Shown: piece after piece, positions 1 to 64,000 of the stretch
Numbering within the stretch: the first letter of the stretch is position 1
Layout: every line of letters starts with the position of its first letter
Source: Kutzneria kofuensis
Lineage (GTDB): Bacteria > Actinomycetota > Actinomycetes > Mycobacteriales > Pseudonocardiaceae
Assembly: GCF_014203355.1 (NCBI RefSeq)
Contig: NZ_JACHIR010000001.1
Coordinates: forward strand, 3,970,038 to 4,034,037
Direction: 5' to 3'
Length of the DNA stretch: 64,000 nucleotides
Notes under the pieces: generated by a model
Databases searched by the model: none
What the model saw: the letters and a program-made list of their open reading frames with translations, nothing else
Told to the model about the DNA's origin: nothing
Translations under genes and position numbers: made by a program

Positions 1-210
1 GCCGGTGACGCCCAGGTTGCGCTCGTTGCGGAAGTAGCGCACCCGGTCGTCGCCGAGCCCGGCGAACCACTCCGGCACGCCCTCGGCCTTGCCGTCGTCG
101 ACGACGGTCAGCCGCCAGTCCGGGTCGTCCTGCGCGAGCACGCTGCGCACGGCGTCCTGCATCAGGCCGACGTCGCCGTAGTACGGCATCAGGATGTCGA
201 TGGTGCCCAT
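1..210 (-). CDS. Family 2 glycosyltransferase, N-terminal fragment
   Basis: Seventy residues are present; the gene runs off the left edge of the window. It starts at an ATG at 210 and begins MGTIDILMPYYGDVGLMQDA, the GT-A first strand, followed by a VVDDGK segment that matches the nucleotide-sugar-binding DDG region of family 2 glycosyltransferases. It likely transfers a sugar in cell-surface polysaccharide or glycolipid assembly. It follows the DUF2304 gene by only 7 bp on the same strand, so it is probably the end of the operon containing a second glycosyltransferase and a flippase. Acceptor and donor cannot be inferred from a fragment. Confidence 0.8.
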   Translation of the reverse strand, partial: MGTIDILMPYYGDVGLMQDAVRSVLAQDDPDWRLTVVDDGKAEGVPEWFAGLGDDRVRYFRNERNLGVTG

Positions 211-217
211 CGCCGGC

Positions 218-580
218 TCAGCCGTCCGCCTTCTGCTTCAGCTTCTCGTCCATCTCCAGCCGGAGGATGGCCACGTCCTCGGCCAGCCGCCGGGTCTCGT
301 CCTCCAGCCGGGACAGCTCCCACGACTGGTGGATGGAGACGCCGACCAGGAAGACGATGGCGACGAAGAACATCAGGTTGGTCGGCACCTGGATGCCGAT
401 CACCTGGCTGAACCAGGTGAGCAGGCCCGGGAAGACCGTGAGCACCAGGATCAGCACGCCGACGACCAGCCACAGCACCGCGTACTTCTCGCTGAGCTGG
501 CGGCGGCGCAGCATCTCGATGATGCCGAGCAGCACGATGACGCTGCCGACGATGGCGAAGATGTGCGCACTCAGGCTCAT
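218..580 (-). CDS. DUF2304 family membrane protein
   Basis: 120 residues, start ATG at 580 overlapping the upstream stop as ATGA, so translationally coupled to the glycosyltransferase before it. Three hydrophobic segments are visible near residues 5-20, 35-50 and 68-82, followed by a charged, probably coiled-coil C-terminus (about 88-118, many E/R/L/K). This is the DUF2304 arrangement: small membrane proteins found beside DPM-like family 2 glycosyltransferases in polysaccharide clusters. A role as membrane partner or regulator of that glycosyltransferase is inference; no catalytic motif is seen. Confidence 0.75.
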   Translation of the reverse strand: MSLSAHIFAIVGSVIVLLGIIEMLRRRQLSEKYAVLWLVVGVLILVLTVFPGLLTWFSQVIGIQVPTNLMFFVAIVFLVGVSIHQSWELSRLEDETRRLAEDVAILRLEMDEKLKQKADG

Positions 581-1362
581 ACCGAAACCTCGCTCACAAC
601 CGGAGTGGCGGCCTTGACGGAGACGTTCCAGCGGCGGATCAGCGCCAGCAGCAGCGCGAACCCGGCGCGGAACAGGTAGATGGACGCCTTCCACGGGCTG
701 TGGCTGGGCGTGCCGGCCCGGCGCTCCCGCATGTGCGCCGGCACCTGGACGACCTTGCAGCCGGCCCGGCAGGCGATGACCAGCGACTCGATGGTGTCGC
801 CGAGGTATTCGACCGGGTAGTTCTCGGCGAACAGCGGCAGCGCGCGGCGGCCGGTCGCCTTGAAGCCGGAGGTGGTGTCGGTCAGCTTGGTGCCGGCCAG
901 CCGGGACAGCACGAAGGCGAGCACCTTCATGGCCCACTTGCGGGGGCCGCGGACCTGGTAGTCGCCCTCGCCGGCGAACCGGGCGCCGATGACGATGTCG
1001 GCCTCGTCCAGCTTGGCCAGCAGGTCCTTGACCTCGAGCGGGTTGTGCTGACCGTCGGCGTCGCACTGCACGGCGGCGTCGTAGTCGTGCCGGACGGCGT
1101 AGCGGAAGCCGGCGCGCATGGCGCCGCCGACTCCGAGGTTGATGGGGAGTTCGAGCACCTTGGCGCCGGCGGCGCGGGCGACCTGCGCGGTGCGGTCGGA
1201 CGAGCCGTCGTCGACCACGAGGACATCGGCTTCAGGCAGCGCGGCGAAGATCTCCCGCACGGTGTCGCCGACGGCCTCCTCTTCGTTCCAGGCGGGCACG
1301 ACGATCAGCGCGCGACGTCCACCAGTGGATTCACTCGACACGGTGCACAGGGTAGCGGCCAC
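577..1362 (-). CDS. Family 2 glycosyltransferase (dolichyl-phosphate-mannose synthase-like)
   Basis: 261 residues from a GTG at 1362; an in-frame GTG at 1341 is an alternative start. The GT-A fold signatures are clear: VVPAWNEEEAVGDTV near the start, VLVVDDGSSDRTA around residue 50, and a QCDADGQHNP segment carrying the DxD-type metal-binding motif near residue 100. The C-terminus has a hydrophobic stretch rather than several membrane helices. Enzymes of this group move mannose, glucose or related sugars onto polyprenyl phosphate. It is coupled to the DUF2304 gene and follows the flippase gene by 34 bp, placing it in a surface glycan operon. Donor sugar is unknown. Confidence 0.85.
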   Translation of the reverse strand: MAATLCTVSSESTGGRRALIVVPAWNEEEAVGDTVREIFAALPEADVLVVDDGSSDRTAQVARAAGAKVLELPINLGVGGAMRAGFRYAVRHDYDAAVQCDADGQHNPLEVKDLLAKLDEADIVIGARFAGEGDYQVRGPRKWAMKVLAFVLSRLAGTKLTDTTSGFKATGRRALPLFAENYPVEYLGDTIESLVIACRAGCKVVQVPAHMRERRAGTPSHSPWKASIYLFRAGFALLLALIRRWNVSVKAATPVVSEVSV

Positions 1363-1396
1363 CGCGGCGGATCCCGATTCGGGCCGTTCGCCCCGG

Positions 1397-2710
1397 TCAG
1401 ACCGCGGCCGAAGCGGGCGCTGCCGGCCGGGAGCCGGCCGTCCGCAGCCCCCTGGCCAGCGACAACAGCACGCCGGCGGCCACGACCGCCGGCCCGGCCA
1501 GCTGTGCGGCCACCGCCACCCAGAGCACGTCGCCGGGCACCAGGAACAGCACCCCGCACAGCACCGCGGTGCCGGCCGCCCACGAGACCGTGACGGCGTG
1601 GTGGCGGCCCATCGCGACCAGCGCCGGCTGCAGCGCCTGCACGGTCATCAGGAGGATGGTGCTGACCCCGAGCAGGCCGACGATGCTGCCGGGCAGCGTC
1701 ACGTCGCCGCCGAAGAACAGCTTCGCCGCCCACGGTCCGAGCAGCCACGACAGGATCGCGCCGGGCACGCCGACCGCGATGACGGCGGCCATCACCAGCC
1801 GCACGCGGGACCGCACCGTGTCGAAGTCGCCGCGGGTGACGGCCGCGGTGAGCGCGGGCAGCAGCATGGCCTGCACCGGGGCGAACAGGAACAGCGGCAC
1901 GCGGACCAGCACGAACACCGAGGCGAAGGCGTTGGCGTCGGGGTTGTCGGTGCCCAGCCGGCCGCTGACCACGAGCGGCAGCAGGTTGGCCACCAGCTGG
2001 GTGAGCAGGATCGCGCCGACGAGCAGCAGCAGGCCGCGGGCCATGTCGGACAGCCGCTCGCCGCCCTCGGCGTGCCCCTCCGGGGCGTTGCGCGTCCACG
2101 GCAGGCCCAGCAGCGCGCCGATCAGCGTGCCACCGGCGAAGATCAGGCCGTACGTGCCGGCCGCGGCGACCCCACCGATCGCCACCGCCACCGAGGGCAG
2201 CAGCCGGAACAGGCCCTCGCCGGCCAGGGTGGCCGCGTAGCCGCCGAACCGCTGCATGCCGCCGAGCAGGCCTCGCATGAGGTAGATGCAGGCCGCGGTG
2301 AACGCCGCCAGGAGCACCGCCCACAGCAGCGGCCAGTGCCCGCTCAGCTCCACGTCGACCAGCACCGGGGACAGCGCCGCCAGCACGGCCAGCACGACGA
2401 CCAGCAGGCCGCCGCCGAGCAGCACGGCGTTGCGCACCACGTGCCGCACCGGGCGGCCGGCGGCGATGGTGCTGGTGGTGGCCCGGCTGGTCTCCTGTTC
2501 GAGCGCGAAGAACAGGCCGGGACCGATGATGTTGATCAGGAAGTACACCGACTTCACGGCGGCCTGGTCCGGCACCGAGAGGGTGTGGCCGGCCACGATG
2601 AGGAACAGGTAGCCGGCCGCGCCGAGCACGACCAGCCCGCCGCCCATGAGCACGGCCGAGCCGATGTTGCCCCTGCCGTTTGCCTTGGCGGCGCCCGTCG
2701 ACGAAGTCAC
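1397..2710 (-). CDS. Polysaccharide flippase-like (MOP/MATE-type) integral membrane protein
   Basis: 437 residues with roughly a dozen hydrophobic segments and few charged residues between them. The pattern resembles Wzx/MviN-type lipid-linked oligosaccharide flippases of the MOP superfamily, with the first helices at about residues 20-60 and a conserved-looking FFALEQETSRA segment after helix 2. It would move a lipid-linked sugar precursor across the cytoplasmic membrane. The neighbouring glycosyltransferases and sugar epimerase support this. It lies 25 bp after the epimerase gene on the same strand. The substrate cannot be told from sequence, and no polymerase gene is visible in the window. 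Confidence 0.75.
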   Translation of the reverse strand: MTSSTGAAKANGRGNIGSAVLMGGGLVVLGAAGYLFLIVAGHTLSVPDQAAVKSVYFLINIIGPGLFFALEQETSRATTSTIAAGRPVRHVVRNAVLLGGGLLVVVLAVLAALSPVLVDVELSGHWPLLWAVLLAAFTAACIYLMRGLLGGMQRFGGYAATLAGEGLFRLLPSVAVAIGGVAAAGTYGLIFAGGTLIGALLGLPWTRNAPEGHAEGGERLSDMARGLLLLVGAILLTQLVANLLPLVVSGRLGTDNPDANAFASVFVLVRVPLFLFAPVQAMLLPALTAAVTRGDFDTVRSRVRLVMAAVIAVGVPGAILSWLLGPWAAKLFFGGDVTLPGSIVGLLGVSTILLMTVQALQPALVAMGRHHAVTVSWAAGTAVLCGVLFLVPGDVLWVAVAAQLAGPAVVAAGVLLSLARGLRTAGSRPAAPASAAV

Positions 2711-2735
2711 CCGGCCAGGGTAATGACCCGGTCGG

Positions 2736-3665
<930 letters not shown>

Positions 3666-4862
3666 CTAGAGAAGCTGGTCCAGCACCTTGTCGGCCACGT
3701 GCTCGGCGATCTGCAGCGAGCTGGTCGCGGCCGGCGACGGCGCGTTGAGCACGTGCACCTGGCGCGGGGCCAGCTCGAACAGGAAGTCGTCGACGAGCGA
3801 GCCGTCCGGCAGCATCGCCTGCGCCCGAACGCCCGCACCGGCCCGGACGATGTCCTCGGGTCGGATCCGGGGCGCGAGCCGAGCCAGGCTCGCCGCGAAC
3901 CGGGCCCGCGACAGCGACCGCAGCACCTCGTCCACGCCGGTACGGGCGTACTTGCGGGCCAGCCGCCAGGTGCCGGGGAACGTCGCCGTGTCGAGGATGT
4001 CGGTGAGCGAGATGTCGCGCCAGCGGTAGCCCTCGCGGCGCAGCGCGAGCACGGCGTTCGGGCCGGCGTGCACGCTGCCGTCGATCATCCGCGTGAGGTG
4101 CACGCCGAGGAACGGCAGCGCCGGGTCGGGCACCGGGTAGACCAGGCCCCGCACCAGGTCGCGGGCCTCGGGACGGAGCTCGTAGTACTCGCCGCGGAAC
4201 GGCACGATGCGCGCCGCCGGACGCCGGCCGGCCAGCCGGGCGACCCGGTCGGCCTGCAGGCCGGCGCAGTTGACCAGCACCTTGGCCCGCACCACACCGG
4301 TCGGCGTCGCGACCTCGACGCCGCTGGAGGACTCCCGGATCGCCAGCGCCGGGCTTCCCCCGCGCAGCTGCGCGCCGTGGTCGACGAGCCGGTCGGCGAG
4401 GACCTGGCAGACCTGGCCGTAGTCGATGATGCCGGTGCTCTCCACCCGCAGCGCCTGGACGCAGGCCACCTCGGGCTCGAACTCGCGGGCCTGCTCGGCG
4501 CTGATCATGCGCGCCGGGACGCCGTTGGCGGCCGCCCGCTCGGCCAGCACCTGGAGCCGGGGCAGCTCGTCCGGCGTGATGGCCACCACCAGCTTGCCGC
4601 CGATTTCGTGCTTGATGCCGTGCTCACGGGCGAACCGCACCATCGCCGCGTTGCCGGCGACGCACATCCGGGCCTTGAGGCTGCCCGGCTTGTAGTACAG
4701 CCCGGCGTGGATGACGCCGCTGTTGTGCCCGGTCTGGTGCGCGGCCCAGGTGGTCTCCTTCTCCAGCACCGTCACCGACCGGCCCCGGTTGACCGCCAGC
4801 TCGTGCGCGGTCGCCAGACCCACGATTCCGCCGCCGACGACCACCACATCCGATTCGCGCAC
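3666..4862 (-). CDS. lhgO: L-2-hydroxyglutarate oxidase
   Basis: 398 residues, start ATG at 4862. An FAD-binding dinucleotide motif VVVVGGGIVGLATAHEL opens the protein, followed by the DAO-fold signature HNSGVIHAGLYY near residue 45 and GVHLTRMIDG in the C-terminal half. The arrangement and length match LhgO/YgaF, a membrane-associated flavoprotein that oxidises L-2-hydroxyglutarate to 2-oxoglutarate and passes electrons to the quinone pool. The next gene on the strand, 9 bp away, is a sugar epimerase, an unexpected partner. It may be a housekeeping repair enzyme that happens to be co-transcribed. Confidence 0.88.
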   Translation of the reverse strand: MRESDVVVVGGGIVGLATAHELAVNRGRSVTVLEKETTWAAHQTGHNSGVIHAGLYYKPGSLKARMCVAGNAAMVRFAREHGIKHEIGGKLVVAITPDELPRLQVLAERAAANGVPARMISAEQAREFEPEVACVQALRVESTGIIDYGQVCQVLADRLVDHGAQLRGGSPALAIRESSSGVEVATPTGVVRAKVLVNCAGLQADRVARLAGRRPAARIVPFRGEYYELRPEARDLVRGLVYPVPDPALPFLGVHLTRMIDGSVHAGPNAVLALRREGYRWRDISLTDILDTATFPGTWRLARKYARTGVDEVLRSLSRARFAASLARLAPRIRPEDIVRAGAGVRAQAMLPDGSLVDDFLFELAPRQVHVLNAPSPAATSSLQIAEHVADKVLDQLL

Positions 4863-4889
4863 GGCTGCGCAGCCTAGCCGCCGGCCGGC

Positions 4890-5702
4890 TCAGAACCAGC
4901 GCTCGAGGACGAGGGCCACACCGTCCTCGGAGTTGGGGCCGGTGACCTCGTCGGCGACGGCCATCGCCTGCGGGTGGGCGTTGGCCATCGCGACCCCGTG
5001 CCCGGCCCAGGTCAGCATCGACACGTCGTTGGGCATGTCGCCGAAGGCGACCACGTCCGCCGCCGCGATGCCCAGCCGATCGGCCACCTCGGCCAACCCG
5101 GTCGCCTTGGTCACGCCGGCGGTGGCGATCTCGATCAGCCCGTCGCTGCTGGAGTACGTCACGGCGACCTCGTCGCCGAGCACCGCGTCCGCCGCCTCGG
5201 CCAGCTGCTCGCTGGTCATCTCCGGGTGCCGGGCCAGCAGCTTGATCGCGGCCTTGCCCAGCACCTGACCGCGCGGCGCGGCCGCCGAGTCGGGGTTGGG
5301 CCACGGGTGCGTGTAGCCGGGCTCGGCCAGGAACTGCTCGCCGGCGCCGTCCATCGCCGTCTCGCCGACCCGCTCGGTCGCCAGGCGGCAGCCGGGGATG
5401 GCCGTTGTCAGTGCACGTGCATATTCCTGGAGCGCGATCGCGTCGAGTTCGTGTTTTCCGATCACGCGATCGGCGCCGATGTCGTAGAGCACCGCGCCGT
5501 TGGCGCAGACCGCGTAGCCGGTCACGCCCGCCTTCTCGGCCACCCGCGGCACCCAGCGCGGCGGACGTCCGGTGACCAGCACGAACGGCACCCCGTCGGC
5601 CAGCACGCGGGCGATCACGGCGGCCGTGCGGGGACTGATGTCCTCGCCCGGCGTGAGCAAGGTGCCGTCCACGTCGGAGGCGACAAGTAGGGGCTTCTGC
5701 AC
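4890..5702 (-). CDS. HAD-superfamily phosphatase, Cof type
   Basis: 270 residues from a GTG at 5702, chosen because the HAD motif I (VASDVDGTLLTP) then falls at residues 6-17, as in Cof-type enzymes. Motif II is the TGR in LVTGRPPRW, and motif IV is VVAFGDMPNDVSML near residue 215, supplying the acidic residues for Mg2+. The long central insert is the C2 cap. Such enzymes dephosphorylate sugar phosphates or pyridoxal phosphate; the substrate is not predictable. It diverges from the LLM oxidoreductase gene, with start codons about 55 bp apart, so the two share a promoter region. Confidence 0.88.
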   Translation of the reverse strand: MQKPLLVASDVDGTLLTPGEDISPRTAAVIARVLADGVPFVLVTGRPPRWVPRVAEKAGVTGYAVCANGAVLYDIGADRVIGKHELDAIALQEYARALTTAIPGCRLATERVGETAMDGAGEQFLAEPGYTHPWPNPDSAAAPRGQVLGKAAIKLLARHPEMTSEQLAEAADAVLGDEVAVTYSSSDGLIEIATAGVTKATGLAEVADRLGIAAADVVAFGDMPNDVSMLTWAGHGVAMANAHPQAMAVADEVTGPNSEDGVALVLERWF

Positions 5703-5756
5703 CCCATCATCGTGCCCTGCCTGCGGGCTCGAATGCGCCCCGTTACTGTCCGAAGG

Positions 5757-6641
5757 GTGCGCGTTGGCATTGTGATCCTCCCCGAACACCGCTGGTGGGT
5801 GGCCGAACCGAAGTGGCGGACGGCCGAGGAGTACGGGTTCGACCACGCCTGGACCTACGACCACCTGGGCTGGCGGTCGCTGGTGGACGGGCCGTGGTTC
5901 GGGGCAGTTCCCACGCTCACCGCGGCCGCGATGGTCACCTCGCGGATCCGGCTCGGCATGATGGTCGCCTCCCCCAACTTCCGGCACCCGGTGGCGTTCG
6001 CCCGGGAGCTGACCACTTTGGACGACGTCTCCGACGGGCGGCTCACGCTCGGCGTCGGCGCGGGCGGGCTCGGTGGTTACGACAACGAGGTGCTCGGCCG
6101 GGAGCCCCTGACCGCCGGGCAGCGGGCCGGTCGGTTCGAGGAGTTCGTGGAGCTGCTCGACAAGCAGCTGACCACGCCGCTGACCACGTGGGCCGGCGAG
6201 TGGTACGAGGCGGTGGAGGCGCGGTCCGCGCCCGGCTGCGTGCAGTCGCCGCGGGTGCCGTTCGTGGTCGCCGCGAACGGGCCGCGAACCATGCGGCTGG
6301 CCGCCCGCTTCGGCAACGGCTGGGTCACCACCGGCGGCGACAGGCGGGACGACGTCGAGCAGTGGTGGCGGTCCGTCGCGGAGGCGTCGGCCCGCATGGA
6401 CGACGCTCTGGCGGCCACCGACCGCCGTCTCGGCAAGCTGGATCGATACCTCCAGGCCGATGCCTGCCCGACGTTCGTGCTGTCCAGCCGGGCGCTGTAC
6501 GAGGACACCCTGGGCCGGGCGGCCGAGCTGGGCTTCACCGACGTGGTCGCGCCCTGGCCCCGGCACGACGGCGTCTACGCCGGCGCGGAGGCCGTGCTGG
6601 AGGACGTCGCCGCCGAGGTTCTCCCCAAACTTGTCACCTGA
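5757..6641 (+). CDS. LLM-class (probably F420-dependent) oxidoreductase
   Basis: 294 residues from a GTG at 5757, giving the typical N-terminus VRVGIVILPE. The luciferase-like TIM barrel is recognisable from FDHAWTYDHLGWRSL, a VTSRIRLGMMVASPNFRHPV strand-loop, and DDVSDGRLTLGVGAGG. These match F420-dependent members of the family, which use deazaflavin to reduce or oxidise small organic substrates. Substrate is unknown. It is divergent from the HAD phosphatase and convergent with serS; a strong hairpin separates it from serS. Confidence 0.85.
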   Translation: MRVGIVILPEHRWWVAEPKWRTAEEYGFDHAWTYDHLGWRSLVDGPWFGAVPTLTAAAMVTSRIRLGMMVASPNFRHPVAFARELTTLDDVSDGRLTLGVGAGGLGGYDNEVLGREPLTAGQRAGRFEEFVELLDKQLTTPLTTWAGEWYEAVEARSAPGCVQSPRVPFVVAANGPRTMRLAARFGNGWVTTGGDRRDDVEQWWRSVAEASARMDDALAATDRRLGKLDRYLQADACPTFVLSSRALYEDTLGRAAELGFTDVVAPWPRHDGVYAGAEAVLEDVAAEVLPKLVT

Positions 6642-6669
6642 TCGGGTGACACGCGGAACGGTCCGCCGT

Positions 6670-6707
6670 CCCCTCGCGTCGTAGGAGATGCAGACCGGGG
6701 CGAGGGG
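6670..6707. repeat. Inverted repeat in the LLM oxidoreductase - serS gap
   Basis: CCCCTCGC at 6670-6677 is a perfect inverted copy of GCGAGGGG at 6700-6707, with a 22-base loop. It lies 28 bp after the oxidoreductase stop. It could be a weak terminator or a leftover palindrome; no U-tract follows. The rest of the 188-bp gap, apart from the larger hairpin listed next, shows nothing else I recognise. Confidence 0.4.
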
Positions 6708-6768
6708 AAACCGGGACCTCCGCGGCGCGTCGTTCGGGGCGACAAGGCGACGCTGAGGGCTGGATGAC

Positions 6769-6817
6769 CACGTGCGGCCCGTACCTGATCTCGGGGACCA
6801 GGTACGGGCCGCACGTG
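6769..6817. terminator. Perfect 19-bp hairpin between convergent genes (bidirectional terminator)
   Basis: Bases 6769-6787 and 6799-6817 are exact reverse complements (19 of 19) around an 11-base loop. The stem is very GC-rich and is followed by GTTT on the plus strand. It lies between the stop of the LLM oxidoreductase (6641) and the stop of serS (6830), just outside both coding regions, the expected place for a terminator serving both transcripts. Confidence 0.8.
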
Positions 6818-6829
6818 TTTCGCCGTCGG

Positions 6830-8089
6830 CTACGGCTTGAGCACCTCGACGCCGCCGACGTACGGACGCAACGCCTCGGGCACCCGCACCGAGCCGTCGG
6901 CCTGCTGGTGGTTCTCCATGATCGCGACGATCCACCGGGTCGTCGCCAGCGTGCCGTTGAGCGTGGCCACCGTCTGCGGCTTGCCGTCCGCGTCCCGGTA
7001 GCGGATGTTCAGCCGCCGCGCCTGGAAGGTGGTGCAGTTCGAGGTGGACGTCACCTCACGGTAGGTCTGCTGGGTCGGCACCCACGCCTCGCAGTCGTAC
7101 TTGCGGGCGGCCGAGGCGCCGAGGTCGCCGCTGGCGGTGTCGATCACCCGGTAGGGCAGCTCGACCTTGGCCAGCATCTCCTCCTCCCACGCCAGCAGCC
7201 GCTGGTGCTCCTCGGCGGCCAGCTCGGGCGGGCAGTAGGAGAACATCTCGACCTTGTCGAACTGGTGCACCCGGATGATGCCGCGGGTGTCCTTGCCGTA
7301 CGAGCCGGCCTCCCGCCGGTAGCAGGACGACCAGCCGGCGTAGCGGCGCGGCCCGGCCGACAGGTCCAGGATCTCGTCCGCGTGGTAGCCGGCCAGCGGC
7401 ACCTCGGAGGTGCCGACCAGGAACAGGTCGTCGTCGCGCAGCCGGTACACCTCGCTGGCGTGCGCGCCGAGGAAGCCGGTGCCCTCCATGATCTCCGGGC
7501 GGACCAGCGACGGCGTGATCATCGGCGTGAAGCCGGCCGCGACCGCCTGCTGCACGGCCATGCTGAGCAGGCCGACCTGCAGCTGGGCGCCGATGCCGGT
7601 GAGGAAGTAGAAGCGCGAGCCGGAGACCTTCGCGCCGCGCTCCATGTCCAGCGCGCCGAGCGACTCCATCAGCTCCACGTGGTCGCGCGGCGTGAAGTCG
7701 AACTCCCGCGGCGTGCCCACGTGCTTGAGCACCACGTAGTCGTCCTCGCCGCCCTCGGGCACGCCCGGCTCGACGATGTTCTGGATCCGCTTCTGCGCGT
7801 CGACCAGGGCGGCGTCGGCCTCGGACTGCTCGGCCTCGGCCGCCTTCACCTCGGCGGCGAGCTCCTTGCCCTTGGCCAGCAGCGCCGCCCGCTCGTCGCC
7901 CTGGGCCTTGCCGACCTGCTTGCCCAGCGCCTTCTGCTCGGCCCGCAGCGAGTCGGCCCGGGACACCGCGGAGCGGCGCCGCTCGTCGGCGGACAGCAGC
8001 GCGTCCACCAGCGACGGGTCCTCGCCACGTGCGCGCTGGGACGCACGGACCGCTTCCGGGTTCTCTCGCAGTGTCCTGAGGTCAATCAC
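6830..8089 (-). CDS. serS: Seryl-tRNA synthetase
   Basis: 419 residues from a GTG at 8089, giving the family start [15 protein letters not shown]. The N-terminal region to about residue 105 is the long antiparallel coiled-coil arm that grips tRNA-Ser (heptads rich in A, E, K, L). Class II motif 2 is visible as [14 protein letters not shown] and motif 3 as [20 protein letters not shown]. It charges tRNA-Ser (and tRNA-Sec where present) in the cytoplasm. Length is normal. The neighbourhood (septum-formation protein, metallopeptidase, phosphatase, pheA) is the conserved actinobacterial arrangement. Confidence 0.97.
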
Positions 8090-8138
8090 CCGGAGAAATC
8101 TACCGTGTACCCAGGTCAGGCCCCTCGCGGATATCCGC

Positions 8139-8564
8139 TCAGCTGACGGAGACCGCCACCACCAGCCCCAACGCCACATTGGCCGCGGCCACCACGATGC
8201 TGGCCGGGGTGAACTTCTCGGCCGCCAGCATGGCCCCGATGTCCAGCCGCATGGCGAACTCGAAGATCCGCATCACCACCACCTGGGCGATGATGCCGAC
8301 CAGGCCGAACACCAGCGAGGTGAGCAGCCCGTCGGACAGCTTGGCCGGCGAGTAGTAGATCGCCACGACCACGATGAAGGCCAGGCTGAACAGGCCGGAC
8401 GCGGTCACCACGGCCGCGTTCGGACGACCGTCCCGGACCAGCTGCGACAGCTTGCCCGGGGTGGTCCAGTCGATGACGTAGAAACCGGCGAGCATCAGCA
8501 CCAAACCGATCACCGCGTACGCCGCGATGGCCCCGATGCCCTGACCGAGTGAAGCGATCGTCAT
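8139..8564 (-). CDS. DUF350 family membrane protein
   Basis: 141 residues with four hydrophobic segments (about residues 12-30, 50-68, 82-102, 118-140), start ATG at 8564. The pattern and the glycine/alanine-rich helices match DUF350 (YjfL-type) proteins. It is the last gene of a compact three-gene run with the glutathionylspermidine-synthase-like enzyme (13 bp upstream) and a DUF1190-like membrane protein. In E. coli the yjfL-yjfM-yjfC genes show the same combination. Function is unknown; association with the ligase suggests the three act together at the membrane. Confidence 0.85.
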
Positions 8565-8577
8565 GGCCAGGCAGTAT

Positions 8578-9744
8578 TCACGACTCGATGATGCGATGCG
8601 GCACGAAAGCGGCCCCGTCGTCGGTCACAAGTCCGACACTTTCCCTGATGCCGAGCCCGGCCGCCGCGTCGTTGACGATCCATGCCCCCAGCACCGGCCG
8701 GTAGCCGCCGAACTCGGGCAGCGGATCGAACAGCTGGTAGACGTAGCCCTCACGGCCGTACACGCCGCCGGTCTGCGTCTCGTAGCCCGGCGCGACGATC
8801 TGCACGTTGGCGCCTTCCCGGCCCAGCAGCGGCTTGCGCACGTACTCGGTGAGCATGCCCGGCTCGTGCAGGTAGGCCGGCAGCAGGTTGGGGTGGCCGG
8901 GGTACATCTCCCACAGCACCGCCAGCAGCGCCTTGTTGGACAGCAGCATCTTCCACAGCGGCTCGACCCACAGCGTGCCCGGCAGCGACTCGACGGCGTA
9001 GCGGCCGAACTCCTCCTCGGTCACCCACTCCCACGGGTAGAGCTTCACCACGGTGCTCATCGGCGCCTCTTCGAGGTCGACGAACCGCTTGAGCAGCCGG
9101 TCCCAGCCGATGTCCTCGATGGCCAGGCCGACGGTGTCCAGCCCGGCCTCGGCCGCGGTCTCCTGCAGGTAGGCCACGGTCACGTGGTCCTCGCCCGTGG
9201 TGTCGCCGCCGGACCAGGTGAAGTGCAGCTCGTTGGACGGCAGCAGGTCCTTGATCTCGCCCCAGCGCTCCACCAGCTTCTCGTGGATCGAGTTCCACTG
9301 GTCGTCGTCCGGGTGCAGGTCGGTCTTCCAGTTCCACTGGATGATCGACGCCTCCACCAGCGAGGTCGGCGTGTCCGCGTTGTACTCCAGCAGCTTGGCC
9401 GGGCCGGTGGCGTCGTAGCGCAGGTCGAAGCGGCCGTAGACGTGCGGGTCGCGGCGCTTCCAGGACTCCGCGATGGCCGGCCACAGCCATTCCGGCAGCG
9501 CGAAGTCCCGGTACCGCTCGGTCGTCACCACCGTGTCCACGGCGGCCAGGCACATCGAGTGCAGCAACTCCACGTCAGCTTCGAGGGACAGGATCTCGTC
9601 CATCTCGAAGACGTAGTGCGCCGACTCGTCCCAGTAGGGCCGCTGCGCGCCGTTCGCGCCGGCCGACGGCGAGCCGAACACAAGACCCTGCTCCGCCACG
9701 GTCTGCTGCCAGTTCGCCCGTGGCTGTGAGGTTTCCCGCCGCAC
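8578..9744 (-). CDS. Glutathionylspermidine synthase-like ATP-grasp ligase (YgiC/YjfC type)
   Basis: 388 residues from a GTG at 9744. Recognisable segments are GRFDLRYDATGPAKLLEYNA near residue 110, the acidic VEASIIQWNW, and a late KPLLGREGANV loop that matches the ATP-grasp catalytic lysine/arginine region. Length is that of the synthetase-only YgiC/YjfC proteins; the amidase half of the bifunctional E. coli Gsp enzyme is absent. Since actinomycetes generally lack glutathione, the true substrate is probably not glutathione; peptide-polyamine or peptide-amine ligation is inference. It sits 3 bp after the DUF1190-like gene and 13 bp before the DUF350 gene. Confidence 0.85.
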   Translation of the reverse strand: MRRETSQPRANWQQTVAEQGLVFGSPSAGANGAQRPYWDESAHYVFEMDEILSLEADVELLHSMCLAAVDTVVTTERYRDFALPEWLWPAIAESWKRRDPHVYGRFDLRYDATGPAKLLEYNADTPTSLVEASIIQWNWKTDLHPDDDQWNSIHEKLVERWGEIKDLLPSNELHFTWSGGDTTGEDHVTVAYLQETAAEAGLDTVGLAIEDIGWDRLLKRFVDLEEAPMSTVVKLYPWEWVTEEEFGRYAVESLPGTLWVEPLWKMLLSNKALLAVLWEMYPGHPNLLPAYLHEPGMLTEYVRKPLLGREGANVQIVAPGYETQTGGVYGREGYVYQLFDPLPEFGGYRPVLGAWIVNDAAAGLGIRESVGLVTDDGAAFVPHRIIES

Positions 9745-9747
9745 CGC

Positions 9748-10377
9748 TCAGCTGCCCCCGCTCTTGCCCGAGCTCCCGTGGCTGGACGACCCGCTGTCGC
9801 CGCCGCTGCTGCTCCCGCTGCTGCCGCTCTTCACGCCGAACCCGCCACGCGAGATGGTCGAGCCGCTGGCGGTCTTCACCGTGGCGTTGCCGCTCGGGGC
9901 GGTGGTCGTGCCGCCGACCGCCCGCTGTCCGATGCCGCCGGAGCCGCCGTAGTAGTAGTGGTACTGCCGGCCGCCGGGGAAGATGAAGAACCCGCCGCCC
10001 GAGTTGTAGTAGCCGCCGTTGCTGGCGAAGTAGGCGGAGTTCGTGTCGCAGTACTGGTCGTCGACGACCACGCCGCTGTCGTCGGTGCAGCGCGCGGTGA
10101 CCGTCTCCGACGGGGTGGACAGCGCGTACGCGGCCGCCACGATGCCGACGAGGCCGACCGTGACGCCGCCGCCGATCATCACCCGCTTGCGGATCTTCTT
10201 CTTGCGCTCGAGGGCGGCCTGCTCGGCCTCTTCGCGCTCGCGCTCCTCCTCGGCCGCCCGCTCCCGCGCCCTGCGCTCCGCGAGCGTGGGCTCACGCGGC
10301 GTGGTCGAGCCGTCCTGGAACCGCATTCGCCCCTGTTTCGGCTGCTCAGCCGCGTCGGGCTGCTCTTCGTCCGCCAT
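9748..10377 (-). CDS. Membrane-anchored Gly-rich protein, DUF1190 (YgiB)-like
   Basis: 209 residues from ATG at 10377. In order: a charged, helix-forming N-terminus (residues about 30-68, mostly E/R/A/K), one membrane helix (about 70-90), two cysteines about a dozen residues apart (in ARCTDD and QYCDTN), and a Gly/Ser/Tyr-rich tail with YHYYYGGSGG, a threonine/proline stretch and SRGGFG. The YYYGGSG and SRGGFG elements recall DUF1190 proteins YgiB/YjfM, the usual partners of YgiC/YjfC ligases; homology is my inference from memory. It heads the triad with the ligase and DUF350 genes. The Gly-rich tail is outside the membrane and might be the ligase target or scaffold. Confidence 0.65.
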   Translation of the reverse strand: MADEEQPDAAEQPKQGRMRFQDGSTTPREPTLAERRARERAAEEEREREEAEQAALERKKKIRKRVMIGGGVTVGLVGIVAAAYALSTPSETVTARCTDDSGVVVDDQYCDTNSAYFASNGGYYNSGGGFFIFPGGRQYHYYYGGSGGIGQRAVGGTTTAPSGNATVKTASGSTISRGGFGVKSGSSGSSSGGDSGSSSHGSSGKSGGS

Positions 10378-10444
10378 GGTCGCCCTCCTGCTGTGCACGG
10401 TACCTACTCCCGGCCCGCCGGTCCGCACGGGCATCATGGTTGTG

Positions 10445-11395
10445 ATGCCTGAAATCGCTGAGTGGTTTCATCCGAAACGGCGGACCGGCCAGACCCGGCT
10501 GCTGATGGTGGGCGCCGTCCTGGGCGCCCTGGTCGTGCTGACGTCGAGCACGCTGTTCTCGTGGCCGGTCAAGGGCCTGTCGGCGACCGCCGCGGCCGAC
10601 GACCCGAACGTGGCGTTCGACGCGCCCGACGGGAGTTGCCTGACCTGGCCGGCCGGCAGCGCCGACATCACGAAGGTGGACTGCTCCGCCAAGCACCTGT
10701 TCGAGATCGCCGGCACCGTCGACCTGACGTCGAAGTACCCGAGCGGCGCGCCGTTCCCGGACGCGACCCTGTGGCAGAAGATCGCCCAGGACAACTGCGG
10801 GCCGGTCGTGTCCAAGTACATGAACGGCAAGCTCGACCCGAACGGCAAGTACACCGCCAACGCCCTCAACCCCACCGCCCAGCAGTGGTCCGGGGGCGCC
10901 CGCACCATTCGCTGCGGAGTGCAGGCCGCCGGGCCCGCCGGGGGCCTGCAGCCCACCACCGGCTCGGCCAGGACCGCCGACCAGTCGGCGATCTACCCCG
11001 TCGGGACGTGCCTGGGCATCAAGGACAAGGCCGTCAGCGACCCCGTGCCCTGCACCTCCGAGCACGCGTACGAGATCGTCGGCATCGTCGACCTGAAGTC
11101 TCAGTTCCCGGACGGCTTCCCGGCCGAGGACAAGCAGCAGACCGCGCTGTCCGAGCGCTGCGTGAAGGCGGCCAACGACTACACCGGCGGCTTCGACCTC
11201 AGCAAGAACAAGCTTGGGCTGACCTGGGACAACATCAAGCAGGAGAGCTGGAACCTGGGCTCGACCAAGGTCAACTGCAAGATCGGCCAGAAGCTCGAGG
11301 ACGGCAGCGGGCTGCAGAGCATCACCAACTCGGTCAAGGGCGTCGGCGGCGGCGCGGCCGCCACGTCGACCAGCGCTCCCCCGGCCGGCGGCTGA
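10445..11395 (+). CDS. Septum-formation-domain membrane protein
   Basis: 316 residues from ATG at 10445 (in-frame starts also at 10436 and 10442). One membrane helix is at about residues 20-42; the rest is extracytoplasmic. Two related domains follow, each with spaced cysteines and the pattern Cxx..VPCxxxHxxE: DCSAKHLFEIAGTVDL in the first and VPCTSEHAYEIVGIVDL in the second. This is the 'septum formation' domain fold seen in many actinobacterial membrane proteins. The tail is Gly/Ala/Thr/Pro rich. It is translationally coupled (TGATG) to the metallopeptidase gene. The precise role is unknown. Confidence 0.8.
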   Translation: MPEIAEWFHPKRRTGQTRLLMVGAVLGALVVLTSSTLFSWPVKGLSATAAADDPNVAFDAPDGSCLTWPAGSADITKVDCSAKHLFEIAGTVDLTSKYPSGAPFPDATLWQKIAQDNCGPVVSKYMNGKLDPNGKYTANALNPTAQQWSGGARTIRCGVQAAGPAGGLQPTTGSARTADQSAIYPVGTCLGIKDKAVSDPVPCTSEHAYEIVGIVDLKSQFPDGFPAEDKQQTALSERCVKAANDYTGGFDLSKNKLGLTWDNIKQESWNLGSTKVNCKIGQKLEDGSGLQSITNSVKGVGGGAAATSTSAPPAGG

Positions 11396-11745
11396 TGGCG
11401 TTCACCATGACCGACCGCCGCTTCGACGAGCTGGTCGGCGACGCACTGGACCTCGTCCCGCCGCGGCTGGCCGAGGCCATGGACAACGTGGTGATCCTGG
11501 TCGAGGACCGCAATCCCGAGGAGCCGTCCCTGCTCGGGCTGTACCACGGCATCGCCCTGACCGAGCGGACCAGTCATTACGGATTCGCCCTGCCGGACCA
11601 GATCTTCATCTACCGGCAGGCGATCCTGGACATCTGCGAGACCGAGGACGACGTCGTCGACGAGATCGCGGTGACCGTGGTGCACGAGATCGCCCACCAC
11701 TTCGGCATCGACGACAACACCCTGCACGACCTCGGCTGGGGCTAG
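11395..11745 (+). CDS. Minimal zincin metallopeptidase (DUF1025 type)
   Basis: 116 residues, start ATG at 11395 overlapping the previous stop by one base. The zinc site VVHEIAHHFGIDD lies near residue 98 (HExxH with the third ligand just after), which is the small metallopeptidase family PF06262. The protein is almost nothing but the catalytic domain. Substrate unknown. It is convergent with the histidine phosphatase gene with no bases between the stop codons. The same neighbour set occurs in mycobacteria (Rv3835-Rv3836). Confidence 0.9.
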   Translation: MAFTMTDRRFDELVGDALDLVPPRLAEAMDNVVILVEDRNPEEPSLLGLYHGIALTERTSHYGFALPDQIFIYRQAILDICETEDDVVDEIAVTVVHEIAHHFGIDDNTLHDLGWG

Positions 11746-12372
11746 TCAGTTCACCGTGGCGCCGGCCCATTCCAGGCAGCGCCAGCCGGTGGGCGACGAG
11801 TCGTCGGCCTCCAGGACAACCCGGCCGCCGTTGTGCAGCAGGTGCTGGTCGGCCAGTTCGGCGTCGACGTTCGGGGAAAGGGCGAACGAGGAGATGCGGA
11901 TGGCGGCGCCGTGGCTGACGAGCACGACAACGCCGTCCTCGTGACGGGACCGAATGCCGGCGACGACGGGCAGGAACCGGTCGAGGACCTGCTGGGCGGA
12001 CTCGCCGCCGGGCATCGGCACGTCGAGCTCGGCGGAGCGGGTCCAGCGGTGGAACACGGCGAAGAAGGCGGCCATGGCGTCGGGGTCGTTGCGGCACTCG
12101 AGGTCGCCGACGAAGGCCTCGTGCACGCCCTCGACGACCTGAACGTCCAGGCCGTGGGCGGCGGCGATGGGGGCGGCGGTCTGCTGGGCCCGGACGGCCA
12201 CGCTGGCGTAGACGGCGACGACCGGCAGGGCGGCGAGCGCGTCGGCGACGGCGGCGGCCTGCTGGCGGCCGAGGTCGGTCAGCGGCGGCCCGGGCGGGCG
12301 GGAGTCAAGCGAGTTGACGACGTTGGACGGGGTCTGGCCATGCCGGACGAGCACCAACCGCAGGGCGGTCAC
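11746..12372 (-). CDS. Histidine phosphatase superfamily (phosphoglycerate-mutase-like)
   Basis: 208 residues from GTG at 12372, which overlaps the pheA stop (GTGA). The phosphohistidine loop LVLVRHGQTPSNV is at the N-terminus, and the second catalytic histidine is in VVLVSHGAAIRI near residue 155; an acid residue appears in VHEAFVGDLE. The protein is a monomeric histidine phosphatase rather than a true glycolytic mutase; substrate is not known. Coupling to pheA suggests co-transcription with phenylalanine synthesis, as in mycobacteria (Rv3837c-Rv3838c). Confidence 0.9.
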   Translation of the reverse strand: MTALRLVLVRHGQTPSNVVNSLDSRPPGPPLTDLGRQQAAAVADALAALPVVAVYASVAVRAQQTAAPIAAAHGLDVQVVEGVHEAFVGDLECRNDPDAMAAFFAVFHRWTRSAELDVPMPGGESAQQVLDRFLPVVAGIRSRHEDGVVVLVSHGAAIRISSFALSPNVDAELADQHLLHNGGRVVLEADDSSPTGWRCLEWAGATVN

Positions 12373-13289
12373 GCGCTCTCCCCGCGCCGGATGGCGGCCA
12401 GCCACTCGCCGGCGGCCTCGAAGTCCGCGTCGGTGGTGGGGCTGCCGACGACCGTCGGCTCCTTGTCCGTGCGCGGATACGACCCGAGGAACCGCACCTC
12501 GATGCAGCGCCGGTGCAGCGCGGCCAGGGCATCGCCGATGCGCTGCTCGGCCACGTGCCCCTCGACGTCGAGGTAGAAGCGGTAGGTGCCGAACAGCTCC
12601 CGGGTGGGCCGCGCCTCCAGGCGGGTCAGGTTGATCTTCCGCAGCGCCAGCTCGTGCAGCACGTCGGACAGCGCGCCGACCTCGTTCGGCGTGACGGCGA
12701 CCAGCGAGGTGCGGTCCGCGCCGGTGGGCGCCGGCACGTTGCCGGGCTTGGCCAGCAGCAGGAACCGGGTCTTCGCGTCCTTCACGTCGCCGAGCCCCGT
12801 GACCAGCTCGGTGAGCGGATAGTGCAGCGCGGCCACCGGCGCGCTCACGGCGGCGTCGAACGCCCCGGCCAGCACCTCCTTGGCCGCGGCGGCGGTGGAG
12901 CCGGTGGCGATGGCGGTGGCCTTGGGCAGGTTGGTCTCCAGCCACTCCCGGACCTGGGCCAGCGCGTGCGGGTGGCTGGCCACGGTGCGGATCTCGTCCA
13001 GCCCCGTGCCGGGCCGCGCCAGCAGGGTGAACTGCACCTGGAGCACGTGCTCGGCGACGGCCACGACGGGCTCGCCCAGCGCCAGCGCGTCCATGGTCGC
13101 CGGCACCGCGCCCTCGACCGAGTTCTCCACCGGCACGCAGCCCCGCTCGACCTCGCCCGCGCGCACGGCGGCGACGACCGCCGGAATGGTGCCGAACGGG
13201 ACGAACTCGTCGGATTCGGGATCGGCCAGCCGGCGCACGGCCTGCTCGGTGAACGTTCCCTGCGGTCCGAAATAGCCGATGCGCGCCAC
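12369..13289 (-). CDS. pheA: Prephenate dehydratase
   Basis: 306 residues from GTG at 13289. The catalytic domain begins IGYFGPQGTFTEQAVRR and contains the DAKTRFLLL segment with the catalytic TRF motif near residue 185. An ACT domain follows (about 205-285) with EARPTRELFGTYRFYLD, close to the usual ESRP phenylalanine-binding motif. It converts prephenate to phenylpyruvate in phenylalanine synthesis and is probably feedback-inhibited by Phe through the ACT domain. No chorismate mutase domain is fused. It is the first gene of a coupled pair with the histidine phosphatase. Confidence 0.95.
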   Translation of the reverse strand: MARIGYFGPQGTFTEQAVRRLADPESDEFVPFGTIPAVVAAVRAGEVERGCVPVENSVEGAVPATMDALALGEPVVAVAEHVLQVQFTLLARPGTGLDEIRTVASHPHALAQVREWLETNLPKATAIATGSTAAAAKEVLAGAFDAAVSAPVAALHYPLTELVTGLGDVKDAKTRFLLLAKPGNVPAPTGADRTSLVAVTPNEVGALSDVLHELALRKINLTRLEARPTRELFGTYRFYLDVEGHVAEQRIGDALAALHRRCIEVRFLGSYPRTDKEPTVVGSPTTDADFEAAGEWLAAIRRGESA

Positions 13290-13401
13290 GGCGACACCCT
13301 ACGACGCGCTGGCGAGCCGTTGGCGTTGAGGCATATATCACCCACTCGGACGGTGGCCTCCCCAGTTACGCGGCGTGTCGGTCGCCTGCAATGCTTGGGC
13401 T

Positions 13402-13998
13402 GTGACCGACGACCCGGAGGGCGACCTGGCCACTCCGCCGCTCGAACTCGTGCTCTGCGCCGTGGAGGCGCCCCTGGCGCGGGCGTGGCTGACCGTCGCC
13501 GAGAACCGCCCCGGCATCCGCGTGCATCCCGGATCCGTGCTGGACATCGAGGCGCAGGCCGTGGTCAGCCCGGCGAACTCGTTCGGCTGGATGCGCGGCG
13601 GCATCGACGCGCTCTACTCCCGGGCCTTCCCCGAGGTGGAGCAGAACGTCCGCAGCGGTGTGCTCGCCTACCACGGCGGCGAACTTCCCGTGGGTGAGGC
13701 CATCATCGTGCCAACGGGTGAAGCCGCGCCCGAATGGATGATCAGCGCACCCACCATGCGTGAGCCCGGCGAGCAGCTGCCGGCCGACACCGTGAACCCG
13801 TTCCTGGCCGCCCGCGCGGTGTTCCGGCTGTGGCTGCACGCCCGGCTGGAGACCGGTGTCCCGGTGCGCGAGGCCGTCCGCACGATCGCCATGCCCGGCC
13901 TCGGCACCGGTGTGGGCGAGGTGGAGCCGCAGACCTGCGCCCGGCAGGTGGCGGCCGCGTGGGACGAGGTCTTCAGCGAGCTGCCGACGGGCAGCTAG
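13402..13998 (+). CDS. Macro-domain protein
   Basis: 198 residues from GTG at 13402 (an in-frame GTG at 13375 would add nine). The macro fold is shown by VVSPANSFGWMRGGIDALYS near residue 50, where the conserved Asn and Gly-rich loop bind ADP-ribose, and by AMPGLGTGVGEV near residue 160, the second phosphate loop. It likely binds or hydrolyses ADP-ribose derivatives, such as O-acetyl-ADP-ribose or ADP-ribosylated protein. It stands alone and overlaps the convergent GNAT gene by 4 bp. No ADP-ribosyltransferase partner is visible nearby. Confidence 0.88.
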   Translation: MTDDPEGDLATPPLELVLCAVEAPLARAWLTVAENRPGIRVHPGSVLDIEAQAVVSPANSFGWMRGGIDALYSRAFPEVEQNVRSGVLAYHGGELPVGEAIIVPTGEAAPEWMISAPTMREPGEQLPADTVNPFLAARAVFRLWLHARLETGVPVREAVRTIAMPGLGTGVGEVEPQTCARQVAAAWDEVFSELPTGS

Positions 13999-14498
13999 GT
14001 CTGTTGACTGCCCAGTTCCCGGGCCAGTTCGAGCTCGTCGTGCAGCGGGATGTCGTAGTGGCCGATCTCGGGGATCTGCGGCTTGAGCCGCCGCGCCTCG
14101 TCGGCCGCGCCCGGTCGCACGGCGATCAGGCGGAAGTCCCGGCGCTGGTAGAAGCGCAGCGCGTCCAGGTTGTCGTTGGTGGTGGTGACGACCAGCCTGC
14201 GCACCTGCCGCCGCCGCGCCTCGTCGGCGACGGCGGTGACCAGCGCCGAGCCGACGCCCCCGTTGGGCGTCACGGCGTCGATGGTGACGATCTCCAGCGC
14301 GTCGCCGCTGACGTCGTAGGTGAGCAGGCCGGCGAGCCGGCCGTCCCGCACCGCGACCAAGCCCGGCAGCTCGGCCGGCCGGAACACGGTGCCGTGCGCG
14401 ACGGCGGTGGCTGCTCCCCAGCGGCTGGCGATGAACCGGCCCAGCGCCGGCCGGTCCGTGTTCACGACGGGCTTGATCCGCAGCGTGTTCTCGGCCAC
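13995..14498 (-). CDS. GNAT-family N-acetyltransferase
   Basis: 167 residues from GTG at 14498. The acetyl-CoA loop is TPNGGVGSALVTAVADEARR near residue 80 (R/Q-x-x-G-x-G/A variant with NGGVGSA), preceded by a beta strand that ends in EIVTIDAV and followed by NLDALRFYQRRDFRL, typical of motif B. It acetylates an unknown amine. It is convergent with the macro-domain gene, overlapping by 4 bp, and divergent from the response regulator 47 bp away. Confidence 0.88.
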   Translation of the reverse strand: MAENTLRIKPVVNTDRPALGRFIASRWGAATAVAHGTVFRPAELPGLVAVRDGRLAGLLTYDVSGDALEIVTIDAVTPNGGVGSALVTAVADEARRRQVRRLVVTTTNDNLDALRFYQRRDFRLIAVRPGAADEARRLKPQIPEIGHYDIPLHDELELARELGSQQT

Positions 14499-14545
14499 CC
14501 GTCAACGGTGTCACACGGAATCGGCCTTCGGGCTACCTTGTGTGG

Positions 14546-15178
14546 GTGACGGTCAGCGTGTTGCTCGTCGACGACCACGAGATCGTCCGGCGCGGCCTGC
14601 GGGACCTGCTCGACAGCGAGGCCGACATCGAGGTGGTCGCCGAGGCCGGCGGCGTCGGCGAGGCCCTCGTGCTGGCCCAGGCCCGCCGTCCGGACGTGGC
14701 GGTGGTCGACATGCGCCTGCCCGACGGCGACGGCGTCACGCTGTGCCGGGACCTGCGGGCGCTCACCGACGGTCCCCGCTGCCTGGTGCTGACCGCGTTC
14801 GACGACGAAGAGGCCCTGGTCAACGCCATCCTCGCCGGCGCGTCCGGCTATCTGCTCAAGCAGGTCCGCGGCCAGGACCTGGTGCAGGCCGTCCGTGAGG
14901 TCGCTGCCGGCCGGTCGCTGCTCGATCCCGTGACGACCGCTCACGTGCTGGAGCGCATGCGCCGCCCGGTGCCGACCGACGAGCTGGCGGCGCTGACCGA
15001 GCAGGAGCGCAAGGTCCTCACGCTCATCGGCGACGGCCTGACCAACCGCCAGATCGCGGAACGGCTGTTCCTGGCCGAGAAGACGGTCAAGAACTACGTG
15101 ACGGCGGTGCTGGCCAAGCTGGGCATGGAGCGCCGGACCCAGGCGGCGGCCTGGGTGGCGAAGAGGTCTAGGGACTAG
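14546..15178 (+). CDS. NarL/DevR-type response regulator
   Basis: 210 residues from GTG at 14546 (GTG at 14540 is an alternative). The receiver domain starts VSVLLVDDHEIVRRGL with the phosphoacceptor Asp in VAVVDMRLPDGDG near residue 55 and the conserved Lys in GYLLKQVRGQDLV. A LuxR-type helix-turn-helix follows at about residues 145-205 (LTEQERKVLTLIGDGLTNRQIAERLFLAEKTVKNYV read in pieces). It would bind DNA as a dimer. It converges on the GAF histidine kinase gene, whose reading frame is co-linear with cydABDC, suggesting a DevRS-like redox pair controlling the cyd genes. Confidence 0.9.
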   Translation: MTVSVLLVDDHEIVRRGLRDLLDSEADIEVVAEAGGVGEALVLAQARRPDVAVVDMRLPDGDGVTLCRDLRALTDGPRCLVLTAFDDEEALVNAILAGASGYLLKQVRGQDLVQAVREVAAGRSLLDPVTTAHVLERMRRPVPTDELAALTEQERKVLTLIGDGLTNRQIAERLFLAEKTVKNYVTAVLAKLGMERRTQAAAWVAKRSRD

Positions 15179-15207
15179 AGCGGCCCAACAGCGCCCGCCC
15201 AGTCCGG

Positions 15208-16335
<1,128 letters not shown>

Positions 16336-16341
16336 TCGAGC

Positions 16342-19300
16342 CTAGACCGCCTCTCGCTGGCGCAGCCGGATCGTGCCGTCGCTCACCTCGATCAGCAGGT
16401 CGGCCTCGGCCGCCTCGTCGAGTCGGTGGGTGACGTGCACGACGGTACGGCCGGCCAGCCGGGTCCGCAGCCGCTGCCGCAACGCATCCGCGGTCGGCTC
16501 GTCCAGGTGCGCGGTCGGCTCGTCCAGCAGCACCAGGCCGGCGTGGTCGGCGCGCAGCAGGGCACGGGCCATGGCCAGCCGCTGCGCCTCACCGCCGGAC
16601 ACCGCCGCGCCGCCGGTGCCGACGACCACGTCCAGCCGGTCGGTCCAGGCGTCGAGCTGGGCGTCGCGCAGCGCTTCGCGCAGTCGGTCGTCGTCGGCCT
16701 CGGGATCGCCCAGCCGCAGGTTCTCCCGCACGGTCGTGGACACCAGCTGGGGCTCCTGCGGGCACCACGACACGATGTCCGGCACCTCGGCCACGCCGCG
16801 CTCGGGGGTGAGGAAACCCAGCAGCAGCGCCATCAGCGTGGACTTGCCAGCGCCGGACGGCCCGACCACGGCGACGTGACTGCCGGCCGGCACGTCCAGG
16901 TCGACGCCGCGCAGCGCCGGCCGCTCGGCCCCAGGCCAGCGCACGTCCACGCCGGCCAGGTGGATTCCGTACTCCGCCCCCGGCTTTCGCCCGTCCACTC
17001 CGGCCGGACGAACTTCCCGCTCCGTGCTGGTGTTGCGGGGAGAAGGGCTCTCCCGACGAGTCGAGCCCCCCTCCCCGCAAGTCCCGGTCAGCTCAGTGAC
17101 CCGCTGATGGGCGGACCTCAGGGCACCCCACTGCTGAGCTGCCGGGGGGATGGCCGCGACCGCCTCGGTCGTGGCCAACGGCACCAGTGCCAACAACGGC
17201 ACCAGCACCGGGTCGAGCCCGGTGGCCGAGGCGGCCAGCCAGGCGCAGATCAGGGTCGCCACACCGATCGAGCCGGTGACGAGAGCGTTTGCCGCGCCCG
17301 CGCCGAGCGCCTGCCGGCGGGCGGTGGCGGCCAGCTCGGCGTCCGCGGCGGCGAGTTCGGCGCGTCGGCGGCGGACCGCGCCGAAGGCGATCAGGTCGGG
17401 CGCGGCGTCGAACAGGGTGAGCACCTTGGCGGCGACATCTCGCCGGCCGGCGGCCAACGCCGAAGTCGCCCGCCGCTCCACGAGCAGGGCCACGGCCGGC
17501 CCACCGACGCCGGCGACGAGCAGCGCGACCGCCAGCACCGCGCCGGCGGCGGGCAGCACGGCCGTCTCCAGGGCGACCGCGCCGACGGCGATGAGCAGGC
17601 CGACCAGCGGCGGAACCAGCACGCGGGGCACCAGGTCCCGCACGGTGTCGGTGTCGTCGACCAGCCGCTGCACGCCGTCGGTGCGGCGCAGTGCGGTGGT
17701 GCGGGCCGGGCCGATGCGGACCAGGGCCGCCCACAGCTGCCCGCGCAGGCTGCCGCCGAGCCGGAACGCGGCGTCGTGGGTCACCAGGCGCTCCACGTAG
17801 CGCAGCGCCCCCTTGCCCAGGCCGAAGGCCCGCACCGCGACCACGGCGACCGCGAGCGCGGCCTCCGGCGGTTGCTGGGACGCGCGGGCGATCAGCCAGG
17901 CTGCGGTGGCGGTCAGCGCGATACCACTGCCCACGGCCAGCACACCGAGCAGGACGCCGATCATGGACCGGCGGTTCACCAGGTCGGCGATGCGTGCCTT
18001 GGGCGGTGCCAAGGCCGCCTTGGTGGCGTTCGCGACCGTGCCGGCGACCACGGCGGCGTCCTCCGGCGCGGCGATCCGGTGCGTGGCCAGCAGCACGCCC
18101 ACGCCCTTGTCGGCGGCGTCGGCGACGGCCGTCATGACCAGGCCGGCGGTGGCCGGGTCCAGGTGCGCGGTCGGCTCGTCCAGCAGCAGCCAGCGCGCCC
18201 CCTGTTCCACGCGCAGCAGCGCGCGGGCGATGGCCACCCGCTGCCGCTCACCCGTGGACAGCTCCACGATCGGGCGCTCCAGCAGGTGCGCCGCGCCCAC
18301 CCGGGCAGCCACGCCGGCCACGTCGCCGCCGACCAGGGCCAGCTCGTCCGCGACGATCTCGGCGCTGAAGGCCGGGCGCTGCGGCACCCAGGCCACCTGC
18401 CGTCGCCAAGTCGACAAATCCACTGTAGACAGATCGACACCGCCGACCGTCACCCGGCCCCGCGTCGGCCGCACGAAACCGAGCAGCACGGCCAGCGTCG
18501 TCGATTTCCCCGCGCCACTGGGCGAATCCAGCCGGGTGATGTGTCCTGATCGGACGGTGAACGAGGCCCCGTCGGGCGCGAGTTGGCCGCGCCGCTCCAC
18601 CGAGAGCCGGTCAACGGTGATCTCGCCGTCGGCGATCTCGCCGCGGTGATGGTCGACGGCTTCGATCTCGGCGACGCGGCGCACCGCCTCCAGCCCGTCC
18701 TCGCTGGCGTGGAAGGCCGCGCCCGCGGAGCGCAGCGGCAGGTAGCACTCGGGCGTCAGCACCAGCACGAGCAGCCCGGTGGCCAGGCCGAGCGTGCCGC
18801 CGACCAGCCGCAGCCCGATGTCCACGGCGACCAGCGCGACCGACAGCGTGGCAATGGTCTCCAGCGCGAACGCCGACAGGAAGGCCACCCGCAGCGTCGC
18901 CCCGGTGGCCTTGCGGTGCTGCTCCCCGACCCGGCGCACCGCCTCGGCCTGCGCCTCGGCCCGGCCGAACGCGGTCAGCACCGGCAGCGCGCGCACCAGC
19001 TCCAGCAGGTGCCCGGACAGCCGTGCGGTGGCATCCGCCGACTTCGCCGTGCGCTGCTCGGTGTAGCGGCCGATGAGGATGGCGAACAACGGGATCAGCG
19101 GCACCGTGACGGCGATCAGCACCGCCGACTGCACGTCCGTGTACAACACGGCCAGGCCCACCAGCAGCGGCACCACGGCGGCGGTCACCAGCGCCGGCAG
19201 GTAGCGGGTGAAGTACGCGTCCAAGGCGTCCAAACCCTTGGTGGCCAATACGGTCAGCTCGGCCGGGCCACGCGTGGCAATCCACTCCGGACCGTGCGCC

Positions 19301-19596
19301 ATGGCCCGGTCCAACGCCCGCGCCCGCAGTTCCTCCTTGGCCCCGGCGGCGGCCCGGGCCGACATCGTGTCCAGCGCCCACACCAGCGCCGAGCGGGCCA
19401 CCACCGCGCCCGCCAGCAGCGCGAACGGCCGGTCGCCGTGCCCGGTGACCACGGAGGCGAGCACCGAGGACAGCGCCCACGCCTGCGCCACCACGGCGAC
19501 GGCGTTGAGCACCGAGAGCAGGCCGCACACCACCAGCGCGCGGCGTGTGGTCGGCGACAGCGCCGGCAGATCTCCCAGCGGTCCGCGGCGGCTCAC
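16342..19596 (-). CDS. cydDC: CydDC fusion, thiol reductant ABC exporter
   Basis: 1084 residues from GTG at 19596, overlapping the cydB stop (GTGA). The protein is two complete ABC half-transporters in one chain: membrane domain, then nucleotide-binding domain with Walker A SPSGAGKSTTL near residue 360 and signature LSTGERQR; then a second membrane domain and Walker A GPSGAGKSTLM near residue 915 with VSGGEAQR. In E. coli CydD and CydC are separate and export cysteine/glutathione or supply haem for cytochrome bd assembly; a single fused chain is the known actinobacterial form. It follows cydA and cydB in one operon. Confidence 0.95.
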   Translation of the reverse strand: MSRRGPLGDLPALSPTTRRALVVCGLLSVLNAVAVVAQAWALSSVLASVVTGHGDRPFALLAGAVVARSALVWALDTMSARAAAGAKEELRARALDRAMAHGPEWIATRGPAELTVLATKGLDALDAYFTRYLPALVTAAVVPLLVGLAVLYTDVQSAVLIAVTVPLIPLFAILIGRYTEQRTAKSADATARLSGHLLELVRALPVLTAFGRAEAQAEAVRRVGEQHRKATGATLRVAFLSAFALETIATLSVALVAVDIGLRLVGGTLGLATGLLVLVLTPECYLPLRSAGAAFHASEDGLEAVRRVAEIEAVDHHRGEIADGEITVDRLSVERRGQLAPDGASFTVRSGHITRLDSPSGAGKSTTLAVLLGFVRPTRGRVTVGGVDLSTVDLSTWRRQVAWVPQRPAFSAEIVADELALVGGDVAGVAARVGAAHLLERPIVELSTGERQRVAIARALLRVEQGARWLLLDEPTAHLDPATAGLVMTAVADAADKGVGVLLATHRIAAPEDAAVVAGTVANATKAALAPPKARIADLVNRRSMIGVLLGVLAVGSGIALTATAAWLIARASQQPPEAALAVAVVAVRAFGLGKGALRYVERLVTHDAAFRLGGSLRGQLWAALVRIGPARTTALRRTDGVQRLVDDTDTVRDLVPRVLVPPLVGLLIAVGAVALETAVLPAAGAVLAVALLVAGVGGPAVALLVERRATSALAAGRRDVAAKVLTLFDAAPDLIAFGAVRRRRAELAAADAELAATARRQALGAGAANALVTGSIGVATLICAWLAASATGLDPVLVPLLALVPLATTEAVAAIPPAAQQWGALRSAHQRVTELTGTCGEGGSTRRESPSPRNTSTEREVRPAGVDGRKPGAEYGIHLAGVDVRWPGAERPALRGVDLDVPAGSHVAVVGPSGAGKSTLMALLLGFLTPERGVAEVPDIVSWCPQEPQLVSTTVRENLRLGDPEADDDRLREALRDAQLDAWTDRLDVVVGTGGAAVSGGEAQRLAMARALLRADHAGLVLLDEPTAHLDEPTADALRQRLRTRLAGRTVVHVTHRLDEAAEADLLIEVSDGTIRLRQREAV

Positions 19597-20600
19597 GGCA
19601 CGTGCACCGGGGGAATGTGCGCGGCGCTGATGCGGCGGCGGAACACCCAGTACGTCCAGCCCTGGTAGACCAGGACGGCCGGCGTGCCGAAGGCGGCGAC
19701 CCAGGTGATCACGCCCAGCGTGTACGGGCTGGACGCGGCGTTGGCCACGGTCAGCGAGTAGCTCGGGTCCACGGTGGACGCGATGATGGTCGGGAAGTCC
19801 GAGCCGAACAGCGACACCACCACGCTCGCGATGAGCACGCCCAGCAGCGCGAACGCCTGCCCCTCCCGGCCGGCCGCCAGCCGCACCAGCGCCCCTGCCC
19901 CGGCGAGCAGCCCGACGGCGGCGATCACGATCGTCACCAGCCCGCCCTGGCGCACCTGCACCAGCACCATCAGCACCGCCATCGGCAGCAGGCAGAGCGG
20001 CCCGACGCGCAGCGCCAGCGCACGCGCCCGCCGGCGGATCTCACCGTCGGTCTTGAGCGCCACGAACACCGATCCGTGCACCAGGCTGAATCCGGCCAAC
20101 GCCAGCGCGCCCAGCACCGCCGGCCAGGTGAACAGCGCGCCCAGGCCGCCCTCCAGCACGCCGTCCTTGCCGATCGGCAGCCCGGTGGCGACGCCGGTGA
20201 TGACCAGGCCCCAGCCCAGCGGCGGAATCCACGAGCCGAGCAGGATCACCAGGTCCCAGCCGTGCCGCCAGCGGTCGCTGTCCACCTTGCCGCGGTACTC
20301 GAACGCGACGCCGCGGCCGATCAGCGCGAGCAGGATGAGCAGCACCGGCAGGTACTCGGCCGAGAGCATGGTGGCGTACCACGGCGGGAACGCGGCGAAG
20401 GTGGCGCCGATGGCGACGATCACCCACACCTCGTTGCCGTCCCAGACCGGGCCGATGGTGTTCACCAGCACCCGGCGCTCGGTGTTGTCCCGGGCCAGCA
20501 GGCGGGTCAGCATGCCGACGCCGAAGTCGAAGCCCTCCAGGAAGAAGTAGCCCGTCCAGAGCGCGGTGATCACCCAGAACCACAGGGTAGGCAGGTCCAC
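19593..20600 (-). CDS. cydB: Cytochrome bd ubiquinol oxidase subunit II
   Basis: 335 residues from GTG at 20600, with a GGAG ribosome site just upstream. The start DLPTLWFWVITALWTGYFFL and the GFDFGVGMLTRLLARDNTER segment are diagnostic for CydB, with the conserved PVWDGNEVW following. Eight to nine hydrophobic segments are visible. It forms the high-affinity quinol:O2 oxidoreductase with CydA in the cytoplasmic membrane. The gene follows cydA by 10 bp and overlaps cydDC by 4 bp. Confidence 0.96.
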   Translation of the reverse strand: MDLPTLWFWVITALWTGYFFLEGFDFGVGMLTRLLARDNTERRVLVNTIGPVWDGNEVWVIVAIGATFAAFPPWYATMLSAEYLPVLLILLALIGRGVAFEYRGKVDSDRWRHGWDLVILLGSWIPPLGWGLVITGVATGLPIGKDGVLEGGLGALFTWPAVLGALALAGFSLVHGSVFVALKTDGEIRRRARALALRVGPLCLLPMAVLMVLVQVRQGGLVTIVIAAVGLLAGAGALVRLAAGREGQAFALLGVLIASVVVSLFGSDFPTIIASTVDPSYSLTVANAASSPYTLGVITWVAAFGTPAVLVYQGWTYWVFRRRISAAHIPPVHVP

Positions 20601-20610
20601 GGCAGGCTCC

Positions 20611-22116
20611 TCAGTACGCGAACGCGAGCACGTCGTCGTCGGGCTTCTTCTGGTCGGCGTCGCCGTCGCCCGGCGGCGGCATCACGCCCGCGACGCCCGC
20701 CTTCGCGTAGCGCACCAGCAGGAACACCTCCACCACCGCCAGCACGCCGTACACCACGGTGAGCGCGATCAGCGAGGTCAGCACCTGGCCGGCGGACACG
20801 CCCGGCGACACCGCCTGCGCGGTGTACATGAAGACACCGTCCACACCGGTCGGATTGGGTACCACCACGAACGGCTGCCGGCCCATCTCCGTGAAGATCC
20901 AGCCGAAGCTGTTGGCCAGGAACGGGGTCGCGATCGACAGCAGCGCCAGCCGCGGGAACCACTTCGTGCGCGGAACGCGGCCGCGCCTGGTCAGCCAGAG
21001 CGCGAGCAGCGCCGCCCCGGCCGCGATGGCACCGAACCCGATCATGAAGCGGAAGCCCCAGTAGGTGACCGGCAGGTCGGGCACGTAGTCGATCGGCTGG
21101 CCGGACAACGCGCCCAGGCTGGGGTCGACCGGGTAGTTGTGCCCGTACTTCTGCTCGTAGAGCGTGGTCAGGTCCTGCACGCCCTTGACCTCGGTGGAGA
21201 AGTCGTTGTGGGCCAGGAAGGACAGCAGCGCCGGCACGGTGATGCTCTTGACGTTCTCGCAGTCCGGCCGGGACACGTCGCCGTAGGCGAAGATCGAGAA
21301 GCTGGCCGGCGCCTCGGTGTGGCACAGCGCCTCCGCCGCGGCCATCTTCATCGGCTGCTGCTGGAACATCAGCTTGCCCTGGGTGTCGCCGGTGAGCGCG
21401 ACCGCGGCGAACGCGACCATGCCGATCCAGGCGCCCAGCCTGAGCGAGGCCGACCACACCTTGCGGTCCGGATCGTCCACAGCGGACAGCTTGTGCTTCT
21501 TCCACAGGTGCCAGGCCGAGATGCCGACCAGGAACGTGCCGGCGACGGCGAAGCCGCCCGAGACGGTGTGCGTGAACGCCGCGATCGCCGTGTTATTGGT
21601 GAGCACCGCCCAGATCGAGGTGAGCCGGGGCCTGCCGTCCACCAGCTCGATGCCGACCGGGTGCTGCATCCACGAGTTCGCGGACAGGATGAAGTACGCC
21701 GACGCCGTCGAGGCCAGCGACGCCGCCCACAGGCAGGCCAGGTGCACCCGCTTGGGCAGCCGCTCCCAGCCGAAGATCCACAGGCCCAGGAAGGTCGACT
21801 CGACCATGAAGGCGACGATGCCCTCCATCGCCAGCGGCGCGCCGAAGACGTCGCCGACGAAGCGGGAGTAGGCCGACCAGGTCATGCCGAACTGGAACTC
21901 CTGGACGATGCCGGTCACCACGCCCATGGCGAAGTTGACCAACATCAGCTTGCCCCAGAACTTGGTCATCGCCAGGTAGTGCGCCTTCCCCGTGCGCACC
22001 CAGGCCGTCTGCATCACGGCGACCACAATGGACAGCCCGATGGTCAACGGCACCATCAGGAAGTGGTAGACGGTGGTGATCGCGAACTGCCACCTGGCCA
22101 CATCGAGTACGTCCAC
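20611..22116 (-). CDS. cydA: Cytochrome bd ubiquinol oxidase subunit I
   Basis: 501 residues from GTG at 22116. The start DVARWQFAITTVYHFLMVPL carries the haem-ligand histidine near residue 18, and FTEMGRQPFVV near residue 400 is the conserved GRQP region. A second haem-axial Met/His region is around FLGLWIFGWERLP. The quinol-binding Q-loop between helices is short-type, as in Gram-positives. The enzyme carries low-oxygen respiration. It is the first gene of the cyd operon; two DosR-like boxes lie 60-95 bp upstream of its start codon. Confidence 0.96.
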   Translation of the reverse strand: MDVLDVARWQFAITTVYHFLMVPLTIGLSIVVAVMQTAWVRTGKAHYLAMTKFWGKLMLVNFAMGVVTGIVQEFQFGMTWSAYSRFVGDVFGAPLAMEGIVAFMVESTFLGLWIFGWERLPKRVHLACLWAASLASTASAYFILSANSWMQHPVGIELVDGRPRLTSIWAVLTNNTAIAAFTHTVSGGFAVAGTFLVGISAWHLWKKHKLSAVDDPDRKVWSASLRLGAWIGMVAFAAVALTGDTQGKLMFQQQPMKMAAAEALCHTEAPASFSIFAYGDVSRPDCENVKSITVPALLSFLAHNDFSTEVKGVQDLTTLYEQKYGHNYPVDPSLGALSGQPIDYVPDLPVTYWGFRFMIGFGAIAAGAALLALWLTRRGRVPRTKWFPRLALLSIATPFLANSFGWIFTEMGRQPFVVVPNPTGVDGVFMYTAQAVSPGVSAGQVLTSLIALTVVYGVLAVVEVFLLVRYAKAGVAGVMPPPGDGDADQKKPDDDVLAFAY

Positions 22117-22175
22117 GCTGGAAACACTGCCACCGGGCGGGGGTCCCCGCTCAGGTCCCGGCGTCCCGACCGCAC

Positions 22176-22211
22176 GGGACCTTGGTCCTGGGTGGGCAGG
22201 GACCCTGTGAC
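22176..22211. promoter_or_regulatory. Two DosR/DevR-like boxes upstream of cydA
   Basis: GGGACCTTGGTCCTG at 22176-22190 closely fits the DosR/DevR palindrome GGGACTTNNGTCCC (centre GGACC-TT-GGTCC is a perfect inverted repeat). A second half-site-like copy, GGGACCCTGTGAC, follows at 22199-22211, 23 bp further from cydA. The boxes are 60-95 bp upstream of the cydA start on the minus strand, a normal activator position. The NarL-type regulator and GAF kinase of the same locus are candidate partners. Binding is an inference. Confidence 0.6.
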
Positions 22212-22243
22212 GCGGCTCGCGGCCCCCGAACGCATGCGCACGC

Positions 22244-22249
22244 TACAAT
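22244..22249 (+). promoter_or_regulatory. Candidate -10 element for the Mn riboswitch transcript
   Basis: TACAAT at 22244-22249 is a good sigma-A -10 hexamer in an otherwise GC-rich stretch, six bases before the predicted start of the riboswitch aptamer. No clear -35 is visible 17 bp upstream. Transcription would begin close to base 22256. Confidence 0.5.
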
Positions 22250-22254
22250 GAGAG

Positions 22255-22383
22255 CTGCCTGAGGGGAGTAGTTCCCGGGGTCCGCCCTTCATCTCGGCGG
22301 CCCGGCGAGGCCATCGACATACTGGTTCCGCCATCGGAATCCGGTGCCTCACCCGCTTGACGCGGGCGAACGAGACCTCCGGC
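22255..22383 (+). ncRNA. yybP-ykoY (manganese-sensing) riboswitch
   Basis: The two conserved loops of the yybP-ykoY aptamer are both present in order: GGGGAGTAG at 22263-22271 and GACATACTGG at 22316-22325, with paired GC-rich helices between and after them (for example CCGCCATCGG / CCGG region) and a closing GAGACCTCC at 22372-22380 that can pair with the GAGG at the 5' side. These RNAs bind Mn2+ and raise expression of Mn exporters. The downstream gene encodes a GDT1/TMEM165-family protein, exactly the expected target. The region 22384-22455 lies between aptamer and coding start. Confidence 0.85.
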
Positions 22384-22455
22384 CGGGTGACTTCGCGCCC
22401 GGTCGGGGTCGCGCGTCTCCCCGTCCGGGCCACACGTGGGAGGGATCGGACCCCT

Positions 22456-23058
22456 GTGGCCGCAACGTTTCTGGTGCTGTTGACCGCCTTCGCCGTGGTG
22501 CTCGCGGTGGAGCTGCCGGACAAGACGCTCGTCGCCACCCTCGTGCTCACCACGCGCTACCGGGCCTGGCCCGTGTTCGTCGGCGTGTGCGTGGCGTTCC
22601 TGGTGCAGTGCGTGATCGCCGTGTCCTTCGGCAGCGTGCTGACGCTGCTGCCCGAACGGGTCACCACCGGCGTCGTCACCGTGCTGTTCGCCGTCGGCGC
22701 CGTCATGCTGCTGCGCGAGGGCTTCGGCGCCGAGGAGGACAGCGAGCAGGACGCCGCCCGCTCCGGCCCCGACGAGGTGTCCTTCCGCCGGGCCGCCCTC
22801 ACCTCGTTCGGTGTGCTGTTCGCCGCCGAATGGGGCGACGCCTCGCAGCTGGCCACCGCCGGCCTCACCGCCCACTACGGCCACCCCTTCGCCGTCGGCC
22901 TCGGGGCGTGGCTCGCCCTCGTCGCCGTCGCCGGGGTCGCGGTGCTCGTCGGCCGCAAGATCCGCGCCCGCGTCCGCCCGCAGCTGATCCAGCGCATCGC
23001 CGGCTTCGTCTTCGCCGCCTTCGCCGCGTTCGCCCTGTACCAGACGATCGTCGGCTGA
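22456..23058 (+). CDS. GDT1/TMEM165 family cation (Mn2+) transporter
   Basis: 200 residues from GTG at 22456, with GGGAGGGA about 10 bases upstream. Two repeats of three helices are visible, each with the family acidic motif: VELPDKTLVA near residue 20 and AAEWGDASQLA near residue 115, the E-x-x-D-K/x-T/S signature that forms the cation path. The central loop is acidic (EEDSEQD). Bacterial and eukaryotic members move Mn2+ and Ca2+ out of the cytoplasm. The manganese riboswitch upstream strongly supports Mn export. The gene converges on the IclR gene with a 3-bp gap. Confidence 0.9.
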   Translation: MAATFLVLLTAFAVVLAVELPDKTLVATLVLTTRYRAWPVFVGVCVAFLVQCVIAVSFGSVLTLLPERVTTGVVTVLFAVGAVMLLREGFGAEEDSEQDAARSGPDEVSFRRAALTSFGVLFAAEWGDASQLATAGLTAHYGHPFAVGLGAWLALVAVAGVAVLVGRKIRARVRPQLIQRIAGFVFAAFAAFALYQTIVG

Positions 23059-23061
23059 CGG

Positions 23062-23703
23062 TCAGCTCAACGCCTGGGCGACGGCCGCCGCGGCGGCGAC
23101 CACGAGCGGGCCGACGACGCTCTGGTCGAGGGGCTCCATGGAGATGACGCCGACGCTGGCCCGCAGCCCCGGCACGCCCCGCACGGGGGCGGCGACGCCG
23201 TAGGCGCCGGGCTGCAGCTCGCCGGTGCTGTCGACCCACTCGGGGCCGCCCGGCGGCAGGGACATGGCCTTGCCGCCGGCGCCACGGCTGACCGGGTGCC
23301 TCGTGCCCACCCGGTAGGCCACGTGATACGTCGTCCACGACGGCTCGATGACGGCAACCGCCTGCGCCTCGTGCCCCTCGGCGACGGTGAGGTGGGCGGT
23401 GGCCCCGACCCCCTCGGCAAGCTCGCGAAGGGGCGGCGTTGCGGCGTTGCGGAGCTGCGGCACGACCTTGGCGGCCAGCTGCAGCACACCGAGCCCCAGC
23501 CGCACCTTGGACCCGTCACGCAGCACGAGACCGCGGGCCTGCAACGGCACCAGCAGCCGGTAGACGGCCGCCCGGGAGGCGCCGATGGCGGTCGCCAGGT
23601 CGCTGATGCTCGGCGCACCCGTGTCCGAGTCCGCGACGGCCTGGAGCAGGGCGAGGCCCCGCTCCAGCGTCAGCGAACTCTCACGGGTGGCCGGCTCGAC
23701 CAT
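23062..23703 (-). CDS. IclR-family transcriptional regulator
   Basis: 213 residues, ATG at 23703, one base after the fumarylacetoacetase stop, so the last gene of that operon. The winged helix is at residues about 10-75 (LERGLALLQAVADS, PSISDLATAIGASRAAVYRLL). The effector domain is shorter than average but includes SRGAGGKAMSL, the typical ligand pocket loop. IclR proteins bind short palindromes as dimers; a perfect 17-bp palindrome lies between hmgA and the divergent operon. Control of homogentisate degradation by this regulator is the simplest reading. Confidence 0.85.
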   Translation of the reverse strand: MVEPATRESSLTLERGLALLQAVADSDTGAPSISDLATAIGASRAAVYRLLVPLQARGLVLRDGSKVRLGLGVLQLAAKVVPQLRNAATPPLRELAEGVGATAHLTVAEGHEAQAVAVIEPSWTTYHVAYRVGTRHPVSRGAGGKAMSLPPGGPEWVDSTGELQPGAYGVAAPVRGVPGLRASVGVISMEPLDQSVVGPLVVAAAAAVAQALS

Positions 23704-23704
23704 C

Positions 23705-24880
23705 TCAGACCGCCGGCCTCACGGTGCCGGCCACCTCGGAGATGCCGACCACGGTGCCGTCCTCGCCGGGCGCGGTCGCCGTGATCACAACGGTGTCGCC
23801 GTCCTCCAGGAACGTCCGCGAACTGCCGTCGGAGAGCTCGACCGGCTCCTTGCCGCCCCAGCTGAGCTCCAGGAAGCTGCCGCGCTGGAACTTGTCCGGC
23901 CCGGACACGGTGCCGGAGGCGAACAGGTCGCCGGGCCGCACGGTCGCGCCGTTCACGGTCATGTGCGCCAGCTGCTGCGCGAACGTCCACGACATGCTCG
24001 CGAACGGCGGGGTGGTGACGACGGTGTCGTTCCACGACACCCGCAGCGCCAGGTCCAGCCCCCAGTCGACGTCCTCGACGAGGTACGGCAACAGCGGGTT
24101 GGGCGGCGCTGGCGGCGCGACCCGGGCCCGGGACAGCGCCTCCAGCGGCGTGATCCAGGCGCTCACCGACGTGGCGAACGACTTGGCCAGGAACGGCCCG
24201 AGCGGCTGGTACTCCCACGCCTGGATGTCCCGCGCCGACCAGTCGTTGACCAGCACGACGCCGAAGACGTGGTCGGCGGCCGCGGACGTGTGGACCTCGC
24301 GGGCGACCGGGCCGCCGCAGACGAAGCCGACCTCGGCCTCGATGTCCAGCCGCACGCTCGGCCCGAACGCGGGGCCGCGCTCGCCCTTGCGCTGGCCCTT
24401 GGGCCGCACCACGTCCGTGCCGGACACCATCACGGTGCCGGCGCGGCCGTGGTAGCCGACCGGCAGGTGCGTCCAGTTCGGCAGCAGCGCCGCCCCGTCG
24501 GGCCGGAAGATCTTGCCGACGTTCTCCGCGTGGTGCCGGGACGAGTAGAAGTCCACGTAGTCGCCGACGGTGAACGGCAGCCGGGCCGTCGACAGCGGCG
24601 CCAGAACGGCCCCCTGCGGCGCCCTGGTGGCCGTGACGAGCTCGAGGAGCCGGGCCCGCAGTTCGCTCCACAGCGGCCGATCTGCGGCCAGCAACGGGTC
24701 GAGGCTGTCGGCCGACACCAGCTCCGCCAGCCGCTCGCCGAATGACGACGCGATCGGCCGCAGCGGCAGCGCCTGACCACCGACCCGGACCGCGACGCCC
24801 TCGTCGATCACTCCGTACGGCAGCGTCTGCGGCCCGAACGGGTGGTCCCCGGTGAACTCCGGGTCGTCGATCCAGGTCAC
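23705..24880 (-). CDS. fahA: Fumarylacetoacetase
   Basis: 391 residues from GTG at 24880, overlapping the upstream stop (GTGA). The N-terminal SH3-like domain runs to about residue 110, followed by the beta-clip FAH domain with DFYSSRHHAENVGKIFRPDG, PVGYHGRAGTV, and the metal-binding ERGPAFGPSVRLDIEAEVGF region near residues 180-200, then VLVNDWSARDIQAWEYQPLG. It hydrolyses fumarylacetoacetate to fumarate and acetoacetate, last step of tyrosine/homogentisate breakdown. Length is slightly shorter than animal FAH (about 420). Neighbouring hmgA supports this. Confidence 0.95.
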   Translation of the reverse strand: MTWIDDPEFTGDHPFGPQTLPYGVIDEGVAVRVGGQALPLRPIASSFGERLAELVSADSLDPLLAADRPLWSELRARLLELVTATRAPQGAVLAPLSTARLPFTVGDYVDFYSSRHHAENVGKIFRPDGAALLPNWTHLPVGYHGRAGTVMVSGTDVVRPKGQRKGERGPAFGPSVRLDIEAEVGFVCGGPVAREVHTSAAADHVFGVVLVNDWSARDIQAWEYQPLGPFLAKSFATSVSAWITPLEALSRARVAPPAPPNPLLPYLVEDVDWGLDLALRVSWNDTVVTTPPFASMSWTFAQQLAHMTVNGATVRPGDLFASGTVSGPDKFQRGSFLELSWGGKEPVELSDGSSRTFLEDGDTVVITATAPGEDGTVVGISEVAGTVRPAV

Positions 24881-25743
24881 AGCAGCCCCAGCTTCTCCAA
24901 GTCGGTCACCGGATCCGTCAGTGAGCACGACCCGTAGGACGCGAACACGCCGCGGACCGCGTGCGCGGCCGGGTCGGACAGCGCCTTGGCCTCCTCGGCC
25001 AGCTTCTCCCCGTCGGTCTCGGCCAGCGCCTCGCGCACGTCCTTGCCGGACAGCGAGCGCGCGGTGGCCACCAGCAGGTTGAGGAAGCCGTGGTGGGTGA
25101 AGCCGGTCTCCTCGGAGGTGTGCCGGACCGCGTTGTGCAGGCCGGCCGTGGCCTTGAAGGACACGCCGCCGCCGGAGACCACGGACAGGAAGTCCGCCAC
25201 CTGGTCCACGCTGGGGAACGCCTCGTGGCTCAGGCCGCCGCAGCGCAGCTTCGGCCAACTGCCGTGCTCGATGACCCGAGCGACGCCGTCCAGCCATTCC
25301 GCGCCGCCCCGGCGCGGCTCGACGACGCGGATCACGTCCTCGGGCACGAACTCCGACACCCGCTCCAGCCACACCTCGTCGACGTCGGACGGGGCCGGCA
25401 TCTCCACCATCCGCAGCGACAGCAGCTCGCTGCGCGACTCCACGATGGAGACGGCCTTCGGCACACCGCCGAGACCGGTGTCGATGACCAGCGAGATGGC
25501 CACCGGCTTGACCGGCTTCGCCTTGATCAACTCGGTGATCAGTTCCGGCAGGCGGGACGCCGGGCACAGGAAAAGGCCCAGCACACCGGCCCATTCGCCG
25601 GAGCGCCCGTCGAGGTGCCCACGGACCGCGTCGGCCATCGTCGCGTTGCCCGGCGGGAACAGCGCCGCGTCGTCGACGAGCCTCGCGAGCAGCGGCGGCG
25701 TGCCTCGTGGACCGGGCGCACGGAGTTCTACAGCGCTTGACAC
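24877..25743 (-). CDS. Unknown protein of the homogentisate operon
   Basis: 288 residues from GTG at 25743 (GTG at 25752 also possible). I do not recognise a named family. Visible features: an N-terminal LARLVDDAALFPPGNATMADAV segment, alternating beta/alpha stretches (LFLCPASRLPELI, AISLVIDTGLGGVP, VIRVVEPRRGG, KLRCGG, VSFKATAGLHNAVRH) suggestive of a TIM-barrel-like fold, and conserved-looking KATAGLHNA near residue 220. Cofactor motif not seen. It is coupled to fahA (GTGA) and divergent from hmgA, which argues for a role in the same pathway, possibly an isomerase or auxiliary enzyme; this is inference only. Confidence 0.7.
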   Translation of the reverse strand: MSSAVELRAPGPRGTPPLLARLVDDAALFPPGNATMADAVRGHLDGRSGEWAGVLGLFLCPASRLPELITELIKAKPVKPVAISLVIDTGLGGVPKAVSIVESRSELLSLRMVEMPAPSDVDEVWLERVSEFVPEDVIRVVEPRRGGAEWLDGVARVIEHGSWPKLRCGGLSHEAFPSVDQVADFLSVVSGGGVSFKATAGLHNAVRHTSEETGFTHHGFLNLLVATARSLSGKDVREALAETDGEKLAEEAKALSDPAAHAVRGVFASYGSCSLTDPVTDLEKLGLL

Positions 25744-25745
25744 GG

Positions 25746-25799
25746 GTGACACGCTAGCGGTGTCACGGCAGCTGAACAAAGATGTCCGACTATCGGACA
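25746..25799. promoter_or_regulatory. Candidate IclR operator(s) between hmgA and the divergent operon
   Basis: TGTCCGACTATCGGACA at 25783-25799 is a perfect palindrome (7-bp arms, 3-base centre) just before the hmgA ribosome site. A second weaker inverted repeat, GTGACAC...GTGTCAC, spans 25746-25766 and overlaps the start region of the divergent gene. Both lie in the shared promoter interval of hmgA and the fahA/iclR operon, the expected place for the local IclR protein. Confidence 0.6.
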
Positions 25800-25813
25800 C
25801 CTCGGAGAGCCCA

Positions 25814-26986
25814 ATGCCTTACTACCGACAGGTCGGGGAGATCCCCCGCAAGCGGCACACCCAGTTCCGCACGCCGGACGGCGGTCTGTACGCCGAGGAG
25901 CTCATGGGCGTGGAGGGTTTCTCCTCCGATTCGGCGCTGCTCTACCACCGCCACCTGCCCACCGCGATCGTCGACGCGCAGACCGTCGAAGATCGTCGCT
26001 GCGGCACGAAACCGAACCTGCCGTTGAAACCCCGCCACTTCAAGACACCCGACCTGACCTGGGAGGACGCCGACGCGGTCACCGGCAGGCGGGTGCTGTT
26101 CGGCAACTCCGACGTGGTGATCAACTTCGTCGCGGCGACGGCCCCGAGCCCGCTGTACCGCAACGCCACCGGCGACGAGCTGCTCTACGTGCAGACCGGT
26201 TCCGGCGTGGTGGAGACGATCTACGGGGCGCTGCCTGTCGGTGACGGCGACTACGTCGTCATCCCCACCTCTTGCACCTATCGGGTGGTGCCAACCGCCG
26301 GCGAGCCGATGCGCATCCTCGTGCTGGAGGCGACCGGCCACATCGGCCCGCCCAAGCGCTACCTGTCGGCCAAGGGCCAGTTCCTGGAGCACTCCCCGTA
26401 CTGCGAGCGGGACGTGCGCGGCCCGGCGGAGCCGCTGCTGGCCGACGGCGAGGACGTGGACGTGCTGGTCCGGCACCGGGCCGGGCTGACCCGGTTCACC
26501 TACGCCAACCACCCGTTCGACGTGGTCGGCTGGGACGGCTGCCTGTACCCGTGGGCGTTCAACATCCGGGACTTCGAGCCGATCACCGGCCGGCTGCACC
26601 AGCCGCCGCCCGTGCACCAGACGTTCGAGGGGCCCAACTTCGTGGTCTGCTCGTTCTGCCCGCGCAAGGTGGACTACCACCCGCTGTCCGTCCCCGTGCC
26701 GTACAACCACGCCAACGTCGACTCCGACGAGCTGATGTTCTACGTCGGCGGCAACTACGAGGCCCGCAAGGGTTCCGGCATCGGCATCGGTTCCCTGTCG
26801 CTGCACCCCTCCGGCTGCACGCACGGCCCGCAGCCGGGCGCGGTGGAGGCGTCGCTCGGCGCGGAGTTCTTCGACGAGACCGCTGTGATGGTGGACACGT
26901 TCCGGCCGCTGGAGCTCGGCGAGGCGGCCCAGGCGTGCGAGGACGACGCGTACGCCTGGACCTGGGCTCGCCGTCAGCGGGCCTGA
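25814..26986 (+). CDS. hmgA: Homogentisate 1,2-dioxygenase
   Basis: 390 residues from ATG at 25814, with GGAGAG just upstream. Family marks include YYRQVGEIPRKRHTQFR at the start, LLYHRHLPTAIV, FYVGGNYEARKGSGIGIGS near residue 310 and SLHPSGCTHGPQPGAVE near residue 335, which contains the Fe(II) ligand His residues. It opens the homogentisate ring to maleylacetoacetate. It is divergent from the fahA operon and convergent with a membrane-protein gene by 13 bp of overlap. The maleylacetoacetate isomerase and 4-hydroxyphenylpyruvate dioxygenase genes are not in the window. Confidence 0.94.
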   Translation: MPYYRQVGEIPRKRHTQFRTPDGGLYAEELMGVEGFSSDSALLYHRHLPTAIVDAQTVEDRRCGTKPNLPLKPRHFKTPDLTWEDADAVTGRRVLFGNSDVVINFVAATAPSPLYRNATGDELLYVQTGSGVVETIYGALPVGDGDYVVIPTSCTYRVVPTAGEPMRILVLEATGHIGPPKRYLSAKGQFLEHSPYCERDVRGPAEPLLADGEDVDVLVRHRAGLTRFTYANHPFDVVGWDGCLYPWAFNIRDFEPITGRLHQPPPVHQTFEGPNFVVCSFCPRKVDYHPLSVPVPYNHANVDSDELMFYVGGNYEARKGSGIGIGSLSLHPSGCTHGPQPGAVEASLGAEFFDETAVMVDTFRPLELGEAAQACEDDAYAWTWARRQRA

Positions 26987-27999
26987 AGCTCCTGGAAGCG
27001 CACGGCCGCGACGTGCGGGTGGCCGGGCAGCCCCACGGCGGCTGCCTGGCCGTGCTTCGGGTTGCCGGCCACCCACAGCGTGCCCGTGGCCGCGATGTTG
27101 GCCACCAGCCACGCCGGCCCGAACCGGGCGCTGACCGGCAACTGGCTACCGTCCGGCAGGGTCAGCGCCAGCCGCAGCCGCCCGACCAGCGCGGGATTGC
27201 CCGTCCACGACAGCAGCTGCACCGGATACGCCTGCCACGGGCCGTTGCGCAGCAGCTTGACCATGCGGTGCTGGTCACCGCGCCGGAAGAAGCTCGCGAC
27301 GAGCGCGACGACCAGCACGAAGACGAACCCGATGGTCGCCGGGAGCCAGCCGTCGATGGTCAGCAACAGGTCGAACACCACACTGGCGCCGCACAGCCCG
27401 ACGACGGCGAGGCCCAGGTACACGGCCCGAGCCGTGTTGGCCGCGGCCCAGCGTGACAGGTCCTCGTCCGTCACCGGCACGGGCTGCGGATTCGGCGGCG
27501 CCGGCACGACCTTCGCCGGCAGCGGGACGGGCAGGCTGTCGAGCATCACGGCCGCGACGCCGTCCGCGTTCGGGCCGATCAGCGACACCTCACGCTGCCG
27601 AGCCGCGAACTGCCGAACCGCCCGCTCCGTGTTCGTCACCCGCAGGTACAGCCGCCCGCCGTCGACGGACAGCAACGTCCACGCCCCCGCGCCGCCGACG
27701 ACCTGGCTTCTCACCCGCACCGGCGGCGCGCCGTCCAGCACCGACTCGGCCGCCGGGAGCCACCAGCCGACCCTTGAGCGGAACTGGACGAAGGCGGTCA
27801 CCGACACCGCGGCGAGGCCCAGCAACACCACTCCCAGCATGCTGAAGCCGCGATGCAGCACGAACATCAGCACCGCCAGCACGAGGCACACGACGACCGG
27901 CTGCACCAGCTTGCGCTTGCGCCAGTAGTTCAGGTGCAGCAGCACCGCCGGGTCGTTGAGCATCGGCGCTCCGACCTGCGGTCTCCACATGTCGTTCAC
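26974..27999 (-). CDS. Unknown four-helix membrane protein (paralog A)
   Basis: 341 residues from GTG at 27999; ATG at 27990 is an alternative. Two pairs of hydrophobic helices are visible, about residues 33-68 and 195-240 (separated by a soluble region with WTLLSVDGGRLYLRVTNTERA). The C-terminal part is a soluble beta-rich domain ending LWVAGNPKHGQAAAVGLPG. The neighbouring upstream gene has the same order and the same C-terminal pattern (LWIAGTPLPGATLGVGVP), so the two are tandem paralogs separated by 26 bp. No named family recognised; no catalytic motif seen. Both diverge from the SWIM/MoxR operon. Confidence 0.7.
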   Translation of the reverse strand: MNDMWRPQVGAPMLNDPAVLLHLNYWRKRKLVQPVVVCLVLAVLMFVLHRGFSMLGVVLLGLAAVSVTAFVQFRSRVGWWLPAAESVLDGAPPVRVRSQVVGGAGAWTLLSVDGGRLYLRVTNTERAVRQFAARQREVSLIGPNADGVAAVMLDSLPVPLPAKVVPAPPNPQPVPVTDEDLSRWAAANTARAVYLGLAVVGLCGASVVFDLLLTIDGWLPATIGFVFVLVVALVASFFRRGDQHRMVKLLRNGPWQAYPVQLLSWTGNPALVGRLRLALTLPDGSQLPVSARFGPAWLVANIAATGTLWVAGNPKHGQAAAVGLPGHPHVAAVRFQELQAR

Positions 28000-28025
28000 G
28001 CGAACCTCACCATCCGTTCCCCCCT

Positions 28026-28973
28026 CTAGTTGAACCGGACGACCCCGGCGACGGGGAAGTCCGGCACGCCGACTCCGAGCGTTGCCCCGGGCAACGGCGT
28101 GCCCGCGATCCACAGCCGCCCGGAAGCGCGCACGTTCGCCACGACGTCCCGCTCCCAGGCGATCTTCGCCACGAGCTCGGCGCCGTCGTCCAGCCTCACG
28201 GCGAACGACCGGTCGGCCACCAGTCGCGCCGGGTACTCGACCAGCGGGGCCGCGAGCAGTCGACCGGCCCGCAACACCCGCTCGGGCCGCAGCCAGTCCC
28301 GGGCCATGCCGATCGCGATCACGATGCCCGCGACGGCGTACAGCCAGGCCAGCACCTGCGGCTGCGGACCGAGCTCCAGTCCGATGCAGATGGTGATCAC
28401 GATGGTGAAACCCCAGCGGCAGACGAACAGCCGGAACGCGGCGTCGGCCACGGCGGTCGCCCGGCCTCGCGGGTCCCTGGGGCGGTCGGCGAGGCGGCGT
28501 TTCGAGAGCGGCCGGGTCGTCACCCTGGTGCTGTGCGGATACGGGCTGGCCTCGTCGAACACCGCGACGAGTCCCTTGGCGTCCGGTCCGACCAGCCACA
28601 CCCGCTCGCCGCGAAAGCCTCCGTACCCACGCAGCATCATCTGGTCGGCACGGATCACCGCCGCGCCGGCGAGCTCGATGTCGGCCAGCCGCGCGGGCGC
28701 GGCGTCGAGCAGGTCGACCAGGGTCCGGTCCATGCGCAGCCGGTAGTGCAACATGAAGGCGCTGATCACCAGCACGGCCAGCGCCGCCAGGACCGTGCTC
28801 ACCGGCAGGCCGAACAACAGGCACAACAGCGCCAGGAACACGTGTGTGCCCCACAGCCGCGCGATGCGGTCCCGAGACCAGGACTGCTCCCGCACCGCCC
28901 GTCGCACATCGGGATCCCGGCCGACCGGACCGTCCGTCGGCGGCTGCCAGACGGCAGTCCTCACCTTCTCCAC
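28026..28973 (-). CDS. Unknown four-helix membrane protein (paralog B)
   Basis: 315 residues from GTG at 28973; longer starts exist up to 29039. Same layout as its downstream neighbour: basic N-terminus, helix pair at about residues 45-80, a soluble region with ADQMMLRGYGG and WLVGPDAKGLVAVFDEA, a second helix pair about 185-220, and a C-terminal domain with SFAVRLDDGAELVAKI and LWIAGTPLPGA. Family not recognised. The start is about 215 bp from the divergent SWIM gene, so a shared regulatory region is likely, but functional linkage to that system is inference. Confidence 0.7.
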   Translation of the reverse strand: MEKVRTAVWQPPTDGPVGRDPDVRRAVREQSWSRDRIARLWGTHVFLALLCLLFGLPVSTVLAALAVLVISAFMLHYRLRMDRTLVDLLDAAPARLADIELAGAAVIRADQMMLRGYGGFRGERVWLVGPDAKGLVAVFDEASPYPHSTRVTTRPLSKRRLADRPRDPRGRATAVADAAFRLFVCRWGFTIVITICIGLELGPQPQVLAWLYAVAGIVIAIGMARDWLRPERVLRAGRLLAAPLVEYPARLVADRSFAVRLDDGAELVAKIAWERDVVANVRASGRLWIAGTPLPGATLGVGVPDFPVAGVVRFN

Positions 28974-29187
28974 CAATCCCCCCTCGGCTGACGCGGTGAT
29001 TCCTATCAGGGGCGAACTCACCGCGGATACCGGGTTCATCCGACTGTGACCTGCACGAACGCACCAGTGCGAGCCGTGCCGCCCGATCTACCGCCGACAC
29101 AGGAGAGCACGAGGCCCCCAAGTGGCCGAGCCGCGCGCGGAACGCGCGCCATCCAAAACTGTCAGGGGGTGCCCATATGGTCGTCGC

Positions 29188-30426
29188 ATGGACGTGGAAG
29201 CAGTGCTGGCGCAGGCGCCGGACCGCCAGGTGGCGACCGGGGCCAGCAAGCTGGCGGCGCCGGCGAAATGGCCGGAACTGGGCCGCGACGACGCCGCGCT
29301 GTGGGGGCTGTGCCAGGGCAGCGGCAAGAGCCCGTACCAGGTCTGCGTCGACCTGTCGGACCGGGCGACGAAGTGCTCGTGCCCGTCCCGCAAGTTTCCG
29401 TGCAAGCACGCGGTGGCACTGCAACTGTTGCACGCCAACGGTTCCACCCAGGAAGGCAGCCAGCCGGAGTGGGTGGGCAACTGGCTGCGCGCCCGGCACA
29501 ACCGGGCCACCACGGAGCGGAAGCCGGCGCAGCCGGGCAAGCGTCGCGAGGAGTCGGTGCGGGCCGGCATCGCCGGGCTCACGGACTGGCTGACCGACCT
29601 GTCGGCCGGTGGTCTGCACACGTTGCCGTCGCGGGAACCGTTGTGGTGGCAGGGAATCATGGCCCGGATGGTGGACGCGCAGGCGCCGGGCATCGCCTCG
29701 GCGATCGGCGAGCTGCGGTCCGTGGTGGCGGCGAACCGGCCCCGCTGGTACGACGAGGCGACCGACCACATCGGACGGCTCTACCTGCTCACCAAGACCG
29801 ATTTCTCCGACGCGGCAAGGGTTCGGCTCGGGTTCACCACCACCGAGCAGGAGGTCCGGGCCGGTGAGAGCTGGTCGGACGACTGGGTCGTCCTACTCCG
29901 CATGGACAGCGACGACGGCAAGGTCCGCACGGTGCGGCAGTGGGCTTGGGGGCGGTCCCGCAAGCAGTGGGTGTACACGGCGCGGCACGCGGCCGGCGGC
30001 GCGATTCCCGTGCCGGCAATGACTCCTGGGGCGGAATTGACGGCGGTGATGCATCCCTACCCGGGCGGTTTGCCCCGGCGGGTGGCGGTCGGCGAGGTGA
30101 CGCGGTCCGGCCCGGCGGGCCCGATCCCGTTGCCGGACACGTGGGAGCAGGCGCTGGCGGCGGCCGAGCCGCTGCTCGTCAGCGACCCGTGGCTGCGGCT
30201 GGTTCCGTTGTGCTGCAAGGCGACGAAGCCGGCGCGTGACGACAAGTCGCTCTACCTCATCGACGCCACGGAACGCGCGCTGCCGGTTCGAGCGGGCGCG
30301 TCGCTGGCGCAGGCGCTGGCCCGCACGGGTGGCGAGCCGTTCGACGCGATGGGGTTGTGGGACGGAAACACGGTGCAGCTGTGCGCGATCGCCGAGCCGG
30401 GGGCGTTCCCGGAGGTGGTGTCGTGA
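29188..30426 (+). CDS. SWIM zinc finger protein
   Basis: 412 residues from ATG at 29188. The SWIM motif KCSCPSRKFPCKHAVAL near residue 65 (CxCxnCxH) is intact and should bind one Zn2+. The rest is a long helical and beta region without a named domain, with repeated hydrophobic W/L-rich stretches. SWIM domains mediate nucleic-acid or protein contacts. It opens a five-gene operon: its stop overlaps the DUF5691 gene start as GTGA. From memory, E. coli yehQ in the yehLMPQ cluster is the equivalent partner of the MoxR-type YehL. The 148-bp upstream interval holds no clear operator, only GC-rich inverted bases at 29130-29150. Confidence 0.85.
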   Translation: MDVEAVLAQAPDRQVATGASKLAAPAKWPELGRDDAALWGLCQGSGKSPYQVCVDLSDRATKCSCPSRKFPCKHAVALQLLHANGSTQEGSQPEWVGNWLRARHNRATTERKPAQPGKRREESVRAGIAGLTDWLTDLSAGGLHTLPSREPLWWQGIMARMVDAQAPGIASAIGELRSVVAANRPRWYDEATDHIGRLYLLTKTDFSDAARVRLGFTTTEQEVRAGESWSDDWVVLLRMDSDDGKVRTVRQWAWGRSRKQWVYTARHAAGGAIPVPAMTPGAELTAVMHPYPGGLPRRVAVGEVTRSGPAGPIPLPDTWEQALAAAEPLLVSDPWLRLVPLCCKATKPARDDKSLYLIDATERALPVRAGASLAQALARTGGEPFDAMGLWDGNTVQLCAIAEPGAFPEVVS

Positions 30427-31796
30427 GCATGGAGCAGCGGTGGCAGGACACGGTGCAGCAACTGCTGGTCGGCACACGGCGGGGCAACGTCGACCGGGAC
30501 ACGCTGCTGACCGACTGTGCGGCGCTCGGGCTGGCCCGGTTCGGGGCGCGGCTACCGATGACGCCGGACGACCTGGCGCCGATTCCCCTTGCCCCGCCGG
30601 AGGATGTGCAGCTCGCGGGCGAGTCCGCGCGCAACGTGCTGGCGCAGGTGCTGGGCTGGGACGACGAGGCCCTGCTGACGGAGTGGTGCGCGGCGGCCAG
30701 TCGGGCGCAAGTCGTTGCGGCGCATGCCCAGTTGCCGCAGCTACTGGCCCTCGGCGGCGCACGTCCGACGCTCCGGCCGGCGATCCGGCTGGTGCTCGGC
30801 GCTCGCGGCCAGTGGCTGGCGCAGCTGAGCAAGGACTGGGCGTGGGCGGTCGGCATCAACGAGCAGGAGCCGTACGACCCGGACGCGCCGGCGGGCAAGC
30901 GGCTGACCGCGCTGCGGCAGTGGCGGCGCGCCGATCCGGCGGCGGTACGGGCTTTGGTCGCCGAGCGGTTCCCGGAGGAGCGCCGGGCGACCGACCGGCA
31001 GCTGCTGCTCAACGCGCTTGAGGTCGGGCTGTCCATCGAGGACGAGCCGATCCTGGAGGCGGCGCTGGACGACCGCGCCGCCGGCGTGCACGACCTCGCG
31101 CTGCGGCTGCTGCGGCGGCTGCCCGGCACGGCGCTGGCGCAGCGGGCGGAACGCCGGCTCTGGGACGGACTGCGCGACGCCGACGTCATCCCGGACGGCC
31201 GGTTCGAGCTGGAGCCGGACGCCGCCGAGCAGCGGGACCTCATGCACGACGGCAACGCCGAGACCGGCATCGCCGGCCGGCTGCGGGCGGCCGCCGCGTC
31301 GGTGCCGCCCGAGTTCTGGGAGCTGGAGCAGGTGGTGGCCAGTCCGTGGGCGAAGCCGTTGCTGCAGGGCATCGCCGACGCGCTGCCGCTGGCCGCCGAC
31401 CCGGTGCCGTGGGCGTTGGCGGCGTCCGAGGTGCTGACCGGCATGGCGTTGCTGGACGCGATCGACTCGCTGCCGGCGCGGACGGCCGCCGAGGTGCTGG
31501 TCGCCGTCTCCCACGACTGGAAGTACGACCTGCTCGACCACGGCTGCTCGCAGCTGCCGGGCCCGTGGTCGGCGGCGACCACCGAGGCGCTGCTCAACCG
31601 CTTCATCGTCGCGGTCACGCCGGGTTGGCGCACCGGGCGGCCGCCGCCCGTGCTGCTGACCAGGGGCGATGTCGGAGTGCTCACGGAGCAGTGGGCACGG
31701 ATCGCCGAGCGCTGGCCGGAACACACCAACGAACAAGCAGTGCTGCATTTGCGCGTCCAACTGCGGGACGCGTTCGATCGAAGGGGCGATCAGTGA
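30423..31796 (+). CDS. DUF5691 family helical-repeat protein
   Basis: 457 residues from GTG at 30423, coupled to the SWIM gene (GTGA). The sequence is predominantly alpha-helical, with repeated ARLP, LL, and WR-type stretches and PQLLALGGARPTLRPAIRLVLG near residue 105, which resembles HEAT-like or ARM-like helical repeats. No enzymatic motif is seen. Proteins of this DUF occur beside MoxR/VWA/SWIM genes. It may act as a scaffold between the ATPase and its substrates; this is inference. Its stop overlaps the MoxR gene start as GTGA. Confidence 0.75.
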   Translation: MSMEQRWQDTVQQLLVGTRRGNVDRDTLLTDCAALGLARFGARLPMTPDDLAPIPLAPPEDVQLAGESARNVLAQVLGWDDEALLTEWCAAASRAQVVAAHAQLPQLLALGGARPTLRPAIRLVLGARGQWLAQLSKDWAWAVGINEQEPYDPDAPAGKRLTALRQWRRADPAAVRALVAERFPEERRATDRQLLLNALEVGLSIEDEPILEAALDDRAAGVHDLALRLLRRLPGTALAQRAERRLWDGLRDADVIPDGRFELEPDAAEQRDLMHDGNAETGIAGRLRAAAASVPPEFWELEQVVASPWAKPLLQGIADALPLAADPVPWALAASEVLTGMALLDAIDSLPARTAAEVLVAVSHDWKYDLLDHGCSQLPGPWSAATTEALLNRFIVAVTPGWRTGRPPPVLLTRGDVGVLTEQWARIAERWPEHTNEQAVLHLRVQLRDAFDRRGDQ

Positions 31797-32890
31797 CCGA
31801 AACAGTGCTGCGGCCGTCAGCCGAGCAGCAGTACGCCAACGAGTTGACCGCCCTCGCGGCGGTCGACGACCGGCCGAAGCCGCCGATGTGGCGGCTGTCC
31901 CCGCAGGCGGTCGTCCGCTACGTGCTCGGCGGCGAGCTGCCCGACGGCACCGCGATCACCCCGAAGTACGTCGGCGACCGGCGGATCGTCGAGGTTGCCG
32001 TGGCGACGCTGGCCACCGACCGGGCGCTGCTGCTGGTCGGCGTGCCGGGCACCGCGAAGTCGTGGCTGTCCGAGCACCTGGCCGCGGCGATCAGCGGCGA
32101 CTCCACGCTTGTCGTGCAGGGCACGGCCGGCACCAGCGAGGAGTCCGTCCGCTACGGCTGGAACTACGCGCGGCTGATCGCCGAGGGGCCGAGCGAGGCG
32201 GCGCTGGTGCCGAGCCCGGTGCTGCGGGCGATGCGGACCGGGGCGATCGCCCGGGTCGAGGAGCTCACCCGGATGCCGTCCGAGGTGCAGGACTCGCTGA
32301 TCACGGTGCTGTCCGAGAAGGCGCTGCCGGTGCCGGAGCTGAACTTCCAGGTGCAGGCCGTGCCCGGGTTCTCGGTGATCGCCACCGCGAACGACCGGGA
32401 CCGCGGCGTGAACCAGATGTCCTCGGCCTTGGCCCGCCGGTTCAACACCGTGGTGCTGCCGCCGCCGGCCACCGAGGACGCCGAGGTGGAGATCGTCTCC
32501 AGCCGGGCCGCCCAGCTCGGGCGGGCGCTGCAGCTGCCGGCTGAGCCGCCGGCGCTGGAGGAGGTGCGCCGGGTGGTGCGGGTGTTCCGCGAGCTGCGCA
32601 GCGGATCCACTGTGGACGGTCGTACCCAGCTGAAGAAGCCCAGCGGCAGCCTGTCCACGGCCGAGGCGATCTCGGTGATCACCAGCGGCATGGCGCTGGC
32701 CGCGCACTTCGGCGACGGCCGGCTCGGCGCCGACGAACTCGCCTCCGGGCTACTCGGCGCCGTGGTGAAGGACCGGGTGTCGGACACCGCCGCCTGGCAG
32801 GAGTACCTGGAGGCCGTGGTGAAGGAGCGGCCGGACTGGCGCGACCTGTACCGCGCCTGCCAGGACCACGACCTCGCCGGTTACGCCTGA
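31793..32890 (+). CDS. MoxR-type AAA+ ATPase (YehL-like)
   Basis: 365 residues from GTG at 31793. Walker A is LLVGVPGTAKSWLSEHLA near residue 80; sensor 1 is FSVIATANDRD near residue 195; the arginine finger region is SSALARRFNTVVL. The Walker B position reads IARVEELTR, with Glu in place of the usual Asp before the catalytic Glu. MoxR ATPases are chaperones that remodel or load metal-dependent or VWA partner proteins. The VWA gene of the same operon is the obvious partner. Related YehL subfamily assignment is by memory of neighbourhood and is not proven. Confidence 0.88.
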   Translation: MTETVLRPSAEQQYANELTALAAVDDRPKPPMWRLSPQAVVRYVLGGELPDGTAITPKYVGDRRIVEVAVATLATDRALLLVGVPGTAKSWLSEHLAAAISGDSTLVVQGTAGTSEESVRYGWNYARLIAEGPSEAALVPSPVLRAMRTGAIARVEELTRMPSEVQDSLITVLSEKALPVPELNFQVQAVPGFSVIATANDRDRGVNQMSSALARRFNTVVLPPPATEDAEVEIVSSRAAQLGRALQLPAEPPALEEVRRVVRVFRELRSGSTVDGRTQLKKPSGSLSTAEAISVITSGMALAAHFGDGRLGADELASGLLGAVVKDRVSDTAAWQEYLEAVVKERPDWRDLYRACQDHDLAGYA

Positions 32891-35073
32891 TGCCCAAGCT
32901 GCCCGACCGCGTCACGCTGCTCGGCATCCGCCATCACGGGCCGGGATCGGCGCGGATGGTGGCTGCCGCGCTGGCGGCCGTCCAGCCGGAGCTGGTGCTC
33001 GTGGAGGGGCCGCCGGAGGCCGACGGCCTGGTCGCACACGTCGGCGGGCTGACCCCGCCGGTCGCCTTGTTGCTGCACGACGAGTCCGATCCGGCGACGG
33101 CCGCGTTCTGGCCGTTCGCCGGCTTCTCGCCGGAGTGGCAGGCGCTGCGCTGGGCCGACGAGAACCAGGTGCCGCTTCGGTTCTTCGACCTGGCCGCGGC
33201 GGCCACGCTGGGCGAGGACGACGAGCCGGACCGGGTCGCCATCGACCCGTTGGGGCTGCTCGCCGAGGCGGCCGGCTTCGACGACCCGGAGCGCTGGTGG
33301 GAGGACGTCGTCGAGCACCACGCGGCGGCCGACCCGATCGGGCTGGCGCAGGCCGTCGCCGAGGCGATGACCGCGCTGCGCGACGAGTTCGCCGACCACG
33401 TCGGCCAGCGCACGCTGCGGCGCGAGGCGGCGATGCGGCAGGCGCTGCGCAAGGGCCTCAAGGACGTGCAAGGCCCGATCGTCGTCGTGTGCGGCGCGTG
33501 GCATGTGCCGGCCCTGCTGGAACTGCCTACGGCTACGGCGGATTCGGCGCTGCTCAAGGGCCTGCCGAAGAAGAAGATCAGCGGCACCTGGGTGCCGTGG
33601 AGCCACGGCCGGCTGGCCAACGCCGCCGGTTACGGCGCCGGCATCGCTTCCCCCGGCTGGTACGCGCACCTGTGGGAGACGGCCGCGGCCGGCGACGCCG
33701 TGCCGCGCTGGTTCGCCCGCGCCTGCCAGGTTCTGCGTGAGGAGGACCTGCCCGCGTCGACGGCGAGTGCTGTGGAGGCCGTGCGGCTGGCCGACGCGCT
33801 CGCCGCCATGCGCGGACGGCCGTCGCCGGGGCTGGCGGAGGTCAGCGAGGCGACGCTGGCCGTGCTGTGCGGCGGGGACGACACGCCGCTGCGGCTGGTG
33901 CACGAGAAGCTGGTGGTCGGCGAGGAGCTGGGCATGGTCGGCGAGGGCGTGCCGCGCTCGCCGCTTGCCGCCGACCTCGAACGCCTGCAACGGCGGCTGC
34001 GCATGCCGGCCGCCGCGATCGAGAAGCAGATGCGGCTCGATCTCCGTAAGGACATGGACCGCGAGCGGTCGAAGCTGCTGCGCCGGCTGCGGGTGCTGGA
34101 CGTGCAGTGGGGCGAGCCGGACAGCACGTCGAGCACCGGCACCTTCGCCGAGGCGTGGCGGGTGCGGTGGGATCCGAGCCTGGCGGTCGCCGTCGCGGCC
34201 GCCGCCAGGCACGGCACCACCGTCGAGGCCGCCGCCGAGCAGGTGCTGCGGCAGCGGGCCGAGGAGGCGGACCGGGTCGCCAAGGCCGCCGAGGTGCTGT
34301 GGCATTCCGTCGGCTGTGAGTCGCCGGTCGCCGTGGCCGCCGCTCGGCGAGCGCTGGACCGCTGCGCCGCCGCGGCGACCGATGCCGCCGAGCTGTTGGC
34401 GGCGTTGCCGTCGCTGGCCAGCACCGTTCGGTACGGCTCGGTCCGTGGCACCGATCCCGAGCTGCTGCGCTCCGCGCTGCATGGCCTGCTCGCCCGCGGC
34501 GCGGTCGGGCTGCCGTTGGCCTGCCGCAACGTGGACGACGACACCGCCGACCAGTTGGTCGCCGCGCTCGACGCCGCCCAGGACGCCGCCGGCCTGGCCG
34601 CCGATGACGATCATCGGGCGGTGTGGCGGGACGCGCTGCTCCGGCTGGTCGCCCTGCCCGACGCGCACGGTCTACCCGCTGGCCGGGCGACCCGGCTGCT
34701 GTGGGAATCCGGCGATTTGGACACCGATTCCGTGGCGGCGCGGCTGCACCGGGCGGTGTCCGCCACCGCCGGAGCGACGGCGTTCGTCGCCGGCTTCCTG
34801 CGCGGCTCGGCCGCGTTGCTGGCCGCGGACGACCGGCTGTTCGCGCTCATCGACACCTGGCTGACCGGCCTCTCCGGGGAGGCCTTCGCGGACGCGCTGC
34901 CGCTGCTGCGCCGGGCCGTCGGCGAGTTCAGCACGGCCGAGCGCCGCACCCTCGGCGACCGGGTGATGGCCGGCGACAGCCGGGCCGTCACCGTGCCCAC
35001 CGGCGACTGGGACACCGAGCGGGCCGAGCGCCTGGCCGCCCACGTCCGCGACCTGATCGGAGCGACCGCATGA
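32890..35073 (+). CDS. DUF5682 family protein, N-terminus TraB/EreA-like
   Basis: 727 residues, start ATG at 32890 overlapping the MoxR stop (TGATG). The N-terminal quarter has LLGIRHHGPGSARMVAAAL followed by PELVLVEGPPEADGL, then QRTLRREAAMRQALR and VVVCGAWHVPALLEL near residue 200: the G-x-x-H, S, E and GxxH order seen in TraB/EreA/TIKI metallohydrolase-like proteins. The later 500 residues are helical with many short A/L/R-rich repeats. Function of DUF5682 is unknown; the TraB resemblance is my inference. It is coupled to the VWA gene (ATGA). From memory, E. coli YehM has a similar size and neighbourhood. Confidence 0.78.
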   Translation: MPKLPDRVTLLGIRHHGPGSARMVAAALAAVQPELVLVEGPPEADGLVAHVGGLTPPVALLLHDESDPATAAFWPFAGFSPEWQALRWADENQVPLRFFDLAAAATLGEDDEPDRVAIDPLGLLAEAAGFDDPERWWEDVVEHHAAADPIGLAQAVAEAMTALRDEFADHVGQRTLRREAAMRQALRKGLKDVQGPIVVVCGAWHVPALLELPTATADSALLKGLPKKKISGTWVPWSHGRLANAAGYGAGIASPGWYAHLWETAAAGDAVPRWFARACQVLREEDLPASTASAVEAVRLADALAAMRGRPSPGLAEVSEATLAVLCGGDDTPLRLVHEKLVVGEELGMVGEGVPRSPLAADLERLQRRLRMPAAAIEKQMRLDLRKDMDRERSKLLRRLRVLDVQWGEPDSTSSTGTFAEAWRVRWDPSLAVAVAAAARHGTTVEAAAEQVLRQRAEEADRVAKAAEVLWHSVGCESPVAVAAARRALDRCAAAATDAAELLAALPSLASTVRYGSVRGTDPELLRSALHGLLARGAVGLPLACRNVDDDTADQLVAALDAAQDAAGLAADDDHRAVWRDALLRLVALPDAHGLPAGRATRLLWESGDLDTDSVAARLHRAVSATAGATAFVAGFLRGSAALLAADDRLFALIDTWLTGLSGEAFADALPLLRRAVGEFSTAERRTLGDRVMAGDSRAVTVPTGDWDTERAERLAAHVRDLIGATA

Positions 35074-36227
35074 CCGACGAACGGCAACGGCGGTGGCGGC
35101 TGCTGCTCGGCGGCGCGGCCGGCGAGATGGGCGGTCTCGGCGAGGACGACCAGCGCCGGGACGGGGCTCTGACCTCGCTCTACGGTGGCGGCGGCGAGGG
35201 CCAGGACGGCAAGCGCAGCGCCGGCCTCGGCAGCAGTTCGCCGGTGCTGCACCGCTGGCTCGGCGACGTCCGCACCTACTTCCCCACCTCCGTGGTGCAG
35301 GTGATGCAGCGGGACGCCGTCGAGCGGCTGGGCCTGAACAAGCTGCTGCTGGAGCCGGAGCTGCTGTCCACGGTGGAGCCGGACGTGCGGCTGGTCGGCA
35401 CGCTCGTCTCGTTGTCGAAGGCGATACCGGCTCGTACGAGGGAGACCGCGCGGGCGGTGGTGCGCAAGGTCGTCGAGGACGTCGAGCGCAAGCTGGCCGA
35501 CCGACTGCTGGCCGCCGTGCACGGCGCGATCGACCGGTCCAAGCGCACCCACCGGCCCCGACTGTCCGATGTGGACTGGGCGACGACGATCCGGGCCAAC
35601 CTGAAGAACTACCAGCCGGCGCAGAACACCGTGGTCGTCAGCGACCTGATCGGCCGGCAGCGGCGGTCCCGCACCGCGTCGCTGCGGGACGTGGTGCTGC
35701 TGGTCGACCAGTCCGGCTCGATGGCCGAGTCGGTGGTCTACTCGGCGGTGTTCGGCGCGGTGCTGGCCTCGATCCGGGCCGTGGACACGAAGCTGGTCGT
35801 GTTCGACACCGAGGTCGTGGACCTGACCGAGACCCTGGACGACCCGGTGGACGTGCTGTTCTCCACCCAGCTGGGCGGCGGCACGGACATCAACCGGGCG
35901 GTCGCGTACGGGCAGTCGCTGATCAAGCGGCCGGCCGACTCGGTGATGGTGCTGATCAGCGACCTGTTCGAGGGCGGCGTGGCCGGCGAGCTGCTGCGCC
36001 GGGTGCGGGAACTGGTGGCCAGCGGGGTGACCGTGGTGGTGTTGCTGGCGCTGTCGGACAGCGGCGCGCCGGCGTACGACCACGAGCTGGCGGCCCGGCT
36101 GTCCGAGCTGGGGGCGCCCGCGTTCGCGTGCACACCGGACCGGTTCCCCGATCTATTGGCCGCTGCCCTGCGCCGGGATGACGTGGCAACCTGGGCTGAG
36201 GAGGCGGGCATGGCCGTCGGCAGATGA
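35070..36227 (+). CDS. VWA-domain protein of the MoxR system
   Basis: 385 residues, ATG at 35070 coupled to the previous stop (ATGA). The N-terminal half is helical and charged. The C-terminal half is a von Willebrand A domain with a complete MIDAS: VVLLVDQSGSMAESV near residue 215 (DxSxS), GGGTDINRA near residue 270 (Thr), and MVLISDLFEG near residue 300 (Asp). It should bind a divalent metal and a partner protein, as in MoxR/VWA chaperone pairs. It is the last gene of the five-gene operon; no transmembrane helix is present. Confidence 0.9.
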   Translation: MTDERQRRWRLLLGGAAGEMGGLGEDDQRRDGALTSLYGGGGEGQDGKRSAGLGSSSPVLHRWLGDVRTYFPTSVVQVMQRDAVERLGLNKLLLEPELLSTVEPDVRLVGTLVSLSKAIPARTRETARAVVRKVVEDVERKLADRLLAAVHGAIDRSKRTHRPRLSDVDWATTIRANLKNYQPAQNTVVVSDLIGRQRRSRTASLRDVVLLVDQSGSMAESVVYSAVFGAVLASIRAVDTKLVVFDTEVVDLTETLDDPVDVLFSTQLGGGTDINRAVAYGQSLIKRPADSVMVLISDLFEGGVAGELLRRVRELVASGVTVVVLLALSDSGAPAYDHELAARLSELGAPAFACTPDRFPDLLAAALRRDDVATWAEEAGMAVGR

Positions 36228-36284
36228 GTCGGCGCTGGTCAGGGTGCACCCGAACGTGCGCTTCCCAAGACCGACCGCCAGAGG

Positions 36285-36303
36285 TTAGGTTGACCTAACT
36301 TGG
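36285..36303 (+). promoter_or_regulatory. DtxR/IdeR-type iron box upstream of the DUF2470 gene
   Basis: TTAGGTTGACCTAACTTGG matches 14 of 19 positions of the actinobacterial DtxR/IdeR/DmdR consensus TTAGGTTAGCCTAACCTAA; the core GTTAGGT-TG-ACCTAAC is a perfect 16-bp inverted repeat. It ends at the ribosome site and 10 bases before the ATG at 36313, so binding would block expression when Fe(II) is plentiful. The regulator gene itself is not in the window. Confidence 0.75.
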
Positions 36304-36312
36304 AGGTGAGCG

Positions 36313-37101
36313 ATGAGCCAGGCCACGTACCGGCCGCCGGCGCCCACCGCGGCGGAGCGGGCAAGGACGATCGCCGCGCGTGGTGGCCGGGCGGCCGTGC
36401 TGCCCGGCGCCGACGAGGCCTCGGCCTCGGCGTCCCGCACGGTGCCGATGCTGCACCACGTGCACCCCGACGGGGTCGCCACGCTCCTGTTCCGCGACAA
36501 CGACCCACTGGTCGCGCTGGCTGCGCAGGCCCCGCGCGGCGAGCTGACCGGCATGCTCGAACTCGCCGACACCGCGCCGGTGCCGTTGCGGGAGCCGGTC
36601 CGCGGGCTGCTCTGGATCACCGGCTGGCTGCGTGCGCTGGACGGCGAGCAGGCCAGGGCGGCGGTGCTGGAGGTGGCCGAGAGCAAGCCGGACCCGCGGC
36701 TGCTCGACGCCGGCCACGGCGCCACCGTGCTGCGGCTGACGCCGGCCTCGATGGTCGTCGCCGACGCCGAGGGCACCAGCTCGGTCCGGCCGAGCGAGTT
36801 CGGCGACGCCGAGCCGGACCCGTTCCACCAGCAAGAGGACCAGTGGCTGCGGCACCTGGAGCTGTCCCACCGGGACGTGGTCGAGCTGCTCAGCCGGCAC
36901 CTGCCGGAGCACCTGCGCGGCGGCCACGTCCGGCCGCTCGGGCTGGACCGGTTGGGGCTGCGCCTGCGGGTGGAGGCCGTCGAGGGTGATCACGACGTGC
37001 GGATCGCGTTCGCGCATCCGGTGCACACGGCCAAGGAGTTGTCCGGCGAGCTGCGCCGGCTCATGGGCTGCCCGTTCTTGACGCAGGCCCAGCGGGGGTA
37101 A
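36313..37101 (+). CDS. DUF2470 (HugZ-like) protein
   Basis: 262 residues from ATG at 36313 with GGAGGTGA just upstream. The C-terminal part (from about residue 175) is the DUF2470 domain: LSRHLPEHLRGGHVRPLGL, RLRVEAVEGDHDVRIAFAHP and a terminal RRLMGCPF. The N-terminal part has the split-barrel pattern of FMN-binding-like/HugZ proteins. These proteins bind or process haem or iron-siderophore substrates. The iron box in front of it supports a role in iron supply. No cofactor ligand can be assigned here. Confidence 0.82.
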   Translation: MSQATYRPPAPTAAERARTIAARGGRAAVLPGADEASASASRTVPMLHHVHPDGVATLLFRDNDPLVALAAQAPRGELTGMLELADTAPVPLREPVRGLLWITGWLRALDGEQARAAVLEVAESKPDPRLLDAGHGATVLRLTPASMVVADAEGTSSVRPSEFGDAEPDPFHQQEDQWLRHLELSHRDVVELLSRHLPEHLRGGHVRPLGLDRLGLRLRVEAVEGDHDVRIAFAHPVHTAKELSGELRRLMGCPFLTQAQRG

Positions 37102-37119
37102 CGGGTAGCGTCCGCCGGC

Positions 37120-37923
37120 ATGGCGAGCACTTTGCGCAGCTGGCTGGCGCCGGCCCGGGTGACGGACGCGATCACCGATCCGGTGCAGCGGCGCGGCTAC
37201 ACCTGGGAGCTGCTGATCGTCTTCAGCGCGACGCTGGGGCTTTCCGGGCTGCGCAGCCTGATCTCGCTGCTGAACGCGCTGCTGCAGCCGAAGCCGCTGA
37301 ACCAGCAGAGCGTCGCGCTGAACGTGCAGCAGGCCACGGTCAGCCTGCTCGACCTGCTCGCGCAGCTGGCCGGCGTGCTGCAACTGCTGGCCTGGGGCGC
37401 GCTGGGCGCCTACCTGCTGTGGCGGGCGGGGATCGGGCCGCGGCTGGTCGGGCTGGACCGCACGCGGCCGGGCCGGGACCTGCTGGCCGGCTGCGGGCTG
37501 GCCGCCCTGATCGGCATTCCCGGGCTGGGCTTCTACTTCCTGACCAGGGCGATCGGCATCAACCTGAACGTGGTGCCGTCGGCGCTCGGGGACACGTGGT
37601 GGCGGGTGCCGGTGCTGATCCTGTCCGCGTTCGGCAACGCGTGGGCCGAGGAGTCGCTCGTCGTCGGTTACCTGATCACGCGGCTGCGCAAGTTCGGCTG
37701 GGCCGAGAACTCGTCGCTGGTCGCCGCGGCCGTGCTGCGCGGCTCGTACCACCTCTACCAGGGCTTCGGCGGCTTCCTCGGCAACGTCGTGCTCGGACTG
37801 GTGTTCGGCCGGGTCTGGCAGCGCTACAACCGGCTGTGGGCGCTGGTCGTGGCCCACACCATCCTCGACATCGTGTCCTTCGTCGGGTACGCGCTGCTGC
37901 ACAGCGTGATCCCCGGATTGTGA
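37120..37923 (+). CDS. CPBP-family intramembrane protease
   Basis: 267 residues from ATG at 37120, 18 bp after the DUF2470 gene. Six to seven hydrophobic segments are visible. The CPBP (ABI) motifs are present: NAWAEESLVVGYL near residue 183 (Glu-Glu pair), SYHLYQGFGG near residue 210 (His), and VVAHTILDIVSF near residue 250 (second His). The first motif reads EESxxxG rather than the usual EExxxR. Members are prenyl-protease-like membrane endopeptidases, often in self-immunity or cell-envelope roles. Substrate unknown. Confidence 0.82.
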   Translation: MASTLRSWLAPARVTDAITDPVQRRGYTWELLIVFSATLGLSGLRSLISLLNALLQPKPLNQQSVALNVQQATVSLLDLLAQLAGVLQLLAWGALGAYLLWRAGIGPRLVGLDRTRPGRDLLAGCGLAALIGIPGLGFYFLTRAIGINLNVVPSALGDTWWRVPVLILSAFGNAWAEESLVVGYLITRLRKFGWAENSSLVAAAVLRGSYHLYQGFGGFLGNVVLGLVFGRVWQRYNRLWALVVAHTILDIVSFVGYALLHSVIPGL

Positions 37924-38057
37924 CAACAACGTATCGATGGTCGGATGGCGCGTTTGTTTAACGGATCGCTGCTACAACGGGCGTTCCGTTTCTGAAATCG
38001 CCGTCACACCCGGTTGAGGGGCGACAAATCCACTGTCGCGTGGTTACCCTCGGGGCC

Positions 38058-39290
38058 GTGACCTCAGACATCAGTTCTGCCATGGACTTGTCGCCGGCGC
38101 CGAGGGTCGACAGCGAGGTCGGCCCGCTGCGCACCGTGCTGCTGCACCGCCCCGGCCGGGAACTGAAGCGGCTGACCCCGCGCAACAACGACCAGCTGCT
38201 GTTCGACGGCATCCCCTGGGTCGGCCGCGCCCAGGAGGAGCACGACGCGTTCGCCGAGACGCTGCGGTCGCGCGGCGTCGAGGTGCTGCTGCTGGCCGAC
38301 CTGCTGCGGACCTCGCTGGAGGACCAGCGGGCCCGGGCCGCCGGCATCTACGCCGCCGTCGACGAGCGGCAGCTCGGCATCGACCTGGCCGACGCGCTGC
38401 GGTCACACCTGTCGACGCTGGTCCCGTCCGAGCTGGCCACCGTGCTGATGGCCGGCATGACGTTCGAGGAGCTGCCGGCGGCCGAAGGCGCGTCGCTGGT
38501 GCGGCACATGCACCAGCCCCACGACTTCGCCATCGCCCCGCTGCCCAACCTGCTGTTCACCCGCGACTCCTCGGCATGGGTCGCGGACCGGGTCGCCGTG
38601 TCGTCGCTCGTGATGCCGGCCCGCCGCCGCGAGTCGTCGATCACCGACCTCATCTACGCGTACCACCCGCGCTTCGCCAAGACCTCCCGTGCGTACGGCG
38701 CGCACTCGGCGCCCTTGGAGGGCGGTGACGTGCTGCTGCTGTCGCAGGGCGTGCTGGCCATCGGTGTCGGCGAGCGCACAACGCCCGCCGGCGCCGAGTC
38801 GTTCGCCCGCTCGGTGTTCCTGGACGGCCTCGCGCACACCGTGCTGGCCGTGCCGATCGCGCAGGAGCGCGCCACCATGCACCTGGACACCGTGTGCACC
38901 ATGGTCGACCGGGACGCCGTGGTGATGTACCCGGCGATCCGCGACTCGCTGTCCGCCTTCACGCTGCGACCCGACGGCGCCGGCGGCGTCAGCGTCGACG
39001 GCCCGTCGCCGTTCCTGACCGCGGCCGCCACCGCGATGGGCATCGACCGGCTGCGCGTCATCGACACCGGGTTGGACTCAGTGACCGCCGAGCGCGAGCA
39101 GTGGGACGACGGCAACAACACGCTCGCCGTCGCGCCGGGCGTTGTCGTCGCATATGAGCGGAATGTGGAAACCAATGCACGGCTTGAGGACGCCGGCATC
39201 GAGGTGCTCCGGATCAGCGGCTCCGAGCTGGGCTCGGGTCGCGGCGGCCCGCGCTGCATGTCCTGCCCCGTGCTGCGGGATGCGCTGTAA
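38058..39290 (+). CDS. arcA: Arginine deiminase
   Basis: 410 residues from GTG at 38058. The guanidino-modifying fold is clear: [19 protein letters not shown] at the start, [12 protein letters not shown] near residue 165, [32 protein letters not shown] with the active-site His, and GGPRCMSCP near the C-terminus carrying the catalytic Cys. It converts arginine to citrulline and ammonia. No arcB, arcC or arcD is beside it, so it is a solitary deiminase rather than a full energy-yielding ADI operon here. The 134-bp upstream gap is AT-richer than average and has no confident promoter. Confidence 0.94.
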
Positions 39291-39296
39291 GAAAAA

Positions 39297-39361
39297 TACT
39301 CCGCAAATGGAGTAACTCCAGGGCCAGAATGGAAAAGCAAGCCATTCCATGCCCTGGGAGT
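39297..39361 (+). repeat. Two nested hairpins between arcA and the aldo/keto reductase
   Basis: First, TACTCC at 39297-39302 pairs with GGAGTA at 39309-39314. Second, CTCCAGGGC at 39317-39325 pairs with GCCCTGGGAG at 39351-39360 with one bulged G, and inside it GAATGG (39328-39333) pairs with CCATTC (39343-39348). The outer stem overlaps an in-frame ATG at 39349. The element may end the arcA transcript or regulate the reductase start; I cannot tell which. Confidence 0.5.
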
Positions 39362-39366
39362 CCATT

Positions 39367-40401
39367 GTGGAGTATCGAAAGCTCGGCGGTAGCGGCTGCG
39401 CGGTGTCCGCGCTCGCGCTCGGCACCATGACCTTCGGCGCCGCCACCGACGAGGCGGGGGCGTACGCCCAGCTGGACGAGTTCGCGGCGGCGGGCGGCAC
39501 CCTGCTCGACACCGCGGACGTGTACGTCGGCGGCCTGTCCGAGACGATCGTCGGCAAGTGGCTGGCGTCGCGGCCGAACGAGGTCACCGACTCGATCGTG
39601 ATCGCGACCAAGGGCCGGTTCCCGACCGCCGAGGGCGACCCCAACGCGGTCGGGCTGTCCCGCCGGCACCTGGACATCGCCCTGAACGCGTCGCTGCGGC
39701 GGCTCGGCGTCGACGCGATCGACCTGTACCAGGTGCACGCCTGGGACCCGATCACGCCGCTGGTCGAGACGCTGGAGTTCCTCGACAACGCCGTGCGGGC
39801 CGGAAAGATCCGCTACTACGGCCTGTCCAACTTCACCGGCTGGCAGGTGCAGAAGGCCGTCGACCTGGCCGAGGCGCGGGGCTTCGTCAAGCCCGTCACC
39901 CTGCAGCCGCAGTACAGCCTGCTGTGCCGGGAGATCGAGTGGGAGATCGTGCCGGCGTGCGCGTCCACCGACCTCGGGCTGCTGCCGTGGTCGCCGCTGG
40001 CCGGCGGCCTGCTCACCGGCAAGTACCAGCGCGGCGCGGAGGCGCCGGCCGACACCCGCCTGGCCGACGCCCGTATCGGCAGCTTCTTCGCGCCGCGGAC
40101 CGCCGAACAGCGGACGTGGGACGTGATCGAGACCGTGCAGGCCATCGCCGCCGAGCGTGAGGTCACCGCCGCCCAGGTCGCGTTGGCGTGGGTCAAGGGC
40201 CGGCCGCAGGTCAGCTCCGTGATCATCGGCGCCCGCACGCACGAGCAGTTCACCGACAACCTGGCCGCGGCCGACCTCGTCCTCACCGAGAAGGAGATGG
40301 ACCGGCTCAACGCCGCGAGCGAGGTGCCGATCGACTACCCGTACGGCGGCATGGCGCTCGGCCAGCGCAACCGGGTCATCGCCGGCGGCTGGGGCCGCTG
40401 A
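39367..40401 (+). CDS. Aldo/keto reductase
   Basis: 344 residues from GTG at 39367, chosen because VEYRKLGGSG aligns with the usual AKR start; an ATG at 39349 would add six residues and lies in a hairpin. The TIM barrel shows the catalytic tetrad in order: LLDTADVYVGGLSE (Asp, Tyr), IVIATKGRF (Lys) and DLYQVHAWDP (His), with NADPH loop GLSNFTGWQ and C-terminal IGARTHEQFTDNL. This is the Kv-beta/YajO-like AKR class using NADPH on aldehydes or ketones. Substrate unknown. Confidence 0.92.
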   Translation: MEYRKLGGSGCAVSALALGTMTFGAATDEAGAYAQLDEFAAAGGTLLDTADVYVGGLSETIVGKWLASRPNEVTDSIVIATKGRFPTAEGDPNAVGLSRRHLDIALNASLRRLGVDAIDLYQVHAWDPITPLVETLEFLDNAVRAGKIRYYGLSNFTGWQVQKAVDLAEARGFVKPVTLQPQYSLLCREIEWEIVPACASTDLGLLPWSPLAGGLLTGKYQRGAEAPADTRLADARIGSFFAPRTAEQRTWDVIETVQAIAAEREVTAAQVALAWVKGRPQVSSVIIGARTHEQFTDNLAAADLVLTEKEMDRLNAASEVPIDYPYGGMALGQRNRVIAGGWGR

Positions 40402-40404
40402 TTC

Positions 40405-40448
40405 TTGTTGCCCCGGCTCGTCTTTCAGCGGGCGAGCCGGGGCAGCAA
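40405..40448. terminator. Bidirectional terminator hairpin between convergent genes
   Basis: A 16-bp stem (10 perfect GC pairs CCCCGGCTCG / CGAGCCGGGG at 40411-40420 and 40433-40442, extended by TTGTTG / CAGCAA with one G-U) around a 12-base loop. It begins 4 bases after the aldo/keto reductase stop and spans the 3' end of the convergent ABC permease gene. It can serve both directions. Confidence 0.78.
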
Positions 40449-41228
40449 CGCCGACGCCACCGCGATCCCCAGCACCGCCGTTCCCACCAGCACCGCGAAG
40501 TCCGCCGGCAGCTCCGCCGGCGTGCCGAGCAGCAGTCCCCGCAGGGCATCCACCTCGTAGCTCAGCGGGTTGACGTGGTTGAGCACCTGGAGCCAGCCCG
40601 GCATCAGGTCCACCGGGTACAGCGCGTTCGAGGCGAAGAACAGCGGCATCGTGATCGCCTGGCCGATGCCCATCAGCCGCTCGCGGCTCATCACGATGCC
40701 CGCGATCGTGATCGACAGGCAGCAGAAGAAGGCCGAGCCGAGCACCACCGCCGCCAGAACCCCCAGCAGCTTCAGGGGATTCGCCGTCAGCGTCACCCCC
40801 AGGATCGCCGACAGCACCAGCACCACCACCGCCTGCGCGATCGCCCTGATGCCCGCCGCGAACGCCTTGCCCGCGATCAGCGCCGCCCTCGGCGTCGGCG
40901 TCACCATCAGCTTCGACAGCACCCCCGCGTCGCGCTCCCAGATGATCTGGATGCCGTAGAAGATCGACACGAACAACGCCGACTGCGCCAGGATCCCCGG
41001 CGCCAGGTAGTCCAGATACGGCAGGTTCCCCGTCGGGATCACCCGCAGCCGTGTGAACGTCTCCCCGAAGATCAGCAGCCACAGCGCCGGCTGGATCGCC
41101 CTGGTGATCAGCTCCGTCCGGTCGTGGCGGAGCTTCTGCAGCTCCACCAGGCACATCGTGCCGATGCGGCGGAGCAGCAACACCGGCACCGCCGGCCCCG
41201 CGCCCGATGCCACGATTGGCGCCGACAT
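40425..41228 (-). CDS. ABC-2 type permease (DrrB-like)
   Basis: 267 residues from ATG at 41228, five bases after GGGAGA. Six hydrophobic helices match the ABC-2/DrrB layout, with IRTELITRAIQPALWLLIFGE-type opening helix after a basic LQKLRHDRTEL segment and the usual SYEVDALRGLL near residue 225. With the ATP-binding protein encoded 28 bp upstream it should form a two-component exporter. DrrAB-type systems pump out lipophilic drugs such as daunorubicin; this one's cargo is unknown. Confidence 0.88.
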   Translation of the reverse strand: MSAPIVASGAGPAVPVLLLRRIGTMCLVELQKLRHDRTELITRAIQPALWLLIFGETFTRLRVIPTGNLPYLDYLAPGILAQSALFVSIFYGIQIIWERDAGVLSKLMVTPTPRAALIAGKAFAAGIRAIAQAVVVLVLSAILGVTLTANPLKLLGVLAAVVLGSAFFCCLSITIAGIVMSRERLMGIGQAITMPLFFASNALYPVDLMPGWLQVLNHVNPLSYEVDALRGLLLGTPAELPADFAVLVGTAVLGIAVASALLPRLAR

Positions 41229-41256
41229 CACGATCTCCCTTCGCCGAGCCACTCCC

Positions 41257-42063
41257 CTAACCGAGCCGCCGGGCCGTGCGACGGGTCGCGCGGATCTCCC
41301 TCATTCCCTTGGCCGCGTCGCCGTCCAGGTCACCGCCGGTGCTGGCGCGGAACACGTCGTCCAGCGTCGCGTCCGGGCCCAAGGCCGCCCGCAGCTCGGC
41401 CGGCGTGCCCATGTCCGTGAGCTTTCCCTTGTGCATCAGGGCGATCCGGTCGCAGAACTCGTCCGCTTCGGCCATGTAGTGCGTGGTCACCAGCACGGTC
41501 ATGCCGGTCTCGGCCCGCACCTGCTGGATCCGTTCCCAGACGCCGGCGCGGGCGATGGGGTCCAGGCCGATGGTCGGCTCGTCCAGCACCAGCAACCGAG
41601 GGGCGCTGACCAGCGCCTGCGCCAGTTCCAGCCGGCGGATCATGCCGCCCGAGTAGGTTCCCGCCTGCCGGTCAGCCACGTCCAGCAGCCCGACCGAGTC
41701 CAGCGCACCATCCACTTTGGACTGGCGTTCCCGCCTCGGTACGTCGAACAGCCGCGCGAACAGCGCCACGTTCTCCCGGCCGGTCAGCGTCGAGTCCGCC
41801 GAGAGTTGTTGCGGCACATAGCCGATCAGCCGGCGCACCGCCATCGTGCCACGGGCCACGTCCCGGCCGAACACCGTGATCCGCCCGGGCGGCGAAGGCA
41901 GCAGTGTGGTGATCATCCGGATCGTCGTCGTCTTGCCGGCGCCGTTCGGCCCCAGCAGGCCGAACACCTCGCCCGCGCGGACGTCCAGGTCCACACCGTC
42001 CACCGCCACCGTGTCCCCGAAGGCGTGCCGGACGTCCGTGCAGCTGACTGCCAACTCCGTCAT
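41257..42063 (-). CDS. ABC transporter ATP-binding protein (DrrA-like)
   Basis: 268 residues from ATG at 42063, coupled to the MarR gene stop (ATGA). Walker A is LLGPNGAGKTTTIRMI near residue 42, the signature is YSGGMIRRLELAQAL near residue 135, and Walker B is LLVLDEPTIGLDP. The C-terminal DrrA-type extension is about 45 residues after the H-loop (TTHYMAEADEF). It powers the ABC-2 permease encoded next. Control by the MarR protein upstream is likely, with the efflux substrate as its ligand. Confidence 0.92.
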   Translation of the reverse strand: MTELAVSCTDVRHAFGDTVAVDGVDLDVRAGEVFGLLGPNGAGKTTTIRMITTLLPSPPGRITVFGRDVARGTMAVRRLIGYVPQQLSADSTLTGRENVALFARLFDVPRRERQSKVDGALDSVGLLDVADRQAGTYSGGMIRRLELAQALVSAPRLLVLDEPTIGLDPIARAGVWERIQQVRAETGMTVLVTTHYMAEADEFCDRIALMHKGKLTDMGTPAELRAALGPDATLDDVFRASTGGDLDGDAAKGMREIRATRRTARRLG

Positions 42064-42503
42064 GCACCCGCCCCTTCCCCGCCCAGCTCCGCCAGCAGCT
42101 TTCCCAGCGCCGGCAGGGCTTTCTCGATCGCCGCCACGTCCTCCGCCGACAGCCCCTTCAGCGCCCCTTCCACCAACTTCGCGCGTTCCTCGCGCCACGC
42201 CTCCTGCCGCTTCACCGCCGCCGGCGTCAGATGCAACCTCGCCGCCCGTCGATCGTTCGGATCCGTCTCCCGGCGCAGCAGTTCCTTGTCGACCAGCTGA
42301 TTCACCAACGTGCTCACCGTGTTGCCGGCCAGGTGCAGCTCCTTGGCCGCCGCCGCCACCCCGATGCCCGGGTTCCGCCGCACCACCCGGAGCAACTCCG
42401 TATGCGCCCCGCGCAGCCTCGGCCCCGGCTGCGCCGCCTGCAGCCTCCGGCGCACCACCCGCCGCAGCCCCACCACCGTGGCCATCAGCTCGTCAGCGAT
42501 CAC
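42060..42503 (-). CDS. MarR-family transcriptional regulator
   Basis: 147 residues from GTG at 42503, 12 bases after a GGAGA (a TTG at 42533 could give a longer protein). The winged helix is at about residues 45-95: LLRVVRRNPGIGVAAAAKEL, LAGNTVSTLVNQLVDKELL, and the wing DPNDRRAARLHLTP. MarR proteins repress efflux genes and release DNA on drug binding. It is the first gene of a coupled operon with the two ABC genes, so it probably regulates itself and them. The 126-bp divergent gap has a short TCTC...GAGA repeat at 42514-42526. Confidence 0.88.
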   Translation of the reverse strand: MIADELMATVVGLRRVVRRRLQAAQPGPRLRGAHTELLRVVRRNPGIGVAAAAKELHLAGNTVSTLVNQLVDKELLRRETDPNDRRAARLHLTPAAVKRQEAWREERAKLVEGALKGLSAEDVAAIEKALPALGKLLAELGGEGAGA

Positions 42504-42629
42504 CTTTCGAATGTATCTCCTATTGAGAGCCAATCTGAGTAAGAGTTACCTGAGACTTGAACACTTTCACTCGAACGTGTTGGCGATTCCCGGCCGCTAC
42601 GCTCGTCAGTTGAGCAACAAGGGGATCAG

Positions 42630-43205
42630 GTGGAGATCTACGCCCACATCGACGAAGGCGGCGGGCCATTGCCCAACGGCCGCGTGTACGGCATGGCCGC
42701 TGCCCTGTCGACCAGTTCCGACGAGGCGACACTGCGGGCGGGTCTGCGGGCGACACTGTTGCCCAACCAGGACCACCTCCATCACCGGGAGGAGGGGGTG
42801 AAGCGCCGGATCGAGGTCGCCAACGCCATCGCCGACCTGTCGTTCAGCGGCGCGGTCGTCGTGACCAAGACGACTACCAACACCCAGCAGGAAGCCGCCC
42901 GCGCCCGCCTCCTCACCTGGCTGCTGCCCCATCTTCAACACGTCGAACACGTCGACCAGATCGTCTTCGAGTCGCGGCACACTGGCGACAGGCATGATCG
43001 CCGCACCAGCGGATGGCTGCGCCAGTCGCATCTCATCACGGCCGAGATGCGCATCGACCACGAACGCAAGCGCGCCGACGAACGACTGTGGTTGGCAGAC
43101 TTCCTGGTGGGCAGCTACCTGGCCGCCCAACTTCACGACGATCCCGAACCCTGGCACATCATCACTTCGGCGCATGTCATCGACGTGATCACGGACCCCA
43201 GATAG
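42630..43205 (+). CDS. Unknown protein with DUF3800-like pattern
   Basis: 191 residues from GTG at 42630 (GGGG ribosome-like site at 42619-42622). I see IYAHIDEGGGPLPNGRVYGM at the N-terminus, an acidic strand DQIVFESRH in the middle, and ADERLWLADFLVGSYLA near the C-terminus. The early D-E and the late LADF...AG pattern recall DUF3800 (RNase H-fold) proteins, but I cannot confirm it. Codon use and GC are a little lower than neighbours (many CAC/CAT, ACA, GAA). Its stop sits in the first copy of a repeat. It may be an acquired gene. Confidence 0.6.
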   Translation: MEIYAHIDEGGGPLPNGRVYGMAAALSTSSDEATLRAGLRATLLPNQDHLHHREEGVKRRIEVANAIADLSFSGAVVVTKTTTNTQQEAARARLLTWLLPHLQHVEHVDQIVFESRHTGDRHDRRTSGWLRQSHLITAEMRIDHERKRADERLWLADFLVGSYLAAQLHDDPEPWHIITSAHVIDVITDPR

Positions 43206-43255
43206 CGCGAAACCCGGGCTCCTGCTATCCCGCAGGGGGTCCCGGGTTCACTTCC
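43204..43255 (+). repeat. REP-like palindromic repeat, copy 1
   Basis: A 52-bp unit starting AGCGCGAAACCCGGGCTCC and ending GGGTTCACTTCC. It folds into a hairpin: AACCCGGG pairs with CCCGGGTT and CTGC with GCAG. It begins at the stop codon of the preceding gene. A diverged copy lies 90 bp downstream. Not a tRNA: no anticodon arm or CCA-type acceptor can be drawn. Confidence 0.65.
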
Positions 43256-43345
43256 GTACGTGTCCGCAGACCGCCGGCTCACTTTCAGGTTACCAGGCAT
43301 CGAGTGCCGCGTGCAGCGTCACGATCGAGTGATCAAGGCGCGAAC

Positions 43346-43395
43346 AGCGCGAAGCTGGGCTCCTGCTATCCGGCAGGGGTTCCGTGCTCACTTCC
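43346..43395 (+). repeat. REP-like palindromic repeat, copy 2
   Basis: A 50-bp unit related to the copy at 43204: it shares AGCGCGAA, GGGCTCCTGCTATCC and GCTCACTTCC (about 80% identity), with compensating changes that keep part of the stem (AGCtgGG / CCGTGCT). Both copies lie in the same 316-bp gap before the next gene (43522). The remainder of that gap holds nothing I recognise except a purine-rich leader before 43522. Confidence 0.6.
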
Positions 43396-43521
43396 AGGCG
43401 CGCCCTAGGGCCACTGGCTCCTTGATCGGCCTTAGCGGCTGGGCCGCCCCGCGGTGAACCCTCGTGGGGGCGAAGGGGTAAACATGGCGGCACGGCAGCC
43501 GAGAGAACGAGGAGCCATCGG

Positions 43522-44064
43522 GTGAGCGGTTTCATCCACTGGTACGAGAACGGCTGGTCGGCCGCTCGGGCCGACCGGACCGTGGCCAGGATCGAATCAC
43601 TGGGGCTGACGCTGTCCGACCCGCAGACGCAGCGGGCGGGCCTGCTGGAGCGGCTGGCGCTGACGGACTGCGCCGCGGTGGACGTGGAGTACTGGCTGGA
43701 CGAGGAGACGGCCCTGTACTGCCGGTTCCGCCGGGTGAGCGCGGACGTGGTGGCGCAGGAGTTCGACCTGGACGGGCTGTCCACGGTGGAGCAGCACCAG
43801 CTGGTGGCCGGCATCGTCGAGCTGTTCAACGAGGACGCGGCGAACACGGTCGGCTTCGTGGTGGACCGGTCGGGCGGTTCGCAGGACGTGGAGTGGGACG
43901 ACGTGGTGCTCGGCCACCCGAGGATCGTGACGGTGCGGCCGGACGTGCTGGCGCTGCCGGCCGAGCTGGTGGACCGGCTCCACCCGGAGCTGAACCGGCT
44001 GACGGGCCGGCCGCTGGGCGCGCTGACGTTGTTCGACCGGGTGAGCGCGGCGGCGTCGGCCTGA
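43522..44064 (+). CDS. Conserved-looking protein of unknown function
   Basis: 180 residues from GTG at 43522. The protein is acidic and soluble, with AGLLERLALTDCAAVDVEYWL and a long ADVVAQEFDLDGLSTVEQHQLV helix-strand arrangement, and an acidic SGGSQDVEWDDVVLG loop in the middle. No named family, signal or membrane helix recognised. It is followed directly by a DnaA-box-rich interval. It stands alone between repeats and ferritin. It could be real since codon bias is normal and it has a plausible length. Confidence 0.6.
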   Translation: MSGFIHWYENGWSAARADRTVARIESLGLTLSDPQTQRAGLLERLALTDCAAVDVEYWLDEETALYCRFRRVSADVVAQEFDLDGLSTVEQHQLVAGIVELFNEDAANTVGFVVDRSGGSQDVEWDDVVLGHPRIVTVRPDVLALPAELVDRLHPELNRLTGRPLGALTLFDRVSAAASA

Positions 44065-44065
44065 G

Positions 44066-44217
44066 TTGTCCACAGCCGGTGGGCAACCCCCGTGCACAGC
44101 GAACCCCGGCGGATCGGCGCTCAAATGCGCTGCTCACCGGGGTTTTCACAATCTGGACACGATTGCTGTCCACCGGCTGTCACCAGGTTGTCCACAACCA
44201 TCCCCAGGTTGTCCACA
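44066..44217. promoter_or_regulatory. Cluster of DnaA boxes upstream of ferritin
   Basis: Three perfect actinobacterial DnaA boxes TTGTCCACA lie at 44066-44074, 44188-44196 and 44209-44217, all in the same orientation, plus CTGTCCACC at 44166-44174. The last three are spaced 22 and 21 bp, two helical turns. They are in the 227-bp gap before the ferritin gene. Function (DnaA titration, replication regulation or transcription control of ferritin) is not known. Confidence 0.65.
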
Positions 44218-44291
44218 GGTCCTCACCAGGGCGGGGGACAACCGGCTCGCCGACCAATTTGTCGTGGGCCGTTCGGGGTACCGTTCTTGAC

Positions 44292-44834
44292 ATGTCCCCG
44301 AACACCACCACCAAGTTCCACGAGCTGCTCAAGGCGCAGATCCGCAACGAGTTCACGGCTTCGCAGCAGTACGTCGCGATCGCGGTCTGGTTCGACGACC
44401 AGGACCTGCCCCGACTGGCCGGGCACTTCTACCGGCAGTCGCTCGAGGAGCGCAATCACGCGATGATGATCGTGCAGTACCTGCTGGACAACGACGTGCG
44501 GGTGGCCATCCCCGGCGTCGGCGAGGTGCGCAACGACTTCGAGAACGTGCGCGAGCCGGTCGAGCTGGCCCTGCAGCAGGAGCGCACGGTCACCGAGGAG
44601 ATCACCACGCTGGCCCGCGCCGCCCGCGACGAGGGCGACTACATCGGCGAGCAGTTCATGCAGTGGTTCCTCAAGGAGCAGGTCGAGGAAGTCTCCTCCA
44701 TGTCGACCCTGCTGCACACGGTGGACCGCGCCGGCACCAACGTGTTCCACATCGAGGACTTCCTCAGCCGCGAGAACGTCGGCGCCGAGGGCGCCGACCC
44801 GACCGCGCCCCGGGTGGCCGGCGGCGCGATCTGA
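44292..44834 (+). CDS. Ferritin (BfrB-like)
   Basis: 180 residues from ATG at 44292. The four-helix bundle carries ferroxidase-type ligands in LKAQIRNEFTASQQY (Glu), SLEERNHAMMIVQYLL (Glu, His) and ALQQERTVTEEI (Glu). The C-terminal extension is short and Gly/Ala-rich. Length and composition match non-haem ferritins like mycobacterial BfrB. It stores iron as a 24-mer. Upstream are DnaA boxes but no clear iron box. The gene order ferritin - (genes) - glycerophosphodiesterase resembles Rv3841-Rv3842c. Confidence 0.92.
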   Translation: MSPNTTTKFHELLKAQIRNEFTASQQYVAIAVWFDDQDLPRLAGHFYRQSLEERNHAMMIVQYLLDNDVRVAIPGVGEVRNDFENVREPVELALQQERTVTEEITTLARAARDEGDYIGEQFMQWFLKEQVEEVSSMSTLLHTVDRAGTNVFHIEDFLSRENVGAEGADPTAPRVAGGAI

Positions 44835-44848
44835 GCAACGGAGAGCAG

Positions 44849-44884
44849 GCCGGCCCACCCGGACTGCCGGTGGGTGTGCCGGTC
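44849..44884 (+). terminator. Terminator-like hairpin after ferritin
   Basis: GCCGGC / GCCGGT ends and CCCACCCGG / CCGGTGGG form a stem with a four-base loop and one bulge at 44849-44884, 15 bp after the ferritin stop. No U-run follows, which is common in actinomycetes. It separates ferritin from the convergent gene ending at 44942. Confidence 0.5.
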
Positions 44885-44941
44885 TGAACGCCGGGCGCGT
44901 GTGGTGAATCGCGGCCGGGCGGTCGCGGACGTCGAATGCGC

Positions 44942-45772
44942 CTACTGGTAGCAGTCCTGGCTGGCCAATTCCAGCCGGATGTCGGTGACCAGGTGGTTCC
45001 TGAGCGTCAGCCAGTAGTGCGCGCTCGGGTTGCCGGGCACCGGCGTCACCCACTCGTCGTGGCCGATGTGCGGCTTGGACTGGTCGGGGTACACGGCGCG
45101 GACGTCGTCCTCGGACGACCCGTCGTAGATCCCCTCGGGGGTCTCGGCGTTCGTCCGGCCGCCGATCCGGACCAGTCCGTACTTGGGCGAGAACACCAGC
45201 GAGTAGTGATACCCGGCAGCGGGGTGGCCGGCCCAGTCGTAGCCCAGGCAGCCGGCCGCGTTCTGGGGCTCGGAGTTGGCCTGGATCAGGCCGGTGGCCT
45301 CCGCCTCGTCGACGGTCATGCCCAGCCGCAGCGGGCCGACGGTGGTGGGGCCGAACGCGAGCGGATTCGCGGGCGGCTTGGCCTTGGTCGGCGTTGAGCT
45401 GGACGTCGTGGTAGTCGACGTCGCCGTGGTGTGCGTCGGCTCCTCGGTGGTGGCCGGGGGCGGCACGACGGTGGTGCGCGGCGCATCGGTGGTCGTGGTC
45501 GAGCTGGGCGGTGGCGTCGTGGTGGTGGTCAGCCCGGAACTCTCGGCGGCGGCCAGCGGCGTGCGCTGTGGAGCGTCACCGCTGACGCCGAAGGCGGTGC
45601 CGGCGACCAGCATCGTCGCCACGGACAGCATGCCGCCGCCGAAGACCACGCCGGCCCGGCGCCGACGAACGCGGCGTGCCCCGGTGACGATGACGCGGTC
45701 GGCCTCGGGCCGGACGGGCACGTCCAGGCGATCGTCGGCGAAGAGCTTGCGCAGCTCGTCGTCGAGGTCCAC
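44942..45772 (-). CDS. Membrane-anchored protein paired with the SigE-family factor
   Basis: 276 residues, ATG at 45772, 3 bp after the sigma gene stop. N-terminal cytoplasmic part (about 45 residues, acidic then RRVRRRRAG), one membrane helix about 42-62, then a Thr/Pro/Ser-rich linker (residues 75-130, typical cell-wall spacer) and a globular extracytoplasmic domain with CLGYDW, YSLVFSPKYGLVRIGG and a final Cys pair. Likely an anti-sigma-like or sensor partner of the upstream sigma factor. Not homologous to a family I can name. Confidence 0.7.
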   Translation of the reverse strand: MDLDDELRKLFADDRLDVPVRPEADRVIVTGARRVRRRRAGVVFGGGMLSVATMLVAGTAFGVSGDAPQRTPLAAAESSGLTTTTTPPPSSTTTTDAPRTTVVPPPATTEEPTHTTATSTTTTSSSTPTKAKPPANPLAFGPTTVGPLRLGMTVDEAEATGLIQANSEPQNAAGCLGYDWAGHPAAGYHYSLVFSPKYGLVRIGGRTNAETPEGIYDGSSEDDVRAVYPDQSKPHIGHDEWVTPVPGNPSAHYWLTLRNHLVTDIRLELASQDCYQ

Positions 45773-45775
45773 CGG

Positions 45776-46339
45776 TCACCTCCCCTCCAGGCTCGATCGC
45801 AGCGTGACCAGCGCCTTGCTCGCCTGGCTCTTCACCGTCCCCTTGCTGATGCCGAGCGTCTCGGCGATCTCCGCCTCGGACAGCCCCTCGTAGTAACGCA
45901 ACACGATGACGGCTCGTTGCCGCGGCGGCAACCCTCGCAGAGCCTGCCACAGCGGCTCGTTGTCCAGCCGGTCGAACTGCTCGAACGCGTTGTCGGGCAG
46001 CTCGGCGACCAGGCTTTCGCGGCGGGTCCGCCGCCAGAGGCTGACGTGCGCGTTGGCCATCGCCTTGCGCACGTAGGCCAGCGGCTCGTCACAGAAGGCC
46101 CGGCGCCCCAGCCACCGCGAGCCCACCTTCTCCAGCACGGTCTGCACGAGATCGGCCGCGTCGTGCGGATTTCCGGTCAGCGCGTGGCCGTATCTGAGCA
46201 GGCCGGGCAACGCGATCCGAACGAACTCGGCGAAGTCGGTGTCGGCCGCGGTGGCGGTTGCCCGCACCTCCCGCTGCGCCGGCACGACCGTCCATGTGCC
46301 GCTGCTCTCCGCCCCCACAACACTGAGTGGTGCGCCCAC
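45776..46339 (-). CDS. SigE-family ECF sigma factor
   Basis: 187 residues from GTG at 46339 with GGGGAGGGG upstream. Region 2: FAEFVRIALPGLLRYGHALT and DAADLVQTVLEKV; region 4: LPPRQRAVIVLRYYEGLSEA, EIAETLGISKGTVKSQASKAL. This is the SigE-type (SigE70) ECF class of actinomycetes. It is the first gene of a two-gene operon with the membrane protein that follows by 3 bp. It would recognise its own promoter; I cannot identify a consensus. Confidence 0.88.
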   Translation of the reverse strand: MGAPLSVVGAESSGTWTVVPAQREVRATATAADTDFAEFVRIALPGLLRYGHALTGNPHDAADLVQTVLEKVGSRWLGRRAFCDEPLAYVRKAMANAHVSLWRRTRRESLVAELPDNAFEQFDRLDNEPLWQALRGLPPRQRAVIVLRYYEGLSEAEIAETLGISKGTVKSQASKALVTLRSSLEGR

Positions 46340-46412
46340 TTCGTGATCCCCTCCCCTGTGACCAACTGTTAGAAGGTCGCGTGGGAGGGGCGGAGGTTGC
46401 GGCGTTGAAAGG

Positions 46413-46766
46413 TTACAATTCAGCCAACTCCTTGGGCAGGCGGAAACCGCCTTCCGCCGTTCGAGGGAACTCCATCGCGGCCACCACGGCGCCGACGTTG
46501 ACCGGTCCGTACACGTGGGGGAACCAGATGCCGGCGGGGTGCGGGGGCACGCCGGCCTCCCAGCGCACCGGGGCGTCCAGTGCCGCCGGGTCGATGACCA
46601 GCAGCAGCAGGTCGTCCCGGCCGGCGAACACCGCCTCGGCCGGCAGGTGCACGGTGCCGAAGTCGGAGCAGTGCACGAAGCCGACCTCGTCCAGCGAGGC
46701 GGGCACCAGCGCGCCCTCCTGCTCGGCCGCCTCCCACTCGTCCCGCGAGCAGATGTGCAAGATCAC
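46413..46766 (-). CDS. DUF952 family protein
   Basis: 117 residues from ATG at 46766. Starts MILHICSRDEWEAAEQEG, followed by DEVGFVHCSDFGTVHLPAEA, the pattern of DUF952 (a small beta-rich protein family related to RNase-like or ADP-ribosylation folds, of unknown function). The gene overlaps no other; the divergent gap to 46840 holds three DnaA boxes. Nothing further can be assigned. Confidence 0.82.
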   Translation of the reverse strand: MILHICSRDEWEAAEQEGALVPASLDEVGFVHCSDFGTVHLPAEAVFAGRDDLLLLVIDPAALDAPVRWEAGVPPHPAGIWFPHVYGPVNVGAVVAAMEFPRTAEGGFRLPKELAEL

Positions 46767-46769
46767 GAG

Positions 46770-46833
46770 TTATCCACATCCTCCTGTGGACAGCCGTTAT
46801 CCGCTGTGGACAACCGGCCGTCGCTGTGGGCAA
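46770..46833. promoter_or_regulatory. Second cluster of DnaA boxes
   Basis: TTATCCACA at 46770-46778 (plus), TGTGGACAG at 46785-46793 (minus CTGTCCACA) and TGTGGACAA at 46805-46813 (minus TTGTCCACA), with TGTGGGCAA at 46825-46833 as a weak fourth. They lie in the 73-bp gap between two minus-strand genes. About 2.5 kb separates this from the cluster at 44066. Confidence 0.65.
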
Positions 46834-46839
46834 AGGCTT

Positions 46840-47796
46840 TCAGCGCAGCGTGACCTGGCGTCCCCGCAAGCCGTCGAGTGCCCGCCGCTCGGCGTCGGTC
46901 AGCTGGCTGTCCACAGCCAGCGCCGCGTCGAGCCGGCTGCCGAGCGCCTCCGCGCCGGGCTCCCACTCGCGCACGTGCAGCTCTGAGTCGAGGTCCCAGA
47001 CCGGCACCAGCAGGCCGTGCGCACGGAACGAGCCGGCGTACCGGGAACCCTCGCCGAGGTGCAGCTCGTCGCGGGCGGCCAGCCGGGCCATCGCCTTGAG
47101 CAGCTGCTCCTCCGGCTCCGGCCGCACCCAGCGCAGGTGCGCCTTGTCGCCGGCGTCCACCCAGTACGCGGCGTTGAGGCCGGCGCCGGCGAGCCGGGCG
47201 CTGGGCATGATCGCGGCGTTGGCCCGCTCCAGGGAGAGCGCGACGTCGCCGGTCGGCTGCGTGTCCTCCGGCAGCCACCAGGCGAAGTCCTCGTGCAGCG
47301 TCGGCAGCAACGGCTCGTCGACCTTGAGCACGTCCTGGAGCCGGCCCGGCTCGGAGCCGTCGTCGACGCCGACGACCGGCAGCGCGTCGCCCGGCTCGGC
47401 GGTCAGCACCCAGCGGATCGCCCGGGCCAGGTCGCGGGACAGGTCGCCGGAGCGGGTCTGCACCTGGAGCCCGACGAACGCCGTGCCGTCGGCGCGGACC
47501 AGCGCGGCCGCGGCCATCGGCAGCACGGTGGCTAGCGTGACGCTGCGGTCGTGCGGCTCGGCCAACGTGAGCGGCGCCGTCGCCGACGGCACGAACTCAC
47601 GCAGCGCGATCAGCTCCGGCTCCGCGGCCAGCCCCTCGAAGGGCCGCGCCACCATGACGTCCGCCGGCCCGCCCGCCATACCGTGGCACGCCTTGTACCG
47701 CTTGCCCGAGCCACACGGACATGCCTGCCGCGGGTTGATCCCGTCGGCCGTGGCCGTTGTCCTCGCCGCGCGCTTGACAGCCGTCCGCCTGGACAC
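46840..47796 (-). CDS. SEC-C (DUF5926-type) protein
   Basis: 318 residues from GTG at 47796 with GAGGAGG upstream. The SEC-C zinc motif NPRQACPCGSGKRYKACHG near residue 22 is intact; it binds zinc and often nucleic acid or the ribosome. The remaining region has no enzymatic signature: it contains LPTLHEDFAWWLPED, LSLERANAAIMP and LARAIRWVLTAEPGD. The architecture matches DUF5926 proteins. Function unknown. Neighbour gene is a glycerophosphodiesterase, separated by 26 bp. Confidence 0.78.
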   Translation of the reverse strand: MSRRTAVKRAARTTATADGINPRQACPCGSGKRYKACHGMAGGPADVMVARPFEGLAAEPELIALREFVPSATAPLTLAEPHDRSVTLATVLPMAAAALVRADGTAFVGLQVQTRSGDLSRDLARAIRWVLTAEPGDALPVVGVDDGSEPGRLQDVLKVDEPLLPTLHEDFAWWLPEDTQPTGDVALSLERANAAIMPSARLAGAGLNAAYWVDAGDKAHLRWVRPEPEEQLLKAMARLAARDELHLGEGSRYAGSFRAHGLLVPVWDLDSELHVREWEPGAEALGSRLDAALAVDSQLTDAERRALDGLRGRQVTLR

Positions 47797-47822
47797 GGTT
47801 CCTCCTCGCAGTGGGGCCCGGG

Positions 47823-48674
47823 TCACTCCCCGGGTAGGGACTGGGCGACCGTAGCCGACGGCCCGGACTCCAGGTGGCGACGGGTGTGCGCGGGGGCGTT
47901 GGTGGCGAGGTAGCGCACGCCGGCACGCCGGCACAGGTCGATGTCGGCGGGCTCGTCGACCGTCCAGCAGTAGGTGTCGTGGCCCTGCTCGGCGCAGCGG
48001 GCGACGTAGTCCGGGTCCTCACGCAGCAGATGTACGCCCGGACCGGTGATGTCGGCCCAGTCAGGCAGCGCCCCGCCGCGCAGGCCGGGCTGGAACCGGT
48101 CGAGCAGCAGCACGGTCGGCAGCTTCGGCGCCTGCTGGCGGACGCGGCGGACCGCCATGCGGGAGAAGGACATCACGACCACGCGCGACTCCTCCTTGCT
48201 GACCGGCGTGCTCAGGCCGTGCCGGCGGAGCTGGGCGACCAGCTTCGCCTCGACCAACCCCGTGTAGCGAACCGGGTGCTTGGTCTCGATGAACAGCTTC
48301 ACGTGCTTCGGGCTGTCCTTGAGCAGGCCGAGCAGGTCGTCGAGGGTGAGCAGGCCGCGCTCACGGAGGTCCGCGGAGGGCTGGCCGATCGGCTCGTGCA
48401 TCAGGTCGTCGGCGGATTCCGGCAGTTCGTGGTGCCACTGGCCGAAGTCCAGCTCGGCCAGCTTGGCCAGGGTGAGCGTGCTGACCACGCCGCGGCCCGT
48501 CGACGTGCGGTTGACCGTGCGGTCGTGCACGCACACCAGGTGGCCGTCCCTGGTCAGGCGGATGTCGCACTCGAGGCCGTCCGCGCCCTGCTGGAGGGCG
48601 AGTTCGTAGGCCGCCCGGGTGTGTTCGGCGCGGTGCTCGGAGGCGCCGCGGTGCGCGACGATCTCGGGTCTCAC
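47823..48674 (-). CDS. Glycerophosphodiester phosphodiesterase
   Basis: 283 residues from GTG at 48674, divergent from the P450 gene. The GDPD TIM barrel is marked by IVAHRGASEHRAEHT at the start, GADGLECDIRLTRDGHLV and CVHDRTVNRTS near residues 40-60 (metal ligands Glu, Asp, His) and VKLFIETKHPVRY near residue 135. It hydrolyses glycerophosphodiesters to glycerol 3-phosphate. The usual PENT loop reads AEHT here. Resembles GlpQ1 of mycobacteria (Rv3842c). Confidence 0.9.
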   Translation of the reverse strand: MRPEIVAHRGASEHRAEHTRAAYELALQQGADGLECDIRLTRDGHLVCVHDRTVNRTSTGRGVVSTLTLAKLAELDFGQWHHELPESADDLMHEPIGQPSADLRERGLLTLDDLLGLLKDSPKHVKLFIETKHPVRYTGLVEAKLVAQLRRHGLSTPVSKEESRVVVMSFSRMAVRRVRQQAPKLPTVLLLDRFQPGLRGGALPDWADITGPGVHLLREDPDYVARCAEQGHDTYCWTVDEPADIDLCRRAGVRYLATNAPAHTRRHLESGPSATVAQSLPGE

Positions 48675-48761
48675 GGCCGCATCATGCGGCAATCGAGTGA
48701 ACGCCGGGTGACCGGGTCCACGCTGGACCACGGACGGGTGAGCGAATTACCGTCGGTCACC

Positions 48762-49955
48762 ATGACGACGTTCGACCCGAAGGACCCGGCGTTCATCGCG
48801 GATCCCTACCCCGTGTTCGCGCAGATGCGGGCCGAGGGCGAGGTGCACCGGCACGCCGACTTCGGGCTGCCGGTCACGCTCTCGCATGCGGCGTCCGCCG
48901 CCGTGCTGCGGCACCGGGGCCTCGGCCGGATCTGGTCGGACGCCAAGCCGGTGGACGCCTTCGCCGCGTTCAACCTGCTGCACCGCAACTCGCTGCTGGA
49001 GAACGAACCGCCGACGCACACCCGGCTGCGGCGCTTGGTGTCCGGCGCTTTCGGCCGTGGCCACATCGAGCGGCTGCGGCCGTGGATCGGCGAGCTGGCC
49101 GGCCGTCTCGTGGACGACGTCGTCGCGCACATCGATGCCGACGGCGACGCCGACCTGCTCGAACTGGTCGCCGCGCCGCTGCCCGTCGAGGTGATCGCCG
49201 AGCTGCTCGGCGTGCCGACCGAGGACCGGGCGCTGCTGCAGCCGTGGTCGAACACGATCGTCAAGATGTACGAGTTCGGGCTGCCCGAGGAGCAGCGGGC
49301 ACGGGCCGAGCAGGCCGCCGCCGAGTTCGTCGGCTACCTGCGTGAGCTGATCGCCTTGCGGCGCAAGAACCCCGGCAGCGATCTCGTCAGCGATCTCGTC
49401 GCCGAGACCGACGCCGACGGCGGCAAGCTGACCGAGGACGAGTTGGTCGCCACCGCCGTGCTGCTGCTGATGGCCGGGCACGAGGCGACCGTCAACGTGA
49501 TCGGCAACGGCGTGCTCGCGCTGATGCGGCACCGCGACCAGTGGCAGCGGCTCGTCGACGACCCCGGCCTGCTCGCCACTGCCGTCGAGGAGCTGATCCG
49601 CTTCGACTCGCCGCTGCAGCTGTTCGAGCGAACCGCCACCACCGAGGTCGAGATAGCCGGTGTCACCCTGCGCCCCGGCGACAAGATCGCCGCCCTGCTC
49701 GGCGCCGCCGCACGGGATCCACTCGTGTTCGCCCAGCCGGACGTGCTGGACATCGGCCGCTCGCCCAACCCCCACCTCGGCTTCGGCGCCGGCATCCACT
49801 ACTGCGTCGGCGCGCCGCTGGCCCGCATCGAGGTGTCGGCGACGCTTCAGGCACTGGCCCAGCGGCTGCCCAAGCTGGAACTCGCCGCCGAACCCGTGCG
49901 GCGGGCCGAGTTCGTCATCCGAGGGCTCAGCTCACTGCGCCTGACCAGCAATTAG
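48762..49955 (+). CDS. Cytochrome P450
   Basis: 397 residues from ATG at 48762 (GTG at 48738 also in frame). Diagnostic parts: I-helix oxygen-binding LLMAGHEATVNVI near residue 245, ExxR in VEELIRFDSPLQL, and the haem loop FGAGIHYCVGAPLARIE near residue 345 with the Cys ligand. This is a bacterial class I P450 needing ferredoxin, which is not encoded beside it. Substrate unknown. It is divergent from the glycerophosphodiesterase gene and overlaps the convergent DUF4328 gene by 4 bp. Confidence 0.92.
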   Translation: MTTFDPKDPAFIADPYPVFAQMRAEGEVHRHADFGLPVTLSHAASAAVLRHRGLGRIWSDAKPVDAFAAFNLLHRNSLLENEPPTHTRLRRLVSGAFGRGHIERLRPWIGELAGRLVDDVVAHIDADGDADLLELVAAPLPVEVIAELLGVPTEDRALLQPWSNTIVKMYEFGLPEEQRARAEQAAAEFVGYLRELIALRRKNPGSDLVSDLVAETDADGGKLTEDELVATAVLLLMAGHEATVNVIGNGVLALMRHRDQWQRLVDDPGLLATAVEELIRFDSPLQLFERTATTEVEIAGVTLRPGDKIAALLGAAARDPLVFAQPDVLDIGRSPNPHLGFGAGIHYCVGAPLARIEVSATLQALAQRLPKLELAAEPVRRAEFVIRGLSSLRLTSN

Positions 49956-50845
49956 CGCGGTGAGGCCACGGTGCGCACGGCGCGCAGGGGTGGTTCGGGG
50001 GCGTCGGCGACCTTGACCACGCGGAGTCGGTGCACGGTCGCCGGGTCGACGGGTTCGAGCAGCTGGGTGACGCGGCTGACGAACAGGGCGCCGGAGCCGG
50101 CGACGAAGGCGGCCACGAGGTCGGCGAGCAGGTGGAGTTCGACGCCGTTGGCGAGGGCCTGGACGCTGGTGCCGAAGATCGTCACGAGCCAGACGACGGC
50201 GAACAGGAGCTCGCCGGCGACCCAGGCGATCCACCAGAGCAGCAGCAGACGGGAGGGGCTGGGGCGCTGGTCGACGGGCTTGCGGGCGGCGGCGTGTTCG
50301 AGCTCGGCGAGGACGGAGCCGGCGACGGCCAGGTTCAGGCCGGGCACGAGCAGGCCGATGAGCACGTCCCGGACGGAGCGGGCGGGCCGCTGGCCGGAGA
50401 CGACGGAGGCGACGTCGCGGGCACGGAGCACCCAGAGGACGGCGAGCACGAGGGAAGCCAGGGCGGCGAGCCCGGAGACGACGCCGGCGGTGACGACGAG
50501 GGCGTCGGAGAAGGCGACGACGGTACGGGACAGGGCGCCGCTGCGGCTGAGGATGAGCAGCACGTACCGCCACCCCTCACCGACGACGGCGACGCCGAGC
50601 GCGGCGGTGGTGACCCAGAGGGTGGCGACGAGGTTCCGGGCCAGCATCCGCAGCTGGTCGAGGGGCTTGGGCTTGGCCTTACGCCCCAACGAGACCGGCC
50701 AACGCCAGCTGAGCTGTGGAAATCCCCACCGGGGCGGCACGGGGTAGGACGGCGGCCCGGTGTACGGCAGCGGCCGCCGGGGCACGGACCGGGACGCGCC
50801 GGGCTGCGGTGGCGGGGTCGCCACCCACTGCCACCGCCCGGCCAT
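49952..50845 (-). CDS. DUF4328 family membrane protein
   Basis: 297 residues from ATG at 50845. A proline-rich basic N-terminus (to about 60) precedes hydrophobic segments at about 85-110, 130-160, 170-185 and 210-245, the DUF4328 layout, followed by a short charged tail. No catalytic residues known. It follows the rhodanese gene by 2 bp, so it may be co-transcribed with it. Function unknown. Confidence 0.78.
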   Translation of the reverse strand: MAGRWQWVATPPPQPGASRSVPRRPLPYTGPPSYPVPPRWGFPQLSWRWPVSLGRKAKPKPLDQLRMLARNLVATLWVTTAALGVAVVGEGWRYVLLILSRSGALSRTVVAFSDALVVTAGVVSGLAALASLVLAVLWVLRARDVASVVSGQRPARSVRDVLIGLLVPGLNLAVAGSVLAELEHAAARKPVDQRPSPSRLLLLWWIAWVAGELLFAVVWLVTIFGTSVQALANGVELHLLADLVAAFVAGSGALFVSRVTQLLEPVDPATVHRLRVVKVADAPEPPLRAVRTVASPR

Positions 50846-50847
50846 CG

Positions 50848-51183
50848 TCAGATCACCTCGGGAACGACGCCCTCGGCGGCGACCAGCGGCAGCCCCTGCT
50901 GGTGCCACACCTGCATGCCGCCGGCGACGTTGACGGCGTCCCAGCCGCTCTGGTTGAGGTACATGGTGGCCCGAGCGGACCGGCCGCCCATGCGGCAGAC
51001 CACGTACACCTCACCGCTGTCCTGTGGCACCTCGCCGATGCGCTCGGCCAGCTCGCCGAGGGGGATGTGGATGGCCTGCGGGGCGTGTCCGGCCGCCCAC
51101 TCGTCGTCCTCGCGCACGTCGAGCAGCACGGCGTCGACGGGCACCTGGTCGACCGACGTGGTCGGCACCTCCTGCGGCATCAT
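50848..51183 (-). CDS. Single-domain rhodanese
   Basis: 111 residues from ATG at 51183. The rhodanese fold shows LLDVREDDEWAAGHAPQAIH at the start, and the active-site Cys in YVVCRMGGRSARA near residue 70. Single-domain rhodaneses of this kind often carry sulfur for molybdenum cofactor or tRNA, or act as redox sulfur carriers. Neighbour genes (DUF4328 and an ECF unit) do not help. The two starts further upstream share no operator that I can see. Confidence 0.88.
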   Translation of the reverse strand: MMPQEVPTTSVDQVPVDAVLLDVREDDEWAAGHAPQAIHIPLGELAERIGEVPQDSGEVYVVCRMGGRSARATMYLNQSGWDAVNVAGGMQVWHQQGLPLVAAEGVVPEVI

Positions 51184-51231
51184 GCCCCGAATGCTGCCAC
51201 GCGACGGCGTGGGACAGGCGTGAACCCCACC

Positions 51232-52131
51232 TCAGCCGAGCGCGGCGATGCGCTCCCCGACGGTGGCGAGCTGGTCCTCGGTCAGCGGCAGCGAGTGCCG
51301 GCCGGCGCCTTCCGGCACGGCGAGGGTGCCGGGTTCGGCGTTGGCGACCTGGGTCCAGTCGGTGCTGGCGAAGCCTTCGGCGGTGATCACGTACAGCCGG
51401 TGCGCGGGCGTGTACACCCGCAACGCCTGCGACGGATGCCCGGGGTCGTAGTCCAACGGGGCGTAGAGCTGCATGACGGTGCCGTCGGGCAGGGACTTGC
51501 GCCGCGGCGGGGTGCATTCGCCGCCGACGAACTGGTCGTTGTCGGCGGCCTGCGCCGGCGTGCCGCTGAAGCCGTGCACCTCGACGTAGACGCTGCCGCC
51601 GCCACCGGAGTCGACGACGTCCGCCCAGGTGCTGGCCAGCACCGCGTCGGCGGTGGGCTTGTTGGTGGTGCGGGTGATCTTCATGGTCGCTTTGGGCGAG
51701 ACCTCGTGCAGCGACGCGAGCAGCGTCTTGTTCACGCGGTCCAGGTCCACAGGGGAGTTCTGGGGAGTGCCGGGCACGCTCAGCCCGCTGGTGCAGTCCT
51801 TGCCGTCCGCCGCGGTGGCCCGTGTGGAAGGGATCACCCAGCCGGACAGCGTCGACGTGCGCGAGGCGCTCGAGGTCGACGCGACGCCGAGTTGGTTCGC
51901 CGGCAGCCCGCCGCCGGGCAGGGCGCCGCGCAGCACCGACGTCGCGACACCGACACCGGCCACGACGGCGACCACGCCGAGGGCGGCCCCGATGCGACGG
52001 GTGCGCAGCCGGCGGCGGCCGCGCCGCACGACGTCGTCCAGGGCGGTATGCACCGGTGGCGGCGTCTGGGCGGAGACCTCGGCGCGCAGCAGGGCGAGCA
52101 GTTCCTCGTCCTCGGTGTCCACGCTGCTCAC
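51232..52131 (-). CDS. Single-helix membrane protein paired with second SigE-family factor
   Basis: 299 residues, 4-bp overlap with the sigma gene stop. An acidic cytoplasmic N-terminus (EELLALLRAEVSAQ) is followed by RRGRRRLRTRR, one membrane helix (about 45-62) and a large extracytoplasmic domain with CTSGLSVPGTPQN and CTPPRRKSLPDG. The gene order equals that at 44942-46339. Probably an anti-sigma-like or sensor partner. Family not named. Confidence 0.7.
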   Translation of the reverse strand: MSSVDTEDEELLALLRAEVSAQTPPPVHTALDDVVRRGRRRLRTRRIGAALGVVAVVAGVGVATSVLRGALPGGGLPANQLGVASTSSASRTSTLSGWVIPSTRATAADGKDCTSGLSVPGTPQNSPVDLDRVNKTLLASLHEVSPKATMKITRTTNKPTADAVLASTWADVVDSGGGGSVYVEVHGFSGTPAQAADNDQFVGGECTPPRRKSLPDGTVMQLYAPLDYDPGHPSQALRVYTPAHRLYVITAEGFASTDWTQVANAEPGTLAVPEGAGRHSLPLTEDQLATVGERIAALG

Positions 52132-52637
52132 CCCGCCGCCTGCAACAAGCCGGTCACGGCACCGTACGCCTTGCGGAGGGTGGCCAGGCCACGGGAGGTC
52201 TGACTCTTGACGGTGCCGGTGGTGCAGCCCAGGGCGTCGGCGACCTCCTCGACGGATAGGTCCTCGATGAACCGCAGCACGAGCACGGCCCGCTGCCGCG
52301 CCGGCACCTCCTGCAGGGCCTTCAGCAGCGACGGCCGGTCCTCGACGCTGGAGGTGTCCTGCTCGACGACGACTTCCGGCGGCTCGGCCATCACCTGCTC
52401 ACGCCGCCGGCCCCGGCGTTTGGTGTCGAGGAACGCCCTGGTCAGCACGGTGTGCAGGTACGCGTCGGCGCTGTCGATGCGCACCTTGTTCCAGCGCCCG
52501 TACATGCTCACGAACGCGGTCTGGGCGATCTCCTCGGCCTCCAGCCAGTTGCCGCACAGCGCATGCGCCATTCGCCGTGCGCTGTCGAAGCGGCTGGTGA
52601 AGAAGTCGGCGAAGCCGTCGTCGCGGTTTGCCACCAC
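52128..52637 (-). CDS. SigE-family ECF sigma factor
   Basis: 169 residues from GTG at 52637; GTG at 52676 would add 13. Region 2 is FADFFTSRFDSARRMAHALC and EAEEIAQTAFVSMYGRWNK, region 4 VPARQRAVLVLRFIEDLSVE and GCTTGTVKSQTSRGLATL. Same class as the factor at 45776. A 7-bp hairpin lies just upstream of the start, between it and the symporter gene. First gene of a two-gene unit with the membrane protein that follows. Confidence 0.85.
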   Translation of the reverse strand: MVANRDDGFADFFTSRFDSARRMAHALCGNWLEAEEIAQTAFVSMYGRWNKVRIDSADAYLHTVLTRAFLDTKRRGRRREQVMAEPPEVVVEQDTSSVEDRPSLLKALQEVPARQRAVLVLRFIEDLSVEEVADALGCTTGTVKSQTSRGLATLRKAYGAVTGLLQAAG

Positions 52638-52642
52638 GTCTG

Positions 52643-52661
52643 GGGGGACGCTCCGTCCCCC
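52643..52661 (-). terminator. Hairpin between symporter and sigma genes
   Basis: GGGGGAC at 52643-52649 pairs exactly with GTCCCCC at 52655-52661 around a 5-base loop. It is 21 bp after the symporter stop on the minus strand and could stop that transcript before the sigma gene; no U-tract is present. Confidence 0.45.
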
Positions 52662-52681
52662 GAACGGGTTGCGCACGGGCG

Positions 52682-54505
52682 TCAGGCCGTGGAGGACGAG
52701 CGCCGTGACCGCAACCGCGGCCGGATGGCCAGCCGACGGTGCCGGCCGTCGGTCTGCCCATCGCCGAACCGCAGCACGTCCCGGTCGCGGGTGAAGCCGA
52801 GCGGGTCGGGGGCGTGCAGCCGCAGCATGATCCGGTTGACGTCCTCGGGCCGCCGCCGGTGGGTGGCCTTGCTGACGATGATCATGGTGATGAACGCGGC
52901 CGGCACGGTGATCAGCGCCGGTTGCTGCAGCACGGCGGGCGCCCAGTTGCCGGTGTAGCCGCTGACGATGTTGCCGATCAGCGCCAGCGCGACCAGGGTG
53001 CCGCCGAGCACCATGCCGGCGCCGGCGCCGACCCAGGTCAGGCCCCGCCACCAGATGCCGAGCATCAGCACCGGGCAGAAGGTGGACGCGGCCATCGCCA
53101 GCGCCATGCCGACGCCGAGCGACACGTCGTTGCTCCGGAGCAGCAGCGCGCCGACCAGCGGCGCGACCACGACCAGCACGGTCGACCACCGGAAGTCCCG
53201 GACCCGGCCGCGGGAGACGTCGGTGGAGACCACGCCGGCCAGGCTGACCAGCAGCCCGGACGAGGTCGACATGAACGCGGCGAACGCGCCGGCCGCGACC
53301 ACGGCGCCCAGTATCTGGCCGACGATGCCGGGCACCATCGCGGACGGCAGCAGCAGCACGGCCGCGTCGGTCTTGCCGGTGACCAGTAGCTGCGGTTCGT
53401 AGATGCGGGACAGCGCGGCCAGTAAGGCCGGGAACAGGTAGAAGGTGCCGAGCAGCAGCAGCACGTGCAGCGTGGTGCGGCGGGCCGAGCGGCCGTCGGG
53501 GTTGGTGTAGAAGCGGGCCAGCACGTGCGGCAGGCCGAGAATGCCCAGGAACGTGGCGAAGATCAGCGAGTAGGTGTCGAACAGCTCGGGCAGCCCGCCG
53601 GACTGCGGCCGCAGCCAGTCGGCATTGCTCTGCACGGCGCCGTCGACCATCGGCACGGCGCTGCCGGCGCTGAAGGTCAGCTGCGTCTTCGGCCCGATGT
53701 CCTGCCTGCTCACCCCCCACACGGCCGGTCCGTCCACCCGCTGCCCGTTCACCCAACCGTGCACCGCGGGCAGCCGGACGGGGTGCTCGACGCGCAGCTT
53801 CACGGACTGCTCCAGGGTCACCGTGGTGTCCCGGGTGAACATCGGCGGTCCGTCGGCGGCCAGGCTCTGCTGCCCGTCCGGCGGCCCGCCGCCGGCGAAC
53901 ACCACGCACAGCACGAACGCCGGCACGGCGATCGCGAACAGCTTCACCCAGTACTGGAACGCCTGGACCAGGGTGATCGCGCGCATGCCGCCGCTGAGCA
54001 CGTTGACCACGACGACAACCGTGACGACAACCATGCCGAGCCAGTCCGGCGCCCACGGCAGCACGCTGTTCAACGTCAGCCCGGCGCCCTGCAGCTGCGG
54101 GATCAGGTAGATGTAGCCGATCGCCACGGTGATCACGGCGGCGACGCCGCGCAGGCCGCGGGAGCCGAGCCGGGCCTCGACGAAGTCGGGCAGCGTGTAC
54201 GCCCCCGAGCGGCGCAGCGGGGCCGCCACGAACAGCAGCAGCGCCAGGTAGCCGGCGGTGAAGCCGATGGCGTACCAGAGCTCGTCGGGCCCGTTCTTGA
54301 GGACGAGGCCGACGATGCCGATGAACGAGGCCGCGGACAGGAACTCGCCGGCGATGGCGGCCGCGTTCTGGTGGACCGACACGCGGCGGCGGGCGACCAG
54401 GAAGTCGCGGGTGGTGTTGGCCGAGCGGGAACCGTGATAACCCAGGTAGAACGTGCCGAGCACGATGATCGCGATGCTCACGCACGCCAGCGCGTTGATC
54501 CCCAT
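52682..54505 (-). CDS. Sodium:solute symporter, monocarboxylate/acetate type
   Basis: 607 residues from ATG at 54505. Thirteen or so membrane segments; the start ALACVSIAIIVLGTFYLGYHG and RRRVSVHQNAAAIAGEFLSAASFIG, then GFTAGYLALLLF, DFVEARLGSRGLRGV match the SSSF (ActP/MctC-like) family. An extra soluble loop at about residues 220-310 is typical for larger members. It would import monocarboxylates with Na+ or H+. The preceding small two-helix gene (1 bp gap) and the LytTR regulator form one operon; lutABC is nearby. Lactate, pyruvate or acetate are likely substrates, by inference. Confidence 0.85.
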   Translation of the reverse strand: MGINALACVSIAIIVLGTFYLGYHGSRSANTTRDFLVARRRVSVHQNAAAIAGEFLSAASFIGIVGLVLKNGPDELWYAIGFTAGYLALLLFVAAPLRRSGAYTLPDFVEARLGSRGLRGVAAVITVAIGYIYLIPQLQGAGLTLNSVLPWAPDWLGMVVVTVVVVVNVLSGGMRAITLVQAFQYWVKLFAIAVPAFVLCVVFAGGGPPDGQQSLAADGPPMFTRDTTVTLEQSVKLRVEHPVRLPAVHGWVNGQRVDGPAVWGVSRQDIGPKTQLTFSAGSAVPMVDGAVQSNADWLRPQSGGLPELFDTYSLIFATFLGILGLPHVLARFYTNPDGRSARRTTLHVLLLLGTFYLFPALLAALSRIYEPQLLVTGKTDAAVLLLPSAMVPGIVGQILGAVVAAGAFAAFMSTSSGLLVSLAGVVSTDVSRGRVRDFRWSTVLVVVAPLVGALLLRSNDVSLGVGMALAMAASTFCPVLMLGIWWRGLTWVGAGAGMVLGGTLVALALIGNIVSGYTGNWAPAVLQQPALITVPAAFITMIIVSKATHRRRPEDVNRIMLRLHAPDPLGFTRDRDVLRFGDGQTDGRHRRLAIRPRLRSRRSSSTA

Positions 54506-54506
54506 G

Positions 54507-54938
54507 TCAGTGGTCGACCATGCTCACGAAGTCGCGCTCGTGCCGTTCCGCTCGCCGCACGTACCACACGCCCAGCCCGTAGAGCAGCGGATACGGCAGC
54601 GCGCCGAGCAGCACCCACGGCAGCCGGACGCCGAAGACCGTCAGGTCGCCGAAGGACGGGAACAGGAAGAACAGCAGCGGCAGGCTGGCGATCGTGACGA
54701 TGAGCAGCACGGCCATCCAGAACGAGGTGCGGAACTGCGCCCACACCAGGCTGCGCACCAGGTGCTCGCCGACGCTGGTCTGCTCCTCCAGCTCGACGAT
54801 CGTGCGGGCGACCGTCCGCGAGCCCTTCGCCTCGGCCAGCACGACCTTCTTGCGCCGCGGCGGCTTGCGGGGCGCCTGCGGCTGCTCGACCGGCACCAGC
54901 TCGGTCGAGGGCTCCCCGGGCGTCCGCTCACCCGTCAT
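54507..54938 (-). CDS. Two-helix symporter accessory protein (DUF485/YjcH-like)
   Basis: 143 residues; ATG at 54938 overlaps the LytTR regulator stop (ATGA). A proline- and lysine-rich cytoplasmic N-terminus precedes LVWAQFRTSFWMAVLLIVTI and LPWVLLGALPYPLLYGLGVW helices. Small two-helix proteins like YjcH accompany SSSF acetate or monocarboxylate carriers, and the carrier follows 1 bp later. The DUF485 assignment is by topology and context. C-terminal RRAERHERDF is conserved-looking. Confidence 0.7.
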   Translation of the reverse strand: MTGERTPGEPSTELVPVEQPQAPRKPPRRKKVVLAEAKGSRTVARTIVELEEQTSVGEHLVRSLVWAQFRTSFWMAVLLIVTIASLPLLFFLFPSFGDLTVFGVRLPWVLLGALPYPLLYGLGVWYVRRAERHERDFVSMVDH

Positions 54939-55777
54939 GTGCCGGCGCCCCAGCCGTGCTTGGGCTGTCGGACCAGCCGGTCCTTGAGTTCACGGGTGTG
55001 CCGCCGGCTGACCGGCAGCTCCTTCTCGTCGGTGCCGGCGCCGACCACCACGGTGTAGCCGGACGAGCCCATCCGCAGCTCGGTGACCAGCGGCAGGGAC
55101 ACCAGGAACGACCGGTGGATGCGGATGAAGCCGGCCTCGGCCCAGCGCTCCTCCAGCTGGGCCAGCGGGATGCGGACCAGGTGGCTGCCCTCGGCGGTGT
55201 GCAGCCGGGCGTAGTCGCCCTGGGCCTCCACGTACCGCACGGTGGAGCGGGGCACCAGTTTGGTGGTGCCGGCCAGCTCGACCGGGATCACCTCGTCGTC
55301 GTTCTGCTGCTCGACGACGCCGCCGACCGGGGCGGGCGGGACCGCGGTGAGCAGCCGGAACTTGGCCACCCGGTCGATGGCCATGTCCACCCGGGCCTGC
55401 TGCGGCGGCTTCACGATGTAGTCCAGCGCGCCCAGCTCGAAGGCGGTGACCGCCTCCTCGGACAGGCCGGTCACGAACACCAGCTGCGGCTTGTCCCGGA
55501 ACGCGTTGATGACCTGGGCCAGCTCCAGGCCGGACAGGCCGGGCATGGAGATGTCGGCGAACACGGCGTCGACCGGGCACAGCCCGCGGTCCAGCCGCTG
55601 CTTGGTCTCGGGGTCGCTGCCGCGGATGACGCGCAGCGCCTCCGCCGCGTCGTACGCCCCGATCACCCTGCGGACCTGCGGATTCTGGCCGAGCAGGTAG
55701 GTCAGCTCGTCGAGCCCGTGCGCCTCGTCATCGACGGCCAACACGAGGAGACCTGGCGTGGTGTCCTGAATGCTCAC
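54935..55777 (-). CDS. LytTR-family response regulator
   Basis: 280 residues from GTG at 55777 (ATG at 55819 could extend it by 14). Receiver domain with LVLAVDDEAHGLDEL and the phospho-Asp in VDAVFADISMPGLSG near residue 60, and KPPQQARVD switch region. The C-terminal LytTR domain (about 170-270) has STVRYVEAQGDYARLHTAEG and FIRIHRSFLVSLP. LytTR proteins bind direct repeats. It is coupled to the symporter pair, and the LytS-type kinase is encoded upstream of sppA in the same orientation. Confidence 0.9.
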   Translation of the reverse strand: MSIQDTTPGLLVLAVDDEAHGLDELTYLLGQNPQVRRVIGAYDAAEALRVIRGSDPETKQRLDRGLCPVDAVFADISMPGLSGLELAQVINAFRDKPQLVFVTGLSEEAVTAFELGALDYIVKPPQQARVDMAIDRVAKFRLLTAVPPAPVGGVVEQQNDDEVIPVELAGTTKLVPRSTVRYVEAQGDYARLHTAEGSHLVRIPLAQLEERWAEAGFIRIHRSFLVSLPLVTELRMGSSGYTVVVGAGTDEKELPVSRRHTRELKDRLVRQPKHGWGAGT

Positions 55778-55904
55778 TGTGCCGCGCAATCTTGCCGATC
55801 GACCGGTGGGTGTGTCCATCTTCGACCACCGTTCGATCGAGGTGAAGCCGGCCCCACCACACGGGCCACGCACGCTGATGTACGTGGCCGGTGGGCTGGT
55901 CGGT

Positions 55905-56795
55905 TCAGAGCCCGAAGCGGGACCAGGCGGCGCGCTGCTCGACGGCGTCGATCGCGGACAGCACCTTGTCGCCGGCGGTGCCGAACACCGAGGCGCCGCC
56001 GCCCGCGATGCCCAGCCGGGCCAGCAGCGGCTTGCGCGGCTCGGCCACCGAGATCTCCGCCTCCGGGTACTTCTGGCCGACGATCTCGCGCAGCGACCCC
56101 AGCCCGTCGACCAGGCCGAGCTCGAGCGCCCGGGCGCCGGTCCACACCTCGCCGGTGAACAGGTCCGGGTCGTCGGCCAGCTTGTCGCCGCGGCGCTGCT
56201 TCACCCAGTCGGTGAACTGGGTGTGCAGCTCACCCTGCAGGCCCTTCAGCCAGGCGACGTCCTCCTCCTTGACCGGGCTGAACGGGTCGAGCCGGTGCTT
56301 GTGCTCGCCGGCGGTGTAGACCCGGCGCTCGACGCCGAAGCGCTCCAGCAGGCCGGTCAGGCCGAAGCCGGCGGTGATCACGCCGATGGAGCCGACCATG
56401 GACGTGCGGTGCGCGTAGATCTCGTCGGCGGCGCAGGCCAGCCAGTAGCCCCCGGAGGCGGCCACGTCCTCGCAGAACGCCAGCACGGGCACGTTCTTCT
56501 TGGCGGCGAGCTCCCGGATCCGCTCGCCGACCAGCGCGGACTGGGTGGGTGAGCCGCCCGGGGAGTTGATCGCCAGCGCCACCGCGAGCAGCCGGTCGTG
56601 GCCGAACGCCTTGGCCAGGGCGCTCTCCACCGTGTTCAGGCTGATCGAACCGCGGCTGACCGGCGACGGCGTCGGCGTGATGACGCCGTGCAGCCGCACC
56701 ACGGCGACCACCGGGGACCGGTCCACCCGGTCACCGATCAGGGGCAGCCTCGCGGCCAGCTTGTCGGCCAGTTTCTCCGGGACGTTCATGGTCAC
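55905..56795 (-). CDS. S49 family protease (SppA-like)
   Basis: 296 residues from GTG at 56795 (ATG at 56789 also possible). The catalytic Ser is in CEDVAASGGYWLACAADEI near residue 125, and the catalytic Lys region is in YTAGEHKHRLDPFSP near residue 185; LAINSPGGSPTQS is the oxyanion/substrate loop. A hydrophobic N-terminus suggests membrane association only weakly. It degrades leftover signal peptides or membrane fragments. It lies between the LytS kinase and LytTR regulator genes, a suggestive position, though function in signalling is unproven. Confidence 0.85.
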   Translation of the reverse strand: MTMNVPEKLADKLAARLPLIGDRVDRSPVVAVVRLHGVITPTPSPVSRGSISLNTVESALAKAFGHDRLLAVALAINSPGGSPTQSALVGERIRELAAKKNVPVLAFCEDVAASGGYWLACAADEIYAHRTSMVGSIGVITAGFGLTGLLERFGVERRVYTAGEHKHRLDPFSPVKEEDVAWLKGLQGELHTQFTDWVKQRRGDKLADDPDLFTGEVWTGARALELGLVDGLGSLREIVGQKYPEAEISVAEPRKPLLARLGIAGGGASVFGTAGDKVLSAIDAVEQRAAWSRFGL

Positions 56796-56837
56796 GACCC
56801 TACGCGTGAACGGTGTTCAACGGGCGGCGCTGCGCCG

Positions 56838-58109
56838 TCAGCGAACCGGGCTCAGCTTGGCCCGCCGGTCGTCCGGGCCGGGGCCGTCGTCGGCGCCGTC
56901 GTCGGGCACCACGGCCAGCACCGGCCGCACGCCCGGGCTGAACTTGGGCACCCGCATGGTGACCTTCATGCCGGCGTCCGGCGCGGTCTCCACCATCAGC
57001 GCGTAGTCCTCGCCGAACACGGTGCGCATCCGGTGGTTGATGTTGCCGATGCCGACGTGCGCGCCGGACTTGTGGGCATCCTTGAGGTCGTCCAGCAGCA
57101 GGTCGGCGTCCATGCCGACGCCGTCGTCCTCGACGCTGATCAGCGCCTCGTTGCCGTTGTCCTGGGCGATGATCGTGACGGTGCCGCCGCCGGGCTTGTT
57201 GGCCAGTCCGTGCTGCACGGCGTTCTCCACCAGCGGCTGCAGCACCAGGAACGGCACCACCACGTTGAGCACCTCGGGCGAGATGCGCAGCCGCACGGAC
57301 AGCCGCTCGTTGTAGCGGGCCCGCTGGATGGTCAGGTACCGGTCGATGTTGCGCAGCTCCTCGGCCAGCGTGGTGAACAGGCCGTTCGCCCGGAAGGAGT
57401 AGCGGGTGAACTCCGCGAACTCCTGGAGCAGCTCGCGGGCGTGCTCCGGGTCGGTGCGCACCAGCGAGCCGATCGCGTTCAGCGCGTTGTAGACGAAGTG
57501 CGGCGAGATCTGCGCGCGCAGCGCCTTGACCTCGGCCTGCGCCAGCCGCTGCCGGGACTCCTGCAGCTCGCCCAGCTCCAGCTCGGTGCAGACGAAGCGG
57601 GCGACCTCCTGGGACATCCGGTAGAGCCGCTTGCTGCCGACGCCGCCCACGATGATCAGCGCGCCGCGGGTCCGCGACTCCACGATCAGCGGCACGATCA
57701 CCGCCTGGCGCATCTTGCAGTTGCTCTTGTCGGTGCACTCCAGCTCGTCGTGCTCGACGAACTCCTTGCGTTCGCCGCTGATCGCCTTGACGATCGCGTC
57801 CTGCAGGTCGACGTAGTGCTCGTTGGCGTCGCCGTCCCAGGACAGCAGCGCGCCCCGCTCGTCGGTCATCCCGACCGCGACGCACTTGAGCAGCTCGACC
57901 AGGTTCTTGCACGCCTTGTCGGCGGCGTCGGGGGTCAACCCGTCCCGCAGGTCCGGCGCGGCCTTGGACATGCGGTGCAGCGCGTCGGCGACGGCCTCGT
58001 CCACCGACGTGCTGACCCGACGCGCTCGGCACAGCAGAACGAACAGCCCGAGCACGGCGAGCGTCGCGATGATGCCGAGCACTGTTTGCTCGGTCAGGAG
58101 CTCGACCAC
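56838..58109 (-). CDS. LytS-type sensor histidine kinase
   Basis: 423 residues from GTG at 58109. A single N-terminal membrane helix (about residues 8-27) anchors a cytoplasmic GAF-like sensor (about 60-180) with LLKCVAVGMTDERGALLSWDG and the cysteines of ELECTDKSNCKMRQAV. The kinase core follows: ALRAQISPHFVYNALNAIGS carries the phospho-His near residue 230, then YNERLSVRLRISPEV, FLVLQPLVENAVQHGL and DDGVGM. Such kinases partner LytTR regulators. The two Cys in the sensor may act in metal or redox sensing; this is inference. It diverges from lutA. Confidence 0.9.
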   Translation of the reverse strand: MVELLTEQTVLGIIATLAVLGLFVLLCRARRVSTSVDEAVADALHRMSKAAPDLRDGLTPDAADKACKNLVELLKCVAVGMTDERGALLSWDGDANEHYVDLQDAIVKAISGERKEFVEHDELECTDKSNCKMRQAVIVPLIVESRTRGALIIVGGVGSKRLYRMSQEVARFVCTELELGELQESRQRLAQAEVKALRAQISPHFVYNALNAIGSLVRTDPEHARELLQEFAEFTRYSFRANGLFTTLAEELRNIDRYLTIQRARYNERLSVRLRISPEVLNVVVPFLVLQPLVENAVQHGLANKPGGGTVTIIAQDNGNEALISVEDDGVGMDADLLLDDLKDAHKSGAHVGIGNINHRMRTVFGEDYALMVETAPDAGMKVTMRVPKFSPGVRPVLAVVPDDGADDGPGPDDRRAKLSPVR

Positions 58110-58162
58110 CCCGCAATGCTCCGCCGAACAGGGCCGATGGGCAAGCTCTCGTCAGGCTGACG

Positions 58163-58218
58163 GACGGGTACATCGGTGAACGGTCCACTACCGCCAGCGA
58201 CGGGTAGACATCCGATGA
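58163..58218. promoter_or_regulatory. Direct repeat in the lytS - lutA divergent region
   Basis: GACGGGTA at 58163-58170 recurs exactly at 58199-58206, and each is followed by a related block (CATCGGTGA at 58171-58179; CATCCGATGA at 58209-58218). The start-to-start distance is 36 bp. LytTR proteins bind direct repeats, so this is a candidate operator for the nearby LytTR regulator in front of lutABC and the kinase gene. Spacing is longer than the usual one to two turns. Confidence 0.45.
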
Positions 58219-58239
58219 ATCACCAGGCAGGGTGGTCGC

Positions 58240-58971
58240 GTGCCAGCTCCACGTGTAGGCCTGTTCGCCACCTGCCTCACCGACACGTTCTACCCGTCGA
58301 CAGCCCGCGCGGTGGTCCGGCTGCTGGAGCGGCTCGGCTGCGACGTCGACTTCCCGATGGACCAGACGTGCTGCGGCCAGATGCACTACAACACCGGCTA
58401 CCGGGACGAGGCGCGGTCGCTGGCGGCCAAGTACGCCACGGTCTTCGCCGGCTACGACGCGATCGTGGCGCCGTCCGGGTCGTGCGGCGGCATGGTGCGG
58501 GAGATCCACCCCGAACTGCACGGGTCATCGGATGCCTTCACCCGCACCTACGAGCTGTCCGAGTTCATCGTCGACGTGCTCGGTGTGACGGATGTCGGCG
58601 CGTACTTCCCACATCGAGTGACCTATCACCCGACCTGCCACTCGCTGCGGATGCTCGGCGTCGGCGACAAGCCGATGCGGCTGCTGCGCGCGGTGCGCGG
58701 GCTCGACCTGGTCGAACTGCCGGCGGCGGAGACCTGCTGCGGCTTCGGCGGCACGTTCGCCGTGAAGAACGCCGACACCTCGACCGCCATGCTCGGCGAC
58801 AAGATGCGCTGCGTGCTCAACACCGGCGCCGAAGTGCTCTGCGCCGGCGACAACTCGTGCCTCATGCACATCGGCGGCGGCCTGTCCCGGCTGCGCACCG
58901 GCGTGCGCACCGTCCACCTGGCGGAGATCCTGGCCAGCACCGAGGAGGAGCCGTGGGCAGCAACCCCGTGA
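58240..58971 (+). CDS. lutA: L-lactate oxidation complex, Fe-S subunit LutA
   Basis: 243 residues from GTG at 58240. The CCG domains are visible: FPMDQTCCGQMHYNTGY near residue 45 and PAAETCCGFGGTFAVKN near residue 165, each with a CCG motif. This is LutA (YkgE), a cysteine-rich heterodisulfide-reductase-like protein. The LutABC complex oxidises L-lactate to pyruvate. The gene overlaps lutB by 19 bp. Divergent from the lytS kinase, with the direct repeat in between. Confidence 0.94.
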   Translation: MPAPRVGLFATCLTDTFYPSTARAVVRLLERLGCDVDFPMDQTCCGQMHYNTGYRDEARSLAAKYATVFAGYDAIVAPSGSCGGMVREIHPELHGSSDAFTRTYELSEFIVDVLGVTDVGAYFPHRVTYHPTCHSLRMLGVGDKPMRLLRAVRGLDLVELPAAETCCGFGGTFAVKNADTSTAMLGDKMRCVLNTGAEVLCAGDNSCLMHIGGGLSRLRTGVRTVHLAEILASTEEEPWAATP

Positions 58972-60374
58972 TCTGGCTGGGCAGCCCGGTCTTCCCGAAG
59001 GCCGCCCGAGCCGCGCTCGCCGACACCCAGCTGCGGCGCAACCTGCGCAAGGCCACCCACACCATCCGGGACAAGCGCGCCCGCGTCGTGTCGGAACTGC
59101 CGGACTGGGAGGCGCTGCGGCAGGCCGGCGCGGCGATCAAGGACGACGTACTGTCCAATTTGGACACATATCTGGAACGGATCGAGGCGGCGGTCACCGC
59201 CCGCGGCGGAGTCGTGCACTGGGCGCGGGATGCCCGTGAGGCCAACGAGATCGTGCTGCGGCTGGCGCGCGAGGCCGGCACCGACGAGGTGGTCAAGGTC
59301 AAGTCCATGGCCACCGCGGAGATCGGCCTCAACGAGGCGCTGGAGGCGGGCGGCATCCGTGCCGTCGAGACCGACCTCGCCGAGCTGATCGTCCAGCTCG
59401 GCAACGACCGCCCGTCGCACATCCTGGTGCCGGCGATCCACCGGAACCGCTCGGAGATCAGGGAGATCTTCCGCCGGGAGATGACCGAGCAGCCGGTCTC
59501 CGACGAGCCGCGGGAGCTGGCCGAGGCGGCCCGGCGGCACCTGCGGCGCAAGTTCCTCTCCGCCCGGGTCGCGGTGTCCGGGGCCAACTTCGGCGTCGCC
59601 GACACCGGGTCGATCGTGGTCGTGGAGTCCGAGGGCAACGGCCGGATGTGCCTGACCCTGCCGGAAGTGCTGATCACCGTGATGGGCATCGAGAAGCTGG
59701 TGCCGACCTGGCAGGACCTGGAGGTGTTCCTGCAGCTGCTGCCCCGGTCCTCGACCGCGGAGCGGATGAACCCGTACACCTCGGTGTGGACCGGCGTGAC
59801 GCCCGGCGACGGCCCGCAGCAGTTCCACCTGGTGCTGCTGGACAACGGCCGCACCGAGGCGCTGGCCGACCGGGTCGGGCGACAGGCGCTGCGCTGCATC
59901 CGGTGCTCGGCCTGCCTGAACGTGTGCCCGGTGTACGAGCGGACCGGCGGAAAGGCGTACGGGTCGGTGTACCCGGGGCCGATCGGCGCGATCCTGTCGC
60001 CGCAACTGGTCAACGACATGCACGACAAGCAGGCGGCGTCGCTGCCGTACGCGTCCTCGCTGTGCGGCGCCTGCTACGAGGTGTGCCCGGTGCGGATCAA
60101 CATCCCGGAGGTGCTGGTGCACCTGCGGGCCGAGGCCGTCGAGGCCAAGGGCCGCACCCCGGAGTCCGTCGGCATGGCGGCGCTGGGCTGGATCTTCGCC
60201 GACGCGCGCCGGTACGAGAACGCCCAGAAGGTGGGGTCGCTGGCCCGGCACCTGGCGCCGTCCGGGCGGATCAGCAGCCTGCCGTGGCCCGGCTCCAAGT
60301 GGACGTCCACCCGTGACGTCCCGACGCCGCCGGCCGAGTCGTTCCGGATGTGGTGGAGGCGCAACCGTGGCTGA
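58953..60374 (+). CDS. lutB: L-lactate oxidation complex, Fe-S subunit LutB
   Basis: 473 residues from GTG at 58953 with GAGGAGGAG just before, inside the lutA end. The N-terminal LutB domain includes DEVVKVKSMATAEIGLNEAL and NFGVADTGSIVVVESEGNGR near residue 210; the ferredoxin-type Fe-S cysteines are CIRCSACLNVCPVY near residue 315 and CGACYEVCPVRINIPE near residue 370. It carries electrons from LutA/LutC. The C-terminus is short as in actinobacterial LutB. It overlaps lutC by 8 bp. Confidence 0.95.
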   Translation: MGSNPVIWLGSPVFPKAARAALADTQLRRNLRKATHTIRDKRARVVSELPDWEALRQAGAAIKDDVLSNLDTYLERIEAAVTARGGVVHWARDAREANEIVLRLAREAGTDEVVKVKSMATAEIGLNEALEAGGIRAVETDLAELIVQLGNDRPSHILVPAIHRNRSEIREIFRREMTEQPVSDEPRELAEAARRHLRRKFLSARVAVSGANFGVADTGSIVVVESEGNGRMCLTLPEVLITVMGIEKLVPTWQDLEVFLQLLPRSSTAERMNPYTSVWTGVTPGDGPQQFHLVLLDNGRTEALADRVGRQALRCIRCSACLNVCPVYERTGGKAYGSVYPGPIGAILSPQLVNDMHDKQAASLPYASSLCGACYEVCPVRINIPEVLVHLRAEAVEAKGRTPESVGMAALGWIFADARRYENAQKVGSLARHLAPSGRISSLPWPGSKWTSTRDVPTPPAESFRMWWRRNRG

Positions 60375-60981
60375 CGCGAGGTCAGTGGTTCTCGGCCGGA
60401 TTCGTCGCGCCCTGGCGGACCGGCCCGCGGCGCGGGAGATTCCCCGCGCGTACGACGTGAGCCGGCCGCTCGGCGACCTGGTGGAGCTGGCGGCCGAGCG
60501 GATCGCCGACTACCGGGCCGAGGTGCACCGGGTCGCGTCGGCCGACGTGCCGGCGAAGATCGCGGAGCTGCTGGCGGAGCGCGGCGTTCGGCGAATGGTC
60601 GGACCTGTCGACCTGCCGTCGAACTGGCGGGTTGACGGCGCGGAATGGTCGACCGACTCCCCGCCGCTGTCAATCGATCAGTTGGACGCCGCCGACGGCG
60701 TGCTGACCGGCTGCGCCGTGGCCATCGCCGAGACCGGCACCATCGTGCTCGACGGCGGCGAGGCGCAGGGCCGTCGGGCGCTGACGCTCGTGCCGGACTA
60801 CCACCTGTGCGTGGTCCGGACCGACCAGATCGTCGGCATCGTGCCGGAGGCGCTGGCCCGACTGGAGCCGACCCGGCCACTGACCTTCATCAGCGGGCCG
60901 TCCGCCACCAGCGACATCGAACTGGACCGGGTGGAGGGCGTCCACGGCCCCCGCACCCTGCACGTGATCATCGCCCACTGA
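60367..60981 (+). CDS. lutC: L-lactate oxidation complex subunit LutC
   Basis: 204 residues from GTG at 60367, overlapping the lutB stop. The LUD domain (YkgG-like) is seen in LTGCAVAIAETGTIVLDGGE near residue 120 and DYHLCVVRTDQIVGIVPEAL, with ISGPSATSDIELDRVEGVHG at the end, the usual LutC signature. The three genes form the lutABC operon for lactate use. It ends directly against the convergent glycosylase gene with no gap. Confidence 0.95.
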   Translation: MADARSVVLGRIRRALADRPAAREIPRAYDVSRPLGDLVELAAERIADYRAEVHRVASADVPAKIAELLAERGVRRMVGPVDLPSNWRVDGAEWSTDSPPLSIDQLDAADGVLTGCAVAIAETGTIVLDGGEAQGRRALTLVPDYHLCVVRTDQIVGIVPEALARLEPTRPLTFISGPSATSDIELDRVEGVHGPRTLHVIIAH

Positions 60982-61845
60982 CTACTTGAGCAGGCGGGAC
61001 AGGCGGCGGTCGGCCAGCGGCTTGCCGCCGGTCTGGCAGGTCGGGCAGTACTGGAACGACTTGTCGGCGAAGGAGACCTCGCGGACGGTGTCGCCGCAGA
61101 CCGGGCAGGGCAGGCCGGTCCGGCCGTGCACCCGCAGGCCGGAGCGCTTCTCCCCCTTGAGCGTCGCCGAGCCCTGGCCGACGGACCGGGTGACGGCGTC
61201 GGTGAGCACGCTGCGCATCGCGGCGTGTAGCCGGTCCAGCGCGTTGTCGTCGAGCTTGCCGGCGGTGGCGTACGGCGAGAGCTGCGCGGTGTGCATGATC
61301 TCGTCGGAGTAGGCGTTGCCGACGCCGGCGAGCAGGGTCTGGTCGGTCAGCGCCGTCTTCAGCCGCTCGGTCCGGCCCTTGAACAGCGCGGCGAGCGCGT
61401 CCCGGTCCAGCGACAGGGCGTCCGGCCCGAGCCGGGCGATGCTGGGCACCTCGGCCGGGTCCTTGACGATCCACACGGCCAGGCCCTTCTTGGTGCCGGC
61501 CTCCGTGAGGTCGAAGCCCGGGCCCTCGCCGGGCGGCCCGAGGTGCACGCGCAGCGCCAGCGGCCCCTTGCCGGGCTTGGGCGGGGTGGCGGACAGCGTG
61601 TTCGCCCAGCGCAGCCAGCCGGCGCGGGCCAGGTGCACGATCAGGTGCAGCCCGCCGCAGTCCAGGTCCAGGTGCTTGCCGTGCCGGCCGGCGCCGGTGA
61701 CCTCGCGGCCGTGCAGGTCGGTCCACGGCGGGCTGGCGGTCTTGAGCACCGACAGCGACGCCACGTCGACCCGCGCCACCGTGCGGCCGACAGCGAACTC
61801 GCGCAGGTGATGCGCGAGCGCTTCGACCTCGGGCAGTTCAGGCAA
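60982..61845 (-). CDS. Fpg/Nei-family DNA glycosylase/AP lyase
   Basis: 287 residues from ATG at 61845. After the initiator Met, PELPEVEALAHHL gives the catalytic Pro1 and Glu2. GAGRHGKHLDLD holds the lysine of the beta-strand region, LAGVGNAYSDEIMHTAQLSP the helix-two-turn-helix, and CPVCGDTVRE ... YCPTC the C-terminal zinc finger. It removes oxidised bases such as formamidopyrimidine or oxidised pyrimidines. Which subclass (Fpg or Nei) is uncertain. It is convergent with lutC, abutting it. Confidence 0.9.
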   Translation of the reverse strand: MPELPEVEALAHHLREFAVGRTVARVDVASLSVLKTASPPWTDLHGREVTGAGRHGKHLDLDCGGLHLIVHLARAGWLRWANTLSATPPKPGKGPLALRVHLGPPGEGPGFDLTEAGTKKGLAVWIVKDPAEVPSIARLGPDALSLDRDALAALFKGRTERLKTALTDQTLLAGVGNAYSDEIMHTAQLSPYATAGKLDDNALDRLHAAMRSVLTDAVTRSVGQGSATLKGEKRSGLRVHGRTGLPCPVCGDTVREVSFADKSFQYCPTCQTGGKPLADRRLSRLLK

Positions 61846-61848
61846 GGG

Positions 61849-62286
61849 CTAGTCCACCGGTTGCAGCGGCCCGTCCACGTTGGGCAGGGAGTACACCTCG
61901 ATGTTACGCGCGACCTTGCTGGTCTCCTGCCGCACGTTGAACACGCCGCGGACGGTTCCCACCCACCGCTCCGGCGGGTGTTCGTCCAGGTCGCCGGGGG
62001 TCTCGGCGACGATCGTCCAAGGCCGGCGCAGCGCCCAGCGGGCCGGGAAGAACAGGAACAGCAGCACCAGCGCGAGGATCAGCCAGCCCGGCACGACAAC
62101 ACCGGCCGGCCGCCAGACCAGCAGCACGACGGTCAGGATGACCAGGATGGAGATCATGCCGATGCCCGGGCCGTGGCCGCCGGCCACGTCGTGCTCGAAG
62201 TCGTCGGCCCCGTCCATGTTCGCCCACGACATGCGGCCCCGAACGGTCCACATCCGGCCGTCGGCACCACGTACCAACCGCGTCAT
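61849..62286 (-). CDS. Small membrane protein of unknown function
   Basis: 145 residues from ATG at 62286, with GAGGAGG five bases upstream. Two hydrophobic helices (about residues 42-60 and 66-83) form a hairpin; the cytoplasmic C-terminal part is WTIVAETPGDLDEHPPERWVGT, then VRQETSKVARNIEVYSLP. No family is named with confidence. It lies 3 bp before the glycosylase gene and may share its transcript. Confidence 0.7.
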   Translation of the reverse strand: MTRLVRGADGRMWTVRGRMSWANMDGADDFEHDVAGGHGPGIGMISILVILTVVLLVWRPAGVVVPGWLILALVLLFLFFPARWALRRPWTIVAETPGDLDEHPPERWVGTVRGVFNVRQETSKVARNIEVYSLPNVDGPLQPVD

Positions 62287-62408
62287 CACCGCCTCCTCGC
62301 GATCGCGAACCGGTCACCGGAGCGTGTGTTCACGGTATCGCGATGGGACTGGACCCGGCGGGTGAACCTGTGCACGCGGCAATTGTGACGGTTCGCACCC
62401 GCCCGCGC

Positions 62409-63893
62409 TCAACGGGGCGTTCGGGGCGCGGTCGGACCGGTCGCGGTTTCGGCCGGCATGCTGGTCGAGGTCGGTGTGGTCGTCGTCGGCGTGGCGGTGC
62501 TCGAGGACTGCGGCGGCTTCTTCGGGGCCGTGGTCCTGGACGGCGTGCTCTTGCTCGGCTCGGTGGTCTCCGGCGTGGAGCTCTGCAGCACGGCGATCGT
62601 CGGCGTGCTGTCGGAGCTGCTGGTCACCGGGTCGTCGAGCACTCGCCCGGAGGTGCCGGTCGGCGCGGTCGACGTCACGCTGGTGCTGGTCGGCGTGGGG
62701 TCGGCGGCGACGCCGGTCTGCTGCGGCGGCGCCAGCTGGCCGCCGTGCTGGGCCGGCTGCTTGCCGAAGAACGCCGTCTTCGCGCCCTCGGCCGCCTGGA
62801 ACTTGCCGGACGCGGGCTGGCCGCTGGCGAACGTGCTGGTCGGCATCGCCGACGTGCCGGCCTGGCCGTTGCCCGGGGTCGGTTGCCCCGGCGACGGCGC
62901 GCAGTACGTGGACACGACCTGGTTGTCGCTGGGGTTGGGCAGCGCCTCGTGGGTGTGCGACAGCCACGGGCCGATGGCGATACCGAAGACACCGACGGCC
63001 GCGACCGAGCTGGCGGTCAGCGCCAGTTTCACCCGGGTCGCGAGCAAGGCGCCCTTACCGACGACGGCGGCGCCGAATCCGCCTCCAGTGGCGGCTTGGC
63101 TGGCGACGGCGGCGGTAGCGCCGAGGCCGACCACCGGCACGAGCACGCCGGCGTGCGCACGCAGCGCGGAGCAGACCTCGCGTAGCTCACCCTGCAGCGA
63201 CTTGCACTGGGCACAGCCGCGCAGGTGTGCCTTGATCCGACGGCCCTCAAGGCCCTTCACGGTGCCGGCGGTGTAGCCACCGAGCTTCTCCCGCACCGAC
63301 TGGCAGGCCGTCGCGCCGAGATCCTGCGTCAGATGCGCCTGCAGGTAGGCCGCGCGCAGACCGTCACGGGCGCGGCGGGCCAGCGCCGCGGTGGCGTTCG
63401 CGCTCAGGCCGAAATGCGGCGCGACCACTGCCGGCCGCTCGCCCTCCACCTCGACCTGCCACAACACCGTCCGCCAGCGCTCCGGCAGGCTGCTGAACGC
63501 CTGGCCGATCAACGTGCTCTCGGCCAGCCGTGACGAGTTGTCCGTGTACGGCTCCGCCCGGCGGTCCAGCTCCGCGTCCTCCACCGGCACGTCCCGCCGG
63601 CGGGCGCTCCACTCCCACGACACCCGGCGGGCCACCGTCAGCAGGTAGGTCCGCACGTGATCGGTCGGTCCGTTGCCGCGGCGCACCGCCTGCAACACGC
63701 GGAAGAAGGCCTCCGCGGTCAGGTCGTCGGCCTCCGCCGCGTCCCGCACCTGCTGCATGGCGAACCGGCGGACCGCGTCCGCGTGCCGCGAGAACAGCAG
63801 GCCGAACGCGCTGTCGTCGCCGGCGCGAAGTCTGTCGAGCAGGGCTTGGTCGTCATCGGCTCCCGCCGACACCGGGCGGCTGAACTCTGCCAT
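62409..63893 (-). CDS. ECF sigma factor fused to zinc-finger/membrane anti-sigma-like domain
   Basis: 494 residues from ATG at 63893 with GGGAGGGGG upstream. Residues about 15-180 are an ECF sigma factor: LRAGDDSAFGLLFSRHADAV (region 2), FSSLPERWRTVLWQVEVEGE (region 4 start) and LSANATAALARRARDGLRA. From about 195 a zinc-finger-like HLRGCAQCKSLQGELREV (HxxxCxxC) appears, then a membrane helix (about 285-302) and a long Thr/Ser/Pro-rich extracytoplasmic tail. So sigma and anti-sigma-like parts are one chain, unlike the split units at 45776 and 52128. Signal unknown. Confidence 0.85.
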   Translation of the reverse strand: MAEFSRPVSAGADDDQALLDRLRAGDDSAFGLLFSRHADAVRRFAMQQVRDAAEADDLTAEAFFRVLQAVRRGNGPTDHVRTYLLTVARRVSWEWSARRRDVPVEDAELDRRAEPYTDNSSRLAESTLIGQAFSSLPERWRTVLWQVEVEGERPAVVAPHFGLSANATAALARRARDGLRAAYLQAHLTQDLGATACQSVREKLGGYTAGTVKGLEGRRIKAHLRGCAQCKSLQGELREVCSALRAHAGVLVPVVGLGATAAVASQAATGGGFGAAVVGKGALLATRVKLALTASSVAAVGVFGIAIGPWLSHTHEALPNPSDNQVVSTYCAPSPGQPTPGNGQAGTSAMPTSTFASGQPASGKFQAAEGAKTAFFGKQPAQHGGQLAPPQQTGVAADPTPTSTSVTSTAPTGTSGRVLDDPVTSSSDSTPTIAVLQSSTPETTEPSKSTPSRTTAPKKPPQSSSTATPTTTTPTSTSMPAETATGPTAPRTPR

Positions 63894-64000
63894 CCCCGCC
63901 CCCTCCCCAGCCGACGCCACCGAGTGGGTGACGATAATCCCACGAACAGGTGTAACCAAACGTAACAGGACAGGACAACCTGAGTCGTTCTTACAAGGTC
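63894..64000. other. Upstream region of the fused sigma gene, reaching the window end
   Basis: 107 bp. It holds the ribosome site and AT-richer bases around 63935-63970 (GTAACC and TGTTAC-like elements on the minus strand) where the promoter should be. I cannot assign a -35/-10 pair. Nothing else is recognisable. Confidence 0.4.

Follow-up and report, generated by a model that had tools for sequence, protein, structure and literature searches.

What might five overlapping genes of Kutzneria kofuensis do together, when their products combine a MoxR ATPase with a VWA protein, a SWIM zinc protein and two large proteins that the first-pass annotation had described as having no known function? The genes lie on the forward strand of the window, the whole 64,000-nucleotide stretch of DNA that was analysed, where all five reading frames were found intact in the sequence at 29188-36227, with a third-position GC of 0.91-0.96 per frame. 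The first encodes the SWIM zinc protein (29188-30426; 412 aa; Pfam SWIM 6.2e-6), with the SWIM domain CSCPSRKFPCKH at residues 63-74, followed by the DUF5691 protein (30423-31796; 457 aa, GTG start; Pfam DUF5691 5.1e-60), the MoxR AAA+ ATPase (31793-32890; 365 aa, GTG start; AAA_5 2.2e-37), the DUF5682 protein (32890-35073; 727 aa; Pfam DUF5682 3.7e-227) and the VWA_CoxE protein (35070-36227; 385 aa; Pfam VWA_CoxE 2.6e-52). Pfam agrees with the names first given to all five, and the claimed junctions are seen in the sequence: GTGA at 30423, GTGA at 31793, TGATG at 32888-32892 and ATGA at 35070. In relatives, neighbouring genes on one strand overlap or lie no more than 10 nt apart in 43/59 cases for SWIM and DUF5691, 49/62 for DUF5691 and MoxR, 58/76 for MoxR and DUF5682 and 60/72 for DUF5682 and VWA, counts that are biased towards overlaps by start codons picked nearest the upstream stop; given this recurrence, the tight junctions are more than chance. 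Regarding regulation, the scans of the locus gave zero promoter-like sites and one terminator-like site, which is at chance level, and no DtxR/IdeR-type iron box was matched near 36285 with up to 3 mismatches to the consensus.

The five genes are a single conserved, co-inherited unit. They occur together in 71 of the 80 named loci, a count made with profiles built partly from members of those same loci, and contig ends cut 7 of the remaining 9. In 198 actinobacterial genomes, where the set is patchy and present in 17, each of the 16 DUF5691 matches that pass the cut-off has a DUF5682 no more than 3.4 kb away. Homologues were thus checked for rarely occurring together, and the set was found to be conserved, so that the reading as one system stands. 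The order proposed to be fixed holds in most loci, with the five genes in order on one strand in 58/99 (53 + 4 + 1) when profiles from Pseudonocardiales-type sequences only are used, but it is not universal, as in 12/80 loci, of the Streptomyces type, SWIM and DUF5691 point away from the remaining three genes, VWA is inverted in 6 Lentzea loci, and in one locus (L031) VWA is not seen within its 18-kb stretch. A loss of VWA in Lentzea, first suspected, was ruled out, as the gene is present and inverted, and the apparent absence of SWIM and DUF5691 in Streptomyces was an artefact of a same-strand filter, both being found in later locus surveys.

This distribution also bears on the proposal of a conflict-type machine, that is, a system of the MoxR-vWA ternary kind (Kaur et al. 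2020). As in those systems (PMC7159879, in its accessible part), MoxR and VWA are encoded together in one operon; the presence among actinobacteria is patchy, the bpMoxR model PF20030 gives a weak match of 25.9 bits, under its cut-off of 27, and the SWIM region weakly matches the PDC-S62 (3.6e-5) and DpdE (2.8e-4) models. However, the five genes contain no effector, propeller or VMAP part (Pfam, E 0.1), differing from the third component and variable effector of the ternary systems, and SWIM, TraB and Yeh go unmentioned in the accessible part of PMC7159879. The only PADLOC 2.0.0 models matched were PDC-S62 and DpdE, at 15-20 bits in the SWIM region, and mad8, at E 0.05, with nothing for DUF5691, DUF5682 or VWA, and the gene set fits no anti-phage system among them. 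Moreover, housekeeping neighbours are kept within clades, as sucCD homologues adjoin 13/14 Streptomyces-type loci and a HgmA-type gene adjoins 13 Kutzneria/Lentzea-type loci, the MoxR proteins of Bacteroidota and actinobacteria share 66% identity, and matches are rare in plasmid (36/72,556) and phage (1/50,697) records. A mobile anti-phage system is therefore not supported, and the conflict reading is highly improbable, weakened by the missing effector and VMAP parts, the weak model matches, the housekeeping neighbours and the plasmid and phage rarity.

The parallel drawn earlier with yehL/M/P/Q of Escherichia coli is borne out by sequence, as YehL, YehM and YehP match the MoxR, DUF5682 and VWA proteins of the window (5e-73, 2e-36 and 5e-73), their genes are adjacent and in identical order, and YehM retains the GX2H/Glu/GX2H residues of DUF5682, whose profile matches in E. 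coli. A SWIM-annotated gene, yehQ, completes the set; YehQ was not found with the SWIM protein of the window as query. Unlike the window, E. coli has yehQ placed after the VWA gene, a DUF4132 gene (YehI) upstream, and no match to the DUF5691 profile. Three related genomes (G001, G002 and G013) carry both versions. As for the system being uncharacterised, no functional study of yehL/M/P/Q was found in a literature search with partly accessible sources, but PMC3893208, in its accessible part, already recognises a YehL subfamily of MoxR and states that E. coli K-12 has only two types of MoxR, of which YehL is one.

The MoxR protein of the window can be read as YehL-like from its pairwise match to YehL and its gene context of YehM- and VWA-type neighbours. 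All the AAA+ core motifs are present, with Walker A at G83-S90, an acidic Walker B ending in E156-E157, the sensor 1 residue N200 and the arginine finger at R215-R216, and G83, P85, G86, K89, E156, E157, N200 and R216 are kept in 78/78 sequences; the Walker B terminates in EE rather than DE. The MIDAS of the VWA protein (D213, S215, S217, T272 and D298) is kept in 79/79 aligned sequences, bearing out the description of it as complete, and such a domain encoded beside a MoxR gene is the arrangement of the VWA_CoxE/NorD type. The window set thus resembles NorQ-NorD and CoxD-CoxE, metal-insertion pairs to which it is likened from its genes, in having a MoxR AAA+ protein and a VWA_CoxE-family partner with both motif sets intact. 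It differs from them by the added SWIM and DUF5691 subunits and by a third protein that is predicted to be a soluble TIKI-type protein, DUF5682, instead of nitric oxide reductase or CO dehydrogenase.

The TIKI superfamily is known for the Wnt-cleaving Tiki proteases and erythromycin esterases, and is defined by a pair of GX2H motifs together with a conserved Glu, which are also visible in the TraB alignment made here. In DUF5682, the N-terminal domain (residues about 1-240) bears G12xxH15-H16, E39, E82, D100, R178-E179 and G202xxH205, so that GX2H, Glu, Arg and GX2H follow in the same order as in TraB. G12xxH15, E39 and G202xxH205 are kept in 82/82 aligned sequences, and four type-D paralogues keep H15, E39, G202 and H205 and not G12; across the four subtypes, three His, three Arg and several acidic residues never vary. 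R178, invariant in 60/60 and paired with R223 of TraB in the profile alignment, is present as the conserved basic residue expected near the TIKI active site (PMC6254334, accessible part). The AF2 model (pLDDT 89.1, pTM 0.83) has an alpha/beta core with a parallel sheet in this domain, and a helical solenoid at residues about 395-712. The best structure matches of the N-domain, at an rmsd of about 5 A and 11-17% identity, are ChaN, whose fold it matches, and the Tetrahymena subunit 8b6h_DQ, which is probably the TraB-family subunit named in PMC10060162; the TraB profile found zero TraB chains in the PDB.

The profiles of TraB and Ere outscore their own shuffles against DUF5682, with the real score reached by 0/199 and 0/60 shuffles at a hhalign probability of only 0.8-1.2%, and four unrelated profiles do not; an earlier hhalign test with 15 TraB pieces, several of them short, gave P 0.069. 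Assignment by Pfam and PDB sequence searches alone was tried and set aside, as no match was convincing: even with the limit at E 10, Pfam TraB (PF01963) missed DUF5682 in the genome that encodes it, and the DUF5682 profile likewise picked up no TIKI chain from the PDB; a scan of 12 members gave one TIKI family (PF04187, 0.068, in 1/12), and in a scan of 51 members no TIKI family is among the 25 of 40 families listed. Families missing from the VIA-align match lists (DUF5682, SWIM) are not thereby excluded. PF05139 was searched in 31 genomes, and both matches in the genome of the window lie outside it. The additional Glu that Ere/RRSP carry two positions ahead of the first His is absent from DUF5682, where position 13 is I or V; TraB proteins likewise lack it, so that its absence argues against an Ere-type site only.

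Taken with the fold model, these residues lead us to read DUF5682 as a TIKI/TraB-superfamily domain joined to a helical solenoid, a reading that is new here and would give one of the two large proteins a family, the other, DUF5691, having only weak HEAT signatures. DUF5682 differs from Tiki, TraB/GumN, ChaN and Ere in having HH in its first motif, where theirs has a single His, in lacking an evident signal peptide or membrane segment, in its large C-terminal solenoid and constant MoxR-VWA motor partner, and in escaping the Pfam TraB model. If true, the superfamily would gain a cytosolic, AAA+-coupled form, H15, E39 and H205 with their equivalents in YehM would be candidate catalytic residues, and an anonymous operon would become a testable enzyme system.

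The model that we favour, and consider about evenly balanced, is that the MoxR-VWA motor remodels or metal-loads DUF5682 as a cytosolic TIKI-type hydrolase, with SWIM and DUF5691 as adaptors. Computation shows that the five genes are kept as a unit, that their motifs are intact, that the modelled fold and the signature of DUF5682 are of TIKI type, and that proteins exist in which DUF5682 is fused to VWA; from these we infer the binding, the metal, the hydrolysis and the direction of action. The five genes would thus form one cytosolic machine, where the YehL-type AAA+ ring would be the ATP motor acting with VWA on the putative enzyme DUF5682, and VWA would bridge the ring to this client through MIDAS contacts, by analogy with NorQ-NorD and CoxD-CoxE. 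An ATP-driven twist may then open up the client for metal loading, for the resetting of an inhibited site or for delivery of substrate, while the SWIM and HEAT-like DUF5691 proteins would serve in recognition, the output being regulated hydrolysis of a cytosolic ester or peptide. Two loci, with DUF5682 alone (L101) and DUF5682-VWA alone (L093), are counted against this model, as are the negative Pfam and PDB sequence searches, the low hhalign probability and the high rmsd of the structure matches. In addition, some TIKI members work without metal (PMC6254334, accessible part) and ChaN binds haem, so that membership in the superfamily implies neither metal loading nor hydrolysis.

Alternatively, the MoxR-VWA pair could be a pure maturation chaperone, inserting metal into or assembling a client encoded elsewhere, with DUF5682, DUF5691 and SWIM as adaptors and the TIKI-type domain as a binding module. 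Of the two closest structures, that of the TIKI member ChaN belongs to a protein that binds haem and could exemplify such a module. MoxR-VWA pairs of known role mature other enzymes, according to the accessible parts of PMC13036017 and PMC3893208. However, the residues invariant over the four subtypes resemble an active site more than a docking surface, and a client elsewhere is not apparent, because within ~9 kb no further gene family is repeatedly found next to the set in different phyla; this chaperone role is doubtful.

Returning to the motor proposed to act on DUF5682, the putative adaptors can be described further. DUF5691 is a probable HEAT-type helical adaptor, as three homologues of the Streptomyces type match HEAT models weakly (E 0.015-0.068). 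The SWIM protein has a helical middle followed by a C-terminal tandem-OB-like region, and models as a ZSWIM8-like zinc domain with a tandem-OB-like domain. A nucleic-acid stress responder, where this protein would sense single-stranded or damaged nucleic acid and turn on the MoxR-VWA-DUF5682 hydrolase, is distinctly improbable. A wider form, in which the SWIM and tandem-OB reader would detect nucleic acid that is single-stranded, foreign or damaged, and the HEAT adaptor would license MoxR-VWA to activate DUF5682 as a cytosolic TIKI-type protease or esterase, is improbable as well; if true, a TIKI enzyme would for the first time be seen to be driven by an AAA+ protein, and the YehL branch of MoxR, which E. 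coli K-12 also has, would acquire a function. In its modelled architecture, the SWIM protein may be likened to the zinc domain of ZSWIM8 linked to a reader of the HIN-200/RPA kind.

The five open frames, all on the forward strand, encode products matching the Pfam families SWIM (29188-30426), DUF5691 (30423-31796), AAA_5 of the MoxR type (31793-32890), DUF5682 (32890-35073) and VWA_CoxE (35070-36227). The frames, coordinates and four overlapping junctions reported in the first-pass annotation were all reproduced from the sequence. No NCBIfam model matched any of the five proteins over cut-off, and PADLOC returned only weak matches: the SWIM region to PDC-S62 (3.6e-5) and DpdE (2.8e-4), the ATPase to mad8 (0.05). 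The actinobacterial genome holding the window has 10.4 Mb, and the closest named relatives among the matches listed in the public-genome scan are Kutzneria, with 94% and 80% identity in DUF5682.

The set is of a known kind. YehL is among the seven subfamilies named within the MoxR family, and E. coli K-12 has two types of MoxR, YehL being one of them (PMC3893208). Searches of the open-access literature found no paper on DUF5682 or DUF5691, none treating MoxR together with Tiki and, among papers naming both MoxR and TraB, no title on this subject. As far as these searches show, the new elements are the reading of the DUF5682 N-terminal domain as a TIKI/TraB superfamily member, the census of the five genes and the layouts with divergent genes.

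DUF5682 is present in 14 of 41 related genomes, and 18 of their loci (L024-L041) were inspected, with the window-type layout in nine, the E. coli-type layout DUF4132-MoxR-DUF5682-VWA-YehQ in three, MoxR adjoining a DUF5682-VWA fusion in two, and VWA and MoxR adjoining a remote DUF5682 relative in four. The window and E. coli types are found together in three genomes (G001, G002 and G013). In G002, one DUF5682 copy of each type (L033:7833-9525 and L037:7500-9711) consists of two overlapping frames, due to either sequencing error or decay.

A public-genome scan for DUF5682 relatives kept the best 80 of at least 552, a selection weighted towards close relatives. As the single-system reading had supposed, homologues occur together: the complete set was seen in 71 of the 80 loci, with the window's order alone in 49, that order plus a trailing YehI-like gene in four, SWIM and DUF5691 divergent in 12 and VWA inverted in six. 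Among the nine incomplete loci, seven are interrupted by contig ends (L045, L068, L091, L095, L096, L104 and L120), leaving L093 (DUF5682-VWA only) and L101 (DUF5682 only) as true exceptions. Hosts in this sample comprise actinobacteria, Bacteroidota, Proteobacteria, Planctomycetes, Chloroflexi and cyanobacterial/Melainabacteria MAGs. The four with the trailing YehI (DUF4132)-like gene are Bacteroidota loci (L058, L071, L092 and L105), and their layout is a bridge between the window and E. coli arrangements. Among 198 evenly sampled actinobacterial genomes, including the window's own, DUF5682 occurs in 17 and DUF5691 over cut-off in 16 (three further below cut-off), always within 3.4 kb of DUF5682 (16/16); the sole DUF5682 genome without DUF5691, G163, carries a distant DUF5682 (1e-103). 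Moreover, the distance matrices of the five proteins correlate pairwise at 0.82-0.90 across the 71 loci.

The Walker A, sensor and arginine residues of MoxR are invariant in all 78 aligned sequences (R215 in 77), and its Walker B ends in Glu-Glu (residues 156-157), not Asp-Glu, in all 78, E. coli YehL included. The MIDAS residues of VWA are likewise invariant (79/79). Median identity is far higher for MoxR (0.70) and VWA (0.61) than for SWIM (0.35) and DUF5691 (0.27), with DUF5682 (0.47) intermediate; comparing Bacteroidota with actinobacteria gives 0.66 for MoxR, 0.56 for VWA, 0.42 for DUF5682, 0.31 for SWIM and 0.22 for DUF5691, a gradient that would fit a conserved engine with diverging adaptors.

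As described in PMC13036017, MoxR-VWA pairs act in client remodelling and metal insertion, and in NorQ-NorD a VWA finger sits inside the AAA+ pore, the client being opened by rotation. The natural client or effector of the present pair would be DUF5682: its gene lies between those of MoxR and VWA, and in L032 and L034 the protein is joined to a VWA_CoxE domain. TIKI enzymes are proteases or esterases acting via His/Glu pairs, some of them metal-free (PMC6254334). Client remodelling, gene position and fusion, and TIKI chemistry together favour a model in which the MoxR-VWA motor would activate a cytosolic TIKI-type hydrolase, DUF5682, while SWIM and DUF5691 may decide the timing or place of activation; binding, metal, chemistry and substrate are all predicted. 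The remote relatives in L038-L041, of about 1,000 aa and beside VWA and MoxR, retain HH, Glu, Asp, Arg-Glu and GxxH, with PVCHH replacing GxRHH. The one scanned with Pfam (L039) was unrecognised, and the proteins upstream of the VWA gene in these loci matched no Pfam family.

Comparing neighbour genes across loci, no further family recurs beside the set beyond a few phylum groups, the widest-spread one reaching three taxon labels, including one Bacteroidota and one Streptomyces locus. A homologue of a succinyl-CoA ligase gene (identified in L089) adjoins 13 of 14 Streptomyces-type loci, and 13 Kutzneria/Lentzea loci share a neighbour that is homogentisate-dioxygenase-like by Pfam in the Kutzneria relative L044; at 24986-27000 the window has a frame resembling, by eye, a homogentisate-1,2-dioxygenase-type protein. 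Matches were found in 36 of 72,556 plasmid records, some chromosome-sized, and in one of 50,697 phage records, an unannotated 14-kb metagenomic contig. The locus thus looks chromosomal, clade-stable and patchily present, rather than like a mobile defence island.

Downstream, 3' of the VWA gene, lies a DUF2470 gene (36313-37101), accompanied within 36313-39290 by genes for an Rce1-like CPBP membrane protease and an arginine deiminase. Between the VWA and DUF2470 genes, immediately ahead of the latter, the inverted repeat TTAGGTTGACCTAA (36285-36299) does not match the classic 19-base iron box at up to three mismatches and occurs exactly once in the window, against none expected.
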